Of a stretch of 64,000 bases of DNA, positions 1 through 64,000 are shown one piece after another. The stretch comes from Aureispira sp. CCB-E (GTDB lineage Bacteria; Bacteroidota; Bacteroidia; Chitinophagales; Saprospiraceae). The stretch lies in contig NZ_CP133671.1 in the NCBI RefSeq assembly GCF_031326345.1, positions 6,607,501 to 6,671,500 of the forward strand. The letters are read 5' to 3'. The notes under the pieces were generated by a model, which saw only the letters and a program-made list of their open reading frames with translations, did no database searches and was not told the origin of the DNA. A program made the translations under genes and the position numbers. Each line of letters begins with the position of its first letter. Position 1 is the stretch's first letter.

Positions 1-30
1 TCGAAACTTTTTTACCCGCTCTTTCGCTAA

Positions 31-300
31 GCGGTTGCAAATCTCTAACTTTATTTCCAAACCACCAAATATTTTTTAAACTTTTTTAAAAATTATTTTT
101 CTGTAGGTTTTTCTTAGCGTTTTCAATTTTGCTGTGCTTCTCTTTTGAAGCGGTTGCAAATCTCTAACTTTATTTCCAAACCACCAAATGTTTTTTAAAC
201 TTTTTTAAAAATTATTTTTCTGTAGGTTTTCATTGTTTTCAATTGCCAATGCCTCTCTTTCGAAGCGGTTGCAAAGGTGCAATGTTTTTCCTTTACTTCC
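31..300. repeat. Imperfect tandem repeat, about 115-119 bp period
   Basis: Two nearly identical copies of about 82 bp begin with GCGGTTGCAAATCTCTAACT at 31 and 150 and run through a T/A-rich tail to about 112 and 231. A third start, GCGGTTGCAAAGGTGCAA, appears at 265 and then diverges. Only one base differs across most of the first two copies (A/G near 70/190). No ORF in the block looks like a protein. The function is unknown. It may be the trailing part of a larger array beginning before the window. Confidence 0.75.
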
Positions 301-603
301 AAATTTTAGGTGTTTTTTTTAGCGTTTTTTTTAAACTTTTTTCTTTCTCCCAACTCTCTCTAATTAACCACCAATTAAAACACAAACACAATCAATATCT
401 TATAAAATCATTCCTTTTTCTGGGACATTTATTTTTTTTCAAAAAAATCATCTCCAAGTTGGGTTAGACGATAGAATATAAAGCAAAAATACGCTCTATT
501 ACAATAAAAAAAATTGAAAGTGGCCTCTATATACACAGTGCTAACACAATATTTAGTATTTTCATTATCTCCTATTTGCTTAATATACTAATACCGATTT
601 GCT
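301..603. other. Gene-free stretch
   Basis: AT-rich spacer between the tandem repeat and the first gene. A 74-residue reading frame at 243-467 is low complexity (Phe/Leu rich, from poly-T tracts) and is not credible as a gene. No terminator or RNA gene was recognised. Confidence 0.4.
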
Positions 604-2007
604 ATGTTTGGACTCATGCATCCCCAAAATACGTGTTCAACGAAAAAAAATAATTCCAATTATTTGTACCATCGCAGGCATTATTGTGGTACTTGTAAAG
701 CTATTGGCAAAAATTATAATCAACAAAGTCGGTTAATGCTGAATTGGGATACTGTTTTTTTATCTGAGTTATTATCACAATTAGAACATGAAAATTTTAA
801 ATCATGGAGCGATCGTTTAAAAACAGTGAATACTTGTTTTTCTATACCAAAAGAAAAACTCCCTTTTTCTTTAGAGTATGCCGCAACTGTTTCTGTTTTA
901 TTAGGAACGTTAAAGATTAATGACAATAATCAAGATGAGCCAGCTCTAAAGTGGAAATTTGCTCAATACCTTTATACTTCTTCGCAAAAGAAAGCTCTTT
1001 TACAATTTGAGCACTGGGGTATTGATACTATATATATACAAAGCATAATTCAACAGCAATACCAAAGAGAGCGCAAAAAAATACAATTTAAACATTTGCA
1101 TTCTTGTTTAAACTATTATGCAGAGGCTACTGCTAAAATAACAGCTTACCTTTTTCAACAAGGAGGACTTCGACTGCAACAAAAAACAGACTTATATCAA
1201 TTAGGTTATTCTTTTGGTCAACTCATCTACATCTTAGATGCCTTTGAAGATTATGAAAAAGATGTTTTTAAAGACCAGTTTAATCCTTTGATAAAATACT
1301 TTGGGTCTTTCAATCAGTTAGACGAATCAAATTTAGAGTCTGTCCGATCTATTTTATTAGATATCCAAGCAGAAATAGACACACATCTTCAACAACTCAG
1401 TATAACAGCAGAGGCAATATCTATTTATAAAGATAGATTAGCATCTAACCTTGCGCTTCGGTTGTATCAAGAACGACGTATTCCTAAAACGATTAATGAC
1501 CAAATTGCTTTAAGGTGGAATGAGGCAAAGATTTTTGCTAACCAAATTACATGTCAACCCAAAACTTGGTTGCGCCAACTAAACTACTATGTGATTGTCT
1601 TGGCTGTGTTTGCGAATCCACAAACAAAAACATATTTGCCTCAAGAGGGTAAATTACAGATTGTGGGCTGGACCTTGTTGATGACAACTATCTTAGCAAG
1701 TATTGGTATCGCAGGAGTTGTTAGAAGAGATAGAAAAAAACAAAAGGATCAAAAACGTAAAGAAAAAAGGATTAAGCGTCTAAAAAGAAAAATAAAAAAT
1801 CTATTTCGTAAAAAGGATTGTTGGTCGGACTGCTGTAGCAATTGTTGCAATCAATGTTGTAGTGATTCTTGTAGTAACTGTTGTGGTGATTGTTGCGAAT
1901 GGATGTGCCAAGAAGATAACTTAATGATTACAGTAATTCTGCTTATATCTATTGTAGCAATCACCACCATTATCATTCTTATCTTATTCTTCTTGGGGCT
2001 ACTTTAA
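604..2007 (+). CDS. DUF5685-like membrane protein with C-terminal Cys cluster
   Basis: 467 residues. The N-terminus carries the MFG start and a YCGTCK motif (about residues 27-32), then a helical region with a YILDAFEDYEKD stretch (about 210-221) followed by FNPLIKYF, a pattern I associate with the DUF5685 family. There is a membrane segment near 352-375, a very basic Lys/Arg linker (about 376-404), and 13 cysteines in the 30 residues 406-435, mostly as CC pairs two residues apart. The protein ends in a hydrophobic helix (440-467). The family has no established biochemical role known to me. The Cys cluster between two membrane helices suggests metal or disulfide chemistry at the membrane face; this is inference. 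Confidence 0.7.
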   Translation: MFGLMHPQNTCSTKKNNSNYLYHRRHYCGTCKAIGKNYNQQSRLMLNWDTVFLSELLSQLEHENFKSWSDRLKTVNTCFSIPKEKLPFSLEYAATVSVLLGTLKINDNNQDEPALKWKFAQYLYTSSQKKALLQFEHWGIDTIYIQSIIQQQYQRERKKIQFKHLHSCLNYYAEATAKITAYLFQQGGLRLQQKTDLYQLGYSFGQLIYILDAFEDYEKDVFKDQFNPLIKYFGSFNQLDESNLESVRSILLDIQAEIDTHLQQLSITAEAISIYKDRLASNLALRLYQERRIPKTINDQIALRWNEAKIFANQITCQPKTWLRQLNYYVIVLAVFANPQTKTYLPQEGKLQIVGWTLLMTTILASIGIAGVVRRDRKKQKDQKRKEKRIKRLKRKIKNLFRKKDCWSDCCSNCCNQCCSDSCSNCCGDCCEWMCQEDNLMITVILLISIVAITTIIILILFFLGLL

Positions 2008-2164
2008 TATAGTATGACCACCTACTTCCATCTTATTCATTAACCTCTCTACAAATATTAAACTATAAAACAGTTAAAGCAACTTTATTCGCCAATTGAG
2101 TTCTTATCATATCTATCTATCCCCCGTCTATAAGTATTCTATTGTTCACAATTAAAAAATACTA

Positions 2165-2923
2165 ATGATGAAAAACTTTGGTTTTATATTTATTTTAATC
2201 GTCCTATTCAACGCAGCATGCAAAACAAACTCTACCAATACTCAAAATACGCCATCGGAAGCTAGCGATTTTGGAACTGCTGCCTATTATCAAAAATATC
2301 AACGAAATATTGATCGCTTGTATCATATGCTTCAAGGAACATTTATCTGTTACTCTCAATCGACAGAGAAAGAAGCTAAGTTGATTCCTTGGAAAGTAAA
2401 CAATCAGCAAGATAGTGTTATTACTTATTCGGTTCCAATAAAAGAGCCTGCAAAAGATGGATATTGGTTAATTTGTTACCAATTTATAACTAGTTTGCCT
2501 GATGAGCCTATATATTGTGCTGTACAAAAAATTACTCCTGTAGATCGAGATACATTTTTATCTGATTTTTTTGACTCGCCAGCAGAGATTAAATTAACTA
2601 AAATGATTAAAGATTTAAAAACGGTAGAGCAATCTATTGATTTAGAACAGCTAACACCTATTGATGAGGTTGTTACTTATTATAGAGAAAAAATCACCTT
2701 TTTTAAAGGCTTTTCTAACATTTATAAAGATCACCAAAATCAAAACTTGACCTATAGACAAGAAAACTATGAAGTTCATCCAGAAAACACCCAGTTTGCT
2801 ACCCGATACTTTAAAGATATAAATGGAGATACTACTATTAATAAAGCATCCAATATTGCCATCGAGATTAGAACTTCCAAACCTGTTTCCGAAATGATTG
2901 ACCAAACGTTGTTAGGCAAGTAA
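2165..2923 (+). CDS. Lipoprotein of unknown function
   Basis: 252 residues with a hydrophobic signal ending in the lipobox-like NAAC (Cys at residue 19), so a membrane-anchored lipoprotein. The part around residues 50-120 (LYHMLQGTF, then ICYQFITSLPDEPIYCAVQKI) faintly resembles the CpcT/CpeT fold, but the C-terminal half does not, so I do not assign that family. It follows the Cys-cluster gene on the same strand after 157 bp. Real-gene confidence is high; function is unknown. Confidence 0.75.
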   Translation: MMKNFGFIFILIVLFNAACKTNSTNTQNTPSEASDFGTAAYYQKYQRNIDRLYHMLQGTFICYSQSTEKEAKLIPWKVNNQQDSVITYSVPIKEPAKDGYWLICYQFITSLPDEPIYCAVQKITPVDRDTFLSDFFDSPAEIKLTKMIKDLKTVEQSIDLEQLTPIDEVVTYYREKITFFKGFSNIYKDHQNQNLTYRQENYEVHPENTQFATRYFKDINGDTTINKASNIAIEIRTSKPVSEMIDQTLLGK

Positions 2924-2977
2924 CAAACAGTATGGCACGAAGCATCATTTTTAGTTTTGCTGATTTACTTAAATTTA

Positions 2978-3140
2978 GTAGTTAGCTACGCTGCTACTTC
3001 GTGGTCGTTGCTTTTTTACTTTTTCACAAAAAAGATAAAAAATCAAATTTTTAACACAAAACACAACAAGTGCACAACTCATTAATTATCAAACTAATAA
3101 AGTTTAGCTTCACTGCTACTGCGTGGTTTCAACGAACTAT
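2978..3140 (-). repeat. Modular palindromic intergenic repeat (reverse copy)
   Basis: It contains TAGCTACGCTGCTACTTCGT at 2983 and a degenerate second copy (TAGCTTCACTGCTACTGCGT) at 3105, and ends in AACGAACTATTG (3129-3140). The reverse complement of 3040-3140 aligns throughout with 54089-54190. It is one member of a dispersed non-coding family in this window and fills almost all of the space between the lipoprotein and the kinase. Confidence 0.8.
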
Positions 3141-3230
3141 TGCAAATTAAAAGCACTTGTGCTTTAGGTTCTAAATTTTCTTTTGATCATTAAATCATTA
3201 TTACTCAAAACAATCAAATATTTTCACTAT

Positions 3231-4130
3231 ATGCCCAACCTTAGTTATCCATCTAAAGTACTTTTATTCGGTGAATATACTATTATTCAAAACTCTGCTG
3301 CATTGGCTATTCCCTATGCTCACTACCAAAGCTACTGGAGTGATCACCCTTTGTCTAAAGATTGGGAGAATACAATTAAACCTGCTTTTTCAAAACAAAG
3401 TTTGCAAAAAATAGCCATAGATCTTCAATCTCTTCAATATCCGTTGTTGAACTTAAAACAATTCAAAGAAGATTTAAAAAATGGGCTTTGGCTCTGTACA
3501 AATTCTCCGATGGGATATGGGCTCGGAAGTTCGGGAGCTGTTTGTGCTGCTATTTATGACCGCTACGCTATCCACAAAACCACAAATTTGCAATTACTAA
3601 AACAAGAATTAGCTTGCTTAGAACATAGTTTTCATGGCAAGAGCTCTGGAATAGATCCCTTAATTGCATACAACAAACGCCCCTTGTGGGTGCATTCTGA
3701 TGCCTCCATTGAATCTGTCGAATTACCGTCTTTGCAGAAACTAACTTTTTTCTTAATCGATACTCAACTACCAAGAGTTTCTACACCACTCATTCATTTT
3801 TTTGTCGAATCTTGTAAAAATGCTTCTTTTGAAAATGCATTTGTACAGCCTACCAGTCGTGCTGTTGATGATGCGATTCACGCCCTAATGACCAATAATT
3901 CTAGCTCCTTAATGCAGGCAATTCATTTGATTTCTAAATTACAGTTCGCCTACCTACCACCAATGATTCCAGAAAGCATGCACGCACTTTGGAAAAAAGG
4001 ATTAGCATCGAATGAATTTTATTTAAAAATTTGTGGTGCTGGCGGAGGTGGTTTTATGTTGGGAGTTACTCGAAATTGGGAAGCAGTAAAGCAACATTTT
4101 CATTCGTTTAAAACATTACAATTGCTCTAA
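3231..4130 (+). CDS. GHMP kinase, mevalonate kinase-like
   Basis: 299 residues from the ATG at 3231, which begins MPNLSYPSKVLLFGEYTII; an upstream TTG at 3183 would add an implausible leader. GHMP signatures are clear: a KVLLFGEY strand at the N-terminus, the ATP-binding loop PMGYGLGSSGAVCAA near residue 93, HGKSSGIDPLIA near 135, and a C-terminal KICGAGGGGFM loop. The family phosphorylates small alcohols such as mevalonate, homoserine or sugars. GKSSGID and the overall length fit the mevalonate kinase-like proteins of Bacteroidota, which would place it in isoprenoid synthesis. No other mevalonate pathway gene is in the window, so substrate assignment is tentative. Confidence 0.8.
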   Translation: MPNLSYPSKVLLFGEYTIIQNSAALAIPYAHYQSYWSDHPLSKDWENTIKPAFSKQSLQKIAIDLQSLQYPLLNLKQFKEDLKNGLWLCTNSPMGYGLGSSGAVCAAIYDRYAIHKTTNLQLLKQELACLEHSFHGKSSGIDPLIAYNKRPLWVHSDASIESVELPSLQKLTFFLIDTQLPRVSTPLIHFFVESCKNASFENAFVQPTSRAVDDAIHALMTNNSSSLMQAIHLISKLQFAYLPPMIPESMHALWKKGLASNEFYLKICGAGGGGFMLGVTRNWEAVKQHFHSFKTLQLL

Positions 4131-4135
4131 TACAA

Positions 4136-4167
4136 CCAAAGCATTCTCCAGTTGGGGAATGCTTTGG
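4136..4167. terminator. Bidirectional terminator hairpin
   Basis: Perfect 11-bp stem, CCAAAGCATTC (4136-4146) with GAATGCTTTGG (4157-4167), between the convergent kinase and ABC permease genes. Confidence 0.7.
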
Positions 4168-4190
4168 TCATTATAATTAATGTTCTATTG

Positions 4191-5513
4191 TTAATCTTTA
4201 CGAAACATCCACTTCATAAAGTCCTTTACCGTCGTTTTCTTTCCATACATTAAAATACCAATCCGATAAATACGCCCTGATACCCAAGTAAAAAAGATTC
4301 CTGTTAATACTAATATGACTGCGGATATAACAACTTGATATATTGGAGGATCAAAAACAACTCGCACAGGCATCACTACAGGAGCAAAAAATGGAAACAT
4401 AGAAGCCCATACTCCAAGTGAACTAGTTGGGTTTTGAACTACAGCAGAACCAATGTATAATGCAATAATAATTGGAACTGAAATTACAAGCATCAATGAC
4501 TGCCCTTCTCCCCAATCATCGCCCATTGCAGCTCCTACCGCAGCAAATAACGACGCATACAAAAGGTACCCAGCTAGAAAGAAAACCAAGAAAACTACAA
4601 TTATATAAGCATAATCAAAGTTTTGTAACTCTTGCCAAATAGCCATTATTTCTGTTGTATCACCAACGGGACTTGCTGTTGATGTAGTCATGCTTTCTTG
4701 AAGTTCTTGCAATTTTCCTGCAAACAAGAGTCCCACACCAAGATATAAAAGTGGTAATGTGATTGCCCATATTGCAAATTGAGTTAATCCCACTGCTCCA
4801 ACCCCTATAATTTTACCTAACATTAACTGGAATGGCTTAACTGAAGAAATTAGAACCTCTACAATTCGATTAGTTTTTTCTTCCATTACAGAACGCATCA
4901 CCATATTACCATAGATAAAAATAACTGAGTAAATCAATATCATCATAATTCCCCCAAGTACAGTTGCGATTCTTGCTCTATAAATAGAAACCTCTTCATC
5001 AGAAGATTTCATATTTGTTGGAATTACATTAATATCTGTTTTCAATCGCTTCAAAGTCAGCTCATCGACTTCCAACTGACGCATTTTGAGCTTTTTGATC
5101 CTTTGTTCAATCCCTTCTTTAATGTTTTTTTCTACATTAATTCCTAAGCTTTCATTAGAATAATATTCAACTTTGAAGTTTGTTGTCATACTATCTAATG
5201 ATTGTTCAGGAACAAAAACAATTCCTTTATAACCATCCTTTTCAAAACTTTCTTTAAGTATTTCTAATTTCTTTTGTGGATACTTGTACATAACCAGACC
5301 ATCTCTTAGCTTTCCTTTTTCTTTAATTTCTAAGATATTGCTAGGATCTAGTAGAGCCACTTTCTGCGTATCTTGTCCAGAAGACATGATAAATATTAAT
5401 GCCACCCAAGAAATAACAAATCCAATGGGAGCAAATATAGTTGTCAATATAAAGGTCTTTTTCTTTACTCTTGACAAATACTCTCTTCCTATAATTAACC
5501 AAAGCTTACTCAT
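4191..5513 (-). CDS. ABC-2 type exporter permease (NatB/YhaP-like)
   Basis: 440 residues. One membrane helix near the N-terminus (about 22-44) is followed by a roughly 150-residue extracytoplasmic region (about 45-190) and then a bundle of five or six hydrophobic helices (about 190-425). This is the layout of NatB/YhaP permeases in the ABC-2 family. EEKTNRIVEVLISSVKPFQLMLGKI is the conserved cytoplasmic coupling segment typical of these proteins. Its start overlaps the end of the ATPase gene by 8 bp, so the two are translationally coupled and form one exporter. Substrate unknown; homologues are often described as sodium efflux or drug exporters, which cannot be verified here. Confidence 0.85.
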   Translation of the reverse strand: MSKLWLIIGREYLSRVKKKTFILTTIFAPIGFVISWVALIFIMSSGQDTQKVALLDPSNILEIKEKGKLRDGLVMYKYPQKKLEILKESFEKDGYKGIVFVPEQSLDSMTTNFKVEYYSNESLGINVEKNIKEGIEQRIKKLKMRQLEVDELTLKRLKTDINVIPTNMKSSDEEVSIYRARIATVLGGIMMILIYSVIFIYGNMVMRSVMEEKTNRIVEVLISSVKPFQLMLGKIIGVGAVGLTQFAIWAITLPLLYLGVGLLFAGKLQELQESMTTSTASPVGDTTEIMAIWQELQNFDYAYIIVVFLVFFLAGYLLYASLFAAVGAAMGDDWGEGQSLMLVISVPIIIALYIGSAVVQNPTSSLGVWASMFPFFAPVVMPVRVVFDPPIYQVVISAVILVLTGIFFTWVSGRIYRIGILMYGKKTTVKDFMKWMFRKD

Positions 5514-6411
5514 CTGACTTCCCTCCTACTATTTTGATAAAGATTTCGTTTAAGGTTGGTAATATTTCATTAAAAGCCGTTACAACTGTTCCGTGATGCA
5601 ACAAGTATTTTAAGAAATTATTGGCATGTTCCACATCTCTTAGTTTCACAACAACTTGCCCCATGTCTTTGGATATAATGGTCACATGTTCTTCTATTTG
5701 TTCGGGCAAAGCACCTCGATAGTTTACTTGGAACAAGAACTCTTTGAACTGTTCTTTGATAGATGCAACAGAACCGCTCAGTACATTGGTACCTTTATTA
5801 ATCAAAACGATATGTTCGCAAATTTGCTCGACTTGCTCCATTCGGTGGGTTGAAAACAAAATAGTCGTGCCATTTTTATGCAATTCGTCAATTTCATCCC
5901 GAATTAAGTTGGCATTCACAGGATCCAAACCAGAAAAAGGCTCATCCAAAATCAATAATTTAGGCTTGTGAATGACGGTCGTAATAAATTGAATTTTTTG
6001 TTGCATTCCTTTCGAAAGCTCTTCAACCTTTTTGTTGCGCCAGTCCTGAATATTGAATTTTTCTAACCAGTAATCCAATTGGTTTTTAGCTTCTTTCTTG
6101 GTCAATCCCTTGAGACGAGCAAGATAGGTAATCTGCTCTTCTACTTTCATTTTTTTGTACAGACCTCTTTCTTCAGCCATATAGCCAATTTGGGCGGGGT
6201 GTGTATTGTTTAAGGGTTCTCCTCTAAATAAAATGGTTCCAGAATCTGCTCTGGTTATTGTAGTAATAATACGAATCAAAGAGGTTTTTCCTGCACCATT
6301 AGGTCCTAACAAGCCAAAAATTTTGCCTTCAGGGATTTCAAAAGAAATATTGTTGCAAGCGACATGCTCTTGATACGTTTTTCGGACATCTTTTAGTTCT
6401 AAAACGTTCAC
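5506..6411 (-). CDS. ABC exporter ATP-binding protein
   Basis: 301 residues with a GTG start at 6411. Walker A GPNGAGKT is at 36-43, the signature LSKGM at 132-136, Walker B LLILDEP at 152-158 and the switch His in STHRMEQ about 30 residues later. The extra C-terminal 90 residues match the DUF4162-type tail seen in the YhaQ/NatA group. It powers the permease encoded next, whose start lies inside this gene's last codons. First gene of a two-gene operon. Confidence 0.9.
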   Translation of the reverse strand: MNVLELKDVRKTYQEHVACNNISFEIPEGKIFGLLGPNGAGKTSLIRIITTITRADSGTILFRGEPLNNTHPAQIGYMAEERGLYKKMKVEEQITYLARLKGLTKKEAKNQLDYWLEKFNIQDWRNKKVEELSKGMQQKIQFITTVIHKPKLLILDEPFSGLDPVNANLIRDEIDELHKNGTTILFSTHRMEQVEQICEHIVLINKGTNVLSGSVASIKEQFKEFLFQVNYRGALPEQIEEHVTIISKDMGQVVVKLRDVEHANNFLKYLLHHGTVVTAFNEILPTLNEIFIKIVGGKSDE

Positions 6412-6778
6412 TGAGAAAGTTGTTGTTCGATTATAAATTCAATAGTAGATAAATCTTCATTCAATCTATCTTATTTAATTACAAATGTAAAAGTTCTAAC
6501 TACAATCTCATGCATTTAGTTTCTAAATTCCATTAATAATCTTGTTTTTTAGATCAAAAACTATTTCAAATGATACCAATTCTTGTTAAAATAAGAACCG
6601 TTTTGAAAAAAACTTCTAAAAGGATAACCTTTTTTTAATGCCTGTATCTAAAAGCAATAAAGGGTAATGCATATAAAAAATCAGGAAGATAGTTACCCTG
6701 TTTTTTTGATTTTTAATAGAAAGAAGTGTCCTTATTTTTAAACAATCTTTGTAACACTTTATTGAGAGCTAACCAACA
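6412..6778. other. Gene-free stretch
   Basis: AT-rich. A weak inverted repeat, AGGGTAA (6661-6667) and TTACCCT (6693-6699), is followed by seven Ts and could be a plus-strand terminator, but no plus-strand gene precedes it. Nothing else was recognised. Confidence 0.35.
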
Positions 6779-7102
6779 TCAAACTTTACTTTCTTCTTTT
6801 TGAATTTTTTTCAAAATCTTATGATCGATGTAAAATGTTCCAAAAGGAATAATACAAGCAATGAGTACTTTCCATGTTATTTGGGTAAACTTCCAACTTT
6901 GTTCTATTGCTACATTTAGGGTACTCATGACAAATAGCAAAAATAAAGCTCCGTGAATAGGTCCTATAAATTGAGAACCTTCTGGAATATCCCATAGATA
7001 TTTTAAAGGAACAGCAATAAAAACTAAAAAAAGTAAGGAACTTCCTTCTAAAAGTGCCAATAATCTCAATCGTCCGATAGGACTAGATAAATATTTATTC
7101 AT
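6779..7102 (-). CDS. DUF3817 small integral membrane protein
   Basis: 107 residues from the ATG at 7102. The pattern GRLRLLALLEGSSLLFLVFIA, then PLKYLW and GPIHGALFLLF, and a final basic KILKK, is that of the DUF3817 (YdzA-like) family with three membrane segments. The gene begins 2 bp after the stop of the next upstream membrane-protein gene, so the two are an operon. The longer in-frame reading upstream lies inside that other gene and is not the start. Function unknown. Confidence 0.75.
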   Translation of the reverse strand: MNKYLSSPIGRLRLLALLEGSSLLFLVFIAVPLKYLWDIPEGSQFIGPIHGALFLLFVMSTLNVAIEQSWKFTQITWKVLIACIIPFGTFYIDHKILKKIQKEESKV

Positions 7103-7104
7103 AA

Positions 7105-7620
7105 TTAAAATGGTCTGAAATATGGTCGATTTGCAAAGGGGGAAAACGGCCAAGGAATTGCTAAAAATAAAATAATAAGGGCAATTGTAAACCAAACAAG
7201 CATGGTTTTGAACTTTTCTCGATCTACTTTTTTTCGTTTGGTTAAAGCAGAACCAATTGTTATCAATACAATCGCTACAAACATAGCGACAGCGTGATAC
7301 AACCCAAAGAATAAGCACTCTACACTTTTTAATGCTTCTCCTGTATTTTTCATAAAATGCAGTGCAATTGGACTTTTAAAATACAACAACATCCCAACAA
7401 TAAGTTGTATATGGGCAATCGTCGCTGTCCAATGACGAATAGAATTGTAACTTTCTGAAAATGCTTTTTTTTGCGTATATCCATAAGTCGCCATCAAAAT
7501 TGCTATGACTAGAGATACAACAACAAAATAACGAGTGGCAGAGTGTACTCCTAAAAGTATTGCATACATACCTAAGTTTTTGTCAGTCAGAATAATGGAG
7601 TACAAAAACAAAGTTTTCAT
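7105..7620 (-). CDS. Four-helix membrane protein, cytochrome b-like
   Basis: 171 residues, four hydrophobic helices. Histidines lie in or near the membrane segments in the order HSATRY, RHWTATIAHIQL and YHAVAM, a pattern seen in Bacteroidota proteins annotated as cytochrome B. Heme binding is inferred from the paired His positions and not proven. The start could also be the internal Met at residue 18 (MYAILLGVHS), which would remove a short leader. It is followed without a gap by the DUF3817 gene. Confidence 0.65.
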   Translation of the reverse strand: MKTLFLYSIILTDKNLGMYAILLGVHSATRYFVVVSLVIAILMATYGYTQKKAFSESYNSIRHWTATIAHIQLIVGMLLYFKSPIALHFMKNTGEALKSVECLFFGLYHAVAMFVAIVLITIGSALTKRKKVDREKFKTMLVWFTIALIILFLAIPWPFSPFANRPYFRPF

Positions 7621-7868
7621 GGATGGTCTTTTACGACTTACTTTGTTCTACTACTCAGAATAACAAGTGCAAATTTGTACATTTATCTAATAGCATTCCA
7701 GTACTTTTTATGCCTTTATTGACATTAATCTGTCATTTTTCTAACATACGGAAATAACTTTTGCACAAGACTTGTACTCCAACAGCATATAACTTGCTCA
7801 ATATAAAAAAGTTAGTAGCCCAAGTGGTCGTTCTAAGAAAATAGCCTTACTCTTTTGTGCTTACTCGC

Positions 7869-8636
7869 TTAAATATGAATGACGGTATTGGGAAGAATGT
7901 TTCGAACTTTCTCTTGTTCAGATTTGTTTAAAGGGTTCTGGCTTAAATATAGAATTTTCAAGTTTTGCAAGACGCTCAAAGCACCAGGTAAACGTTTGAT
8001 ATTATTCTCGGAGAGATCAAGAATCTCCAAGTTTTCTAACATACATAACTCCATGGGAACTTCACTTAAAGCATTGCCACGCAAAATCAGTTTTTTGAGC
8101 TTGTCTAAACGAATCAATCCATTGGGCAAATTGTCAATTTGATTGTCAATTAAGGAAAGTATTTCTAACTTTGGTAATTCTAGAATACAGATTGGAAATT
8201 CATTCAAACCACTTCCAACTAAGGATAGTTCTATTATATTTTTTAAATTACTGACTTCTTTGGGGATATGGTTTAGTGTATTATAGTTGATAATTAACCG
8301 TTCTAGTTGGGTTAAATCACCTATTGCCTTGGGCAAATCTGATAAGGTACAGTGACTTATAGATAGTACTTCTAAGTTTTTGAGCAGATTTAAGTTTTCT
8401 GGTAAATTAGCAATTGGTTGATAACGGAACTCTATTCTTTTTATTAATTCCAGCAATTCCGTCCAGTTATTTTTTAAGCTGCGTAATAAATATTGTGGTT
8501 GTGCACTGATCACTTCTGCTAACTCATAGCTAGATATAACACCTAAACTTTCTAACAATTGGAATCCGAGTTCATGATTCGTTTCATCCTCACTTTTTAA
8601 CAAAGCAATAATTGCTTTATAGTCTAAATTAGACAT
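7869..8636 (-). CDS. Leucine-rich repeat protein
   Basis: 255 residues. After an all-helical N-terminal 80 residues there are about seven LRRs of 23 residues (roughly 80-245) with the LxxLPxxIxxLxxLxxLxLxxN pattern, for example LEILDLSENNIKRLPGAL. No signal peptide and no membrane segment, so probably cytoplasmic and a protein-binding scaffold. It belongs to the same general group as the LRR protein encoded divergently at 9193-11067. Partner unknown. Confidence 0.8.
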   Translation of the reverse strand: MSNLDYKAIIALLKSEDETNHELGFQLLESLGVISSYELAEVISAQPQYLLRSLKNNWTELLELIKRIEFRYQPIANLPENLNLLKNLEVLSISHCTLSDLPKAIGDLTQLERLIINYNTLNHIPKEVSNLKNIIELSLVGSGLNEFPICILELPKLEILSLIDNQIDNLPNGLIRLDKLKKLILRGNALSEVPMELCMLENLEILDLSENNIKRLPGALSVLQNLKILYLSQNPLNKSEQEKVRNILPNTVIHI

Positions 8637-9192
8637 GACTTACTTTTAAGGGTGGTATATAATTTGAGCATAAATTTATACCATAAATAGTTTGATTTTT
8701 ATTTTTTAATTGCTAAATACCAAACACTCAATAGGTTTCATTTTTCGCAATACATTTTGGCATCACATAAGCAATAAATTTACTTATTTTGTGTCGATTT
8801 TTTCACCTTTTTAAGTTCTTTTTAAAAAAAATTATAAACCAAAGAAAAAAAAAATAGTTTTTATCGTATGGACATTTATCAAACAATACAAAAATTCCAA
8901 AATAAGTTTTCTCAGATGGTTGTGCTCTCTCCATAAAACCGCATTTATTACACACTCCATTAGAAATATGACCAAACATTCTAAATTCATTTAATAAAAA
9001 AAGATAATATTATTTGAATCCCATACCCCCACTTTTTGCAACAATTGTGTCAACTCCCTTTTTTAGGCACAATCACATCGTAAAAAGAATGGTCTCTTCA
9101 ATGTATAATAATGTTATCAACTAGATTGGCTTTGCAAAATAGTATGATACACGCTTTTTTTGTTGATCTATGACCTCAATAAAATTACTGAT
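8637..9192. other. Gene-free divergent spacer
   Basis: 556 bp between the two divergent LRR genes, strongly AT-rich with several poly-A/T runs. It must hold both promoters, but no convincing TTG/TAnnTTTG pair was found. No RNA gene or repeat of the dispersed families was seen here. Confidence 0.4.
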
Positions 9193-11067
9193 ATGAGTAT
9201 CGAAACAGAACAATATTTGCGTCTAAAGAATAAAATATATAGTGACCTAAGCACTAAACATTTTTCAATCAATTACTGGGAGAAACTAAGAGAAATCCCA
9301 AGTGAAATCAACTTATTACAACAATTAGAAACTTTAAGCATTTACAGAAACAAGTCTATCAAGAAATATCCTGCGGAATTGGCAGATTTGCCCAACCTAA
9401 AGCACATCTCTTTAAGATTTAATAATCTAAAACAAATTCCAACCGTTTTTAGGGAACTAAACCAATTAGAAACTTTGGTACTGTCCAACAATCGCTTCTT
9501 GGCTTCTACCCAATGGGATTATTTGTCCAATATGCAGGCCTTAGAAGTGTTGGACCTGAGCTACTCCTTACAAAATTTATCTATCTTACCTCCCGAAATT
9601 GGTAATTTACATAATTTAAGGGAATTGAATATTTCAGGCAACAAATTGAAAGAGCTACCTAGCAGCCTAAAAAACCTGACTAAGTTAGAAAAGCTGCACT
9701 GCGAACTAAATGATTTTGAGTCTTTTCCAAGTGTATTAGTGGAGCTTCCTCAACTAAAGGAGCTTCAAATTTCTGCTAAGTCCTTAGAAGGGTTGCCACA
9801 AGAAGTTCTACAACTACAACACATTACGTCCCTTAAATTTACGGCTAAAAGCAATACAAAAACAGCCTATATTTTTCCATTTGAGCGATTACTTAAGAAC
9901 ATTAAAAACTACCAATTTAGCCCTGAATTGCAACGATTCTTTTTGGATGTCATTCGAGGTAGTCTTCTTATCAAAGATCTTGACAACAAACAATTACTAA
10001 CCTTACTGAATTGTGCTATTCCTGAATATACCAATCAGGCTTTAGAAGAAATTGACATCCGCATCAATAACAACCAATTTAGTTCCTTTTCGTTCCCTAC
10101 GGCTAACGACCGATTGGTTATCAAGGGCAAAACAAAAGGAAAAGTATCTGAATTAAAATCTAGGGTGGCACAACACGCTATTCAAACAGGTGTCAAGATT
10201 AATCGATCTACGACGCACCTTCTTATTGGAAGTATGCCTGGTGATATTTATGACCAAATAGAAGCCTACAATATTGCTCTAATCACAGAACAAAGTTTAG
10301 TAAAATACCTCAATCAACTTGAGCAACCTTATTTATTGGCCTCTACAGAAGTTACGGATCTTGACAATATTCGGCAACTGCTGCACAGTGATCAGACCGA
10401 AAATATTTTGTTGGCATTAGAAATGTTGAAAAGTGGTGGCGTTCCTGAAGAACTGTTAACAGAACTATTTTTGATTTATAAATTGACTAGAGTTCAAAAA
10501 ATTAAACGTGTCATTTATCAAATCGTTGGTCAATATGCTCCATTGTCTTTTGTAACAGCCATCAAAAGTCGCAAACCAATTGGTCCATTAATTTCCGAAA
10601 CAGCTCGATCAACGAACTTGGAATACTATTGCAAGACAGGTGCCTTAGATAAAAAATATATTGCTTTTTATTTACTCAAAAAAGGCGGTTATGGTCATTT
10701 GTTTGCCTTATTTAATTTGGATACCGAGGACAAAATGGCTTATTTTGAACAAGCTTTGCAAGATGGTCATTTATCCTTGTCTAGTTTGGAACTGACACAA
10801 TTACCCGATGACTTAGGGGCAATTAAAGGGTTGACGCATTTGGATATTTCGTATAACAAATTCACGGAAATCCCCCCCCAACTATTTAAGTGTCAAGAAT
10901 TGACACATTTGTACATTAGAGGATTGCATGAGATTCACAAAAAACCTGAAGATCTTTGGAAAATCCCTAATTTAGAAGTTGTCTATGTGGGTTACAACAA
11001 TAAGTGGGTTGGTGCTGACAATACCAGTAGTGTTGTTATAAATGGAAAAACAATAGTAGGTCGATAA
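9193..11067 (+). CDS. LRR protein with internal BRCT-like domain
   Basis: 624 residues from the ATG at 9193 (MSIETEQ); an in-frame TTG lies 33 bp upstream. The N-terminal 230 residues are LRRs (LREIPSEINLLQQLETL and following). Residues about 306-380 resemble a BRCT domain: a LVIKGKTKG strand, LKSRVAQHAIQTG helix, STTHLLIG strand, then IEAYNIALITEQSLVKYL. A helical region follows, and one or two further LRRs close the protein (about 545-610). No signal peptide. BRCT domains bind phosphopeptides or DNA ends in ligases and repair proteins; their union with LRRs is unusual. The BRCT call rests on pattern only. Confidence 0.75.
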   Translation: MSIETEQYLRLKNKIYSDLSTKHFSINYWEKLREIPSEINLLQQLETLSIYRNKSIKKYPAELADLPNLKHISLRFNNLKQIPTVFRELNQLETLVLSNNRFLASTQWDYLSNMQALEVLDLSYSLQNLSILPPEIGNLHNLRELNISGNKLKELPSSLKNLTKLEKLHCELNDFESFPSVLVELPQLKELQISAKSLEGLPQEVLQLQHITSLKFTAKSNTKTAYIFPFERLLKNIKNYQFSPELQRFFLDVIRGSLLIKDLDNKQLLTLLNCAIPEYTNQALEEIDIRINNNQFSSFSFPTANDRLVIKGKTKGKVSELKSRVAQHAIQTGVKINRSTTHLLIGSMPGDIYDQIEAYNIALITEQSLVKYLNQLEQPYLLASTEVTDLDNIRQLLHSDQTENILLALEMLKSGGVPEELLTELFLIYKLTRVQKIKRVIYQIVGQYAPLSFVTAIKSRKPIGPLISETARSTNLEYYCKTGALDKKYIAFYLLKKGGYGHLFALFNLDTEDKMAYFEQALQDGHLSLSSLELTQLPDDLGAIKGLTHLDISYNKFTEIPPQLFKCQELTHLYIRGLHEIHKKPEDLWKIPNLEVVYVGYNNKWVGADNTSSVVINGKTIVGR

Positions 11068-11217
11068 GCAATTGTCACTTAATTCTCTTTCGGATTGAGA
11101 CAATTCAAAATGGGTAGTTTCTTGATTTTCACGGATAAAAAAGTTAAAGTTTGGCATGACCGTATTATTTTTTGTATCTTTAAAATAGTACAAAAAACTT
11201 GCAAAATTTTATTCACG

Positions 11218-12195
11218 ATGCTCAACAAACTACTCTTCCTCTTTTTTCTCTGTTCTTATTGGAGTTTGCAGGCTCAAACCGATGTAGAATTACAAATTCA
11301 ACATAAATTCGGAAAATCAAACTATATTCCTAATCAACCTTATGTTGATGATGAAAACCGAGTTATTTTAATCAATAGAATTCAGTACTATTTATCTAAT
11401 ATAGAATTAGTATTCGATGGCGGACAATCCACGCTTATCAATCGGCAACATTTGTTAATGGATGGTGAAACGAGTATATACAACCTAGGAACCGTTACTC
11501 CTGAAATACAACAGCTAGAAGCAATGCACCTTAATTTGGGTGTTGATCCTGCACTAAACAATACAAGACCTATCCACCATCCCGTTGGACATCCTTTGGC
11601 AGACAATGCTATGTATTCGAATGATCAACAAAGTTATATTTTTGTTGCAATAGAAGGTATGATTGACTCTGATGGCGATCAAATTCCAGACAAGCCATTT
11701 AGCTTTCGAGCGACCGGTGATCCATTGTTTCGTGACTTATCCATACAAGCATCTACGAGTCGAAATGGCAATAGCCTAAAGATAAATTTAGTTGCCAATA
11801 TTTCTAACTGGCTAAAGGAAATTGATCTAGAGTTGGTGGGCAATCAAGAAAATGGACATACCGACAATGAAAAATTATGTGATAACACAGACGATCATAA
11901 GGTTTTCTACAATGTTGCTACGACCAGTGTTACAACCTTAGTTTCTCCTCAAAATCAAATTAATATTGACTCTAGGCTTTCAACTGCTCCTACCATTTAC
12001 TACGATTTTTATACCTTAGAACAACTGGATATGACAATTACTAATGTCAATGGCACCTATTTTATTCAACGTTCTAACCTAGATCCTCAAGGAGATTTTT
12101 ATATGGACAGCGATTTAGCCGCAGGGATTTATATCGTTATTTTTACTACTCCTAAGGGGATTCGTCAATGCAAACGTTTTGTCATTAGAAATTAA
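11218..12195 (+). CDS. MbnP-like copper-binding protein with T9SS C-terminal domain
   Basis: 325 residues from the ATG at 11218, which starts a clean signal peptide ending LQAQ. The body, with RIQYYLSNIELVFDGG (about residues 58-73) and a later SIYNLG, DSDGDQIPD stretch, matches MbnP-like proteins, periplasmic partners of methanobactin-type copper handling. The last 75 residues (from about 255) read as a Por secretion sorting domain ending GIRQCKRFVIRN, so the product is probably surface exposed or released by type IX secretion. A strong terminator follows. Neighbouring minus-strand genes also look metal related. Confidence 0.7.
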   Translation: MLNKLLFLFFLCSYWSLQAQTDVELQIQHKFGKSNYIPNQPYVDDENRVILINRIQYYLSNIELVFDGGQSTLINRQHLLMDGETSIYNLGTVTPEIQQLEAMHLNLGVDPALNNTRPIHHPVGHPLADNAMYSNDQQSYIFVAIEGMIDSDGDQIPDKPFSFRATGDPLFRDLSIQASTSRNGNSLKINLVANISNWLKEIDLELVGNQENGHTDNEKLCDNTDDHKVFYNVATTSVTTLVSPQNQINIDSRLSTAPTIYYDFYTLEQLDMTITNVNGTYFIQRSNLDPQGDFYMDSDLAAGIYIVIFTTPKGIRQCKRFVIRN

Positions 12196-12207
12196 ATAAT
12201 TCTTGCT

Positions 12208-12247
12208 AAAAAACAGGGGCTTTCCATAAAAGAGAGCCCCTGTTTTT
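12208..12247. terminator. Bidirectional terminator
   Basis: Stem AAAAACAGGGGCT (about 12208-12221) with AGCCCCTGTTTTT (12235-12247) and a 13-nt loop, ending in a T run on both strands. It separates the convergent MbnP-like gene and the small lipoprotein gene. Confidence 0.85.
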
Positions 12248-12266
12248 GTTTGAATAATCTGCTAGA

Positions 12267-12656
12267 TTAAGGGTTTACTTCAAAATTAACTGCGTGGGTA
12301 GCTGATTCTCCCGAATGATTGGATGCCGTTGCTGTGATTGTAAACAAACTGTGTGTTCCCACAGACAAAGTAATCGTGCTATCAACCGTGTAAGAAGTCT
12401 CATGCGTATGCCCACTCAAATTCAAAACGGCTGTATTTTTATTCTTGTCCCATACCTCAACCGAGTAAGTATGTAATTCTGTCGGGTCTGTAAAAGTCAC
12501 CTTAACATTTAAGTCATCTCCATTATTCATTACAGTCCCTTCTAAAGGATTGTTGATTGTTGCAGTTACTGTTTCTTGGATTTCAGGTTCTTTCTCACAA
12601 GAGCTAAAAGTGATTCCCATTGTAACTAAAGTAAATAAAATTAGTACGCTTTTCAT
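12267..12656 (-). CDS. Small lipoprotein, DUF4625-like
   Basis: 129 residues. The signal ends in the lipobox FSSC (Cys at 20). The rest is an Ig-like beta-sandwich of about 100 residues with a His-containing SGHTHE motif near residue 81 and NHSGESATHAVNFEV at the end. This resembles DUF4625 lipoproteins of Bacteroidota. Placement beside the MbnP-like gene and the CDICGCG protein suggests a periplasmic or surface metal role, which is inference. Confidence 0.65.
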   Translation of the reverse strand: MKSVLILFTLVTMGITFSSCEKEPEIQETVTATINNPLEGTVMNNGDDLNVKVTFTDPTELHTYSVEVWDKNKNTAVLNLSGHTHETSYTVDSTITLSVGTHSLFTITATASNHSGESATHAVNFEVNP

Positions 12657-12690
12657 TGTTTTGTTTTTTTAAATAAAATTACTCCATTGA

Positions 12691-12765
12691 AACCACGCAG
12701 TAGCAGCACAGCTAACTAAAAGCAAAGCGCTCGCGCAGTAAAAACTAAAAAAGCAACAGAGTATT
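12691..12765. repeat. Dispersed intergenic repeat, partial copy
   Basis: Starts AACCACGCAGTAGCAGCACA and continues through GCTAACTAAAAGCAAAGCGC to a CAACAGAGTATT end, matching the core of 24315-24365. It lies between two genes and its end reaches the stop codon (12764-12766) of the outer-membrane protein gene. Confidence 0.7.
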
Positions 12766-13681
12766 AAAATAAATAATTGATATTGGCTGAAAATCTAGGC
12801 TTCGCTTGCACCAAACCATCTGATAAGTTTTGCCAAGTAGGTTGCTGATAATTGATTCCCACTTGAATTTTTTTATAATATACCTCTATTCCAACAGTAG
12901 CAATTAATTGATTGCCTCCCGTATTAATTCGCTTATAGCCATTTTTTAGATTATAATTCGCATGCTCAAAGGCAAGTCCTAGTTGGGGCATAATTCCCCA
13001 CTCTGTATTTTTCACCTTGTGCAAGAAAAAAGCTGTTGCTGCTGTCATTAGTTGGTTTCCAAACTTGTATGTATGGGCATTGGGCAAATTAATTTTATAG
13101 GTAGCGTTTACATTTACTCCCCAACGTTTGTAGCGCATGGTATATACTGCCATTGTCAGAAAATCAACCGATCCAGTTCCTAATTGTAAGCTTGGGGTTA
13201 GCAATTCTCCTTGCATATCGGTTCGTTGAAAACTCCCTGTTGGTACTTTGACTCCTCCTCCTACTAATAGATTGTGTTTAAGGTCCTTTTCCGCGACAAA
13301 GCTTGTATTATAAATATTGTACAATGCAATAACGGATATGTCTCCCAAACCGATTAAATGATTTGCTTCCTCTGGAGCAATTCGGACATTATAACTCAAA
13401 GGAACAAAAGCTAGAATTTGTACGCGTCTATGCGGATAAAAACGCCCCATTAATTCCAATGAATGAAAGTGTTCTCTCGAAAAAGCATTGATGCCTTCTC
13501 CTTCATGTCCTAAATCTGAACTAAAAGAGCTCAAACGCCATCGAAGTCCTATAAAATTCTTATGATATTGAGGCAACATTCCACTATAATATCCACCAAC
13601 ACCACAACCACAAATATCGCAAGCTAGGACTGAAACGCTAAGCCCCATCCACAAGCTGAATAGTATTAAAATATTCTTCAT
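12764..13681 (-). CDS. Outer-membrane beta-barrel protein with CDICGCG motif
   Basis: 305 residues. A signal peptide ends at LSVSVLA, directly followed by CDICGCGVGGYY, so the mature N-terminus carries a CxxCxC metal-type motif. The remainder alternates short amphipathic strands with aromatic ends (VQILAFVPLSYNVRI, KRWGVNVNATYKINL, final FSANINYLF), as in an outer-membrane barrel ending in an aromatic residue. His residues cluster early (YHKNF, HEGEG, REHFHS). Proteins of this type in Bacteroidota are loosely called transporters and occur near MbnP-like genes. A copper or other metal role is inferred from context. Confidence 0.6.
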   Translation of the reverse strand: MKNILILFSLWMGLSVSVLACDICGCGVGGYYSGMLPQYHKNFIGLRWRLSSFSSDLGHEGEGINAFSREHFHSLELMGRFYPHRRVQILAFVPLSYNVRIAPEEANHLIGLGDISVIALYNIYNTSFVAEKDLKHNLLVGGGVKVPTGSFQRTDMQGELLTPSLQLGTGSVDFLTMAVYTMRYKRWGVNVNATYKINLPNAHTYKFGNQLMTAATAFFLHKVKNTEWGIMPQLGLAFEHANYNLKNGYKRINTGGNQLIATVGIEVYYKKIQVGINYQQPTWQNLSDGLVQAKPRFSANINYLF

Positions 13682-13775
13682 AATATAATCTTTGCAATAG
13701 TTCGCTTCTATTGTATATCACATTAACTTCTAGTGATGACAAGACGTGTTGCTCATAGACAACAACACTTCTACC

Positions 13776-13795
13776 CTATTAGGTCAACCTAATAG
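13776..13795. promoter_or_regulatory. Perfect 20-bp palindrome, candidate operator
   Basis: CTATTAGGT-CA-ACCTAATAG, two perfect 9-bp arms, centred about 105 bp upstream of the start of the CDICGCG protein gene. The lack of a T tract and its place upstream of a gene favour a dimeric regulator site over a terminator. The regulator is not in view. Confidence 0.5.
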
Positions 13796-14015
13796 ATGAT
13801 TACGCTAGAAATCCTAAATAAAAAATAGGCTTGATATAACTTGCAGAAACTGGCGAACTATCAATTTTTATAAATTATAGTCAACTAGACATACGACATA
13901 GAAGTTCCTTTATAGATTATAGCATTAGCTACTTTTTCTATGAAAGAAAAAATAAACTACACGCTAACCTAGGTATACTCACATAAGCTACATCGCATGA
14001 AATTATGGTTTGTGT
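13796..14015. other. Rest of spacer between metal-group genes
   Basis: The 334-bp gap 13682-14015 holds the palindrome and otherwise AT-rich sequence with no ORF. It presumably contains the promoter for the CDICGCG gene and the end of the small Cys/His gene. Confidence 0.35.
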
Positions 14016-14411
14016 CTAAAATTGTGGTGGATGAAAGAGCGCCCTTATCATTTGGTGTGTATAATGAAAGGAATAATTAAAAGTAGGTGCTCCTTCTATC
14101 TGAATGGAGAGGTATTTTTTAGGTATAAAAAAAGGTTCTTGCATTACTTGAAAGAATAAAACAGGGACTTTCAGCTCTTCTAAATTAGGCATAGGATGCT
14201 GTTGGTCGGTATGGTTTTCTTTTTGAGCAATGGATAACACTTCTTTGAGATGGCATTTTCCATTACACTCTAAAACAGGCGTATTTCTATTCTCGCAGAG
14301 ATGCTGAATAATATAATCTTTATTTAAGGTAAAGTAGGTATAAATCAGCCCTTGATGTACAGTTTGTACACCTATTATTATTATAAATAAAAGAGCTAAT
14401 AATTGACGCAT
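14016..14411 (-). CDS. Small Cys/His-rich secreted or anchored protein
   Basis: 131 residues with an N-terminal hydrophobic segment (about 4-28), then HLCENRNTPVLECNGKCHLKE (residues about 37-57). The C-x-n-C-x3-C-H arrangement and additional His residues (QKENHTDQQHP) suggest metal binding on the periplasmic side. Similar short proteins with a CNGKC motif are found in Bacteroidota metal clusters. It is first in the minus-strand group leading to the CDICGCG protein and the small lipoprotein. Confidence 0.6.
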   Translation of the reverse strand: MRQLLALLFIIIIGVQTVHQGLIYTYFTLNKDYIIQHLCENRNTPVLECNGKCHLKEVLSIAQKENHTDQQHPMPNLEELKVPVLFFQVMQEPFFIPKKYLSIQIEGAPTFNYSFHYTHQMIRALFHPPQF

Positions 14412-14616
14412 TATATTTTCTTTGTTATTAGAAGCTCGAAGGTATCATTTTCGCGAAGGTTATACAAGTTAATAGGTCGCTTATTTTTTAGTTTTTTAGC
14501 CCGCTACACTTGTAAAAATGCAAGCTAAGTTGGTAAAAACATAAACTACATGAGTACTCCATAGTTGATAATCAGCCTTTCAAGATTCCCAACACTTAAA
14601 AGCTATCATGATAATT

Positions 14617-16146
14617 TTATTCTGAGGGAACTTGTTTCAACATAAGTTTGATTCTCGTTCCATCAACAAGCCATATTACTCCTAAATAAACCAACATTAA
14701 AGTACTACTTACAAGATAAGAGACCAAGCTATTGGGAACTAGATATGGTGCAATTGTCCATGCATACAGCATATAAATGACGACTACGGTGACAATGTAT
14801 CCTAGCATACGAAAAATTGGATAGGGAATTGGATAGTGTTTTTGCCCCAACGTATAAGCTAACACAACCATTGTCGCATAGCAAAATAGGGTTGCCCAAG
14901 CAGATCCTAAGTATCCAGGATGTCCCAATTGCATCATAAAAGGAATCAATAAAATATTGCCCAAAATAGTAACACTAGCTCCAATAACAGCTATCATTCC
15001 TCCATAACGAGTTTGGTCACTCAACTTGAACCAAATTGCCAGATTGTAATACAAACCCAAGCATAAATTAGCTAATAAAAGAACAGGAACAATCATCAAG
15101 CCTTCTCGATAATTGGAGGCAACGAAAAATTGTACAATATCCATAAAAAGCATGATTCCCAAAAAGCCAATCGTTCCGATTAAGGTAAAAAGGAAAGCGA
15201 TATTGGCATATAATAATTTAGAATAGGCTTTATCTGCATTTCGGAAAAAGAATGGTTCAGCAGCATAATTAAAAGCTTGGGTAAACAGGTTCATGAAAAT
15301 AGCAATTTTATAACAGGCTCCATAAACTCCGAGTTGTTCCAAGACGTCCTTACTATCTCCCACCAAAAGCGCTTTGAGTAAAATGCGATCCAATACTTCA
15401 TTGATAATACCTGCAAATCCTGCCAAAACTAATGGCATTGAGTAGATAAGCATCCTTCTTAATAAAGCAGCGTCAAATACTGCTGTGGCTTCTTTTCCTT
15501 CTTCTGTTTTAGTTTTGTACCAATAGGTAGGCAATAAGAGTAAAAAAGTAGCTCCACTCGCTAACAAATTAGCTAAAAATACGTATCCTATCCCCATAGT
15601 TGGGTCAAAATATTGTGGAAAATAATTGGGCAAGAGATACAAAAAGAAAAATACAAATCCTAAATGTATCAACAAGTTGGTCAACTTAACAAGGGCAAAT
15701 TTTAATGCTTTTCCTTCTAGTCGAAGCATCGCAAATGGAATGGCAACCAATGCATCAAACCCTAAGATAAAAGCAAACCATACAATGTAGTTGCTATGGC
15801 CTGGATACCCTAATTGAGTAGCAATGGGGTTAGATAGTGCCACCAACAACAATACAAAGATACTGGTTGTGCCAACTACCGTAGATGTAGCTGTTTTGTA
15901 AGCTGTCGCCCGATCTTCCTTTTTAGAACCAAATCGAAAAAAAGCTGTTTCCATTCGATAGGTAAACACAATCATTAAGAAAGCTGCCCAAGCGTATACA
16001 TCTGTTTGAATGCCCATTTGAGCACGATCATCATTGAAAATATGCGTCAAAAATGGAGTCAAAAAAACAAATGTAAGCAAACGTCCTAGAATGCTACTAA
16101 GCCCATATAAAGCTGTTTCACCTGCTAATTTTTTAAGTAGGGACAC
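14617..16146 (-). CDS. Polysaccharide flippase, Wzx/MATE-like
   Basis: 509 residues with 12-14 hydrophobic helices spread over the whole length and few charged loops, the layout of the polysaccharide biosynthesis (Wzx/RfbX, MVF/MATE) family. The N-terminus LLKKLAGETALYGLSSILGRLL is characteristic. Such proteins flip lipid-linked sugars across the inner membrane during surface polysaccharide assembly. No polymerase or ligase gene is adjacent, so the glycan is unknown. Confidence 0.85.
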   Translation of the reverse strand: MSLLKKLAGETALYGLSSILGRLLTFVFLTPFLTHIFNDDRAQMGIQTDVYAWAAFLMIVFTYRMETAFFRFGSKKEDRATAYKTATSTVVGTTSIFVLLLVALSNPIATQLGYPGHSNYIVWFAFILGFDALVAIPFAMLRLEGKALKFALVKLTNLLIHLGFVFFFLYLLPNYFPQYFDPTMGIGYVFLANLLASGATFLLLLPTYWYKTKTEEGKEATAVFDAALLRRMLIYSMPLVLAGFAGIINEVLDRILLKALLVGDSKDVLEQLGVYGACYKIAIFMNLFTQAFNYAAEPFFFRNADKAYSKLLYANIAFLFTLIGTIGFLGIMLFMDIVQFFVASNYREGLMIVPVLLLANLCLGLYYNLAIWFKLSDQTRYGGMIAVIGASVTILGNILLIPFMMQLGHPGYLGSAWATLFCYATMVVLAYTLGQKHYPIPYPIFRMLGYIVTVVVIYMLYAWTIAPYLVPNSLVSYLVSSTLMLVYLGVIWLVDGTRIKLMLKQVPSE

Positions 16147-16407
16147 GTTTTGTAATTGAAAATAAAAAAACTATTTTAGTAAGAGTGGCTCAAAGATACA
16201 TCAAGCTTTTAGAATTTACAATACTGCTCAAAATCGATTTATTAATTGGTTGATAATTTATAAAAAGCGGGATAGAACATCCTTTTCAAAATATTTTCTA
16301 AGCAAATTTTAAAATAATCGTTATCTTAATAAGGTTACTTTTAAAATTTAAGCCCATTAAAGAAGTAAATATCTAAACCGAATTCGAACAAACAACTTGG
16401 GTACTTT

Positions 16408-16971
16408 ATGTCCAAATATTCTAATATACTGACGCAACTTAGGTCTGGAGACAACAAAAAGGCAATTGCTGTTTTGTATCAATCCTTTCCGATGATACGC
16501 AAATTAATTTGCAATAATGGAGGCAATGATGCCGATGCACAAGATGTCTTTCAAGATGCCTTGCTCGTGCTTTATCGAAATGCTCAAAAACCAGAGTTTG
16601 AATTAACTTGTGCTCCTAGCACGTATTTATATAGTGTTGCGCGTTTTCTGTGGAAAGATTTGCTCAAAAAACGAAATAAAGAAGTTTCGTTGGAATACGA
16701 TACACGAGACCAAGCTGCCTTAGAATCCGATTTAGAACTTTACCAAGAACAAAATAATAAATCATCCCAACTGGCTTCTGTATTGCGACAACTTGGCGAT
16801 AAATGCAAGTTATTATTACAAGCCTATTATTACAAAAAAATGTCGATGAAGGAAATTGCTCAAACCTTTGAGTACAGCAGTGTTAATAGTGCCAAAACAC
16901 AAAAGTACAAATGCATTGAGCGAGCAAAAAAAATTGCTAGCAACCAGCTTCCATCAACATCTAAACTGTAA
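16408..16971 (+). CDS. ECF-type RNA polymerase sigma factor
   Basis: 187 residues. Region 2 is seen as DAQDVFQDALLVLYRNAQ (about 41-58) and PSTYLYSVARFLWKDLLKKR (about 70-89). Region 4 is CKLLLQAYYYKKMSMKEIAQTF (about 131-152) with a helix-turn-helix. Both fit a sigma-70 family ECF factor. The gene is followed 6 bp later by a membrane anti-sigma-like gene and then an OmpA-like gene, so the sigma factor probably reports envelope state and controls this operon. Confidence 0.9.
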   Translation: MSKYSNILTQLRSGDNKKAIAVLYQSFPMIRKLICNNGGNDADAQDVFQDALLVLYRNAQKPEFELTCAPSTYLYSVARFLWKDLLKKRNKEVSLEYDTRDQAALESDLELYQEQNNKSSQLASVLRQLGDKCKLLLQAYYYKKMSMKEIAQTFEYSSVNSAKTQKYKCIERAKKIASNQLPSTSKL

Positions 16972-16977
16972 AAAGCG

Positions 16978-18414
16978 ATGCGCCAAGAGTTACAAAACAT
17001 AGAATATATTGAACGCTACCTAGAAAATGGTCTTTCTAGTATAGAAAAACGTAAGTTTGAACAGCATATGAATGAGGACGAGGGGTTCAAGCAAGCTGTC
17101 AATCTGCAACGTCAAATCATTAATCAGCTAAAAGAAGAGGCTTTTCTCTCTGATGTCGCGAATTATCACCAAGAGTTTATTCAACATCATACCAAGCCAA
17201 AACGCTTTTCGCCTTGGTGGATCATACTGCCAATCCTTTGCTTAATTAGTATTCCTATTGTTTGGTATAATTTGCCTCCGCAAGAAACAAAATCGGTGGC
17301 TATTGTAAAAGAAGTTAAAAACACACCAATCAAAGCAACTAAGGCGGAGGCTGCTCCTGCTCAACTTAAAGCTTTTCAAACTGCTTTTGTTACCAAAAAA
17401 ATAAGTGCCCGAAAAGGTGCTACCATTCAGCTAAAAGCATCCAAATCGACCTTGTACATCCCTAAAAATGCGGTGGTAGATAAGAATGGAGTGCCTGTCA
17501 AAGGTGCTTATGAAGTGCAATACCGAGAACTAAGAGATCGCGCTGACATGGCTTTTTCTGGATTGCCTATGAACTACAAGAACCGAGCTACTGCCGAGGG
17601 CGTTAACTCTTTTGGCATCTTAGAAGTTCGTGCTTTTAAAGATGGTGAAGAGCTTCAAATAGCACCTGGCAAAGCTTTAAGTTTAGACTATGAAGTCAAC
17701 AAACGAGCTAAAAATTTGGATTTGTATTATTTGGATGAGACCAATCAAACATGGGAATCTACCTCTGAGGTTGTAGACCTTCCCAAACGTGGTGCTTATA
17801 CAGAAGAATTTGATAGCATTGCTTACAAAGCTGCGGTAATTGCACACAATGAAAAATTTAAGAATATGGGACTAAAAGATGGTGTGGAACGTGACAAAGA
17901 TGCGTTTAACCTACAAACTACCTTGATCCCTGAAGGAATGAAAAAATTAGAAAAAGAGGAACGTCCCGATCCTAACAAATACATTGTTAAACACTACAAA
18001 AATCCAAGGCTGGTCGAGGATTTGCGCCTAAACTCTTTTGGCGTTTATAATTGTGGTAAAAAATATAAAATTAAAAACCAAATTGCCGTCTCAGCAGATT
18101 ATACCGACTTAGAACAAATTGCTATTGACAATGCGCACACCTTGTCTATTATTGATATAAATTATAACGCCGCTTATAGTTTTAAACCTGAACAATTTAT
18201 TTGTAATAGTAAGGCAAATAATGTCTTTTTGTTATGGTCTAAAGAAGGCAAACTTTATGCTTTTGTCAAACGAGCTACTGTAAAAATGAATACAGGAGAT
18301 TATTCTTTTCAAATGGAAGATTTGTCGGATAAGATTAAAAATACCGCGGACTTAAAACGCTATCTAAAATTCGTAGAACAAAAAACAAAAGAAACTGTAA
18401 CTAAAATAGAATAA
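16978..18414 (+). CDS. Anti-sigma-factor-like membrane protein
   Basis: 478 residues. The N-terminal cytoplasmic 75 residues (IEYIERYLENGLSSIEKRKFEQHMNED) have the helical sequence of Bacteroidota anti-sigma domains. A single membrane helix spans 80-97. The extracytoplasmic 380 residues begin with a beta-rich segment (IQLKASKSTLYIPKNAVV near 150) that resembles domains found in Bacteroidota envelope proteins. Spacing of 6 bp to the sigma gene makes co-translation certain. Inference: it holds the sigma factor at the membrane and releases it on a periplasmic signal. Confidence 0.75.
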   Translation: MRQELQNIEYIERYLENGLSSIEKRKFEQHMNEDEGFKQAVNLQRQIINQLKEEAFLSDVANYHQEFIQHHTKPKRFSPWWIILPILCLISIPIVWYNLPPQETKSVAIVKEVKNTPIKATKAEAAPAQLKAFQTAFVTKKISARKGATIQLKASKSTLYIPKNAVVDKNGVPVKGAYEVQYRELRDRADMAFSGLPMNYKNRATAEGVNSFGILEVRAFKDGEELQIAPGKALSLDYEVNKRAKNLDLYYLDETNQTWESTSEVVDLPKRGAYTEEFDSIAYKAAVIAHNEKFKNMGLKDGVERDKDAFNLQTTLIPEGMKKLEKEERPDPNKYIVKHYKNPRLVEDLRLNSFGVYNCGKKYKIKNQIAVSADYTDLEQIAIDNAHTLSIIDINYNAAYSFKPEQFICNSKANNVFLLWSKEGKLYAFVKRATVKMNTGDYSFQMEDLSDKIKNTADLKRYLKFVEQKTKETVTKIE

Positions 18415-18453
18415 GCGCATTATGCAGAGGATCATAACATAAAAATCCTTTGT

Positions 18454-19140
18454 ATGAAATATGTATTTAGTATTCTTTGCCTCTTCTCTATGTGTAGAGT
18501 TGTAGCGCAAACCGTAGACAGTTTAGTTCCTACAGAAGATCAGGCCTTATTATCCGTGATTGTTCTGGACATGGAAGAAAACCCAAGACCTAAAGATAAA
18601 ATTATCTTTCAAGGTAAGCATTCTCAATTAACCTTTGAAGGCATCGCCGACCTTCATGGCGCCTTCTCTATTTTATTACCAGAAGGAGATACTTATTTCA
18701 TCAAAATTCAAGGCTTGGGCAATAGTGTTGATTTTGACGAACTGTCTATCCCTAAGCAAAAGGGTAAAATAAGTGGTGAGATTGCCATCCGATATCGTCC
18801 TGCTCGCACATTCAATTTGGATGATGTACATTTTGAAACAAACAAAGCAACATTGCTCCCCCCATCCTTCGCTTCACTTGATGAGCTTGCTGAAGTATTA
18901 TTATTAAAAAAGGATTTGTATGTAGAAATAGCAGGGCATACCGATAACGTTGGTGATTCATCTAGCAATCTCTTGCTTTCTCAAAAAAGAGCAGACGCTG
19001 TTGTCAAATATTTGATACAAAAAGGGGTACCTGCTAATCAGCTAACGGCCAAAGGATATGGTGAATCAAACCCCATTGCCGATAATAATACACAAGAAGG
19101 CAGAAGAGAAAACCGCCGTACAGAGGCGAGAGTTTTATAA
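18454..19140 (+). CDS. OmpA-family protein
   Basis: 228 residues: signal peptide ending VVAQ (about 19), a beta-sandwich (carboxypeptidase-regulatory-like) domain at about 30-115, and a C-terminal OmpA domain (about 123-228) with FNLDDVHFETNKATLLP, IAGHTDNVGDSSSNLLLSQKRA and AKGYGES. The OmpA domain binds peptidoglycan non-covalently. Third gene of the sigma/anti-sigma operon, starting 39 bp after the anti-sigma gene, so it is either a target or the envelope sensor. Confidence 0.88.
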   Translation: MKYVFSILCLFSMCRVVAQTVDSLVPTEDQALLSVIVLDMEENPRPKDKIIFQGKHSQLTFEGIADLHGAFSILLPEGDTYFIKIQGLGNSVDFDELSIPKQKGKISGEIAIRYRPARTFNLDDVHFETNKATLLPPSFASLDELAEVLLLKKDLYVEIAGHTDNVGDSSSNLLLSQKRADAVVKYLIQKGVPANQLTAKGYGESNPIADNNTQEGRRENRRTEARVL

Positions 19141-19200
19141 GCTATCTTGTGAAGGTGTTTCTTATTATTTACAATACGAATCTGATTTTATACTCTTTTA

Positions 19201-20112
19201 TTAATTTAGCTTTTTCCAATTAGAATAACCAAAAATAGTTTTTCTTCCATAAAATACATTCTCTATCCAAGTCAGCATTTTATATTTGAATTTCTCGTGC
19301 TTCATTTTAGGGCGATTGAGCTTGCCTTTTTGAGTATAATTGAGTTTAGATTTCCAAAACATCTTCGAAATCAAATGGCTCATAACCGAAGGGTGTTTGC
19401 CTTCAAAAGTAGGGATTGCTCCCAAATAGCCGTAATCAAACTCATGGGCTTTTAATTCATATTCGTTCTGAATTTGATCGGAATCATGATGCATTGACTC
19501 TTGTTCTTTCCTTTTGGATTGCATTACTTGCGGAGGACGCACCCAACCATAATGATAAATGTACGGTTCTATTTCGATGACAGTTAACTTTTCATCCTTA
19601 TTTTTTCTGAATGATTGGGCATCTTTGTACGAATAGATGTGTTTTTTATTTCTTACAATTCGTATCTCATTTTTGTACCAACAATGTACTGGCAAATGAT
19701 GCTTGTAATCGCCCCAAAAATGATAGTAGTTAAATAAAAAACCATCTACACTATCCTCCGTCAAATATTGTTTGCAATAAGTGGTGATTGATTTCAAATC
19801 TTTTTCGTGAACCACCTCATCAGCCTGTAAGTAAAAACACCAATCTCCCGTACATTGAGAAAGAGCAAAATTGGTTTCAGTGGCAAAAATTTTTCCATCT
19901 AGGAACTCTTCTTCATCCCAAACGCGATCTATTATCACAATTTTATCAGAGTTAATAGACTCAATTAAAGCTCTGGTTTTATCTTCTGGATCACAATTAC
20001 CCAAGGCCACAATAAATTCGTCTACAATTGGTAAAATAGATTCAATAGATTCCTTAATAGGAAAATAATACAAATCCGCATTTCTTACCATTGTAAAACC
20101 ACTAATCTTCAT
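19201..20112 (-). CDS. Family 2-like glycosyltransferase
   Basis: 303 residues. MKISGFTMVRNADLYYFP opens a GT-A fold, with DEFIVALGNCDPEDKT, then QADEVVHEKDL (an acidic DxD-like QADE at about 102) and WCFYLQ before it. The C-terminal HYGWVRPPQVMQSKRKEQESM matches a subgroup of GT2 proteins of Bacteroidota. It transfers a sugar from a nucleotide donor in the cytoplasm; acceptor unknown. It lies 12 bp from the next minus-strand gene, so the two may be cotranscribed. Confidence 0.75.
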   Translation of the reverse strand: MKISGFTMVRNADLYYFPIKESIESILPIVDEFIVALGNCDPEDKTRALIESINSDKIVIIDRVWDEEEFLDGKIFATETNFALSQCTGDWCFYLQADEVVHEKDLKSITTYCKQYLTEDSVDGFLFNYYHFWGDYKHHLPVHCWYKNEIRIVRNKKHIYSYKDAQSFRKNKDEKLTVIEIEPYIYHYGWVRPPQVMQSKRKEQESMHHDSDQIQNEYELKAHEFDYGYLGAIPTFEGKHPSVMSHLISKMFWKSKLNYTQKGKLNRPKMKHEKFKYKMLTWIENVFYGRKTIFGYSNWKKLN

Positions 20113-20124
20113 AAATCGTCTATT

Positions 20125-21582
20125 TTAGTCCTTCGAAGTATCAAAGATAATATCTCCCAAGCTACTATCGTCCTTTTTTTCTAATCTTAATTTATCAATT
20201 GCATTTAATTCCTGTGCAATTAAGTCAAATTTATAGACAATTTCAGCATGGTCATTCACATATGCTTCTCCTCCCAAATCAGCCAAAGTATCTTTCATGA
20301 CACGCTCAACCGTAGCGGGATCTAGTTTTTCTTCTGTTTTCCGCTGGCGATTAGCTACTTCCGTCAATGTAGACAATGGAATTTCGTGTACGTGTTGCTC
20401 CCCTTGGTCATAAGTTTGAAAGACAATCCGCATCAATCGCTTTCGAATATTCAATTCGCGTTGTTTTTTGCGTAGCGGGCGCAAACGAATCCATCTAATC
20501 ATAGGAATTAAAAAGAATAAGCTAGAATACACCAATGGAAAACCTCCTAAGAAGAACTGTCCCCAAAAACCCAAATTTAAGCCCATTGGTCCCAACCAAC
20601 CACCAAAAACGAGCATTAAGGACATGATAAGGTTAAAGGTATTCATAGCAATAATTCCTGCATTACGACCACCAGAGTTTCCCGTCAACTCATATTCTGG
20701 CTCATACTCATCCCAATACCAAACAACAGGTTCTTCCCCTGTTCGGTCTTTGGATCGAATCAATTGAGAAAAATCGCCATACAAAGTTCCATTGTCAGAA
20801 ACATGCCCTTCTCCATCAAACATTCCTAGACATTCGGTCATAAAATTCTCGGCTTCTTCTCTTCTCCAACCAGCCAAAGCCTGAATCTCTGAAGTTGTAA
20901 TCAGTCCTTTTTGTTCTCTCAAAAAAGTCGCTACTTCTTGATTGTTTGCCAAGGGATCCAACTCAACTCTTGGCGGACCAAAGATAAAATCATAGATGGA
21001 AGCCACATAACTTTTTTCATCTTTAGGGTTTTTAGGTTTCTTCTTTTTTCCTAAAATGCGTTGTTTTTCTTTATAATGTTGATAATTATAGCCATAATCG
21101 TCTCGCTGATAATAACGATTGTTATACCCCATAATTGTATTCCATTCAAAAATGGAAATAAACAAACGTAGCATAACCGCTATCAAATCACCAACACCAT
21201 CTCCATCTTCAGAAGCAATAGCCGCACCGATTAGCAGCACAATAAACACAACAAAATAAACGACTAAAAAAATAGACGTCAATAGTTTATACCCTATTTG
21301 AAACCCTTTCCAAAGCAAACGCATCAAGTCGGCGACATATTCAGAAAAAGGCTTTTTGTCTCGACGCTCCAAATGAGGACCAAAATCATAAATTAAATCC
21401 CCATTCTCTGTCACTTTTAGTTTACAATCGTATTTTTCCATCATATTTTTGATGGCTTCATCGGTTTCGATGATAGGCATTCCAGTAACAGAAACTGCAT
21501 CTTCTAATGTGAAAGAAGTTGTATTTTGAGTCGCGTACTTTTCGAGTACGACTAAATTATCCTTAGGATTTTCAAATGCCAT
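20125..21582 (-). CDS. Membrane protein with three repeated winged-helix-like modules
   Basis: 485 residues. A module of about 55 residues that ends in a beta hairpin with an xYxF pattern occurs three times: near 14-70 (ending GDLIYDFGPH), near 218-273 (ending GTLYGDFSQ) and near 398-460 (ending AEIVYKFDLI). Between them are two membrane regions (about 98-155 and 310-365). The modules look like winged-helix folds facing the cytoplasm. I do not recognise the family. Upstream of the glycosyltransferase gene on the same strand. Confidence 0.7.
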   Translation of the reverse strand: MAFENPKDNLVVLEKYATQNTTSFTLEDAVSVTGMPIIETDEAIKNMMEKYDCKLKVTENGDLIYDFGPHLERRDKKPFSEYVADLMRLLWKGFQIGYKLLTSIFLVVYFVVFIVLLIGAAIASEDGDGVGDLIAVMLRLFISIFEWNTIMGYNNRYYQRDDYGYNYQHYKEKQRILGKKKKPKNPKDEKSYVASIYDFIFGPPRVELDPLANNQEVATFLREQKGLITTSEIQALAGWRREEAENFMTECLGMFDGEGHVSDNGTLYGDFSQLIRSKDRTGEEPVVWYWDEYEPEYELTGNSGGRNAGIIAMNTFNLIMSLMLVFGGWLGPMGLNLGFWGQFFLGGFPLVYSSLFFLIPMIRWIRLRPLRKKQRELNIRKRLMRIVFQTYDQGEQHVHEIPLSTLTEVANRQRKTEEKLDPATVERVMKDTLADLGGEAYVNDHAEIVYKFDLIAQELNAIDKLRLEKKDDSSLGDIIFDTSKD

Positions 21583-21654
21583 TTTGTATATTTATTGTGA
21601 GTGTTTGATTGTTTACAACAAAAAAACTTTTTTATATTTTTTACTTTGTGAGCC

Positions 21655-21700
21655 TATAGGTTCGTGGAAAAACTAAAAAGCAACGGAGTATTATTATTTA
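21655..21700. repeat. Short remnant of dispersed repeat
   Basis: TTCGTGGAAAAACTAAAAAG followed by CAACGGAGTATTATTATTTA resembles the ends of the copies at 12740-12765 and 44592-44714. Degenerate and possibly truncated. Confidence 0.4.
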
Positions 21701-21857
21701 TAACCGTAACCTAAGATAGTTTGTTCCTTGTGAAATGTTTGTATTTTGTTATCATTATAAATCTATAATAAGCAATCGTTCAAAAAATAACAAATCTTTA
21801 CGAAATGTAAAGCAAAGCAACTTAGATGCCTTATTATTAACACCATCAAACAAATAC

Positions 21858-22466
21858 ATGCATTACTTCTACAACTTGATGCTCATAATTATCATTTGGG
21901 GCAATAACTTTAATCAAGCTGTTGCACAAACAGAGAGTAGTTTTCAACTAGAAGCTATGACCGAGGGCAATTATTATTGGCAACAGTTTGATTGGTCGGT
22001 CACTACTGGTTTTGGTTTTAACTATTGGTTTACAGATCATTTTGCGATTAACTACGAATTTCAAATAGGCTACGACAAACGATATGGCTTTACGATGAAT
22101 AGTGGCTGGGGACAAGTAGCGGCTGGTTTTTTGTACTCAGAATTAGGTGGTACTTTTACAGGAGATTTTTTAGGAACAGTCTCTATTTTAGCCTTATTAA
22201 TTCCTGAAGGGGTAACATTTGCTGCCAATCCTTATGATGACTTGGTCTTTATGCCTTACTTAATACCTTTTGAAGCACAGTATTTGGCTAGTGACTATCC
22301 ACGGGTTCGATGTGCAGGAGAAGTTGGCTTAAAAATGCATTACAAATTGGGCAATGGCTTGGCTTTGCGTCCTAAAATAGGATTGCGTTATTTATACAGC
22401 AAACAACGTTTGGGGATTGAAGTAGGCATTGGAATGGTTTTGCTAGACACAGAAGAACAGCTGTAA
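21858..22466 (+). CDS. Secreted outer-membrane beta-barrel-like protein
   Basis: 202 residues from the ATG at 21858, chosen because it begins a signal peptide ending AVAQ; the longer frame upstream has no signal. The mature part alternates aromatic-rich strands (FDWSVTTGFGFNYWF, FAINYEFQIGYD, GLALRPKIGLRYLYS) typical of small porin-like barrels. It is followed by the ZIP transporter gene on the same strand. Function unknown. Confidence 0.65.
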   Translation: MHYFYNLMLIIIIWGNNFNQAVAQTESSFQLEAMTEGNYYWQQFDWSVTTGFGFNYWFTDHFAINYEFQIGYDKRYGFTMNSGWGQVAAGFLYSELGGTFTGDFLGTVSILALLIPEGVTFAANPYDDLVFMPYLIPFEAQYLASDYPRVRCAGEVGLKMHYKLGNGLALRPKIGLRYLYSKQRLGIEVGIGMVLLDTEEQL

Positions 22467-22553
22467 AATTACAACAATTTATCCCCCAAAAAGCTTCTTT
22501 CTCTTTGAGCAGTACTTTAAATGCAACTTTGTTGCTTTAATTTTGCTTATTAA

Positions 22554-22584
22554 TTGTACAACGTATGATTTTTTATTACCTTCG
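22554..22584 (+). promoter_or_regulatory. Candidate promoter of the zinc transporter gene
   Basis: TTG at 22554-22556, 20-bp spacer, TACCTTCG at 22577-22584: one mismatch to the Bacteroidota TTG-N17-23-TAnnTTTG consensus, 33 bp before the chosen start. Confidence 0.5.
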
Positions 22585-22617
22585 CAGATTCAAAAAAATA
22601 AGCCAAGGATTCTAATC

Positions 22618-23457
22618 ATGGAAGAAAACGTACAAACTGCCTTTATGCTCACTATTCTTGCGGGGTTATCTACAGGAATCGGTAGCCTAATTGCATTCTT
22701 TATCAAAGACAAGAGCATTAAGTTTTTGGCATTCTCCATGGGCTTAGCAGCTGGGGTTATGCTCTATCTTTCGTTTATGGAAATGTTGCCACATGCTGTA
22801 CATTCCATTGGTGCTACCTTAGAGCATGCTCACAATGGAACTTGGTATGCCATCATTGCATTTTTCAGCGGCATGTTACTGGTAGGGGCTATTGATCGGC
22901 TCACCCCGCATCACCATGGTCCTCACGAATCAGATACCTCCTTGGATGATGGAGATATTGTTATTAATAACAAAAAGTTAATGCGGGTAGGAGTGATGAC
23001 CGCCATTGCTCTAGCCATCCACAATTTCCCTGAAGGTTTGGCTACTTTTATTTCTGCCTTAGAAGATCCACACTTGGGAATAACCATTGCCATTGCCATT
23101 GCGCTGCATAATATTCCAGAAGGAATTGGTGTCTCTATGCCTATTTATTATGCAACAGGTAGTAGAAAAAAAGCCTTTTTATATTCTTTTTTCTCAGGTT
23201 TGGTGGAACCTCTTGGCGCAATATTGGGTTATTTTCTATTCATGACTTATCTTACACCATTCGTCATGGGAATGCTTATTGCTGCTGTAGCAGGAATTAT
23301 GGTCTTTATTTCTTTAGATCAATTGCTCCCTGCTGCCCATGAATACGACGATCATCGTTTATCTATTTATGGAGTTGTTTTAGGAATGTTTGCAATGGCA
23401 GTTAGTCTTGCTTTATTGGTTGGACATCATTCTCACCACGTACATCATGTACATTAG
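22618..23457 (+). CDS. zupT: ZIP-family zinc transporter (ZupT-like)
   Basis: 279 residues from the ATG at 22618; the frame extends 25 codons upstream but crosses the promoter. Eight helices. Helix 4 contains HNFPEGLATF and helix 5 contains ALHNIPEGIGV, the two metal-binding signatures of ZIP transporters. A cytoplasmic His stretch (HHHGPHE, near 102) and a His-rich tail (HHSHHVHHVH) also bind metal. It imports zinc or other divalent cations into the cytoplasm. Confidence 0.88.
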   Translation: MEENVQTAFMLTILAGLSTGIGSLIAFFIKDKSIKFLAFSMGLAAGVMLYLSFMEMLPHAVHSIGATLEHAHNGTWYAIIAFFSGMLLVGAIDRLTPHHHGPHESDTSLDDGDIVINNKKLMRVGVMTAIALAIHNFPEGLATFISALEDPHLGITIAIAIALHNIPEGIGVSMPIYYATGSRKKAFLYSFFSGLVEPLGAILGYFLFMTYLTPFVMGMLIAAVAGIMVFISLDQLLPAAHEYDDHRLSIYGVVLGMFAMAVSLALLVGHHSHHVHHVH

Positions 23458-23553
23458 ACCTTGTGATCTTCGCCATTATTATTAATAAAAGTAAATTACC
23501 TTACCACTTGTTTTCATACTTAGAATTTCGAATAATCCAAAATACCATTCATT

Positions 23554-24159
23554 ATGAATCTATCTTCCAAATTACTCGAAAACACTGTTGAAGTTTTTGC
23601 CACTCTTCCAGGTATTGGAAAAAAAACAGCTTTGCGTTTAGCTTTGCATTTACTTCAAACAGAAAGCACGGAAGTGACGCAGTTTTGTGAAGCCATTCTA
23701 AATATGAAAAAACACATTCAGTTTTGTTCTTCTTGTCATAATATTGCCGATGACGAAACTTGTAGTATTTGCTTGTCTCCAAAACGAGACAAAACGACGA
23801 TTTGTGTTGTTGAAAGCATAAAAGAGGTCATGGCAATTGAAAACACACAACAATTTAATGGTGTTTATCATGTATTGGGTGGTGTCATCTCTCCTATTGA
23901 AGGCATTGGTCCCAACCAACTTAACATTGATAGCTTATTGGATCGTATAGAAAGAGAACAAACCAAAGAATTGATTATGGCCATCAGTCCCACAATAGAA
24001 GGAGAAACGACCATCTTTTATATTTCCAAACAGTTAAAAGAAAGTGCTGTCAAAATCTCTACGATTGCTAGAGGCGTTTCTTTTGGAGGAGAGTTAGAAT
24101 ATGCCGATGAGTTAACACTAGGTCGTTCGATTTTGTCAAGAGTTGCTTATAAGAAGTAA
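23554..24159 (+). CDS. recR: Recombination mediator RecR
   Basis: 201 residues, the usual length. An N-terminal helix-hairpin-helix (LPGIGKKTALRLALHLL, 18-34), a four-Cys zinc finger (C58, C61, C70, C73) and a Toprim domain (ICVVESIKEVMAIE at about 83-96, then YHVLGGVISPIEGIGP) are all intact. RecR works with RecO and RecF to load RecA on gapped DNA. The gene stands alone here. Confidence 0.95.
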   Translation: MNLSSKLLENTVEVFATLPGIGKKTALRLALHLLQTESTEVTQFCEAILNMKKHIQFCSSCHNIADDETCSICLSPKRDKTTICVVESIKEVMAIENTQQFNGVYHVLGGVISPIEGIGPNQLNIDSLLDRIEREQTKELIMAISPTIEGETTIFYISKQLKESAVKISTIARGVSFGGELEYADELTLGRSILSRVAYKK

Positions 24160-24211
24160 TCATTTCGCTGGGGCTTATAGCTCCTTTTTTCTTTTTGGGG
24201 TATTTTTGACA

Positions 24212-24477
24212 ACAGTTCGTTAAAAAAAATATTAGCTTAATAATCAACAAGTTACACTCTTATTGCATTTTACATTAAAATCTTGATTATCAACTGCGCA
24301 GCACTCATGAAGTACCACGAAGTAGCAGCGCAGCTAACTAAAAGCGCAGCGCTCACGAAGTAAACTAATATAAAGGTGCTTTTTTATCTTTTTGGTAACT
24401 AAGCTTGCGATCTCATGACCGCAGGGAACTAGCCTTGCGCTCTCATGAGCGTAGCGGATAATAATCAACGAACTACT
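24212..24477 (+). repeat. Modular palindromic intergenic repeat, long copy
   Basis: It begins AGTTCGTT (24214-24221) and ends AACGAACT (24468-24475), forming terminal inverted repeats. It contains TTGATTATCAACTGCGCAGC (24283-24302), then CCACGAAGTAGCAGCGCAGC near 24315, and a GCGATCTCATGACCGCAGGG block. The same modules in the same order fill 54089-54339. It occupies most of the 610-bp gap between recR and the comM-like gene. Confidence 0.85.
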
Positions 24478-24769
24478 ACTTTTCTAAATTCTAGCATTAT
24501 GCAGGGTAGCTTCTTGAAAAAACAGCTACTAAAACTCTTTAATACCCACTTAACTGTATTTTTTTTAAAATTTAAGACCTTTAGGTCTTCTGATTTGCCC
24601 TACTCAAAGGAAGTCCTTTTTTAAGCATTCGTCTGTAACAAAACAAAATCTTTCGGCGTAAAAAGCCCTTGTTGTTCTCTCAAAGCCAACAATCCTAAGT
24701 ATGACGTTATTAACTAATTGTGATTTCATACTTATTTCTCTCATCTTTATAATAACCGTTAATATAATT
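24478..24769. other. Rest of recR-comM spacer
   Basis: Contains a small hairpin AGACCT-TT-AGGTCT (24573-24586). No gene was recognised. An upstream in-frame ATG at 24701 exists for the next gene but gives an extra hydrophobic leader not expected for that family. Confidence 0.4.
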
Positions 24770-26323
24770 ATGCTAGTAAAAACATTTGCCAGTGCAGTAG
24801 AAGGAATTGATGCGCAAACCATTACCATAGAAGTGAGTGCAGGAGGTCAAATTGTTCAAGGAAAACCAGGGTACTCTTTAGTAGGGCTTCCAGACAATGC
24901 CGTCAAAGAAGGTTATTGGCGAATCGAAACAGCACTCAAAGAAATTGGCTATAGAATCCCTCGCATTAAGATTATTATCAATATGGCGCCAGCCGACCTA
25001 AAGAAAGAGGGGTCTTATTACGATTTGCCGATTGCCATTGGGGTTATGGCTGCCAATAAGCAATTGCCCCACGAACAATTAAAGGATTATATTTTGATGG
25101 GTGAACTCTCTTTGGATGGAACACTTCGACCAATTAAAGGTGCCTTGCCGATTGCCATTCAAGCTAGAAAAGAAGGCTTTAAAGGAATTATTTTGCCAAA
25201 GGCGAATGCAAGAGAAGCTGCTATTGTTAACAAAATTGAGGTTTTTGGGGTAGAACACCTGCGAGATGTGATCGAATTTTTTCAAGGAAGCAAAGAACTT
25301 TCTAAAACAGTTGTCGATACTCGTGAAGAATTTGCTTACAATCAAACTATTTTCTCTGTTAATTTTTCAGATGTAAAAGGGCAACGCAGCATCAAACGAG
25401 CCATGGAAATTGCCGCAGCGGGTGGTCACAACTTGATTTTAATTGGTCCCCCTGGTGCGGGCAAAACCATGCTGGCGAAACGCTTTCCAAGTATTTTGCC
25501 TCCTCTCAATCTAGGCGAGGCATTAGAAACAACCAAAATTCACTCTGTAGTAGGGCTACTTCCCGAAGATTGCTCTTTAATTCATCAACGCCCATTTCGA
25601 AATCCTCATCATACCATTAGTGACGTGGCTCTGGTAGGTGGCGGCAATTATCCTAGACCTGGTGAAATTTCCTTAGCACACAATGGTGTCCTATTTTTGG
25701 ACGAACTTCCAGAATTTAAACGCTCGGTACTAGAAGTGTTGCGACAGCCCATGGAATCTAGAAAAATAACTATTTCCCGCTCGAAATTCACGGTCGATTA
25801 TCCCGCCAGTTTTATGTTAGTAGCATCCATGAACCCCTGCCCTTGTGGTTATTATACACATCCTGAAAAAGAGTGTGTTTGTTCTCCTAATGCAGTTCAA
25901 AACTATCTTAACAAAATATCGGGTCCATTGATGGATAGAATTGATTTACACATTGAGGTAAAGCCTGTCAATTATGATGAACTGTCAGATGAAACGGCAC
26001 AAGAAAGTAGCGAAGAGATATTAAATAGGGTGATTGCTGCAAGGCAGCTACAAACAGAACGTTATAAAGAGGATCAGCATACTTATTGCAATGCACAAAT
26101 GGAGTCGAAGCATCTCCAACTGTTTTGTCAACTCAACAAAGCCAGCAAGTTATTGCTAAAACGAGCCATGGAACACTTTCAATTATCCGCTCGTGCTTAT
26201 GATAGAATCCTAAAGGTAGCCCGAACCATTGCCGATCTAGATGGTCAAGAAAACGTCCATGCTCAACATATTGCGGAAGCGATCCAATTTAGAAGCTTGG
26301 ATAAAGAAAATTGGGTACAATAG
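24770..26323 (+). CDS. YifB/ComM-type Mg chelatase-like AAA ATPase
   Basis: 517 residues from the ATG at 24770 (MLVKTFASAVEGIDAQ), the usual start of this family. An N-terminal Lon-like fold (residues 1-170), Walker A GPPGAGKTMLAKR near 225, FRNPHHTISDVALVGGG near 280, LFLDELPEF (Walker B) near 308, and a four-Cys CPCGYYTHPEKECVC segment near 358 are present. ComM hexamers promote branch migration of DNA during transformation. It is isolated from other competence genes here. Confidence 0.92.
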   Translation: MLVKTFASAVEGIDAQTITIEVSAGGQIVQGKPGYSLVGLPDNAVKEGYWRIETALKEIGYRIPRIKIIINMAPADLKKEGSYYDLPIAIGVMAANKQLPHEQLKDYILMGELSLDGTLRPIKGALPIAIQARKEGFKGIILPKANAREAAIVNKIEVFGVEHLRDVIEFFQGSKELSKTVVDTREEFAYNQTIFSVNFSDVKGQRSIKRAMEIAAAGGHNLILIGPPGAGKTMLAKRFPSILPPLNLGEALETTKIHSVVGLLPEDCSLIHQRPFRNPHHTISDVALVGGGNYPRPGEISLAHNGVLFLDELPEFKRSVLEVLRQPMESRKITISRSKFTVDYPASFMLVASMNPCPCGYYTHPEKECVCSPNAVQNYLNKISGPLMDRIDLHIEVKPVNYDELSDETAQESSEEILNRVIAARQLQTERYKEDQHTYCNAQMESKHLQLFCQLNKASKLLLKRAMEHFQLSARAYDRILKVARTIADLDGQENVHAQHIAEAIQFRSLDKENWVQ

Positions 26324-26457
26324 CTTTAAAAAGTCTTCTTTGCTTACCAAAATACGCCCCTTCTATTTATTTTTTCATACAAATAGCTTGTTCCTAAATA
26401 GATTCTTAGTAATATTGCAGCAATAAAAAGACTTAGGCGAATGGTTATTATAATAAG

Positions 26458-26549
26458 ACTTCGTGACTTTTTTAGTTTTTTTGTAAAACGCTAAAAAAAC
26501 ATCTTTACATCCTATTGATAATCAAATGGATGCAATTTCATCGCGAAGT
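26458..26549. repeat. Hairpin repeat family, short copy
   Basis: Left end ACTTCGTGA (26458-26466), right end TCGCGAAGT (26541-26549); inside are TTTTTTAG and ATTGATAATCAAATGGATGC. Same layout as 28879-29019 and 52692-52869 with a deletion in the middle. It sits between the comM-like gene and fabI. Confidence 0.7.
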
Positions 26550-26608
26550 AATGCATACATAACCAGACACTTAATATCCAATTAAAGTAAAAATAGAAGC
26601 ATAACGTT

Positions 26609-27412
26609 ATGATTTTAAAAGGAAAAAAAGGAATTATCTTTGGAGCATTAGATGATATGTCTATTGCATGGAAAGTTGCCGAAGCTTGTGTTGCGGAAGG
26701 TGCAGAAATCGTCTTAACCAATGCACCTGTTGCTTTTCGTATGCCAGGTGATTCCAACATAAAAGTTTTAGCTGAAAAATTAAACTGTCCAGCCATTCCA
26801 GCGGATGCCACTCGTTTAGATGATTTAGAGAAATTGATTGACAAAAGCATGGAGCATTTTGGTGGTCAATTTGACTTTGTTTTGCACTCTATTGGTATGT
26901 CCATCAATATTCGCAAAGGGAAGTCATACACAGATTTAAATCATGACTTTATGCAAAAATCTTTTGACATCTCCTCTATTTCGTTCCATAAGTTGATGCA
27001 ATCACTATGGAAAAAAGAAGCGATTAAGGATTGGGGTTCTGTTGTTGCCTTGACTTATATCGGTGCACAGCGTGTATTTCCACATTATAGCGAAATGGCA
27101 GAAGCAAAATCATTGTTAGAATCATTTGCTCGTTCTTTTGGTTATCACTTTGGAGAACGCAACAATATTCGTGTCAATACAATTTCTCAATCGCCTACTA
27201 TGACAACAGCAGGTACAGGAATTGACGGATTTAAAGAATTTTTGGATTACTCTGAAAACATGTCTCCGATTGGAAATGCTCCTGCCGAAGCTTGTGCTCA
27301 ATACTGTGTTTCGTTATTCTCTGACTATACTCGTTATGTCACGATGCAAAATTTATATCACGATGGCGGTTTCTCTAATATGGGAATGAATCCTGCTATT
27401 TTGAATAAATAA
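26609..27412 (+). CDS. fabI: Enoyl-[acyl-carrier-protein] reductase FabI
   Basis: 267 residues, normal length. The nucleotide-binding segment KGIIFGALDDMSIAWKVAE (8-26), the active-site Tyr150 (ALTYIGAQ), Tyr160 and Lys167 (HYSEMAEAK, Y-x6-K) and RVNTISQSPTMT are all present. It reduces the enoyl-ACP double bond with NAD(P)H in the last step of each fatty acid elongation cycle. Stand-alone gene with its own terminator. Confidence 0.95.
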   Translation: MILKGKKGIIFGALDDMSIAWKVAEACVAEGAEIVLTNAPVAFRMPGDSNIKVLAEKLNCPAIPADATRLDDLEKLIDKSMEHFGGQFDFVLHSIGMSINIRKGKSYTDLNHDFMQKSFDISSISFHKLMQSLWKKEAIKDWGSVVALTYIGAQRVFPHYSEMAEAKSLLESFARSFGYHFGERNNIRVNTISQSPTMTTAGTGIDGFKEFLDYSENMSPIGNAPAEACAQYCVSLFSDYTRYVTMQNLYHDGGFSNMGMNPAILNK

Positions 27413-27469
27413 AAAACCACAAAGGAACGACTCTTATTCGCCTGAATAAGAATAAGTTTATAAATCATA

Positions 27470-27507
27470 CAAAATGCAATTGCCAAATATAGCAATTGCA
27501 TTTTTTA
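27470..27507 (+). terminator. Rho-independent terminator after fabI
   Basis: AAAATGCAATTGC, a short loop, GCAATTGCATTTTTT; near-perfect 12-bp stem followed by Ts. Confidence 0.85.
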
Positions 27508-27703
27508 ATCCTATTGGGCTGTTTGTGTGTAACATATCCAACTCATCCTTGTCATATCTATGAATGAGATAACTGTCTTTTGAAATATGGACATTAATTC
27601 CTATTTTCAACCATAAATCACTGCACGATTAGTACATGACAATCGTTATTTAGGTATTTAAGCACTTAAAGTATTTATTTACAAATCGTTTTACTCAATC
27701 ATA

Positions 27704-28528
27704 ATGCAACTACCAACCATCAGTACGCTATCCATTGTCATTCCTGCTTACAATGAAGGGGCAACCATTCATTTGATTCTAAACAAAGTAAAAGCAGTAC
27801 ATTTAGCCCAAGGCATTCAGAAAGAAATTTTGATTATCAACGATTGTTCTACCGATAATACAGAAGCAGCTATTCAACAATATATAAACGAAAATCCAAC
27901 ACTCGACATTCAATATTTCAAACATCAAAAAAACAAAGGGAAAGGGGCTGCCTTGCATACGGGAATATCTAAAGCTACAGGAGAATATCTTGTCATTCAA
28001 GATGCCGACTTGGAATATGATCCTGAAGAGTACAATATTCTGCTCAAGCCTATTTTAAATGGAAATGCAGATGTCGTTTATGGCTCTAGATTCATGGGAG
28101 GCAACCCACACCGCATTCTATTCTTTTGGCATAGTATCGGCAACAAACTATTGACCTTTTTATCAAATATGAATACCAATTTGAATCTAACAGACATGGA
28201 AACGTGTTACAAAATGTTTAATACTAAAATGGTTCAAAGTTTGGATCTGAAAGAAAAACGATTTGGTTTTGAGCCAGAGGTAACGGCTAAAATGGCGCGT
28301 ATTCCAGATATTAGAGTGTATGAAGTTGGCATTTCTTATTATGGGAGAACCTTTGCAGAAGGCAAAAAAATCAATTGGAAAGATGGCGTTCGAGCTATCT
28401 ATTGCATTGCTAAATTCAACCCTGTTAGAACTATAAAAAATGTATTTTTTGTAGGAATTTTGTTTCTACTTTTTATGATGCTAATTGCAGGCTCTTTAGC
28501 CTTCTTTAAGCTAGTCTTAGGATTATAA
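27704..28528 (+). CDS. Family 2 glycosyltransferase, DPM1-like
   Basis: 274 residues. LSIVIPAYNEGATIHLILNKV (9-29), IINDCSTDNTEAAI, GKGAALHTGISKATGEYLVIQDADLEYDPEEY and RFGFEPEVTAKMAR are signatures of polyprenyl-phosphate sugar transferases such as dolichol-phosphate mannose synthase. A C-terminal membrane helix (about 247-270) anchors it. It probably charges undecaprenyl phosphate with a hexose for protein or lipid glycosylation. No linked gene shows the acceptor. Confidence 0.88.
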   Translation: MQLPTISTLSIVIPAYNEGATIHLILNKVKAVHLAQGIQKEILIINDCSTDNTEAAIQQYINENPTLDIQYFKHQKNKGKGAALHTGISKATGEYLVIQDADLEYDPEEYNILLKPILNGNADVVYGSRFMGGNPHRILFFWHSIGNKLLTFLSNMNTNLNLTDMETCYKMFNTKMVQSLDLKEKRFGFEPEVTAKMARIPDIRVYEVGISYYGRTFAEGKKINWKDGVRAIYCIAKFNPVRTIKNVFFVGILFLLFMMLIAGSLAFFKLVLGL

Positions 28529-28681
28529 GTCCTATTACAATTCTATATTAGGTTAAACCTATTTGCCTTCATTGGCATGACAATTAACCATAACCTATAC
28601 CTATTATCCGTTGGGAGATTTGCTATTTTCACTCCAATAACTTGGTAGTGTCACAACTACTCCTTAGCTTCGCATTTATTA

Positions 28682-28762
28682 CTTATCGAGAAAGGTGGAG
28701 GGACTTGCCCTTAGAAGCCTTGGCAACCTGCTTTAGTAAGGTGCTAACTCAAGACAGATAAG
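28682..28762 (+). ncRNA. SAM-I (S-box) riboswitch aptamer
   Basis: The classical core is present in order: CTTATCGAG, AAAGGTGGAGGGAC, TGCCC, GAAGCC, GGCAACC, AAGGTGCTAA, and a closing GATAAG. CTTATC (28682-28687) and GATAAG (28757-28762) form P1. AGATAAGTTAGAAAGC just after the core can pair with GCTTCTAACTTTATCT, the 5' half of the terminator below, giving the antiterminator. S-adenosylmethionine binding therefore turns off the downstream methionine genes. Confidence 0.93.
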
Positions 28763-28799
28763 TTAGAAAGCTTGATATCTACTGATAATCTACTATACC

Positions 28800-28834
28800 A
28801 AACGCTTCTAACTTTATCTGTTAGAAGCGTTTTT
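28800..28834 (+). terminator. Riboswitch expression-platform terminator
   Basis: AAACGCTTCTAAC (28800-28812) pairs with GTTAGAAGCG (28820-28829) and is followed by TTTTT. Its 5' strand can instead pair with the riboswitch 3' end. Confidence 0.9.
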
Positions 28835-28878
28835 CATTTTCTCGATAATGATGATATTTCTATCGTTACTAAACTTAG

Positions 28879-29019
28879 TACTTCGTGGATTTTTTAGCTT
28901 TTTTGTAAAAACCTAAAAAAGCATCTTTGCATCAGTTTGATTCTCAAACCTTTAAGAAATTAAGCAACAAAAAGCATACTCTATTGATAATCAAACTGAT
29001 GCGATTTTCCCACGAAGTA
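28879..29019. repeat. Hairpin repeat family, 141-bp copy
   Basis: Terminal inverted repeats TACTTCGTGG (28879-28888) and CCACGAAGTA (29010-29019). An inner pair, GCATCAGTTTGATTCTCAA (28929-28947) with TTGATAATCAAACTGATGC (28984-29002), has one mismatch. The element lies between the riboswitch terminator and the metZ fusion start (29036), so it would fold in the leader of the mRNA. Confidence 0.85.
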
Positions 29020-29035
29020 ATGTAAACTTTTTTTT

Positions 29036-30646
29036 ATGAAAATCACATTAAATCGACAAAATGATTTTTATCATTTTTTAGCACAAAACGAATCGGGTGC
29101 TCGCTTAGAATTAGATGCAGCGCCTTCTATTGGTGGTCAAAATAAGGGATTCCGCCCTATGGAATCTTTACTAGCAGGGCTCGGTGGTTGCTCTGCCATT
29201 GATATTATTAGTATCTTAAAAAAGCAACGTCAAGAAATCATAGACTTCCAAATAGAAATTGAAGCCAATAGAGACACCGAAGCTGTTCCTGCCATTTTTA
29301 AAGATATTGAGGTAAAAATTATCATAACAGGAACAGTTGATGAGAAAAAGCTTCAAAAGGCAATTGATTTAACCGTAGATAAATATTGCTCTGTCTATCA
29401 TATTTTAAAAGAAACGGCTGCTATCAATTACAGCTATGAATTGGTTCCTGCCTCCCCTAAAAAAGTAACATCAACAACTTATAAAGCAGAAACGTTGGCA
29501 ATTCGAACACAAACAGCACCAACGCACAACAGAGAACACTCGGCTCCATTGTACTTGACTTCTAGCTTTACCTTTGAAAATGCCGAACAAGCTAGAGCCG
29601 TCTTTGCAGGAGAAGAAGAAGCACACATTTATTCTCGTTTTTCCAATCCAAATGCTAGTGAATTCATTCAAAAAATGTGTTTGTTAGAAGGTACTGAAGA
29701 TGGGTTTGCAACTGCTTCGGGAATGTCTTCTATCTTTGCCTCACTCGCTCCTTTTCTCAAAAAAGGAGATCACTTAATTGCTTGCCGCTCTGTTTTTGGA
29801 AATACACACCGTATTATCACAGAAATTTTACCCGAATGGGGCGTGGACTATACTTATGTAGACATTGACCAGCTCGAAACATGGGAAGCCGCAATACAGC
29901 CCAACACGAAGATGTTGTTTGCCGAAACACCCTCTAATCCCGCCTTAGATTTTATTGATTTAGAATGGTTAGGGAAATTAACAAAAAAACACAACATATT
30001 GCTTAATATCGATAACTGCTTTGCTACTCCTTACTTGCAGCGACCTAGTGACTATGGGGCAGATTTAGTCGTTCACTCTGCTACCAAATGGATCGATGGA
30101 CAAGGAAGGGTTTTAGGTGGTTTGGTATTGGGCAAAAAAGAACTGGTTGCCAAAGTTTATGCCTTTGCTCGTCGGACAGGACCTTCTATCTCACCATTTA
30201 ATGCTTGGATATTATCCAAAAGTTTAGAGACACTAGCTGTTCGCATGGAACGCCATTGTGACAATGCCTATGCGCTGGCTAGTTATCTAGAACATCACCC
30301 AGAAATAGAATCGGTTAAATATCCTCATCTCCCTTCACATCCTCAGTTTGATTTAGCCAAACGCCAAATGAAGTTAGGAGGAGGTCTATTTACTTGTATT
30401 GTAAAAGGAGGCTTAGAACGTGGTCGCCGATTCTTGGACGCTTTAGAACTGTTGTCTTTAACAGCCAACCTAGGGGATACTAGAACCATTGCCACACATC
30501 CTGCGTCTACCACACATTCTAAGCTCAGTACAACTGATCGAGAAGCCGTTGGCATTTTAGATGGTTTGATTCGCTTTTCTGTAGGCTTAGAACATTTAGA
30601 TGACCTTATTAATGATATTAATCAAGCTTTAGAAAAATCTAAATAA
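29036..30646 (+). CDS. OsmC domain fused to O-acyl-homoserine sulfhydrylase (MetZ-like)
   Basis: 536 residues. Residues 1-135 are an OsmC/Ohr-like domain with both redox cysteines, Cys52 in LGGCSAID and Cys118 in DKYCSVYHIL. Residues about 150-536 are a complete PLP-dependent Cys/Met metabolism enzyme with SRFSNPNASEF, FATASGMSSI and PLP Lys351 in HSATKWIDGQGR, closest to MetZ (O-succinyl/O-acetylhomoserine sulfhydrylase). With the adjacent metX it would make homocysteine from acetylated homoserine and sulfide. The OsmC part may handle peroxides or persulfides close to the sulfur chemistry (inference). Controlled by the SAM-I riboswitch; metX starts 5 bp after its stop. Confidence 0.88.
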   Translation: MKITLNRQNDFYHFLAQNESGARLELDAAPSIGGQNKGFRPMESLLAGLGGCSAIDIISILKKQRQEIIDFQIEIEANRDTEAVPAIFKDIEVKIIITGTVDEKKLQKAIDLTVDKYCSVYHILKETAAINYSYELVPASPKKVTSTTYKAETLAIRTQTAPTHNREHSAPLYLTSSFTFENAEQARAVFAGEEEAHIYSRFSNPNASEFIQKMCLLEGTEDGFATASGMSSIFASLAPFLKKGDHLIACRSVFGNTHRIITEILPEWGVDYTYVDIDQLETWEAAIQPNTKMLFAETPSNPALDFIDLEWLGKLTKKHNILLNIDNCFATPYLQRPSDYGADLVVHSATKWIDGQGRVLGGLVLGKKELVAKVYAFARRTGPSISPFNAWILSKSLETLAVRMERHCDNAYALASYLEHHPEIESVKYPHLPSHPQFDLAKRQMKLGGGLFTCIVKGGLERGRRFLDALELLSLTANLGDTRTIATHPASTTHSKLSTTDREAVGILDGLIRFSVGLEHLDDLINDINQALEKSK

Positions 30647-30651
30647 CCAGT

Positions 30652-31692
30652 ATGATTTATCCAAAAAACGTACAAATTTACAAATATCAACAAGGTTTTA
30701 ACCTAGAACAAGGCGGGCATTTAGTCGAACTAGAGATTGCCTATCATACTTTTGGGACACTCAATGCAGCCAAAGATAATGTTGTTTGGGTTTTTCATGC
30801 TTTAACAGCAAACTCTGATCCTACGGATTGGTGGCAAGGTGTGGTAGGAGACAATACACTTGTCAATCCTGACAAACATTTTATTGTTTGTGCCAATGTC
30901 TTGGGTTCTTTTTATGGCACAACGAACCCTCGCTCTATTAATCCTACAACTGGCTTAGCTTATGGCATTGAATTTCCTTCATTTACGGTTCGAGATGTCG
31001 TACAAGTACACCATTTACTACGTCAACATTTAGGTATTTCTACCGTAATGATGGGGCTTGGAGGCTCTTTTGGAGGACATCAAGCTTTAGAATTTGCGCT
31101 TGCGGCTCCTAATGTGCTCAAAAGTTTGGTCTTGTTGGCAACTAGTGCACGAGAAACGGCTTGGAGTATTGCCATTCACGAAGCGCAACGAATGGCATTA
31201 GAAACAGATGCTACTTGGCAAGAGGACAGTCCATCAGCTGGCTCCATGGGCTTAAAAACAGCGAGAGCCTTAGGGCTTATTTCTTACCGAACCATCAATG
31301 CCTATATCCAAACCCAAACAGATGATACGCCCAAACTCGATCAACATCGTGCCGCTTCGTATGTCCGTTATCAAGGCGAAAAACTAGCCCAACGCTTTCA
31401 CGCACATTGTTATTGGCATTTGTCTAAATGTCTAGATACGCATCATATTGGTCGAGATAGAGCTCCAGTCGAAACTGTTTTGGCAAATCTCAATATTCCT
31501 GTGTCTGTTATTGGGATTACGAGTGACTTGTTAATTCCTGTGTCTGAGCAGCAGTTTTTAACGCGACATTTGCCCAAAAGTGTTTATTATGAAATCGACT
31601 CAAAATTTGGTCATGATGGATTTTTAATTGAAGTCTCACAAATTAATACTATTTTGGAAGAACACTTTAAACGACTGAGGGCAAACTATTAA
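30652..31692 (+). CDS. metX: Homoserine O-acetyltransferase MetX
   Basis: 346 residues, alpha/beta hydrolase fold. YHTFGTLNAAKDNVVWVFHALTA opens the domain; the nucleophile is Ser139 in GLGGSFGGHQ; the acid is in SDLLIPVSEQ and the base in GHDGFLIE. It acetylates (or succinylates) homoserine to supply the MetZ-like enzyme encoded 5 bp upstream. Part of the riboswitch-controlled two-gene operon. Acyl donor specificity cannot be decided from sequence here. Confidence 0.93.
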   Translation: MIYPKNVQIYKYQQGFNLEQGGHLVELEIAYHTFGTLNAAKDNVVWVFHALTANSDPTDWWQGVVGDNTLVNPDKHFIVCANVLGSFYGTTNPRSINPTTGLAYGIEFPSFTVRDVVQVHHLLRQHLGISTVMMGLGGSFGGHQALEFALAAPNVLKSLVLLATSARETAWSIAIHEAQRMALETDATWQEDSPSAGSMGLKTARALGLISYRTINAYIQTQTDDTPKLDQHRAASYVRYQGEKLAQRFHAHCYWHLSKCLDTHHIGRDRAPVETVLANLNIPVSVIGITSDLLIPVSEQQFLTRHLPKSVYYEIDSKFGHDGFLIEVSQINTILEEHFKRLRANY

Positions 31693-31711
31693 GTTTCCTA
31701 AAACCATTCTT

Positions 31712-32830
31712 ATGAAAATCATTCTATTATTTTTTATCCTAACAGGACTCTTTGCTTGTTCTAATTTTGTAACAGCTGACGAAATTCTAAATCAAGGCAT
31801 TGAAAAAGTCGAGCAACAAAACTACAAAGGGGCTATTGAAGATTTTACCAAGGTCATCGAGGCGAATCCTGAAAATGCGACAGCGTATACCGAGAGAGCT
31901 TTTGCACATTGTGAATTGGAAAATTACCCAGCAGCACAAAGTGACTTAGACAAAGCACTAGAGTTAGTTCCAAACTCCTTTAGAGCACACAATTGTCAAG
32001 GCATTCTTTTTTCTGCTTTGGGGCAAGAGGAAAAAGCCATTGAAAGTTATTCCACTGCGATTCAATTGCAAGCTAATTCTGCTACCTTGTATTACAATCG
32101 TGGTATTTCTTATAATACGATAGCCAATTATGAAGCAGCATTGGCCGACTTTGATGCGGCGATTGAGTTAGAAGAAGATAATACCGATTGTTTTTACCAA
32201 AAAGCAGCCTGTTTTTATGATATGGAGGCTTATGATATGGCCATTGATGAATTGGATAGAATTATTGAGTCAGTCCCTAATTATGCAGATGCATTTATCA
32301 AACGTGGCGATGCCTACGAGATGAAAGCTGATTATGAAGCGGCAATTGAGGACTACAATCGCTTTATTGAACTGCAAAGCGATGATCCACTAGGTTATAA
32401 CAATAGAGGATATACGTTTAATAAAATGGGAAAGTATGAGGCAGCTTGTCAAGATTTTGACAAAGCAATTGAATTAGATGTTGATTATGAATTGGCTTAT
32501 TTAAATAAGGGAGATGCCAAACTAGCTACCCTACAATACGATGAAGCAATTCAACTTTACCAAAAAGTTTTGGATATTAATCCCGTGTCATTTGCGGCCT
32601 TGAGTTCGCTAGCAGATGTCTACGAAGCAACCAACAATTATTCGGCTGCCATTGAGCGTTATCACCAAATAATAGCTATAGATTCTACCTACGGAGAGGA
32701 TTATTTAGCTAGGGGAATGCTTTACATCAAGGAAAATGAGCGGCAAAAAGCCTGTATGGATTTCAAAACAGCTATCGAGTTGGGAGAAGAAACAACTGCT
32801 GTTGATGCTTTCAATGAATATTGTAGGTAA
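31712..32830 (+). CDS. TPR-repeat lipoprotein
   Basis: 372 residues. The signal ends GLFAC (lipobox, Cys16). About ten tetratricopeptide repeats fill the rest (for example AIEDFTKVIEANPENATAYTERA), so it is a periplasm-facing protein-binding scaffold. It starts 20 bp after metX on the same strand, but no functional link to methionine synthesis is visible. Confidence 0.85.
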   Translation: MKIILLFFILTGLFACSNFVTADEILNQGIEKVEQQNYKGAIEDFTKVIEANPENATAYTERAFAHCELENYPAAQSDLDKALELVPNSFRAHNCQGILFSALGQEEKAIESYSTAIQLQANSATLYYNRGISYNTIANYEAALADFDAAIELEEDNTDCFYQKAACFYDMEAYDMAIDELDRIIESVPNYADAFIKRGDAYEMKADYEAAIEDYNRFIELQSDDPLGYNNRGYTFNKMGKYEAACQDFDKAIELDVDYELAYLNKGDAKLATLQYDEAIQLYQKVLDINPVSFAALSSLADVYEATNNYSAAIERYHQIIAIDSTYGEDYLARGMLYIKENERQKACMDFKTAIELGEETTAVDAFNEYCR

Positions 32831-32973
32831 TTTTTAAGGTTCAAGGCATATCTTCCGCCTTATCTTGGCATATGTTTTGGATTCATAATAAGTATACTTT
32901 TAAGGTTGGATCAATAGTACCTTGCCAAAACCTAGCGGTCTATTGTCCCAACCATTCTTAGAAAAATACACAC

Positions 32974-33840
32974 ATGAGAATTTTATTATTGCTTTTAAGT
33001 ACTTTATTTATTTCCTTGTCTATTCACGCTCAAGGTACTTGGAATGATTATGTAATTGGGCGTCCAATGCCTGGTTATTTTGAAGCCAAACAAACGGTTG
33101 CCAAAGCTTGGGGCATCAATTATCAAGCTACTTTTGCTGGCTGTGTTTTATCTGATGAGATGTCTGATAAATCCAAGCAGTACCAAGCTACCAATAAAGC
33201 CTACTTCAAAACCTTGGCCATTAAATATGGGGATAATTGGATGGAGGAATTTGAATTGGAAGTAAAAAAAGAAATACATCGTAATACAAGCCAAGAAAAA
33301 GGGATTTGGTACGAACTAGTTGATAACAATAAAGACAAATCCTTTTACGCTGCCAAACAAGTTGTTGCTCAAACGTGGGGCATTATCTACAAACCTCAAT
33401 TTTTGACAAAAGACATGAGTGCAACCGAAAAAGCTGCCTTAACAGAGCTTTTTCTCGCTAATAACGATTACGTACAACAACTAGAAAATACCTTTGGTAA
33501 AGGTTGGCAAAAAATACTCGATCAAGAAGTAGAGTTTGAAGTAGCCAAGCAGCAACATTTAGCCAATAATACAGCTACTTGGGTGGATTATGTGGTTGGC
33601 AAGCCTTATATGACTTATTTTGAGGCTAAAAAAATAGTAGCCAAAGATTGGGGAATTGCTTACGAAGTAAAATTCCAAGGTTGTGAACTCACGCCCAAAA
33701 TGGAAAAAGAAATGGCTAAAGTAGAAAAATCAAACGCTCGCTATTTCAAAACCTTAGAAAAGCTTTATGGGGAAGATTGGAAAACGAAATTTGATAGGGC
33801 AGTACAGAAAAAAGTCGCTCAAGCGCATTTGTCTCAATAG
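32974..33840 (+). CDS. Secreted protein of three repeated units
   Basis: 288 residues with a signal peptide ending SIHAQ. Three units of about 85-90 residues share W-x-(D/E)-(Y/L)-V, then (F/Y)xAKxxVAxxWGIxY, and end in a helix with a Y/F-G-x2-W motif (YGDNWMEEF, FGKGWQKIL, YGEDWKTKF). They begin near residues 22, 108 and 199. I do not recognise the domain. Units 1 and 3 each hold one Cys in the same place, and unit 2 lacks it. Confidence 0.75.
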   Translation: MRILLLLLSTLFISLSIHAQGTWNDYVIGRPMPGYFEAKQTVAKAWGINYQATFAGCVLSDEMSDKSKQYQATNKAYFKTLAIKYGDNWMEEFELEVKKEIHRNTSQEKGIWYELVDNNKDKSFYAAKQVVAQTWGIIYKPQFLTKDMSATEKAALTELFLANNDYVQQLENTFGKGWQKILDQEVEFEVAKQQHLANNTATWVDYVVGKPYMTYFEAKKIVAKDWGIAYEVKFQGCELTPKMEKEMAKVEKSNARYFKTLEKLYGEDWKTKFDRAVQKKVAQAHLSQ

Positions 33841-33856
33841 TTTTGCTCTATATTAG

Positions 33857-33897
33857 ACAACCGAATTCCAACTAAAATAGGAACTCGGTTGTTTTTT
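33857..33897. terminator. Bidirectional terminator
   Basis: ACAACCGAATTCC (33857-33869) with GGAACTCGGTTGT (33880-33892) and Ts, between the convergent three-unit protein gene and the SnoaL-like gene. Confidence 0.8.
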
Positions 33898-33901
33898 ATA
33901 A

Positions 33902-34336
33902 TTATGACTCCACCTTTTCGATTACAGGCATATCGTTGACAATCTGCCAAGTGCCATCCTCTTGTTCTACCAACAATAAATAAGTATTAAAAATCAGCTT
34001 TTTGCCAACAAATGTTGCGTGAACATAAGCATTAGCACCTTGAATGCTGATGCTATTTATACGAACAGCCCTATCATCGCCTCCTATCTTTTTTGCCTCT
34101 AACAACGACAGGTACGTTTCTTTATCCGTTACACTCAAATCTTTACTTCCAAACATCCGATTGACCAAAGCACGAAAATCTTTGTGTAAAACTTTCTTCA
34201 TTTTGGTAACGTTCTGTTGGTCGGCACTCTTGGCAAACATCTCTACAACGTCTACAATTCCTTTAGCAGAATTGGATTGCCCATAGTTATCGGTAAGCGA
34301 TAAACATAAAATCGTTCCTAATAATAATGTTTTCAT
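33902..34336 (-). CDS. Secreted SnoaL/lumazine-binding-like protein
   Basis: 144 residues from the ATG at 34336, which begins a signal peptide (MKTLLLGTILCLSL) ending near NYGQS. The body has the NTF2/SnoaL cone pattern (VDVVEMFAKSADQQNVTKMKKVLHKDFRALV, then VHATFVGKKLIFNTYLLLVEQEDGTWQIVND), as in the putative lumazine-binding family. A copy of an 18-bp motif also found at the marR start lies 82-99 bp upstream of it, suggesting MarR control. Confidence 0.7.
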   Translation of the reverse strand: MKTLLLGTILCLSLTDNYGQSNSAKGIVDVVEMFAKSADQQNVTKMKKVLHKDFRALVNRMFGSKDLSVTDKETYLSLLEAKKIGGDDRAVRINSISIQGANAYVHATFVGKKLIFNTYLLLVEQEDGTWQIVNDMPVIEKVES

Positions 34337-34417
34337 AATAATCTTTTTTATAGTAATTAAAATCAATGATTTCTGTGTTTTTAAATTCGGTAAAATGCAC
34401 CTAACTATTGACTAAAC

Positions 34418-34435
34418 AATTATTGATTTATCAAT
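34418..34435. promoter_or_regulatory. MarR operator candidate 1
   Basis: CAATTATTGATTTATCAA, identical to 34963-34980. TTGAT-TT-ATCAA is a perfect palindrome core. Located between marR and the SnoaL-like gene, upstream of the latter. Confidence 0.65.
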
Positions 34436-34514
34436 GATCAGTATAAAAAAATAGCACTAGTTATTGCATCTCGCTATTCCTCTGGAAGGGCAGTACTCTT
34501 TGCCTTTTGTTTTG

Positions 34515-34955
34515 CTAAAGTTTGTCAAAATTATCATGAATTTTCTTGAGCAATCGATTCAAAGTAACTTTCTCTTCATCACTAATTCCATCCAATCCTT
34601 TAGCTCTCATTTCAACGGCTACTGGCAAGACTTTTTCGACCACTCCTGCCCCTTTTTCTGTCAGATAAATACCAAAAGAGCGGCGATCGGCTCCACCTTC
34701 TCTTTTTATTAGCATTTGCTTTTGTAACAAGTCCAAAATTCTAGTAATCGACGCTGGGTCTTTGTAAGTAGAAGTTGCAATTTCTCGTTGAGTGGTTCCT
34801 GGATACTCACTGATTCGTTTTAAGACGACCCACTGTTCGCTAGACAAATTGACTCCAATGTTTGATAATTCCTTTTTAGCGTACTTTTTAAACCTTCTAG
34901 AAACTCGTTCCAACAAAAAAACATAAACATCATCTAATAGTAAATCTTTGCTCAT
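34515..34955 (-). CDS. MarR-family transcriptional regulator
   Basis: 146 residues, winged helix. LSSEQWVVLKRISEYPGTTQREIATSTYKDPASITRILDLLQKQMLIKRE (about 38-87) is a canonical MarR DNA-binding domain. Copies of an 18-bp palindromic motif lie just before its own start and before the secreted SnoaL-like gene downstream, so it probably represses both. The ABC permease and HlyD genes diverge from it 375 bp away and may be a target too. Confidence 0.92.
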   Translation of the reverse strand: MSKDLLLDDVYVFLLERVSRRFKKYAKKELSNIGVNLSSEQWVVLKRISEYPGTTQREIATSTYKDPASITRILDLLQKQMLIKREGGADRRSFGIYLTEKGAGVVEKVLPVAVEMRAKGLDGISDEEKVTLNRLLKKIHDNFDKL

Positions 34956-34962
34956 AGAATAT

Positions 34963-34980
34963 CAATTATTGATTTATCAA
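34963..34980. promoter_or_regulatory. MarR operator candidate 2
   Basis: Same 18-bp sequence as at 34418, 8 bp upstream of the marR start codon. The flanks extend the palindrome (ATTATTG on one side, CAATAAT on the other, 34966-34988). Confidence 0.65.
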
Positions 34981-35168
34981 CAATAATAATAGAAATAACT
35001 TAATAATCCAAGTTTTTGATTTAGAAATGTACAAATCCATCCTTCACTTGTTCTCCTATAAATGAGTGACATTAAAGCTAGCCCTATATTTCTAACATAA
35101 AAAAAAGTTGTTGTTTAGGCGCTTATCAAAATGAATCGTTAAAATAAGTCTATTCGTCTTTTTAATTT

Positions 35169-35197
35169 TTGCACTTTTAAATTTTCTCTTACTTTTG
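35169..35197 (+). promoter_or_regulatory. Candidate promoter for the ABC permease
   Basis: TTG (35169-35171), 18-bp spacer, TACTTTTG (35190-35197), exact to the Bacteroidota consensus; 133 bp upstream of the permease start. Confidence 0.55.
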
Positions 35198-35330
35198 TAG
35201 CTTCAATTCATTTATACCCAACTTGGCTTAAATATTGTTTAAAATTTAGTTTTTCCTAGAAAAACAGCTACCTCCTAATACAATAATACCCTGCTGTTTA
35301 AAAGGCTACCATAATAAAAATTACATCAAA

Positions 35331-36578
35331 GTGTTTGATAGAGATAAATGGCAAGAAATATTCGGAACCATCCGACAAAACAAACTACGCACTGGTTTAA
35401 CAGCAGCTGGCGTGTTTTGGGGCATTTTTATGCTTATTTTTATGCTAGGTATGGGAGATGGCCTCGAAAAAGGTATTTTGAATGAGTTTGGAGGGCGTTC
35501 TACCAATAGTTTGTACATCTGGCCCCAAGAGACAAGTCTTGCTTACAAAGGCATGCCTGTTGGTCGCTGGGAATCGTTTAATATAGAAGACATCAATGCC
35601 TTGAAAGAGCATGCGCCTTATATTGACATTTTAGCACCTCGCCATGTTACTCGTAATATTGTCGCTTCCTACAAAACGCAATCTAATAATTTTGATGTTC
35701 GAGGGGAATGGGAAGGTATCTTTAAAGTAGAATCGTTGCTTCCTACTCAAGGGCGTGTTTTGAACCCAAAAGACGAAAAAGAAGCACGAAAAGTAGCTGT
35801 GATTGGTCGAACCGTGCAAGAAGAAGTTTTTGGCAATGAGAACCCAATTGGCAAATACATGATTGTCAAAGGAATTCCATTTCAGGTCATTGGCGTTGTC
35901 AAATTTGAGGGAGAATCAAGGCGATTGCAAGAAGCTGAGGAAACAATTTTTATTCCATTGAGCACCTCTTTACGCTTGTTTGGCAATGGAAAAGATATTT
36001 CTTGGTTTGTATGTACGATTACTGGTGAAACCAAAATCAGTGATGTAGAAGATAATATCATTCAATTTTTAAAAGCAAGGCATAGAATTTCTCCAGAAGA
36101 TCAGCAAGCTATTGGTTGTTTTAATTTGGAGAAAGAGTATCGAAAAATTACAGGATTATTCAGTGGCGTTCGTTGGTTTTTGTGGATTGTAGGAATTGGT
36201 ACGCTAATGGCTGGTGTTGTTAGTGTTAGCAACGTCATGCTGATTACGGTCAAAGACCGAACTAGAGAAATTGGTGTCCGCAAAGCTATTGGAGCAACTC
36301 CTTGGTCTATTATTAGCTTAATTCTGTTGGAATCTGTGTTTATTACGACCCTATCAGGGTATATTGGATTACTTTTGGGAACGGGCATTATTTCTTTTAT
36401 CAATTACTCTATTTCTGCAATGGATATGTCAGGGCAAATGTTCATGAATCCTGAAGTTAATTTAGGTGTCAGTATTGGCTCTTTAGTTGTTCTAGTTTTA
36501 TCTGGCTTGTTGGCTGGGTTGCTGCCCTCGCTGCATGCGGCTAGAATCAACCCTGTGGAAGCTTTACGTTCGGAGTGA
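35331..36578 (+). CDS. MacB-type ABC transporter permease
   Basis: 415 residues with a GTG start. One N-terminal helix (about 20-40), a large periplasmic MacB-type domain (about 41-270), then three helices (about 280-410), the standard four-helix layout of MacB/FtsX permeases. DRTREIGVRKAIGATPWSI is the conserved cytoplasmic coupling segment. No ATPase gene is in the operon, so the partner must be elsewhere. Followed by a periplasmic adaptor gene 65 bp later. Confidence 0.88.
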   Translation: MFDRDKWQEIFGTIRQNKLRTGLTAAGVFWGIFMLIFMLGMGDGLEKGILNEFGGRSTNSLYIWPQETSLAYKGMPVGRWESFNIEDINALKEHAPYIDILAPRHVTRNIVASYKTQSNNFDVRGEWEGIFKVESLLPTQGRVLNPKDEKEARKVAVIGRTVQEEVFGNENPIGKYMIVKGIPFQVIGVVKFEGESRRLQEAEETIFIPLSTSLRLFGNGKDISWFVCTITGETKISDVEDNIIQFLKARHRISPEDQQAIGCFNLEKEYRKITGLFSGVRWFLWIVGIGTLMAGVVSVSNVMLITVKDRTREIGVRKAIGATPWSIISLILLESVFITTLSGYIGLLLGTGIISFINYSISAMDMSGQMFMNPEVNLGVSIGSLVVLVLSGLLAGLLPSLHAARINPVEALRSE

Positions 36579-36643
36579 TTTATTATTTATAATATTCCAT
36601 ACTATTTACTAACCTACTAGTTTGTTCACACATATAGTTTAAA

Positions 36644-37885
36644 ATGAAAAACATCATACTTGGAGTTGTACTAACCTTATTTTTATTTCTAACAATTTGG
36701 CTGGTTTCCTACTTTTATAATGGTTCTGGATCAGGAAGTACGGTTCATGAAATCACAACTCCTTATCAAACTTCTATCACTTTAAAGTCAGTTGCGACAG
36801 GTACTGTAAAACCAAGAATAGAGATTATGATTACCTCACAAGTCTCTGGTATTGTAGACGAGATTTTTGTAAAAGGAGGTGACATTGTCAAAAAAGGAGA
36901 TCCTATTGCTCGCTTGCAATTGGTGCCTAGCCCTACCGCACTTAACAATGCTAAAGCTAATGTAGAACTGGCTCGCATTCGTTTGGAAGAAGCGAAACGT
37001 CGTTACCAACAACAAAAAAATATTAGTGCTAAAAAATACGATATTCAACAAGCAACAACACAGTTTGAGAATGCTAAAATTCAGGAGGAAAAATATCGAA
37101 AACTGTTTGAAGAAGGCGTTGTTCCTGAATTAGAATATCTACAATTTAAAACGGCTTTGGATGTTGCGCAAACAACCTTAGAAAACACAAAAATTGGTGC
37201 CAATAGCTCGGTTATTGAGTTAAAATCAAATGTAGAAGTGCTTACGCAAGAACTAGAATCGGCTATTAGTAATGTTCAATTGTTACAAAAAGGGGTCGCT
37301 AGTAAGTCTGGACAAATTGCCAATATGGTTCGTGCTACGGTTGATGGGATGGTTTTGGATGTTAGTGTTGAAGTTGGGGATGCTGTTATCGAACGAAATA
37401 CGTTCAACGATGGTACAGAAATCGCTGAGGTTGCCAATATGCAAGATTTAGTTTTTGAAGGGAATATAGATGAGTCGGATGTAGGACAACTCAAAAAAGG
37501 AATGCGCTTGGAATTAACCGTTGGAGCAATTGAAAAAGAGAAATTTGAAGCGGTCTTGGATTATATTTCTCCTAAAGGAGTAGAAGAATCTGGTTCTGTA
37601 AAATTTGAAATCATTGCCGATGTCATTCAAAAAGAAGGTATTTTCCTTCGCGCTGGTTACAGTGCTAGTGCCGATATTATCTTAGACAAACGAACCAATG
37701 TCATGGCCATTCTAGAGCGTGATTTGATGTTTGAGGACGATGGTCGAGTTTATGTAGAAACAGAAGTGGGCGATCAAGAATTTGAAAAGAAATACATTCA
37801 AGTCGGTTTGTCGGATGGAATTAATATTGAAATCTTAGAAGGCGTTGATACTAGTACTAAAATCAAGGTGCAGGGGGCTATGTAA
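36644..37885 (+). CDS. HlyD/MacA-family periplasmic adaptor
   Basis: 413 residues. One N-terminal membrane helix (about 5-24), a barrel-sandwich/lipoyl part (GTVKPRIEIMITSQVSGIVDEI, then KGDPIARLQ), a long coiled coil (about 95-215), and beta-barrel domains to the end. It links the inner-membrane MacB-type permease to an outer-membrane channel such as TolC. Exports an unknown compound; induction via the neighbouring MarR is possible. Confidence 0.88.
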   Translation: MKNIILGVVLTLFLFLTIWLVSYFYNGSGSGSTVHEITTPYQTSITLKSVATGTVKPRIEIMITSQVSGIVDEIFVKGGDIVKKGDPIARLQLVPSPTALNNAKANVELARIRLEEAKRRYQQQKNISAKKYDIQQATTQFENAKIQEEKYRKLFEEGVVPELEYLQFKTALDVAQTTLENTKIGANSSVIELKSNVEVLTQELESAISNVQLLQKGVASKSGQIANMVRATVDGMVLDVSVEVGDAVIERNTFNDGTEIAEVANMQDLVFEGNIDESDVGQLKKGMRLELTVGAIEKEKFEAVLDYISPKGVEESGSVKFEIIADVIQKEGIFLRAGYSASADIILDKRTNVMAILERDLMFEDDGRVYVETEVGDQEFEKKYIQVGLSDGINIEILEGVDTSTKIKVQGAM

Positions 37886-37898
37886 ACTTACTTAAAAA

Positions 37899-37950
37899 AA
37901 TAACAAAAGGCTGTCTAGAGAACCATCAGACAGCCTTTTGTTATTTTTTT
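37899..37950. terminator. Bidirectional terminator
   Basis: AATAACAAAAGGCTGTCT with AGACAGCCTTTTGTTATT, an 18-bp perfect stem between convergent genes. Confidence 0.9.
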
Positions 37951-37963
37951 AATATCAGTTTCT

Positions 37964-39436
37964 CTAATCCACATGCATTTGTATTATAAAATCGCCTTCT
38001 TTTTTCTTGTAGGCTTCTACACCAAATTCTTGATTGCCTAGTGCAACTATTTTTGCTGGTTTTATATGATAAATTTTTTGTTTATCAATCTTGCCTGTAT
38101 TAAAACCAACGGTATACTTTCCTTCTCCAGATGAATCATCCACTCTATAAGCACAAAGCATCCTTCCTTTATATTCGCTCAAATTATCGGTAAAAAAGAG
38201 ATAATGGTTTTCTTCGTCATAAATATAATTATATTGCAATCTTGGATGAAACTTCAAAACTTTGAGCATAGGCCCATCATATTCGCCCAGTGAATTAGTG
38301 ACGTTTTTATTTTCTTTATTTATCCTCTTTACCCACCTTAATGTACCATCTTGATTCACTCTAATTAAATAGTAATCATTAAAGTTGTATACAGTAGAAG
38401 TTGGACGTGATTTTAGTACTCCATTATTCCATTTTTCGTAGACTTCTATACCATACAATTCTTGACCGATAACTAAGACTCCTCCATCGTCTTGACCAAT
38501 GGCATCAAGTGCCATAATTGCATTGACTTTTTTACCTTGATAATATGGAATCAACTCTTTAGGAATCTCAACTTCATATTTTTTTGAATCTTGTAAATTG
38601 ATGACAAACATGTTCATATCACTTTCACCAGTACGGTAAAATCCTGCCACGTATTTTTGCGCATTCTTGTTAAAAGCATATTCATAAAAATAACTAGAGT
38701 TTTTATCCTTTGTGGCTTTTATATCCAATGATTTGTCATCTTTATTGATAGTAACTAAATGATATTCTTCTTTTATTTTATGATAACCTGCCATCATAAT
38801 GTCCCCGTTGTTCTGAACACTATACTGCATATCATCCATAACATCCCAACGGAAAGGCATTAAAACTTCTCCACCACCAACTCTCTCTAACTCATTATCA
38901 AAAACTTGAAGACCAAAAGTTTGTTCAGACATTTGATCTTTTGGTAATGCCTTTTGGTATTGGATTAAAAACTTAGATTTGTCTTCAGACACAAATACTT
39001 TGCATAAAGTAGAATAAGGCACTTTATAAAGCCCTTCCTCTATAGCAAATAGGAGTTTTTTCTCTTCTTTTAACGCAAGATTTTTGTAATCAATTACTGT
39101 GACATAAACCTCTACGATGCTTCTTTTACTTTCATTAGTATAAAAAAGATAAATCAAACCGTTTACTTCAATCAATTTAATAGGAACCGCATTTTTAGTC
39201 AAAGCATCTTTATAGATTTTTTGACTAAGTTCTTTGAGAGACGTTTTGTCCAATTTCTGAACCAACAACTCCGTTTTGTCTTTTACCTTCGCCGTATAAA
39301 TATAATCTTCATCCGCTATGTAAAACTTAAATTTACCGCCAACATCAGTATATGGTGCTCCCATTTTGGGAGAAGTTTGAGCAAAAATTGCTACAGAAAA
39401 TAACAGAAGTGCAGAAATAAAAATGATCTTTTTCAT
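37964..39436 (-). CDS. Secreted protein, unknown (beta-rich)
   Basis: 490 residues with a signal peptide ending AIFAQ. The rest is beta-rich with short repeating hydrophobic-charged strands (for example YHLVTINKDDKSLDIK, DGTLRWVKRINKE), suggesting a beta-propeller. No catalytic motif recognised and no family assigned. It stands alone between a terminator and the next minus-strand gene. Confidence 0.7.
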   Translation of the reverse strand: MKKIIFISALLLFSVAIFAQTSPKMGAPYTDVGGKFKFYIADEDYIYTAKVKDKTELLVQKLDKTSLKELSQKIYKDALTKNAVPIKLIEVNGLIYLFYTNESKRSIVEVYVTVIDYKNLALKEEKKLLFAIEEGLYKVPYSTLCKVFVSEDKSKFLIQYQKALPKDQMSEQTFGLQVFDNELERVGGGEVLMPFRWDVMDDMQYSVQNNGDIMMAGYHKIKEEYHLVTINKDDKSLDIKATKDKNSSYFYEYAFNKNAQKYVAGFYRTGESDMNMFVINLQDSKKYEVEIPKELIPYYQGKKVNAIMALDAIGQDDGGVLVIGQELYGIEVYEKWNNGVLKSRPTSTVYNFNDYYLIRVNQDGTLRWVKRINKENKNVTNSLGEYDGPMLKVLKFHPRLQYNYIYDEENHYLFFTDNLSEYKGRMLCAYRVDDSSGEGKYTVGFNTGKIDKQKIYHIKPAKIVALGNQEFGVEAYKKKEGDFIIQMHVD

Positions 39437-39547
39437 AATATTTAGTTTTTAGTTTTATAAAAAGCTTTTTTTGAAAGCTAGTATTGCATAAAACTACTAA
39501 AAATTTCTTTCATCACTGCATTACCATATATATATATAATTCATCTA

Positions 39548-40048
39548 TCAACAGCAAGTAAATGGAAAAGTAGGATGCAACTCCAAATCGACATAAGCAG
39601 AATAGCCCGTCATAGGAGTTTCTGTTCCCTTAAAATCAATGGAAAATTGAAAGCCCCAAGCAACCCCTTCCAAATTTGCGGTCAAGTCTTGTTTCAACCG
39701 ATCGGTCATCGGATAAGCTTGGATGTAGAGTTGCTCTAAAGCAAGCATCGCTTTGGAAGTCTGTGGTTGTTCTTCTTGTAGTTGAGCAGCGATGCCTTTT
39801 TTCGATTCAAGCACATACGCCTCTATATTACCTACAATTTGATTAAAAAGTGTTGTTTGTTTAGGATGTGGTGCCTCGTTCTTGTCGCCCCATATAATTA
39901 GCGTAGTTGGGCTATCTCCCATCAATTGCAAACGCCCTTGCCAAAAGCCAGGAAGTACGGTTTTGTTCGTCGCCCGATTGGCTCTATAAACCAACTCACC
40001 AAACAAAGGATGCTGTATTTTTTTATTTTTTCTAAAAAGAGAGAACAT
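39548..40048 (-). CDS. Small cytoplasmic protein, unknown
   Basis: 166 residues, no signal peptide or membrane segment. HPLFGELVYR near the N-terminus and a terminal FTCC are noticeable. The start is 20 bp before (downstream of) the NrnA-like gene stop, so probably cotranscribed with it. I do not recognise a family with confidence. Confidence 0.65.
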   Translation of the reverse strand: MFSLFRKNKKIQHPLFGELVYRANRATNKTVLPGFWQGRLQLMGDSPTTLIIWGDKNEAPHPKQTTLFNQIVGNIEAYVLESKKGIAAQLQEEQPQTSKAMLALEQLYIQAYPMTDRLKQDLTANLEGVAWGFQFSIDFKGTETPMTGYSAYVDLELHPTFPFTCC

Positions 40049-40068
40049 AGGTTTTAGTTTTCGAAGCT

Positions 40069-41094
40069 TTATAATTCTACCACCAGTTCTTTGGTTAATT
40101 CCTCTTTGTATTCATTTTGAATAACATGTTTGAACTGCTCAATTACTTCTTGGAAAGATTTTTTGCTGGCACCTCCTGAGGCATTTTTGTGTCCCCCACC
40201 ATTAAAATGTTCCGAACAAATTTTTTGAACAGAAAAGTCGCCTTTAGAGCGTAAAGACAGTTTGACAATGTCACGGCGTTCTGTAATCAGAGCTGCACAA
40301 CGCATCTTTCTTATTTTTAGAATAAAATTGACCACGCCTTCTAAATCGCCGCGTTGAATGTTGTATTTTCTATGATCGGCATGAGAAAGGGTTATAATTC
40401 CAGTATTGTATTCGTCCATAATTTCTAAACACTCAGAAATACAATAGGCCAATAAATTAAAACTCTTAACAGTATACGAATTGAACACTAAGTCTGTCAA
40501 TTTATTATTATCGACCCCTTTTTCTAACATATTGGCAACAATCCGAAACAACCTCGCAGAAGTTGCATAGCGAAACCCTCCTGTATCCGTCAAAATACCA
40601 ACATACAAAGCATTTAAAATATCCGCATCCAATTGATCCAAATCTCCCATCATTTCGATAAATTCGTAAATCAACTGACAAGTTGAGCTTGCTGTAACAT
40701 CGGACAACATAGCATGACAAAAATCTTCTGGATCTATATGGTGGTCAATCATAGCTTTGTAGGCTTTGCTATTACCAACCAACGACCCCATGCCTTCTAT
40801 TCTTCCCAAACCATTATAATCTAATGCAAAAATCAATTCTGCTTCTTTTAGTATTTGGGTAGAAAACGTACGTGTATTTTCATAAACCAACACATTGTCA
40901 AAATCCTTCATCCAATTTAGAAATTGTGGCATTTCGGTTGGCATAATGACAGTGATTCTGTGACCTTGTTTTTTTAGATAATGATACAAGCCCAAAGACG
41001 ACCCCAAGGCATCACCATCTGGATTAGCATGGGAAGTAATTACAATACGTTTGGGGCTTGATAACAGGTCTTTTAATTGTTCAAAATTTTGCAT
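40069..41094 (-). CDS. nrnA: DHH-family phosphoesterase, NrnA-like
   Basis: 341 residues. All DHH/DHHA1 motifs are present: SHANPDGDALGSS, ALDYNGLGRI, IDHHIDPEDF, DTGGFRYA and the C-terminal GGGHKNASGG. NrnA degrades short oligoribonucleotides and pAp (3'-phosphoadenosine 5'-phosphate). Two further minus-strand genes flank it at short distances. Confidence 0.9.
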   Translation of the reverse strand: MQNFEQLKDLLSSPKRIVITSHANPDGDALGSSLGLYHYLKKQGHRITVIMPTEMPQFLNWMKDFDNVLVYENTRTFSTQILKEAELIFALDYNGLGRIEGMGSLVGNSKAYKAMIDHHIDPEDFCHAMLSDVTASSTCQLIYEFIEMMGDLDQLDADILNALYVGILTDTGGFRYATSARLFRIVANMLEKGVDNNKLTDLVFNSYTVKSFNLLAYCISECLEIMDEYNTGIITLSHADHRKYNIQRGDLEGVVNFILKIRKMRCAALITERRDIVKLSLRSKGDFSVQKICSEHFNGGGHKNASGGASKKSFQEVIEQFKHVIQNEYKEELTKELVVEL

Positions 41095-41178
41095 AAGGAG
41101 GTATTAAAGGTCTTGGTTTATTTCATTTTGGGGTATATGAATGATAAAATAAAAGGGACAAGAATATCGTCGGCACGA

Positions 41179-41664
41179 TTAGGTGGTTGTTTCATACATT
41201 TTTACCAATGCATCAAACATAGATTTACTTGCAGGTTGGCAACCATCTTTGTACAACATACTGAATACTTCGTCAGCGCGATCCTGAGCATAAGCCTTAT
41301 CCATTTGAAAGACTTTTACACTTCCATTTAGATTATTGGGATTTGCCAAAACATTCAAATCCTCTGGATTGGTCAAATCTTTGGTAGGATCGTTAATTTG
41401 TAAGCCTGTCATTGTAATTTTATCTTCTTGGCAATAGAACACTCGAATAGTATCTTTGGTTCTATGTTGCAAGCAATCAATTTTAGAAAACACCTTTTCT
41501 AATACAATATCGCTAAACAAAGTGATTAACTCCTCTACTTTGGCTGGATGATTCTCTTTTAGGCTAACCCACTCTTTGGCTGTAATTTGATTGGAAGCTA
41601 AAAACTGGACGAAATCTTCTTCCAATGTTTCCAATTCTTCATTTGTCAGTCGTCTAAATCTCAT
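41179..41664 (-). CDS. DUF6495-like protein
   Basis: 161 residues. FRRLTNEELETLEEDFVQFLASNQITAKEW at the N-terminus and EELITLFSDIVLEKVFSKIDCLQHR near 45-70 match a protein family confined to Bacteroidota that I know as DUF6495. No signal peptide. Function unknown. Located 84 bp before the nrnA-like gene on the same strand. Confidence 0.65.
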   Translation of the reverse strand: MRFRRLTNEELETLEEDFVQFLASNQITAKEWVSLKENHPAKVEELITLFSDIVLEKVFSKIDCLQHRTKDTIRVFYCQEDKITMTGLQINDPTKDLTNPEDLNVLANPNNLNGSVKVFQMDKAYAQDRADEVFSMLYKDGCQPASKSMFDALVKMYETTT

Positions 41665-42047
41665 GTTTCTGCTAATTAAATTCAGAAATGTTATCTATTC
41701 CTTTTGTTACTGCAAAATTAAGCATTTTATTGAACTTTTCATTGAACAAGCCGTTCACAGCTTGCTTATCAAGGCTCAAAAACAACCTAAACAATTACTA
41801 ATCAAATACATAAAAACAAATCGTGTTCTTAAAATTAGCCTAAGTTGAAACACCAAAAACTACCATTAAGCGCAATTTTAAGTTTAAATAGCTTCTCTAA
41901 TATTTTTTTGGCATCATTCTAGAATTATAGATTCCCAAAAGCAGATTACACTGCCCAATCACACTCAATTGCAATAATAATAGTCCATTACTTAGCTTGG
42001 CTGCTACTCCTTGTTTTAATCGGACTAATCAATAAAATACGAATACT
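41665..42047. other. Gene-free stretch with degenerate repeat
   Basis: 383 bp. A degenerate copy of the dispersed motif (TAGCTTGGCTGCTACTCCTT, 41993-42012) lies at its right end. It should hold two divergent promoters; none was clearly recognised. Confidence 0.4.
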
Positions 42048-42470
42048 ATGACAATGAAACTTTGTTCCCTAATTCTTTTTATTGCGCTTAGTCTAAACTA
42101 CAGTTATGGACAAGCCAATTTCAAATTCAATCAAACATTTTCATCGATGAATGCGACCAACATAACCATGGATGTAGACGATAGTGAAATCTTAGTTAAA
42201 ACAATTAAGGGCTCTCGTATAGTAATTGAAATGTTGATTAACGTTTCCTCACCCAATACTCGTTTACTAGAATTTATAGCCAAAGGAGGACGTTATGACT
42301 TAGAGAAATCGTATGATGACAACACACAAACATTAACTTTAAGTTCTAAGAAAAACAAAAATATTATTACAATCAAAGGAGAAGAGATTGAAGAACAAAT
42401 AAGCTATGTTATCTATGTTCCAGAAAACATTCAACGTGTTAATGATAGCGTTGCTGTGCTTCATTTATAA
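42048..42470 (+). CDS. Secreted beta-strand protein, DUF4097-like
   Basis: 140 residues with a signal peptide ending NYSYGQ. The remainder (ITMDVDDSEILVKTIKGSRIVIEM, then YDDNTQTLTLSSKKNKNIITI and ISYVIYVPENIQRV) resembles the beginning of DUF4097-type putative adhesins, but without the repeated helix part. Convergent with the following gene. Function unknown. Confidence 0.65.
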   Translation: MTMKLCSLILFIALSLNYSYGQANFKFNQTFSSMNATNITMDVDDSEILVKTIKGSRIVIEMLINVSSPNTRLLEFIAKGGRYDLEKSYDDNTQTLTLSSKKNKNIITIKGEEIEEQISYVIYVPENIQRVNDSVAVLHL

Positions 42471-42475
42471 GAACA

Positions 42476-42934
42476 TTAATCCTCTTCTAACTCTACCAAA
42501 TGCTGTTCTAAACTATGAAATGTTTGGGTTGGCGCAGGAGGATACTCTGTTATTAGATAAATTATTCCTGTAACAATAGCTAAACTCGCCCAAGCTATAC
42601 TTCCCCACTGCCAATTCATTTGCTCAAATAAAAAGGGGTAAGTCACTAAAAAAGTCAAGACAAGTACCAAGCCCCTGTTTAACAAACTTTTGTCTGTATA
42701 AAGGCTCAACCAACGATGTATTTCTGGTACTCGCGACCAATACAAAACCAACAAAAAAGTAGTTACCATCCATCTAATACTCCATATCGTAGCCAAATCG
42801 GTATCTGGAATGTTATCTGCAAAAATAGAGTGCCACATCTCAAACTCTACCTCATACCCTGATAGTCGGTCTACAAAAGGTAATAAATAACTCAACAAGT
42901 AAAAAAGTAGAGACAGATTAAATACATATTTCAT
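42476..42934 (-). CDS. Four-helix membrane protein, unknown
   Basis: 152 residues with four predicted helices (about 4-22, 48-66, 84-103, 108-128). No recognised family. The gene follows the 487-residue protein gene by 4 bp on the same strand, so the pair is likely one operon. Confidence 0.6.
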   Translation of the reverse strand: MKYVFNLSLLFYLLSYLLPFVDRLSGYEVEFEMWHSIFADNIPDTDLATIWSIRWMVTTFLLVLYWSRVPEIHRWLSLYTDKSLLNRGLVLVLTFLVTYPFLFEQMNWQWGSIAWASLAIVTGIIYLITEYPPAPTQTFHSLEQHLVELEED

Positions 42935-42938
42935 ATTT

Positions 42939-44402
42939 CTAATATTTAGAAGCGTTTTGAGCTAACTCCTCGATGATTTCTTTGATCCAATCAGAATTAG
43001 ACAAAGGACTCAACTCTGCATACAACAGCTGCAATTTTGTTCGTTCTTTTTCAAACTGCTTCTCTGCCATAAAAGTTGACTTTTCTTTTAATTTTGCCAC
43101 TTTTTTGACAATTCTTAACATATTCAGGTTGGCTTTTTTTCGGTAGTCGGATTGGGTTTTGTGACGCATGACATACAATCGGAATGTATCAACCAAATTA
43201 ATCAAAGGTTCCATTTCTTGCAATTCATAATAAATTTGTAGTTGTATTGTTTTGGCTCCAACACCATAAGATATATCTGTAAATAAGATCGTCATCAACA
43301 ACTTTAAAGCTTTTGAGTATTGTTGAGTTGCATAATAAAAAACAGCCAAATTGTAGTTAAAGGCATTTTCTTGAACTTCTGGTCGAAGTTTCTTTTTGTT
43401 TTTGTGAATAAAAATTTCTGTCCACTGATAATCTTTCGTTCTTACCCCTGCTGTTACAATATTCTTGTAATCACTTTCTGGCAAATAACCATCTTCTAAC
43501 AATAAGTGCTTTTCTAACTTTTGTTTATAAATCGTCAAAAACTCCTTGTAATAGCTCGTAATACCATTGTTAATTTTCCGAATACAAAAATTCTCTGCAT
43601 AATCGTAAAGTAAAATCAACTCTTCTCGCAAAAAAAGCTTGCCGTAGTCCTCTATCAACACTTTTAACTGTTGGTAAGCCTTATCATCACTGTTCTGAAG
43701 CGTTTTTAACACTTGATAATACACATGAATTAAAGGATGTTGCTTTTTATCAAAATCCGCTGCTTCCAACCAAGACAACAAATCTTTGATATAATGCGCT
43801 TCATAATTTGCCTGAATTACAATATTCCGACTCAGCATATCACAAGCTATTTTTAATTTTTGAGCGATGTAAAAATAATCTAGTTGATTGTTTTGTTCTT
43901 GCAAATGTACATCGTACAACCGCTGCTTCTTATCTAAGTGAATTTGATTGAGTAAAGTGTGATAATGATATTTTTGATAATAAAAATCAACCGTTTGAAA
44001 GGGATATTGCTTTTGCAACAACTGATGTTGCCTGCTATGGCTTGCAGCTTGTTTGGGCACTCCCAATTCATGTACCGCCTTCAACGCATTGGATTTTTGT
44101 TGAAATGCCTGTGTTTCATATTCTTGATAAGCTAAAAAGCCACTCAGTAACTCCAACAATTTAGAAACAACATAATTGAATTGGGTATCACTAAACTTTT
44201 TGTGGGGATATATCGCATAAAATACCTGCTCTTTGCCAACCGAACTCAAATCAAATACAGGAGCATACTGCATCAAAAAATCTAACAACAAAATGGTAGG
44301 CTTATGCTTATTAAAAAAAGGGGCGTGTACATATTCACTAAATCGATGTTGTGCTCGGGTAGATAAATTTCTTAAAACTTCTAATAATTTGCTATTATTC
44401 AA
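42939..44402 (-). CDS. All-helical cytoplasmic protein, unknown
   Basis: 487 residues, almost entirely alpha helical with many Lys/Gln/Tyr residues and pairs such as FNYNLAVFYYATQQYSKALKLL near 350, which read like degenerate TPRs in the second half. No signal peptide. This looks like a long lineage-specific protein of Saprospira-like bacteria. Function unknown. Confidence 0.65.
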   Translation of the reverse strand: MNNSKLLEVLRNLSTRAQHRFSEYVHAPFFNKHKPTILLLDFLMQYAPVFDLSSVGKEQVFYAIYPHKKFSDTQFNYVVSKLLELLSGFLAYQEYETQAFQQKSNALKAVHELGVPKQAASHSRQHQLLQKQYPFQTVDFYYQKYHYHTLLNQIHLDKKQRLYDVHLQEQNNQLDYFYIAQKLKIACDMLSRNIVIQANYEAHYIKDLLSWLEAADFDKKQHPLIHVYYQVLKTLQNSDDKAYQQLKVLIEDYGKLFLREELILLYDYAENFCIRKINNGITSYYKEFLTIYKQKLEKHLLLEDGYLPESDYKNIVTAGVRTKDYQWTEIFIHKNKKKLRPEVQENAFNYNLAVFYYATQQYSKALKLLMTILFTDISYGVGAKTIQLQIYYELQEMEPLINLVDTFRLYVMRHKTQSDYRKKANLNMLRIVKKVAKLKEKSTFMAEKQFEKERTKLQLLYAELSPLSNSDWIKEIIEELAQNASKY

Positions 44403-44757
44403 AACAAAATAGTTATTTTATAAAAATTACAACAAAATAAAAACCTGATTATCAACATAAAAATAACAATTAAAATTATTTTTTATGTTATTTTAGTTCA
44501 AAAAAGTACTTTTTTTATAAATATAGATGAAGTATGTTTGTAACAATGAAAAAATAGGGTTGGGTTATCGCTTCCCTATGTATTTAGATTTTTAATACTC
44601 TGTTGATTATTATTCGCTATGCTCATGAGATTACAAGCAAAGCAAGTAACAAAAACTCCTGAAGTAAAAACATAAAAAGCATCTTCCATTAGTTTATTTC
44701 AACGGAGTAATAATTCTAACGCAGACGCTTAATCCTCCAACTTTAAATAAACATTTT
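44403..44757. other. Gene-free spacer
   Basis: 355 bp with AT-rich sequence. A repeat-like block (44592-44714) has TTAATACTCTGTTG at the left and CAACGGAGTAATAATT at the right as weak inverted ends, with a CGCTATGCTCATGAG core; it is related to the intergenic family. Confidence 0.45.
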
Positions 44758-47163
44758 ATGAAACGTTACAACATACACTCATTTATCTCTATACTACTAT
44801 TTTTATTAAGTAGTCACGCTCATGCAAGCCACTTCTATGCTGGCGAAATCACCTATCGCTGTATCAACAACAATCAATATGTTGTTCAATTAGAAACTTT
44901 TCAAGATTGTGCAGCAATTGCCCCTCCTACTTCTGTATCGATTGCAGCTAGTTCTTCTTGCACTGGGAATTTAACATTCAACTTACCTCAAATTTCACTA
45001 ACAGACATTTCGCCAGTTTGCCCCAACGGAACAAGCCCTTGTTTGTCTGGCAACTATGGGACTTACCACGTTATTTATTCAGATACGGTCAGTCTTTCGA
45101 GTTGTACCGATTGGATCTTATCCTATACCAACTGTTGTCGCCCGGCTAGTATCGTTAACTTAGCCAATTCGAACACGACAATTCATACAGAAGTAAGCTT
45201 AGACAATAGCACCACTTGTAATAATGCTGCCTTGGTAACAACACCAGCCTATATCCATGTATGCATTGGACAAGTCCACACGCATAGCCTTCAAGCTTAT
45301 GACTTGGATGGAGATTCTTTGACCTTTTCACTAACCAATCCATTAGGAAGCAATGGTTCTCCTGAGCCCTATGCTACAGGATATAGTGTTAACACACCAC
45401 TAGGCAATAGTTCTCCTTTTAGTTTTGACAGTAATACAGGAACATTTACATTTACAGCCAATACAATAGGAGGCTATATCGTAGGTATTCAAATTAACGA
45501 ATATCGTAATGGAACGTTAATCTCTACTTCCAACAAAGACGTTTCCATCGTAGCGTTTAATTGTTCTAATAGTGCCCCTAACTATAGTATTTCTAATGTA
45601 CAAGGTGGTTATTTAGATGATAATATTTTTTACGTTACCAATCCTAGTCAATTAAGTTTTGATATCACGACCATCGACACTGCTGATGTCAACGATACCC
45701 TTACCTTTTATAGCAATATCAGCTCCATTGGAGGAACATTTACTAGTACTGGAGTAAATCCTGTTACAGCCAACTTTGTTTGGCCAACTTCAAGCCCCAC
45801 TCCACAAAACTTTATGGTAGAAATAGTAGACAATGCCTGTTTTCCAACTCCTGTTGCAGGGCAACAACTCTTTGGATTTGCTATTGTGTTGCTAAATCAT
45901 TGTGTCCCTGACTCTGTTCTTGGCATTGTTGCCCCTGACTCTATTTTTGAAATTGGAGGAAATTGTCACAATAACAACGGATTTCCAATTACAGCCATTA
46001 CCTCTCCTACCACCACCACTTATGGCAGCTTAAGCATTCACCCTAACCAAGATCGCTTGCTATATCAAGCTGGTTCTAGCTACGAAGTACAAGAAAGCTT
46101 TTGGGTACACTTTGAAATGAATGGAGGTCTTCAGTCGGATTCTATTTGGGTAGATATAACAACAACGTCTTGTGTTTGGGCAGGCGATACGGATACCAAT
46201 AACATCGTCAACAACTTTGATTTGCTACCGATTGGTTTGGGATATGGCGAAACTGGTGCTGCCCGCCCCAATGCAGGAATAGATTATGATTGTGAGCCTG
46301 CTCTAAACTTTCTTAATAGTACCCCTATTACTGGAATTAACTACAAACATTCTGACACCAATGGAGATGGCATTGTTAATGCCGATGATACAACAGCCAT
46401 TTTATTAAATTGGGGACAAATACACCTCAAAAACAATCCTGTTGCTCCTCTAAATGCGATTCCTTTTTATGCCGAACCTACCACGGGCTTGCCAGGACAA
46501 ATGCTGCAAATTCCAATTATCCTAGGCGATACCACTGTACCAGCCGATAGTATTTATGGTGTTGCTTTCACTATTAATTACGATGAAACAATGACAGATA
46601 CCAACTCTGTTTTTGTCGACTTTAATACATCGTGGCTAGGCACTCACAATACGGACATGATTTCTGTTCAAAAAGATTTTTATTACCAAGGAAAAATAGA
46701 GGTGGCTGTTGTGCGTATCGACCACACCAACAGAGATGGAATGGGACAAATTGGCACTTTAAATCTGACCATCAAAGATGATATCCTAAAAAAAGCAAAC
46801 AACCAGCGATTAGATTTGTCCATTTCTGATGTCAGAATAATTACCAATATAGAAACAGAACGGTTAGCTAGTACACCTCCTACAGATGTTTTGGTTAGCA
46901 TTATTTCTTCTACTCCCCAATTGCCTCTAAATTCTTATGTCAATGTTTTTCCTAACCCTGCGAAAACAAATCTCAACATTCAATCTAACCATGAAATTCA
47001 ATGGGTTCGATTGTATAATTTGAATGGGCAAGAAATTAAATCAATGTCCTTACAAGACTTGCATACAACTATAAACATTCAAAACTTAGCTACAGGGGTC
47101 TATGTTCTCCAAGTTCAAACCCAACAAAATATTACTACTCAAAAAATACAAATTGCTCGATAA
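44758..47163 (+). CDS. Surface adhesin-like protein with dockerin repeats and T9SS domain
   Basis: 801 residues with signal peptide (ends SSHAHA). The opening SHFYAGEITYRCINNNQYVVQLETFQDC is typical of Bacteroidota gliding-associated surface proteins. Several Cys-rich Ig-like domains follow (to about 470). A dockerin-type segment, VWAGDTDTNNIVNNFDLLPIG and HSDTNGDGIVNADDTTAILLNWG (about 477-560), contains two Ca-binding loops. The C-terminal 80 residues (about 722-801) with VNVFPNPAKTNLNI and LATGVYVLQVQT are a type IX secretion sorting domain. It is exported to the surface; the ligand is unknown. Confidence 0.8.
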   Translation: MKRYNIHSFISILLFLLSSHAHASHFYAGEITYRCINNNQYVVQLETFQDCAAIAPPTSVSIAASSSCTGNLTFNLPQISLTDISPVCPNGTSPCLSGNYGTYHVIYSDTVSLSSCTDWILSYTNCCRPASIVNLANSNTTIHTEVSLDNSTTCNNAALVTTPAYIHVCIGQVHTHSLQAYDLDGDSLTFSLTNPLGSNGSPEPYATGYSVNTPLGNSSPFSFDSNTGTFTFTANTIGGYIVGIQINEYRNGTLISTSNKDVSIVAFNCSNSAPNYSISNVQGGYLDDNIFYVTNPSQLSFDITTIDTADVNDTLTFYSNISSIGGTFTSTGVNPVTANFVWPTSSPTPQNFMVEIVDNACFPTPVAGQQLFGFAIVLLNHCVPDSVLGIVAPDSIFEIGGNCHNNNGFPITAITSPTTTTYGSLSIHPNQDRLLYQAGSSYEVQESFWVHFEMNGGLQSDSIWVDITTTSCVWAGDTDTNNIVNNFDLLPIGLGYGETGAARPNAGIDYDCEPALNFLNSTPITGINYKHSDTNGDGIVNADDTTAILLNWGQIHLKNNPVAPLNAIPFYAEPTTGLPGQMLQIPIILGDTTVPADSIYGVAFTINYDETMTDTNSVFVDFNTSWLGTHNTDMISVQKDFYYQGKIEVAVVRIDHTNRDGMGQIGTLNLTIKDDILKKANNQRLDLSISDVRIITNIETERLASTPPTDVLVSIISSTPQLPLNSYVNVFPNPAKTNLNIQSNHEIQWVRLYNLNGQEIKSMSLQDLHTTINIQNLATGVYVLQVQTQQNITTQKIQIAR

Positions 47164-47187
47164 TAAAGAGAGCATACATTTTTATAG

Positions 47188-47206
47188 TAGTTAGCTACGC
47201 TGCTAA
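47188..47206. repeat. Truncated dispersed repeat
   Basis: TAGTTAGCTACGCTGCTAAT is the first half of the common TAGCTACGCTGCTACTTCGT module, just after the adhesin gene. Confidence 0.45.
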
Positions 47207-47250
47207 TTATTATTTTTAACGATCATTCGTTTTAGCTTTTTCGCAAAGAA

Positions 47251-47283
47251 AGTCTCACTCCTTCCTAGTGAGGCTTTTTTTTA
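47251..47283. terminator. Bidirectional terminator
   Basis: AGTCTCACT (47251-47259), loop, AGTGAGGCT (47267-47275), then Ts; one mismatch. Between convergent genes. Confidence 0.75.
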
Positions 47284-48714
47284 TTTTAAAAATTCTTGAA
47301 ACCAAAGCCCAGAGTCTTTAATAGTTCGTTCTTGAGTCTTATAATCTACGTGTACCAATCCAAAACGAGGATCGTACCCTTCTGCCCATTCAAAATTATC
47401 CATAAAACTCCATGCAAAATAGCCTCTAATATCAATACCTTCTTGTTGGGCTTGATACACATTTTTTAAATAGTTTTGATAAAATTTCACGCGTTGCACA
47501 TCGTGTATGCGGTTGTTTTCTTTAACATCTTTAAAAGCAGCACCATTTTCAGTAATAATAATTGGTGGTAAGTTTTTATAAGCCGCAAACTGTTTGAGTA
47601 TTTGATAAATACCTTGTGGATAAACTTCCCAACCCATTTCAGTAATTTGGCTAGGCGCTACGCCTCTATGCTTAGCTTTTTCCTCCAAAAGCCAAACATA
47701 AGGCAAGATGTATTTTTTCACAACAGTTTGTGTATAATTTTGCAAACCAATAAAATCAAAATCAAAGGCAACTACATCCATATCTCCAGCCTCAACATAT
47801 TTTTCAATCCCTTTCATAAATTGAAACCCCTCTGTAGGATAACCCATTCCTAAAAGAGGCTCTATAAAAAGTCGATTGAGTAAGATATTAGCTCGATGTG
47901 CTGCTTTAGCATGTGCTTTTTTATTCCCCTTAGGGCGTATAGGCGAACAAGAAAGTGTGGTTCCAACGTTCGCATTGGGAACATTTTGCCGTATAATTCG
48001 ACCTCCTTCGGCTTGCACCATGGTTGTATGGTGTGCTGCTCGTAAAAACTTTTTGGGAGCAATATAGCCTGGTGCGTGTACCCCTGCAAAGTATCCTACC
48101 GCCGTAAAAGCCATGGGTTCGTTCAATACCATCCAATTTTTAACCTTACTTCCATATTCTTTGGTAATAAAATTCGTATACTCTTTGAACCACCCCACAA
48201 TAGAGCGATTTGCCCAGCCGCCCTTATCCTCTAGTGCTTGAGGCAAATCCCAATGATAGATCGTTATCCATGGTTCGATGCCCAATTCCAAACAACGATC
48301 AATGACTCGGTGATAAAAATCTACTCCTTTGGGATTTGGTTTTCCTGTTCCTTCTGGGAAAATACGAGTCCAAGCAATTGAAAATCTAAAAACATCAAAA
48401 TTCATCTCCTTAACGAGCAAAAGATCATCGTAATAACGATGATAAAAGTCGCAAGCAACATCTCCATTCTCTCTATTTTTAACTTTCTTCGGCTTTTGAT
48501 GTGTCATATGATCCCAAACAGACGGTCCTTTTCCATCTTCGTTCCACGCCCCTTCGATTTGATAAGCGGCAGTCGCCACACCCCACTTAAAGTTTTCTCC
48601 AAAATCTTCTTTGGTTAAAGTAGGGTTAGAAATAGCCAACACATTAAAAGGATGGGATAAATAAGTAGCTCCCAACAAAGAGGAGGAAAATTTAATAAAG
48701 TCTCTGCGATTCAT
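47281..48714 (-). CDS. GH1 beta-glucosidase with Tat signal
   Basis: 477 residues. A twin-arginine signal, MNRRDFIKFSSSLLGATYL, opens the protein, so it is exported folded. The GH1 barrel follows with WGVATAAYQIEGAWNEDGKG, the acid/base Glu in VLNEPMAF and the nucleophile Glu in IIITENGAAF near residue 380. It hydrolyses beta-glucosides or similar in the periplasm. An IS4-family element is inserted 13-18 bp upstream of the start codon, so its original promoter is separated from it. Confidence 0.93.
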   Translation of the reverse strand: MNRRDFIKFSSSLLGATYLSHPFNVLAISNPTLTKEDFGENFKWGVATAAYQIEGAWNEDGKGPSVWDHMTHQKPKKVKNRENGDVACDFYHRYYDDLLLVKEMNFDVFRFSIAWTRIFPEGTGKPNPKGVDFYHRVIDRCLELGIEPWITIYHWDLPQALEDKGGWANRSIVGWFKEYTNFITKEYGSKVKNWMVLNEPMAFTAVGYFAGVHAPGYIAPKKFLRAAHHTTMVQAEGGRIIRQNVPNANVGTTLSCSPIRPKGNKKAHAKAAHRANILLNRLFIEPLLGMGYPTEGFQFMKGIEKYVEAGDMDVVAFDFDFIGLQNYTQTVVKKYILPYVWLLEEKAKHRGVAPSQITEMGWEVYPQGIYQILKQFAAYKNLPPIIITENGAAFKDVKENNRIHDVQRVKFYQNYLKNVYQAQQEGIDIRGYFAWSFMDNFEWAEGYDPRFGLVHVDYKTQERTIKDSGLWFQEFLK

Positions 48715-48732
48715 AATTTTTTTTTATAAAAA

Positions 48733-49990
48733 TTTTGAAACCCTACATAAAAACTTAGAAAAAACTAAGACGAGTTCTTTGAAAATATGAGAGAAAAGAC
48801 GAAAGGGATTTCCCTTTCAATAAAATAATGAACTAATTTTAAGCCCAATGTAAAAATTGAAAACTGTTGATTTTGTTTTTCTTGAACTTTCTTTTTTACT
48901 GGACTGTTTTGATGTAAAGCACCAAATCCCATAATAAAACAAAAAGCTAATGCACCAACAATCAACAGATTAAATATGTCATAAGCTTCCTTTAATCTTG
49001 TTTTATGCATATTAAATCCTCTTGATTTGAAATCTTTGAACATGGTTTCAATTGAAAAACGCAGTTCATATTGCCTTATAATTTCAAAGGGGTCATCTAG
49101 ATTACTAATCAAAAATATTGGCTCATCATATTTAGGATCATGCCAATGCAGAAAATTTACATCTTGAATTTTCTCTTTAGAAAACTCAACAGATGGGATA
49201 AACAAAAATGTTTCTCCATCTGGTACTTTTGTAAATCGAGGTTTAAAACAGTCTCCTTGCTCATGTAAAATTGTATTCTTGGCTGTTCTTACAGCATATT
49301 TCCAGCCTAACTTTAGGCGACATAATTGCTGTATAGATGCTCCATCAAACTCTCCATCTCCTAATAAAGTCACTTTAGTTTGAGTAAAAAGAATCGGTTT
49401 TAAGATTTCGGCTGCTTGTTGAATAATGTCTAAATGCATTTGTTGGGGGAAATGTCCTTTACGCCCTTTTCTGATTACCCAACAAATAGGAATACTACGT
49501 TTTTTCCAAGCTAGACTGACAACAAGAGCGACATGTTTACTTCCCATTTGACTCCCATCTATTACTAAACTAATGTCTTGATTATTATTCTTTTTGGATA
49601 AAGCAAAACGTAAAAATGCAATTAGAAAGGGAAGATAATGTACCTTGTAATCTGTCCACTTATTTGACAGAAATCGTTTGGCATGAACAACTCGACTTGC
49701 GGCATCTATATCTTGAGGTAAACCACTACCTATATCTGGCAAATGGCTACTTTTTCGTTTAATCATTCCTGTCACTAAGCCACACAAAGTGTTCAAACGG
49801 CTTAGTGCATGCCCCGATGGCTCTTGCTGATATAGACTTTTTAAACTATCTTTGACTTGTGAAAAAATCGTTTTTTTTCATATTGACAGGTTTTGTTTGA
49901 TATTCGCATTACAAATATGACCTGTCTTTTTCTTTTCTCTACCTAATTTTCAAAAAACTTCTTCTTTTCTTTTTATGTAGGGTTTCAAAA
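48733..49990 (-). mobile_element. IS4-family insertion sequence, about 1258 bp
   Basis: Inverted repeats share GAAACCCTACATAAAAA (17 bp, starting at 48737 on the left and ending at 49986 on the right), extendable by TTTT to the ends at 48733 and 49990. A possible target duplication TAAAAA flanks it (48727-48732 and 49991-49996). One transposase gene lies inside on the minus strand. An internal inverted repeat (GACAGGT at 49885, ACCTGTC at 49922) precedes the transposase start and may limit read-through transcription. Confidence 0.88.
48765..49881 (-). CDS. IS4-family transposase with A8 frame break at its start
   Basis: The main frame reads 343 residues from a TTG at 49796 and contains the DDE residues: Asp in SLVIDGSQMG, Asp in LLGDGEFDG, and Glu in YELRFSIETMFKDFK, with the Y-x2-R-x3-E-x6-K motif intact. 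The homologous upstream stretch (TIFSQVKDSLKSLYQQEPSG) continues in this frame to about 49870. The only good ATG, at 49881, is followed by eight As; one A fewer would put ATG in frame. Either slippage at A8 or an indel is involved. DDE core complete. Confidence 0.85.
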
Positions 49991-50075
49991 TAAAAATAAA
50001 CTATTTACAGCATCCAACAAAAATCTAGACAAATGATTAGAACAACCAGTTTCTAATACTCCAACCATCAAAAAA

Positions 50076-50106
50076 ATCCTCTTCCTAGCAACTAGAAAGA
50101 GGATTC
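50076..50106 (-). terminator. Terminator after the DUF3857-like gene
   Basis: On the minus strand AATCCTCTTTCTAG, loop, CTAGGAAGAGGATT, then TTTTTTTG. One mismatch per arm. It ends the minus-strand transcript of the gene at 50151. Confidence 0.8.
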
Positions 50107-50150
50107 ATTATGCAACACTGTATACTGGTTGTTACGGGTATTGTTTTGTT

Positions 50151-52217
50151 TTATGCTCGTTTAGTTTTAAACGAAAATTTAGCGTTTCTAACATCCTTAT
50201 ACGCTTGGTTAACTTCATCCAGCTTCATCACCTCATCTTTAGGAATAAATAGTTTTTTCACTTGATAAGTAGATTGGATGCGAATCATATTTGGCTTCAT
50301 TTGAGTTACCTTCATTTCATAAGAAGCATATTCATTGTCCACTTTTTTCTCTAGATCACTAATATTTTCTAACTCTACTTCTTCATCAAAAACCAAGTAG
50401 TACTCCTCCTTATCTGTTCCCAAATAAGGAACATGATAATCTAAAGTACGTTTTTCAGCGTTCACGACATTTCGAATAGAATGTCCTAAAAATTCATCTG
50501 CATTGACCTTAAACGTTCCTTTTTCTTCCTTTAATAAATTGTCAATTTTGACATCATAACCATATTTGAATGCAAAATTTGCCAAAGGCGATGTTTCCAT
50601 TTTTTCAACCTTTGCATTAGACACTTTTGTTTTAATCTTATCATAAGCACGGAAGCTATAATCGTAAGATTCTTGTAGCGTTTTATCTAAAGTATCTGCT
50701 TTGTGTCCATTCATAATTCCACCTCTTGCACCTCTTGCATACAATCCAGAATATGAACTAGAAACTTTTTGAGTAATGCTATTATTTTTAAGATTGACTT
50801 GTACTTGAGCACGAATCAAACGTTTATTATTTTCGGCATCCATTAACGGTCCATTGCCAAAGTTAATTTCTTGAAGTTTAGCATTTCTATCCGTAATATC
50901 TCTCATATAACATTTGGTATCGTAGAAATTCCATGGCAATTCATTCAAACCACCCATGCCGTTGATAGACAAAAAGCCGTCACCGTTTTTGAATACAAAG
51001 AAATAATCTCCAATTTGAGTATTAGAAACAAAGCCCAAATCAATTGGTCCACTAAAACGACTTTTGGCAATTGCCACATAATAAGGAATATTAAAACGCT
51101 CAAAGAAATCTCTATAAATACGCACTAAGTTTCTTCTATCTGTTTTGCCATTCAACAAGAAATAATCAATCCCCTCACTTTTTTCAAAATCCTCCAATTC
51201 TTCATTGATAATTTGCATTTTTTTAGCCACATACTCATTTAATAAATATACCTTTTCAATGGCTTGTAAATCTTCTTGTTTTTTGCCAAACGTTTTGGCA
51301 CCTTCTGCAAACATTTGCTCATAAAACTCTTCTAATTTCTTTTTCTTACGAACACGTACTTTTAAGAAATCTTCTGAGTATTGCAAAATTTGATCGGCAT
51401 AGTTTTTAACTTGAAAAGACAGTTGATCTTGGCGGAAAGCATCAAAGTTCAATTCATAGATAAAGTACTCCAAGTCATTCTGATAAATTGTTCCTTGCGA
51501 ATTAGCCTCTGGTACTCCTTTTAGGTTTTTCATCTCCCAACTCAAAATTTTGTTGGTTGACGTTGTACGAGTATCTGGTTTGGGCATATTATTATAAATA
51601 CGACCATCAATTTTTACTTTAAGTGGCACCGAAATACCAAAAGAAGCTCTTAATGTTGGATACTGGCTGTACAAGTTCACCGTACGACCTTGATCCAAAA
51701 ACTTAGACTCAATAATCGTAATTGTTTCTAACTCATCTCCTACTTCTAAGTCCTCCAATTCGTAAATAAACAAATCATCTTTACTTGCATACAAGTTGTC
51801 TTCTTCTGTCAATTTTGCAAAAGGTAAATCGCGAACATTGTAGTTTTTAACTTCTCCATTCGCTTTGCGAATACGGACATCAACGGTTTTGTATTGTACA
51901 TAGTCTGCAATACGCCCTTTGAACCGTTGTATAATTAGTCGATCATAATTTTCTAAAGCATCTTCTTTTTGTATTTTAACATGCATTTGTGTTCGATAGG
52001 TCGCTAACTGCTCTATGTATGGAAACGTTCCAGAGAATGTCCCACGACTATACGTTTCATTATTGATAATAACAGCATCTGCATCTGCATATTCGCTTGG
52101 AATTTCTGGCACAGGTGCCATTTCCTCTTTCCAGACATGGTCGCCAAAACTTTGAGCCGATAGGTATCCATAGGACAGACTCAATAAAAGAACAATTAGG
52201 AAACAATTTTTTTTCAT
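50151..52217 (-). CDS. DUF3857-like secreted protein with transglutaminase-like region
   Basis: 688 residues with a signal peptide ending YLSAQ. The N-terminal half (FPYIEQLATYRTQMHVKIQKED, then KTVDVRIRKANGEVKNYNVRDLPF) matches DUF3857, and the middle (YLLNEYVAKKMQIINEE, NGKTDRRNLVRIYRDFFERFNIPYYVAIA) matches the transglutaminase-like core that usually follows, although I do not see a clear catalytic Cys. Periplasmic or outer surface; role unknown. Confidence 0.8.
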   Translation of the reverse strand: MKKNCFLIVLLLSLSYGYLSAQSFGDHVWKEEMAPVPEIPSEYADADAVIINNETYSRGTFSGTFPYIEQLATYRTQMHVKIQKEDALENYDRLIIQRFKGRIADYVQYKTVDVRIRKANGEVKNYNVRDLPFAKLTEEDNLYASKDDLFIYELEDLEVGDELETITIIESKFLDQGRTVNLYSQYPTLRASFGISVPLKVKIDGRIYNNMPKPDTRTTSTNKILSWEMKNLKGVPEANSQGTIYQNDLEYFIYELNFDAFRQDQLSFQVKNYADQILQYSEDFLKVRVRKKKKLEEFYEQMFAEGAKTFGKKQEDLQAIEKVYLLNEYVAKKMQIINEELEDFEKSEGIDYFLLNGKTDRRNLVRIYRDFFERFNIPYYVAIAKSRFSGPIDLGFVSNTQIGDYFFVFKNGDGFLSINGMGGLNELPWNFYDTKCYMRDITDRNAKLQEINFGNGPLMDAENNKRLIRAQVQVNLKNNSITQKVSSSYSGLYARGARGGIMNGHKADTLDKTLQESYDYSFRAYDKIKTKVSNAKVEKMETSPLANFAFKYGYDVKIDNLLKEEKGTFKVNADEFLGHSIRNVVNAEKRTLDYHVPYLGTDKEEYYLVFDEEVELENISDLEKKVDNEYASYEMKVTQMKPNMIRIQSTYQVKKLFIPKDEVMKLDEVNQAYKDVRNAKFSFKTKRA

Positions 52218-52691
52218 AATGAATTTTAATTTAAGTTTATGGTATTTTGATAAAGAATGCTAAGGAGTCAACCTATTTTCCCTGTTGTTGTAATAAGTTA
52301 GTTTGAGACGACCCACATAGTACTTAGAGTATATTGAAATTATATCTTCAAGCTACAAATGCTTGATTTAGGGACTACAGTTGCTTTTTCAAAACAAAGT
52401 GAACTCTATCAAACCTGACTAATCCTTAACCAACTGTTCTGAACAAACTTTATCAAGTTATTAAAAAGCTGCTTTGACAAAACTACAGGATATTCCCAAA
52501 AATTTAAGCAAAGATTCTTCGTAAGTTACTGTAAAAATACATATTTAAAGTCAAAAAAGGTTCCAGATTTTAACTTTGAGTTTAATAATTCGACAAAAAT
52601 AAATAGTTCAACGATAAATCTGGCTAGTACTAATTTTTAGTTATAATACATAAATTGTATCTTTACAATAAGTTTTACGATCAGACAATAA
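52218..52691. other. Gene-free stretch before parB
   Basis: Part of an 838-bp gap (52218-53055). AT-rich with no ORF or RNA gene seen. Short repeated TTTCATGAA motifs occur at 52711-52732 (GTTTATTTCATGAACTTTG and TTTCATGAAGG). Confidence 0.4.
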
Positions 52692-52869
52692 TACGTCGTG
52701 GATTGTTTATTTCATGAACTTTGTTTCATGAAGGCACAAGCTTAGTTTTTTAGTTTTTTTATAAAAAAGTCAAAAAACGCCTTTGCATCAGCCTGATTAT
52801 CAAATCTTAAAAAACCCAAACAATAAAATCACATTCAATTGATAATCAACTATGCAGCTCCACGAGGTA
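52692..52869. repeat. Hairpin repeat family, long copy
   Basis: Ends TACGTCGTGG (52692-52701) and CCACGAGGTA (52860-52869), one mismatch. Internal GCATCAGCCTGATTATCAA pairs with TTGATAATCAACTATGCAG. Same design as the copy before metZ. Confidence 0.7.
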
Positions 52870-53055
52870 AGAGACAATAGTCTACTAAAAAAGTGCATTA
52901 GGTTGATTCAAAATCTACTGACAACGTTATACGTGTTTAGCACAATACCTATGCTTATTTACTGCAACACTAAAGTATTGATAATTGACCTAATACACTC
53001 CAAAAACCTACAAAATATTATACTAGTACCACATATATAAATATAAGATATTGTA

Positions 53056-53955
53056 ATGGCAAAACGCAAAAACAAAGGATTAGGAATTAGTGCCTTATTA
53101 GGTAATATTGATGCAGATATAGAATCTTCAAAAAAGAAGCAAGCTATTGTAAATGACTTATCCAATACGGTCGCTTTCATTCCTTTGACTAGCATTGAGG
53201 TAAATCCTTTTCAACCAAGGGTAGATTTTGACCAAACTGCTTTGAAAGAGCTGTCTGATTCGATTGCTGTACATGGTCTTATCCAACCAATTACGGTACG
53301 TCACCTTGGTAACGACAAGTTTCAATTGATTTCAGGAGAACGTCGTTTGAGAGCGTCAAAAATGGCTAACTTGGAAGAAATTCCTGCTTTTATCCGTTTG
53401 GCAAATGACCAAGAGATGATTGAAATGGCTTTGATTGAAAATATTCAACGCCAACAACTAAACCCTATTGAGGTCGCCATCACCTATGGTCGTTTGATGA
53501 AGGAATGTAACTTGACGCATTTGCAATTGGCTGAACGTGTCGGCAAAGCTCGTACAACAATCACCAATTTCACACGCCTACTTTCTCTCCCCGAAGCCAT
53601 CCAAAAAGGATTAAAAGAGCACGACATTACAATGGGGCATGCCAAAGCTTTATTAGGAGTTGATGATTATGCTTTTCAAATGGCAACCTACAAAAGTATT
53701 ATAGAAAAGGAACTTTCCGTTCGCCAAACAGAAGATTTGGTAAAGTTGAAAAAAAGTGCTGGTACGGGCTCAAAGGCTAAAGGCAAAAAAACGCTCCCTC
53801 AAGCTTATCAAAAAGTTCAATCGGAACTAACTTCTATGTTAAGCACAAGAGTTAATCTCAAAGCTGACGCCAAAGGAAAAGGACAAATTGTGATCAATTT
53901 TAGTAATACCGACGATTTGAATCGCATCTTGGATTTGCTAGAAACCAACAAATAA
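53056..53955 (+). CDS. parB: ParB/Spo0J-family partition protein
   Basis: 299 residues. ParB box I (NPFQPRVDFDQTALKELSDSIAVHGLIQPITVR, about 50-82), box II with GERRLRA (94-100, CTP binding) and ENIQRQQLNPIE, then a helix-turn-helix (about 140-185) and a C-terminal dimerisation segment. It loads on parS and spreads as a CTP-dependent clamp to guide chromosome segregation. parA, usually just upstream, is not here, and no parS-like site was seen. Confidence 0.92.
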   Translation: MAKRKNKGLGISALLGNIDADIESSKKKQAIVNDLSNTVAFIPLTSIEVNPFQPRVDFDQTALKELSDSIAVHGLIQPITVRHLGNDKFQLISGERRLRASKMANLEEIPAFIRLANDQEMIEMALIENIQRQQLNPIEVAITYGRLMKECNLTHLQLAERVGKARTTITNFTRLLSLPEAIQKGLKEHDITMGHAKALLGVDDYAFQMATYKSIIEKELSVRQTEDLVKLKKSAGTGSKAKGKKTLPQAYQKVQSELTSMLSTRVNLKADAKGKGQIVINFSNTDDLNRILDLLETNK

Positions 53956-54088
53956 ATATCCTTTTTAAAGCTTCTACCAACAAGCTTTAACTCATACGGA
54001 ACCTATATTTTGATCTTGAATAGAATACTTTAGCATGCATTTTGATTTGTAATGTATGAGATTTATTTTATTCAAGATTTTTTATTTC
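53956..54088. other. Spacer before repeat
   Basis: AT-rich, no gene. A weak terminator could be formed by AAGCTT repeats near 53970-53990 after parB. Confidence 0.3.
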
Positions 54089-54339
54089 AATAGTTCGTTA
54101 AAACCACGTAGCAGCAGCGAAGCTAAACTTTATTAGCTTGATAATCAACAAGTTGTAGATTTACTGCATTTTGTGTTAAAATTTTGATTATCAACTGCGC
54201 AGCACTCACGAAGTACCACGAAGTAGCAGCGCAGCTAAACTAATATAAATGTGCTTTTTTATCTTTTTTGGTGAAAAAGTAAACAACTAAGCGATAGCGA
54301 TCTCACGACCGCAGGGAGCTAATCAACGAACTACTATTG
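54089..54339 (+). repeat. Modular palindromic intergenic repeat, long copy
   Basis: Ends CAATAGTTCGTT (54088-54099) and AACGAACTACTATTG (54325-54339), an inverted repeat. Inside are CCACGTAGCAGCAGCGAAGC (about 54104), TTGATTATCAACTGCGCAGC, CCACGAAGTAGCAGCGCAGC (54216) and a CTCACGACCGCAGGGAGC block, in the same order as at 24212-24477. Confidence 0.85.
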
Positions 54340-54376
54340 TTTAATACCTTCTCGTATATTTTTATAACTTTTTCTC

Positions 54377-54970
54377 ATGCGCTACCTTCTCTTCTTTTTA
54401 TCCATTTGTTATTACACTACCTCTATTACAGCTCAAGATAAACTAGTAGAACAGTTTGAAAAAGGTATTGCAGCTTTTGAAAAAGGCAATTATGCCAAAG
54501 CAGAGCGCTTGTTTGATAAATTACTAAAAGAAGAACCTAGTTATGCCGCAGTATACGTCTGGAAAGGTAAGTGTTTGCAAGAATTTGAGGAATATTCTGC
54601 TGCATATCAGGCGATTCATACAGCTTGCAACTTAGAACCTACAGAGGCTAGCTATTGGTTCGAATTGGGTTATTTGAAATACAATCTGGCGATTCATAGT
54701 ATAAAAAAGCCAGAGCTTTGTGGAGATTGTGGTAAATTTTTGTTGCCTGAAGGAGAAAGTATCAATACAACGGATTATTATAAAAGTGCTCTAAAAGATT
54801 ATCAAAAAGCCATTCAATTAAACCCACAATATGCAGACGCTTATTACCAAATGGCAGTTGCATATACTGCCCTTGCCGAAAAAGAAAAAGCTTGTTTGCA
54901 ACTTCAAAAAGCCATTGACCTAAAGCACCCCAAAGCTTCAGAATATCATCTTGAAATTTGCTCCAATTAG
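54377..54970 (+). CDS. Secreted TPR protein
   Basis: 197 residues with a signal peptide ending SITAQ. Three or four tetratricopeptide repeats (LVEQFEKGIAAFEKGNYAKAERLF, AAVYVWKGKCLQEFEEYSAAY, KALQDYQKAIQLNPQYADAYYQMAVAY). A CGDCGKFLLPEGESI insertion (about 115-129) interrupts the repeats, with a CxxC pair. Role unknown. Confidence 0.8.
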   Translation: MRYLLFFLSICYYTTSITAQDKLVEQFEKGIAAFEKGNYAKAERLFDKLLKEEPSYAAVYVWKGKCLQEFEEYSAAYQAIHTACNLEPTEASYWFELGYLKYNLAIHSIKKPELCGDCGKFLLPEGESINTTDYYKSALKDYQKAIQLNPQYADAYYQMAVAYTALAEKEKACLQLQKAIDLKHPKASEYHLEICSN

Positions 54971-55223
54971 CCTTTTTTACAATTTATTTGTCGATATTCG
55001 TCAAAAATTCAGTATTGTTCTTTAACTCCTTATGTGATCAATCACATTAATCACTAAATTATCATCTAAGCATACTCTCAATACAATTGGAACAAATCCA
55101 TTGAATCATGCTTAGCCCTTGCTCCTATCCATAGCTGCAAGGCGATTCATCTATTTTATAATTATTGAGATCACATAATTTGCAACAGAACTGTATCAAA
55201 TTGAGACTATAATCGAATAAAAC

Positions 55224-56582
55224 ATGGAAAAAGCACCCGTAATTATTGTTGGAGCAGGACTAGCTGGTTCATTAATGGCTATCTACTTGGCTCAAAAAGG
55301 CTTGGCAGTTGAAGTTTTTGAAAGTCGTCCAGATATGCGAACGACAGCTATTAGCGCTGGACGCTCTATTAACTTAGCCTTGTCTGATCGAGGAATTTTA
55401 CCATTAAAAGAAGTTGGCATTCTAGACAAAGTAATGGCTGAAGCTGTTAAAATGCCTGGTAGAATGCTGCATTCTGTAGAAGGGCAACTTCAGTTCGCTC
55501 CTTATGGCAAAGATAGTTCTCAATACATCAATTCTATTTCTCGTGGAGGATTGAATCAGTTGCTAATGACTGAGGCAGAATCCTACCCTGATGTAAACAT
55601 TCATTTTAATCAAAAATGTATCGATGTTGATTTTGAGAACAGCATTGTTACCGTAGAAGATCAAGCTACCCAACAACAAACAACTGTTCAAGGTTGTACT
55701 ATTATTGGCGGAGATGGAGCTAACTCAGCAGTACGCAATGCTATGGAACAAGAAATCGAAGACTATCAAGCTCATGTAGATTGGTTGGATCATGGTTACA
55801 AAGAACTTTCTATTCCTCCGATGCAAGACGCAGGTTTTGCCTTAGAAAAAAATGCTTTGCACATTTGGCCTAGAGGCAATTATATGCTGATTGCGCTGCC
55901 CAATGCAGATGGCAGTTTTACCTGTACCTTATTCTTTCCTTATAAAGGTAATCCTAGTTTTGAAAGTTTGGATACCCCTGAAAAGATTCAAACATTTTTT
56001 GAAGCCCAATTTGGCGATGCTGTACCACATTTGGTGCACCTCCAAGAAGAATTCGCCAACAACCCTGTTGGCAAGCTAGGTACCTTAAAATGCTACCCTT
56101 GGATACATAACGATAAGGCGGCATTGATTGGAGATGCGGCACACGCCATTGTTCCTTTTTATGGGCAAGGTATGAATGCTTCTTTTGAAGATTGTCGAGT
56201 ACTAAATGCTTGTATTGAAACGCATGGTGTAGGCAACTGGGCAGCAGCTTATAGCGCCTATCAAGATTTGCGCAAAGTTAATGGAGATGCTATTGGCGAT
56301 TTGGCTGTAGAAAACTTTTATGAAATGCGTGACCATGTTGCCGATCCGACCTTTCGAAAAAAACGTGCCCTAGAGCATATCCTAGAAAACACCTATGATG
56401 ATTATCATTCAAAATATTCCTTAGTTACCTTCCAACCTGATGTGCCTTATTCTGTCGCAAGGAATTTAGGCAACCAACAGGATGCCCTATTGATGAACTT
56501 ATGTAAAGAGGTAGAAGATATTAAAACTCTAGATATTCCTAGTGTTTACCAACAGCTTAAAGCTCTAAAGACACAAGTTTAA
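55224..56582 (+). CDS. kmo: Kynurenine 3-monooxygenase
   Basis: 452 residues, usual length. FAD-binding VIIVGAGLAGSLMAIYLAQ (6-24), FESRPDMR, AGRSINLALSDRG (a KMO signature), IGGDGANSAVR near 162, and GDAAHAIVPFYGQGMNASFEDC near 303 are intact. It hydroxylates kynurenine to 3-hydroxykynurenine in tryptophan breakdown and NAD synthesis. Followed 34 bp later by a cytosine deaminase-like gene on the same strand. No kynureninase or HAAO gene is in view. Confidence 0.95.
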   Translation: MEKAPVIIVGAGLAGSLMAIYLAQKGLAVEVFESRPDMRTTAISAGRSINLALSDRGILPLKEVGILDKVMAEAVKMPGRMLHSVEGQLQFAPYGKDSSQYINSISRGGLNQLLMTEAESYPDVNIHFNQKCIDVDFENSIVTVEDQATQQQTTVQGCTIIGGDGANSAVRNAMEQEIEDYQAHVDWLDHGYKELSIPPMQDAGFALEKNALHIWPRGNYMLIALPNADGSFTCTLFFPYKGNPSFESLDTPEKIQTFFEAQFGDAVPHLVHLQEEFANNPVGKLGTLKCYPWIHNDKAALIGDAAHAIVPFYGQGMNASFEDCRVLNACIETHGVGNWAAAYSAYQDLRKVNGDAIGDLAVENFYEMRDHVADPTFRKKRALEHILENTYDDYHSKYSLVTFQPDVPYSVARNLGNQQDALLMNLCKEVEDIKTLDIPSVYQQLKALKTQV

Positions 56583-56616
56583 GTATAAAAATAGTTAATA
56601 CAAATAAATCGGAACG

Positions 56617-57048
56617 ATGGATAAATTTATGCAAGCGGCTATTGATGAGGCAAAAAAAGGACGTGATACGGGTGGAATTCCCATTGGTTCCGTCTTAGTT
56701 AAAGGAGATACTGTTATTGGAGCAGGACACAACCAACGTGTTCAGCAAAATGATCCAATGGCACATGCTGAAATTGACTGCCTCAAACAAGCTGGGCGAG
56801 TAGGTTCCTACAAAGATATGGTGCTTTATTCTACCTTAATGCCTTGTTATTTATGTGCAGGTGCAGTAGTACAATTTGGGATTAAGCGTGTTGTCGTAGG
56901 AGAAAACACAACATTTCCTGGAGCAGAGGCTTTTATGAAAGAACATGGGGTGGAAATCATTAACCTGCAAAACCAAGAATGCATTGACCTAATGACAACT
57001 TTTATTGAGCAATACCCAAAGCTTTGGAACGAAGATATTGGTGAATAA
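56617..57048 (+). CDS. Fcy1-like cytosine deaminase
   Basis: 143 residues. The zinc deaminase motifs are His50-Ala-Glu52 (MAHAEID) and Cys77/Cys80 (MPCYLC). The order GGIPIGSVLVKGD, YSTLMPCYLCAGAVVQFGIKRVVVGEN, and the ending PKLWNEDIGE strongly recall yeast cytosine deaminase Fcy1, which ends in a similar EDIGE. It would convert cytosine to uracil. Possible alternative: a general nucleoside deaminase. Probably cotranscribed with kmo (34 bp gap). Confidence 0.85.
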   Translation: MDKFMQAAIDEAKKGRDTGGIPIGSVLVKGDTVIGAGHNQRVQQNDPMAHAEIDCLKQAGRVGSYKDMVLYSTLMPCYLCAGAVVQFGIKRVVVGENTTFPGAEAFMKEHGVEIINLQNQECIDLMTTFIEQYPKLWNEDIGE

Positions 57049-57063
57049 CAACGTTATGGTATC

Positions 57064-57108
57064 CCCAAAGTGATTTGATTATACATTGAGTAATCAAATC
57101 ACTTTGAG
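57064..57108. terminator. Bidirectional terminator
   Basis: CCAAAGTGATTTGATTA, loop TACATTGAG, TAATCAAATCACTTTG: a near-perfect 16-bp stem between convergent genes. Confidence 0.85.
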
Positions 57109-57129
57109 GGAAACTCTAATAATATTACC

Positions 57130-57426
57130 TTATCCAATTTGTGTCATTTCATGCACTGCAAACTCCTCTAAAGCACCCTCTGTTGCTTTCTTGTACGCTT
57201 CTAAATGGCTGTTATTAATATGCTGCTCCCACAATGCTCTACTTTCCCAATTTTCATAAAACAAAAACAAGTTTTTATTGTTGTTATCTTGATGCAAATC
57301 ATAATTAAGGCAACCTTCTTCTGCTCTTGTCACCTCAATGAGTTTTAATAATTCCGCTTTCACCAAATCTCTTTTCTCCTCTTTTGCCACTATTCTGGCT
57401 ACAATTGTTAATTTTTGATTCGTCAT
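57130..57426 (-). CDS. Antibiotic biosynthesis monooxygenase-fold protein (YgiN-like)
   Basis: 98 residues, the typical size. KLTIVARIVAKEEKRDLVKAELLKLIEVTRAEEGCLNYDLHQDNNN, then FLFYENWESRALWEQHINNSHLEAYK, is the ABM dimer-fold pattern. Members are small quinone or heme oxygenases or scavengers. It stands 169 bp from the nitroreductase gene on the same strand. Confidence 0.9.
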   Translation of the reverse strand: MTNQKLTIVARIVAKEEKRDLVKAELLKLIEVTRAEEGCLNYDLHQDNNNKNLFLFYENWESRALWEQHINNSHLEAYKKATEGALEEFAVHEMTQIG

Positions 57427-57595
57427 TTTTTTTTAGTTTTGTTTAGAAGTTGTTTAAAATGGCATCTTTTTTAAATAGGAGTACACCTTGAAGGAACAAT
57501 GAAGCTAATAGTCGTAACTATTGGACGAAAATCCAACGCAAAGGAGCGCAAAAAGTGATTCCATATTTGATGATTACTTAATTTTAAACATCTAC

Positions 57596-58195
57596 TTAGA
57601 TTGTTTCTGTCACCAGATCTATTGCCCTTCTTGATTTGGGCTTTTTGCTAGGTTGATTAAAATCATCGTTGTCTCTGTATCCAATAGCAACAGCTACAAT
57701 TGTTGCATAATCGTTGTTTTTTAGTATTCTATCGTAATTTTGAGGTTCAATCCCTTCCATTGGTGTCGCATCAATCCCCATTTCTGCACAGGCACTTAAA
57801 AACACCCCCAAAGCTAAGTAGACTTGTTTATCAAACCAAGCCATTATTTCTTCTTCAGGTTTATTTTTGATAAATTCTTTGTAATAATCCACTGCTCCCT
57901 TTGGCAATTCACTTTCAATGACATTTTCAAATAAGTTAATATCATTAATACGGCTGAATACGACAACCCAATCGCTATCAAGAACTTTATTAGTATTCAA
58001 CCAAGAAACTTGAGATAATTTTTCCTTGGTCTCCGCATCATTTACAAACGTAAATTTCCATGGCTGACTGTTAATAGAAGAAGGACTTAATTGTAAAATT
58101 TGTTTCAATTCCTGAATTTTCTCCGCTTCTATTTTTTTAGAAGCATCATACTTTTTGGTTGTATACCGCTTTTGCATTGATTCTATAAAACTCAT
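57596..58195 (-). CDS. NAD(P)H-dependent nitroreductase (NfsB-like)
   Basis: 199 residues. RYTTKKYDASKKI, LSPSSINSQPWKFTFV (FMN-binding SSxNxQPW) and CAEMGIDATPMEGIEPQNYD, plus VAIGYRDNDD, match the flavin nitroreductase family. It reduces quinones or nitro compounds with FMN. It diverges from the HxlR gene; their promoters overlap. Confidence 0.92.
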   Translation of the reverse strand: MSFIESMQKRYTTKKYDASKKIEAEKIQELKQILQLSPSSINSQPWKFTFVNDAETKEKLSQVSWLNTNKVLDSDWVVVFSRINDINLFENVIESELPKGAVDYYKEFIKNKPEEEIMAWFDKQVYLALGVFLSACAEMGIDATPMEGIEPQNYDRILKNNDYATIVAVAIGYRDNDDFNQPSKKPKSRRAIDLVTETI

Positions 58196-58213
58196 ACTTT
58201 TTATTTTTAGTTA

Positions 58214-58264
58214 AACTATATTTTTTATAGTTGCAAATTTATGTATAGTTTTCTACCTTTGCAA
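58214..58264. promoter_or_regulatory. Overlapping divergent promoters and AACTATA/TATAGTT sites
   Basis: Plus strand: TTG (58231-58233), 20 bp, TACCTTTG (58254-58261). Minus strand: TTG (58264-58262), 20 bp, TAAATTTG (58241-58234). Both match the Bacteroidota consensus exactly and share the same DNA. Three AACTATA/TATAGTT motifs (58214, 58226, 58244) lie in it and are candidate HxlR sites. Confidence 0.7.
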
Positions 58265-58312
58265 TAACGGTCAAAAAGGATAGTATAAAGTTTATGAAAA
58301 AAGGAGACTAAA

Positions 58313-58669
58313 ATGATTGAATTTAAAGGCGTACAATATCCCTGTTGTACCAGCTTAACAATGGGTATTATTGGAGGTAAATGGAAAGCTGTGATACTTT
58401 TTCACTTGATGAATGAAAAATTGAGATACAATGAGTTGCGGAAACTGATGCCAACAGTTACCGAAAGAACTTTAAGTTTGCAGCTAAAGGCTTTGGTAGA
58501 AGATGGATTGCTTAAGCGACAAGTTTATACTTCAAAGCCCCCTTTAAAAGTAGAGTATTCGCTCACAGAATTTGGAAAAACACTAATTCCATTAATTCAA
58601 TCTATTGCAGATTGGGGTGACTTTGTTCATCAAAATGGTACTTTGCTTACTCAAAATCGCATTAAGTAA
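58313..58669 (+). CDS. HxlR-family transcriptional regulator
   Basis: 118 residues. YPCCTSLTMGIIGGKWKAVILFHLMNEKLRYNELRKLMPTVTERTLSLQLKALVEDGLLKR is a complete HxlR winged helix with the N-terminal Cys (residues 11-12) used by some members for redox sensing. Divergent from the nitroreductase gene and likely controls it, through electrophile or quinone stress (family knowledge). Confidence 0.93.
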   Translation: MIEFKGVQYPCCTSLTMGIIGGKWKAVILFHLMNEKLRYNELRKLMPTVTERTLSLQLKALVEDGLLKRQVYTSKPPLKVEYSLTEFGKTLIPLIQSIADWGDFVHQNGTLLTQNRIK

Positions 58670-58745
58670 ATACACAAGAAGATTCAACTCCTCTAAGAAT
58701 ATTAGGAGCTAAATCTAGAATTCGTTCAAAAATAGGTAAATCTAT

Positions 58746-59324
58746 TTAATGCAAATGGCAACGACCATTACAATTTCGTGTTTGAACCTTACATGATTCA
58801 CCAGCAGGAGTATTGGCCCCACACACGACAGAAGGGCATTCGTATCGAATACGAAAGGCAGAAGGAGAATCTGTTAAGTCATCTACAGCCTTTTTTTGCA
58901 CCAATCCCTCCTCTATCAAATTAAGTGGATATGTCTCCATACTAGGTGTCATCTTGAGATCATACACATAGCCGATTTGATCGTTTACTTTTATCTTATA
59001 ATAACCATATTTATCCTTGTCTAGTAACAAAACCTCTTGTTTGTCTTCCAATGTTGCAATTACATTTCCTTGCAAAGGATACGTTTTATCTTGAACATCT
59101 AGGGTAGTTATGGTGTTTATAATGATAGGATAGCCATTGGTTTGGATATATTCAAGGATTTCATCTTCCAAGCGATCAATTTTTGCACGGATTGCCTTTT
59201 TGGGTTTTGCTTCATAAGTTTCTAACAGCAAGACTCTTTCTTTTGATAGACTTTCAAAGGATTTTTGTGCAAATGCACTTGTTACAAAAAGAAACAAACT
59301 GAAAATAATTATATATCGCAACAT
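58746..59324 (-). CDS. Secreted protein with SH3-like domain and Cys-rich tail
   Basis: 192 residues from the ATG at 59324, which begins a signal peptide ending SAFAQ; the frame extends upstream without a signal. A helical part (about 20-60) is followed by an SH3-like barrel (QGNVIATLEDKQEVLLLDKDKYGYYKIKVNDQIGYVYDLKM, about 83-123). The tail ends CNGRCHLH after a PSVVCGANTPAGESC stretch, giving four cysteines. Function unknown, possibly wall binding. Confidence 0.7.
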   Translation of the reverse strand: MLRYIIIFSLFLFVTSAFAQKSFESLSKERVLLLETYEAKPKKAIRAKIDRLEDEILEYIQTNGYPIIINTITTLDVQDKTYPLQGNVIATLEDKQEVLLLDKDKYGYYKIKVNDQIGYVYDLKMTPSMETYPLNLIEEGLVQKKAVDDLTDSPSAFRIRYECPSVVCGANTPAGESCKVQTRNCNGRCHLH

Positions 59325-59861
59325 ATTTAGGATTGTTATTGGTTTTTGAATATAGAAGTTACCACTAAATAAATACAATGGAGTATTCCCCTTCGTTTTT
59401 AGTACGCTGTTTATCAAGTTATGTTTCTTTTTATAAGACATTTCAATAAAACTTGACACCTATTAAAATGAAACTGTATGGTTATTGTAACAACAGCAAT
59501 AAAAGAAAAAATTTGCTCTTAATGACAACCATAATACGGTGTGCAGTTCATTTAATTGCTTTTAATGAATAATTTCGTGGCATTAATATATTATGCACTT
59601 GAAACATGAAAATAAAATTAATACTAACTAAAAATATAAGTGTTTTTTTTCTGCTTTTATAGCAACAAAACTAACAATTCTACTACATTACAAGGGGCTT
59701 ATTTATAACTAAAACTCTCCATTTTTCCCAAAAATGCGTATTTTAAGCCGTAACTCAATCCACAAACCTAGGTACAATGTTCGCTTCAAATTATATAGTT
59801 TGGCAAACAATGCACCCAGTGCTACCTTATCTATAATTAACAATCAATCAATTAATATAAC
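59325..59861. other. Gene-free stretch
   Basis: 537 bp, AT-rich, with no ORF, hairpin or member of the repeat families seen. It contains the promoters of the flanking divergent genes, none of which I could place. Confidence 0.4.
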
Positions 59862-60095
59862 ATGGGGTATTATGTAAAGTATGGCCATCGCTTCATCAAG
59901 CGAACACGCAATCGGAGGATTGACACCATTGACGCCATTTTGGGCACAAAAAAGCAAGCAAAAATTTACGGTTCTGAACGAGATGCCAAAAAGGCAATTA
60001 CAACCTATATGTATGCCTACAAAGAATTAGAAGGAAATTGTGAAATTGTAAAAGCCAAAGTTCCTCCTAAGAGTGCGGCAAAAGAGGATTCTTAG
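59862..60095 (+). CDS. Small basic protein, unknown
   Basis: 77 residues, rich in Lys/Arg (MGYYVKYGHRFIKRTRNRR at the start), with a hydrophobic stretch only at IDTIDAILG. The ATG has the family-like MGYYVKY opening and a stop 42 bp before the terminator of the first candidate small RNA. No signal peptide. Confidence that it is real is moderate; no family recognised. Confidence 0.5.
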   Translation: MGYYVKYGHRFIKRTRNRRIDTIDAILGTKKQAKIYGSERDAKKAITTYMYAYKELEGNCEIVKAKVPPKSAAKEDS

Positions 60096-60128
60096 ATTAG
60101 GATGAAGCAACTTATCTTGAGTGGACTT

Positions 60129-60172
60129 TTTCTAAATCAAAAAGAAAAAGCCAATCGCAGTACGATTGGCTT
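60129..60172 (-). terminator. Terminator of candidate small RNA A
   Basis: Minus strand AAGCCAATCG, 5-nt loop, CGATTGGCTT (60148-60172), perfect 10-bp stem followed by TTTTCTTTTTG. Confidence 0.85.
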
Positions 60173-60500
60173 GCCTTTGCATAATCATTAACATGGATTA
60201 GGTTGTCATGGTTTGTTAAGACTTAGTAAAGCATTGGTCTAAAGTTTAGTTCTGATTATTTCAAAGGCAATCTCTTTGTTTCATGGGCAAAGAGTTGTTC
60301 ATAGGTTAAAAATTTAGTTGAAAGTTTTAGGTTTGTTTAGTTGAATTTTAGGTATTAGTTTTTCTCAAGCTATTTTCTTTATATTCTTAAAGTATAAAGA
60401 AGTTTCTCATGGATTTTAAAATTTAGTTGAAGGTTTAGGTTTAGGTAAATTTTAAAGTTTAGTTTTTTAATTTTCATGAGGAAGGGTTAGCTCCTTTTGT
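60138..60500 (-). ncRNA. Candidate small RNA A
   Basis: About 360 nt from a consensus promoter (60506-60537) to the terminator at 60129-60172. The transcript is poor in G, rich in A/C/T, and repeats CTAAAC/CAACTAAATTTTAAA-like segments. A short frame of 32 codons exists near its 5' end but is not kept in the second copy. The first and last 50-60 nt match candidate RNA B; the middle does not align well. Inferred from promoter, terminator and duplication; transcription is untested. Confidence 0.55.
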
Positions 60501-60505
60501 TGTTA

Positions 60506-60537
60506 CAAATATAGTCCTTTTATAGTTTCAGAACAAG
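60506..60537 (-). promoter_or_regulatory. Promoter of candidate small RNA A
   Basis: Minus strand CTTG (60537-60534), 20-bp spacer, TATATTTG (60513-60506); fits TTG-N20-TAnnTTTG exactly. Confidence 0.75.
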
Positions 60538-60542
60538 CCGAA

Positions 60543-60600
60543 CTAACGAAAGGAACATTTGAACTAATGAAAGGTACATTTCACCCAACGAATGGATTTT
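60543..60600 (-). promoter_or_regulatory. Three 21-bp direct repeats upstream of RNA A promoter
   Basis: Units start at 60543, 60564 and 60585 (plus-strand CTAACGAAAGGAACATT, CTAATGAAAGGTACATT, CCAACGAATGGATTTT). Exact 21-bp period, two helical turns, 5 bp from the -33 element. On the minus strand each holds TTC(G/A)TT(A/G)G, close to a LytTR-type half site. Confidence 0.65.
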
Positions 60601-60749
60601 GTATTCTTTTCCTTTACTTTCGTTTAACCTTAAAAACATATTTTTCGCCCCCTACCATACCTAATTTTATCACTTATTTACGATCTTCCACTCGATCAGA
60701 TTAAGAGTGCCTTACAATTGATTATTAACTTTTTGAATCTTGAGCAGTT
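60601..60749. other. Spacer between candidate RNAs
   Basis: 150 bp with no duplication counterpart and no ORF. Confidence 0.35.
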
Positions 60750-60787
60750 CCTTAAAAAGAAAAAGCCAACCGCTTTGCGATTGGCTT
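60750..60787 (-). terminator. Terminator of candidate small RNA B
   Basis: Minus strand AAGCCAATCGC, 3-nt loop, GCGGTTGGCTT (60763-60787) with one C-A mismatch, followed by TTTTCTTTTTAAG. Homologous to the terminator of RNA A. Confidence 0.85.
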
Positions 60788-61000
60788 ACCTTTTTATAAC
60801 CATTAACATGAATTAGGGTTGGGGATCATGGTATTCACTTTAAGGTTCAGCATGGGTTTAACGTTTAGCTGAATTTTAAGGTTTAGTTTTGGCTATGCAA
60901 AGGTAACTTTCCTGATTTCATGGATAAAGAGCAGTTTACAATTACTTGGTTTAACTACATTCTAAAACGTTTGACACAAAGAAAGATGTATCCTTCTTTG
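60750..61000 (-). ncRNA. Candidate small RNA B
   Basis: About 250 nt from the promoter at 61007-61038 to the terminator at 60750-60787. It shares the 5' end (TAACAACAAAG), a 3' block (CCATG, CCTAAT, CATGTTAATG) and the terminator with RNA A, but is about 110 nt shorter. Again G-poor with CTAAAC repeats. Short frames do not agree between the copies, so a peptide is unlikely. Confidence 0.55.
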
Positions 61001-61006
61001 TTGTTA

Positions 61007-61038
61007 CAAATATACACCATCTAACTACATCAAACAAG
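61007..61038 (-). promoter_or_regulatory. Promoter of candidate small RNA B
   Basis: Minus strand CTTG (61038-61035), 20-bp spacer, TATATTTG (61014-61007), identical layout to that of RNA A. Confidence 0.75.
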
Positions 61039-61043
61039 TCCAA

Positions 61044-61101
61044 CTAATGAAAGGAACATTCTATCTAATGAAAGATACATTTCACCTAATGAATGGATTT
61101 T
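61044..61101 (-). promoter_or_regulatory. Three 21-bp direct repeats upstream of RNA B promoter
   Basis: Units start at 61044, 61065 and 61086 (CTAATGAAAGGAACATT, CTAATGAAAGATACATT, CTAATGAATGGATTTT on the plus strand). Same period and same 5-bp distance from the -33 element as in copy A. The last unit overlaps the final codons of the Thg1-like gene. Confidence 0.65.
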
Positions 61102-61838
61102 TTATAGTGGACACCGTCTCTATTAGGCAGAATATCTTTAAGCCTTTCTCTCTCTTTTGAAAACCAAATAGCACCTTGATTAATCCAACGATAACGCACA
61201 ACATTGCCTTTGGGATACGCTTTTTTTAAAGACAAACCTCCCCGCTTAAGACGAATTGGATAATCATTCCAATTTTTTCCCTTTTTAAAAATCAATTCTT
61301 GCAAATCATTACTTGACTTGCCCAACAAATCTTTGTGACTGTAAAGTGATTGTGCGAGCATAGAGATTGAATTTCGAACACAGTCATTCTGTCGCCAAAT
61401 GAAGTAGTTCTCAACTTCTATTCGATCAGGAATAGTAAATACTCGGCTATCAAAAAAAGCTAACTTATCAATTCCTTGCTCTTTTCTAATTTGATTAAAA
61501 TAAGCAGAAGCTAACGCCGCAGAGATAGAAGTCATCTTTTGTATGTTTCCATCATACCAAGCGGTAGTAGTAGACTTTTCAAAATCTGTTAAGAGAATAG
61601 AAATTTCATCCGACTGAACAAACGCCATCTTAGCTCCTTGTATTTCTTGACACAAAAAATTAGCTGTTTCATCCATTGCATGTACAAAATCGGCATCAAA
61701 AGGTCGCGCACACCCTTTGGTATAAGTGTGAAAAGCTTTGCCATCTAGCCGAATAATTGTATACGTTCGTCTAGGCAAAAAGTAACGTGTTCTATTTTCA
61801 TATTGAGATTTCATTCTATCTCCTAAAGCATCTTTCAT
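61086..61838 (-). CDS. Thg1-like protein (3'-5' RNA polymerase)
   Basis: 250 residues. The metal-binding core is intact: Asp32 in IIRLDGKAFHTYTKG and Asp77-Glu78 in MAFVQSDEISILL. FDSRVFTIPDRIEVENYFIWRQNDCVRNSISMLAQSLYS (about 135-173) and the KRGGLSLKK end match the Thg1 family. In eukaryotes Thg1 adds G-1 to tRNA-His. Bacterial tRNA-His normally carries G-1 from its gene, so bacterial members are thought to repair 5'-truncated tRNAs. Its start overlaps the upstream kinase gene by 4 bp. Confidence 0.93.
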   Translation of the reverse strand: MKDALGDRMKSQYENRTRYFLPRRTYTIIRLDGKAFHTYTKGCARPFDADFVHAMDETANFLCQEIQGAKMAFVQSDEISILLTDFEKSTTTAWYDGNIQKMTSISAALASAYFNQIRKEQGIDKLAFFDSRVFTIPDRIEVENYFIWRQNDCVRNSISMLAQSLYSHKDLLGKSSNDLQELIFKKGKNWNDYPIRLKRGGLSLKKAYPKGNVVRYRWINQGAIWFSKERERLKDILPNRDGVHYKKSIH

Positions 61839-62275
61839 GAGTTTTCTATAATTTTAAATCCTGTTTTAGCATTAAAAATAACTGTATATAATCGATCAAA
61901 TCCTTCTGTTAATGTAGGTCGCTCTAATTTTTTAAAAACCGATTTGATCCCAACTTCAGTTACTCTTTTCTTTCCCATTCGTTGGTTATTCCAATGTAGA
62001 GAACGCTCAAAATCTGGTTCAAAAAAATAGGCAATGACGTCATATTTTTTTTCTTTAAACCAATCTATGTAGCGTTTTCGTTCACTTATTGTTGGGTTTG
62101 TATTGTCGATAACTACTTTTTGCTGCACAGCTCGAGCATACGCCATTAGCTTTAGTTCCTTATTCCGTGTATTCAACAAATCCATACTGATTCTCATATG
62201 AGTATCAAAAAAGTGCTTTTTATAAAAAGTTGACTTGCCGCTACCAGGTATTCCTATAAATATAATTGCCTGCAT
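61835..62275 (-). CDS. P-loop kinase, polynucleotide 5'-kinase-like
   Basis: 146 residues from the ATG at 62275 (MQAIIFIGIPGSGKST), so that the P-loop GIPGSGKST sits at 8-16 as in T4 polynucleotide kinase; a GTG/ATG 12 codons earlier is less likely. RISMDLLNTR supplies the Asp after the P-loop, and DNTNPTISERKRYI and HWNNQRMGKKRV give a basic lid. The size and motifs match the kinase domain of Pnkp-type proteins, here without a phosphatase. It probably phosphorylates RNA 5'-OH ends (inference). Overlaps the Thg1-like gene by 4 bp. Confidence 0.85.
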   Translation of the reverse strand: MQAIIFIGIPGSGKSTFYKKHFFDTHMRISMDLLNTRNKELKLMAYARAVQQKVVIDNTNPTISERKRYIDWFKEKKYDVIAYFFEPDFERSLHWNNQRMGKKRVTEVGIKSVFKKLERPTLTEGFDRLYTVIFNAKTGFKIIENS

Positions 62276-62339
62276 TTTATGTATTTTAATAATTTCACAT
62301 TCACCTTTCAAAGCTGCAACACCATCAATTGACTGGTTG

Positions 62340-63056
62340 TTACCTCACAATACTAAACCATTCAATTCCTAAATTACCTTCTCTACTTTTGATATCTAAT
62401 AATGCTCCTTTTTCTGTTTGATCAAAAAAATCCTCATCCACAGCTATTTGAGTTTGATTAAAATCCTTTTTCATAGATTTTAAAATCAAATAATACATCT
62501 CTTGATCACTGTCTGAATTAATCACTTTATCAACAACCAAAACTTGATGCTCATCGCTTGAGAAATCATCAATGCAGTTGATGAAAACTAAAATGCCATA
62601 CGCAACGCCCAGTAAAAAGACAAATACCATTCCTCCCATCATCATCTCGCTAACCTCCTTAGGGTGATGCTTCTTAGAAGTCCTCATCACCAACCAACAA
62701 AGTAATAAAGCAACAACAATAGTATAGAAAAACAGCATCAAAATTTCTTTAATCTCCCAATCAGAAGACAACCAATAAATCAAAGGTGATAAGCTAGGAA
62801 GTAACAAAATCAATAAAGAAGGTTTCTCTGCATGCGCAGGCTCTCTTAACAATTTAAATGCACTAGGAGAATACCCACCTATTCCAATTGTGAGCACAAA
62901 TAATAGAATAGAAAATAAAACCACGTATTCTACATAAGGAATGGAACGAATGGTATTAAGAAGCACAATAAGTAGTGCCAAACTTCCTATTACAGTGATT
63001 TTGGAGGCAAATTGACGAACCCAAACATTAACAGAATTATTTTCTACCATATTCAT
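62340..63056 (-). CDS. Membrane protein, unknown
   Basis: 238 residues, about five hydrophobic helices (about 17-35, 42-60, 80-100, 105-125, 145-165) followed by a 70-residue soluble tail beginning IDDFSSDEHQVLVVDKVINSD. No family recognised. It lies 64 bp before the kinase gene on the same strand and may belong to the same transcript. Confidence 0.65.
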   Translation of the reverse strand: MNMVENNSVNVWVRQFASKITVIGSLALLIVLLNTIRSIPYVEYVVLFSILLFVLTIGIGGYSPSAFKLLREPAHAEKPSLLILLLPSLSPLIYWLSSDWEIKEILMLFFYTIVVALLLCWLVMRTSKKHHPKEVSEMMMGGMVFVFLLGVAYGILVFINCIDDFSSDEHQVLVVDKVINSDSDQEMYYLILKSMKKDFNQTQIAVDEDFFDQTEKGALLDIKSREGNLGIEWFSIVR

Positions 63057-63506
63057 TTTTTATACTTTTTTTTAACAGTAAGTAAGTGGTCAGAAAAAAT
63101 AAGAACAAAAAATGGGATTATTTTTTTGCTAATCCAAGAAGAAAAAGGAAGACTTAGCGAGCTAAGACAAGTTTTTCTGATGAAGAGTAGCGCAAAAAGA
63201 AGGCTGTTTTAGCTACGCTGCTACTGCGTGGTACTTGTTATTTTTTTTGAACAATTACTTACCTTCTAATATAAAGACCATACTCAAAGCACGAAACACA
63301 AGCTTTTTATTCTATGCTATTAATTTGTTCTGAACATTACTAAATAGCTTCTACTCATCCTATTGAGAACTACAAGAGTCTCTTAAATATTTTAATACTA
63401 AAATCTAGGAAAATTTATATCTTTGTGTTTTATTTTATAATAGCTTGCTAATAGTCGAGCGAACTATTGATTTTAACAACTACTATTCATAACATAAATA
63501 CAAACC
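63057..63506. other. Spacer before pheT with dispersed repeat
   Basis: 450 bp. A core module of the dispersed family (TAGCTACGCTGCTACTGCGT) is at 63210, and a GCGAACTATTG end-like sequence at about 63459. A -7-like TATCTTTG lies at 63418-63425 with no clear TTG. No gene in the stretch. Confidence 0.45.
63209..63235 (+). repeat. Dispersed intergenic repeat, core module
   Basis: TAGCTACGCTGCTACTGCGT from 63210, followed by GGTAC. Same module as at 2983, 24315 (reverse) and 54216 (reverse). Confidence 0.7.
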
Positions 63507-64000
63507 ATGAAAGTTTCACTAAATTGGTTAAAACAATACGTTAACGTAAACGAATCCAAAGAGGAAGTCAGTGACATTCTAACGAATATAGGTTTAGAAG
63601 TAGAGGGAATGGACATTTTTGAGAACATCAAAGGTAGCCTAGCAGGATTGGTCATTGGCGAAGTATTGACTTGCCAGAAACACCCTGATGCAGATAAATT
63701 GTCTATCACAACGGTTAATATTGGTGCAGAAGCACCGTTACAAATTGTTTGTGGAGCACCTAATGCCCCACAGGCAGTTGGCAAAAAAGTTGTTGTGGCG
63801 ACTGTTGGAACGACCTTGTATGCTGAAGATGGCAAATCTTTTAAAATCAAAAAGGGAAAAATACGTGGTGAGGAATCTATTGGAATGATTTGCGCAGAAG
63901 ATGAGATTGGCTTAGGCACTTCACACGATGGCATTATGATACTAGACGATGAAAAAGCAAGTGCTGGTATGCCTGCTGCTACTTATTTTTCCGATCGTGT
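63507..64000 (+). CDS. pheT: Phenylalanyl-tRNA synthetase beta subunit, 5' part
   Basis: The gene runs off the end of the window; about 164 codons are present. MKVSLNWLKQYVN (1-13), SDILTNIGLEVEGMDIFENIKG, then the tRNA-binding OB fold with LVIGEVLTCQKHPDADKLSITTVNIG and LQIVCGAPNAPQAVGKKVVVATVGTTL, are the standard start of PheT. It charges tRNA-Phe together with PheS. The start is an ATG at 63507. Confidence 0.95.
   Translation, partial: MKVSLNWLKQYVNVNESKEEVSDILTNIGLEVEGMDIFENIKGSLAGLVIGEVLTCQKHPDADKLSITTVNIGAEAPLQIVCGAPNAPQAVGKKVVVATVGTTLYAEDGKSFKIKKGKIRGEESIGMICAEDEIGLGTSHDGIMILDDEKASAGMPAATYFSDR

Follow-up and report, generated by a model that had tools for sequence, protein, structure and literature searches.

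Candidate intergenic small-RNA genes behind 21-bp repeat promoters form a family in Aureispira

Decoy RNAs of the CsrB/RsmZ and CrcZ kind repeat a short motif in loops or unpaired stretches, with a variable number of modules, and the Qrr sRNAs of vibrios are encoded in several copies behind an activator-dependent promoter. Multi-copy sRNAs that act by pairing near start codons also exist in the phylum of Aureispira, namely FopS/GibS of Bacteroides thetaiotaomicron; the passages of the report used here describe a conserved R1 seed and binding of RbpB (PMC11697453). For Aureispira or the Saprospiraceae, no described small-RNA family was found in Rfam or, judged by title and start of abstract, among the papers listed from the open-access library searched.

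The DNA analysed here (the window) is a stretch of 64,000 nucleotides from Aureispira sp. CCB-E. Directly 3′ of a Thg1-like protein gene, two homologous cassettes were found on the minus strand, copy A (61091-60752) and copy B (60590-60137). Both consist of three 21-bp repeats, the sequence TTG-N20-TATATTTG, a G-poor body (14% G in A, 9% in B) and a terminator hairpin followed by a T tract. All elements that had been listed in the earlier note for 60129-61101 were recovered, oriented as the Thg1-like gene. Between the copies, identity amounts to 86% in the upstream blocks (73 nt), 86% in the terminator blocks (64 nt) and 85% in the promoter block (27 nt). In copy A, the direct repeats, with the core CATTAG..GAATGT..CTTT, occupy 61029-61091, the promoter 61007-61037 and the RNA gene, of about 250 nt with predicted ends, 60752-61002. 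Its core domain (60788-60904) is closed by a stem termed P1 (arms 60890-60904 and 60788-60802) and encloses CTAAAC, CCATGA and CCTAA; the terminator hairpin and T tract follow at 60752-60787. In copy B, the repeats lie at 60528-60590, the promoter at 60506-60536 and the RNA gene, of about 365 nt and likewise with predicted ends, at 60137-60501. This RNA contains a hairpin CTCTTTG-cccatgaaa-CAAAGAG (60272-60294), the loop of which shows CCCATGAAA, a core domain closed by P1 (60173-60268; arms 60253-60268 and 60173-60187) and the terminator hairpin with T tract (60137-60172). All these features are on the minus strand. A convergent 77-aa gene on the plus strand (59862-60095), without a match in Pfam or NCBIfam, borders copy B.

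The genus was sampled with nine Aureispira genomes (G000-G008), G000 being that of the window and G002 that of CCB-QB1 (locus L042), which belongs to the same species and provides the nearest named contig. The 77-aa gene is present in seven of the nine and serves as a marker of the locus in G001 and G008 as well. Gene labels used below (pheT, glyA, pssA, LamG, OmpH, LRR, Crp-like, histidine-kinase-like, lipoprotein) are our own reading of the sequences and not the outcome of a family search. A DNA search of the window's own genome yielded a third paralogue, cassette C, downstream of glyA-pssA (C1:5283886-5284276) and far from Thg1. Type C was found at the same place downstream of pssA in G000, G002, G008 (69% identity), G001 and G005, the last with four 21-bp repeats and TTG-N20-TATCTTTG; none was seen in G003, G004, G006 and G007 over the roughly 700 nt that follow pssA. 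At the A/B place, between pheT and the 77-aa gene, G001 carries one complete cassette, a promoterless remnant and three tandem cassettes with a period of 297, together with a protein gene behind a promoter of the same type. Two B-like RNAs are cut by contig ends: in G008, the 3′ part remains next to the 77-aa gene, and in G004, the 5′ part after a broken Thg1 remnant. RNA genes or pieces of them were found in six of the nine genomes (G000, G001, G002, G004, G005 and G008), and no RNA gene in the remaining three (G003, G006 and G007). A model built from the terminator and 3′ motif was searched with stricter filters in 60 relatives, G002 not included. It gave eight matches of at least 68.6 bits (five in G001, one in G008, two in G000), all of them its own training sequences, and the next best match reached 38.8 bits. 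Four lower matches that were read are plain terminators by appearance, and the search indicated neither a new copy nor spread beyond the genus among these relatives.

The 21-bp arrays were reported by Tandem Repeats Finder at 60540-60596 and 61039-61097. They extend in phase into the -33 element. The G001 copies have a degenerate third repeat, and their first two repeats are kept at an unchanged distance from this element. As given in the passages of PMC6847099 used here, the Bacteroidota primary-sigma consensus has TTTG at -33 and TANNTTTG at -7, with the last G of the -7 element at -5, from which the transcription starts of A and B were predicted at about 61002 and 60501. TTG-N20-TATATTTG is exact in A and B, and TTG-N20-TAnnTTTG is exact in all 11 RNA promoters read, C of G005 included; all 11 follow the -33/-7 layout as described in those passages. 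Repeat 1 of copy A contains the TAG stop codon of the Thg1-like gene, so that no gap separates this gene from the promoter. A strict pattern of three repeats, allowing 3 mismatches at most, was found at 10 places, some overlapping, in four of the nine genomes, against 0 for the reversed control, and missed the more degenerate arrays of G001 and G005 (0 matches there) and of C of G000. With another pattern of these repeats, 14 matches were obtained against 3 for the reversed control.

Similar repeats also precede protein genes. Nine such stretches were laid out; four have TTG at the spacing of the RNA promoters, and that of L007 is the only one without an array. Repeat promoters were noted upstream of apparent secreted, LRR and OmpH-like genes at L005, L054, L066, L071, L004 and L031. 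As far as can be read from their sequences, the protein genes behind the repeats specify proteins that are secreted or located at the surface, as well as OmpH-like chaperones, and the genes with these promoters possibly form a regulon under a putative activator. At L014 (about 1440-2230, plus strand), a TACATTTG box and a small gene for a product with a GG-type leader peptide have repeats about 120 nt upstream of them. The repeat-like stretches of L007, L009 and L011 were inspected and not counted among the RNA genes.

Within the bodies, CTAAAC occurs twice in A and five times in B, counts reached by 14 and 0 of 1000 dinucleotide shuffles, and CCATGA twice in A and three times in B (2 and 0 of 1000); these motifs were picked after inspection, and seven were tested. 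CATGA, CTAAA and CCTAA were each present in 11 of 11 RNAs and exact CTAAAC in 10, a count that includes three near-identical G001 copies and one cut piece. When both strands of the window were scanned in 2550 overlapping 250-nt segments, at least two CATGA together with at least two CTAAAC were found in 10, all on A or B. Shuffling was applied to a set of five RNAs and one motif-rich stretch of G005 (locus L083), leaving aside C of G001 and C of G005. In this set, CTAAAC was enriched in all six sequences (count reached by 0 to 30 of 1000 shuffles) and CCATGA in five, the exception being C of G000 (53 of 1000); CCTAA was within chance in four (478, 606, 684 and 738 of 1000). The motif set is not uniform, as C of G001 carries a single CATGA and lacks exact CTAAAC. 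In B, in B of G008 and in the C RNAs of G000, G008 and G005, CATGA sits in the loop of a hairpin, with stems that differ, and the G008 piece holds seven CATGA and an 81-nt tandem module. As a search pattern, three CTAAAC performed overall no better than the reversed control, which often gave more matches; its useful matches were copy B and the CCATGAAAAACTAAAC-rich stretch at L083. The latter, an unassigned intergenic element (about 1450-1716, minus strand, contig C283), lies between histidine-kinase-like and Crp-like genes, contains 10 CTAAAC and 4 CCATGA and is a motif kin of the RNA family, no 21-bp repeats being seen in it.

Folding z-scores, to which the included terminators contribute, were -4.79 for copy A (0 of 200 shuffles as good) and -6.10 for copy B (0 of 100). 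The G008 piece of B scored -7.57, a value raised by its tandem module. For C of G000, G008 and G001, z-scores of -2.32, -2.88 and -4.07 were obtained, for the G001 sequences G001_3 and G001_1 -3.79 and -2.18, and for a trimmed piece of C of G005 a weak -1.67 (11 of 200 shuffles as good). P1, a bulged stem, was found in A, B and five G001 sequences, where it closes the final domain ahead of the terminator. Since the MAFFT alignment (A6) missed the register of its upper half, P1 was counted by hand, leaving out the weak P1 of G008 (duplex -3.8). The seven sequences comprise six distinct arm pairs, in which 70 of 71 cells are paired and two-sided changes occur at 4 of 12 pairs; this pairing was reached by 1 and the two-sided count by 80 of 5000 shuffles. 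Given the manually set register and the close relatedness of the G001 copies, the covariation of P1 is good but not independent evidence.

The longest frames starting with ATG, GTG or TTG comprise 16 codons in A and 32 codons in B and lie at different places, in line with the earlier statement that the copies share no ORF. In other RNAs, frames reach at most 22 codons, and none of 12 or more is present in C of G001 or G001_1. Right after an ATG, the two G008 modules of 81 nt are shifted by one base relative to each other, with the CTTTAC/GTAAAG hairpin kept, which argues against translation. A conserved translated frame, which the earlier note had held to be incompatible with RNA genes, was sought among the homologues and not found, the frames being different or absent. 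Judging from sequence, A and B are best read as two genes of an Aureispira family of candidate intergenic small non-coding RNAs of about 130-370 nt with predicted ends. The paralogues, the counterparts at the same position, the conserved stem, the fixed promoter layout and the lack of a conserved frame among the homologues all point this way, and the small-RNA part of the earlier interpretation was retained as a candidate assignment.

Rfam 15 was searched with the window and five loci (L063, L083, L101, L103 and L060), leaving aside L124, L127 and L137. No family reached the gathering cut-off on A or B. The five loci gave five matches up to E 1, none at gathering score; the best of these was mir-5697 (E 0.0012), outside the RNA of L103. 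The sole Rfam match in the window was a SAM riboswitch (RF00162) at 28680-28764 on the plus strand (68.7 bits). With regard to Hfq-dependent sRNAs, no Hfq match in G000 exceeded the cut-off of 27 bits, the best one scoring 15.6 bits. Many GGA in loops, as in CsrB-type RNAs, were not found, the 11 RNAs having 0-3 GGA each.

The Thg1-like gene (61086-61838, minus strand; Pfam Thg1, E 1.4e-27; PDB 4kgk, E 1.2e-67) is preceded by a gene for a polynucleotide-kinase-like P-loop protein (61835-62311, minus strand; AAA_33, E 1.3e-12), which matched a PNK-3′Pase model at E 4.6e-16, far below the cut-off of that model. At L032, from a Flavobacteriales MAG, Thg1 is followed by what reads as a similar kinase, which suggests that this two-gene set (61086-62311) is a recurring RNA-repair pair. 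The earlier note had raised the possibility that the RNAs serve as substrates or guides of these enzymes. They do adjoin Thg1, which is intact in the window's genome and reduced to remnants in G002 and G004. This possibility was not supported. In CCB-QB1, window 61305-62323 has no counterpart: the kinase gene is missing, and of Thg1 the C-terminal part alone remains. A and B are nevertheless kept, the A/B locus differing by 4 mismatches in 981 bases; window 59800-61304, which holds both RNAs, is 99.7% identical. Window 62504-63303, part of a DUF6498-like gene and beyond, also has no counterpart in the CCB-QB1 locus. Among 40 relatives searched, a set without G002, Thg1 was found intact in G000 and G008 and as a broken piece in G004. 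The G004 remnant (L062/L043) has internal stops, and the adjoining RNA promoter and 5′ end remain. No Thg1 match was obtained in G001, which has the multi-copy RNA locus and type C, or in G005, which has type C, in both cases beside pssA. In G008, the intact Thg1 is followed by a repeat promoter and a protein gene, not an RNA. Downstream regions were read for five of 13 Thg1 loci: RNAs follow in L042 and L043, both behind Thg1 remnants, a repeat promoter and protein gene in L031, and neither in L032 and L034. A Thg1-linked RNA was rejected, since genomes that lack a Thg1 match or retain a remnant alone also have RNA loci, and a role as substrate or guide of the two enzymes is hardly credible. 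The Thg1-like gene is regarded as a neighbour and not as part of the RNA system, and the kinase-like gene as a neighbour as well.

For the RNAs themselves, a protein decoy is the main rival to a regulatory RNA: CCAUGA loops and CUAAAC stretches would titrate an RNA-binding protein, as do CsrB and CrcZ. Like those RNAs, the A/B family repeats short motifs in loops and unpaired stretches of variable modules, up to seven CATGA in the G008 piece and five CTAAAC in copy B, and the L083 element has 10 CTAAAC. The repeated motif differs, however, being CCAUGA/CUAAAC with 0-1 copies of the CA motif AANAAYAA per RNA, and the low GGA count shows that the RNAs are not decoys of the CsrA type. C of G001 and C of G005 have one or zero copies of a motif, and in G000 no Hfq match above the cut-off provides a partner, so that a decoy function was judged unlikely. 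A related idea, which we regard as improbable, is that the RNAs mimic translation starts: loops with CCCAUGAA would capture a start-recognising factor or start-targeting RNAs, forming a decoy tunable by dosage and co-induced with a surface-protein regulon. CCCAUGAA resembles the surroundings of mRNA start codons in a phylum without Shine-Dalgarno sites. In Flavobacterium johnsoniae, however, adenine at -3 favours initiation, according to the passages of PMC6847099 used here, and the CCC preceding AUG in several loops argues mildly against real start sites as well as against their mimicry.

Passive or selfish promoter-terminator cassettes, duplicating without a selected RNA function, would account for the near-identical tandem copies and the promoterless remnant of G001 and for the failure to see type C near pssA in four of the nine genomes. 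This explanation is also improbable, given that type C occupies a constant place between species, with promoter, motifs and hairpins preserved at no more than 69% identity, and that P1 covaries. Finally, the CTAAAC arrays might encode a short peptide with alternating LNxKxx. In copy B, the 32-codon frame, MKIKKLNFKIYLNLNL..., opens with ATG 24 nt past the predicted start, and the G008 piece has a 22-codon frame; in copy A, however, the equivalent stretch follows a stop with no start before it. As the RNAs have no long frame in common, frames of at least 12 codons are lacking in C of G001 and G001_1 and the G008 modules are shifted by one base, short-peptide genes were considered very improbable.

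The reading we favour, with a probability of roughly 0.5 and by analogy with described systems, is that the A/B family consists of activator-controlled, trans-acting regulatory RNAs that probably act by base-pairing, in a logic comparable to that of Bacteroides FopS. A putative transcription factor would bind the 21-bp repeats, which span two helical turns, just upstream of the -33 element, and would turn on the RNAs jointly with some of the apparent surface-protein and chaperone-like genes preceded by similar repeats. The RNAs would act in trans, with unpaired or looped CCAUGA and CUAAAC as seeds pairing with mRNAs, perhaps near start codons, as in the multi-copy FopS RNAs. Dosage would be set by copy number at the A/B locus (two in the window; four full copies and a remnant in G001). 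Several copies behind a seemingly activator-dependent promoter, including the tandem array of G001, also recall the Qrr sRNAs, a likeness by description and not by sequence; no sequence, sigma-factor or Hfq link was found. Among known kinds, the multi-copy FopS RNAs come closest, again compared by description and not by sequence. Both are multi-copy, mostly intergenic sRNA families of the same phylum, in which coexpression and dosage are plausible; FopS differs in having 14 members and a known partner, RbpB, and the 21-bp repeat promoter and the P1 stem are Aureispira features absent from the FopS passages used here (PMC11697453).

The A/B RNAs and the adjoining Thg1-like RNA-repair gene thus appear functionally unrelated. 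The RNA family combines a recognisable promoter code with several paralogues, a covarying stem and defined loop motifs, and provides a directly testable entry to RNA regulation in a genome without an Hfq match, and also to the regulator of the 21-bp repeats.
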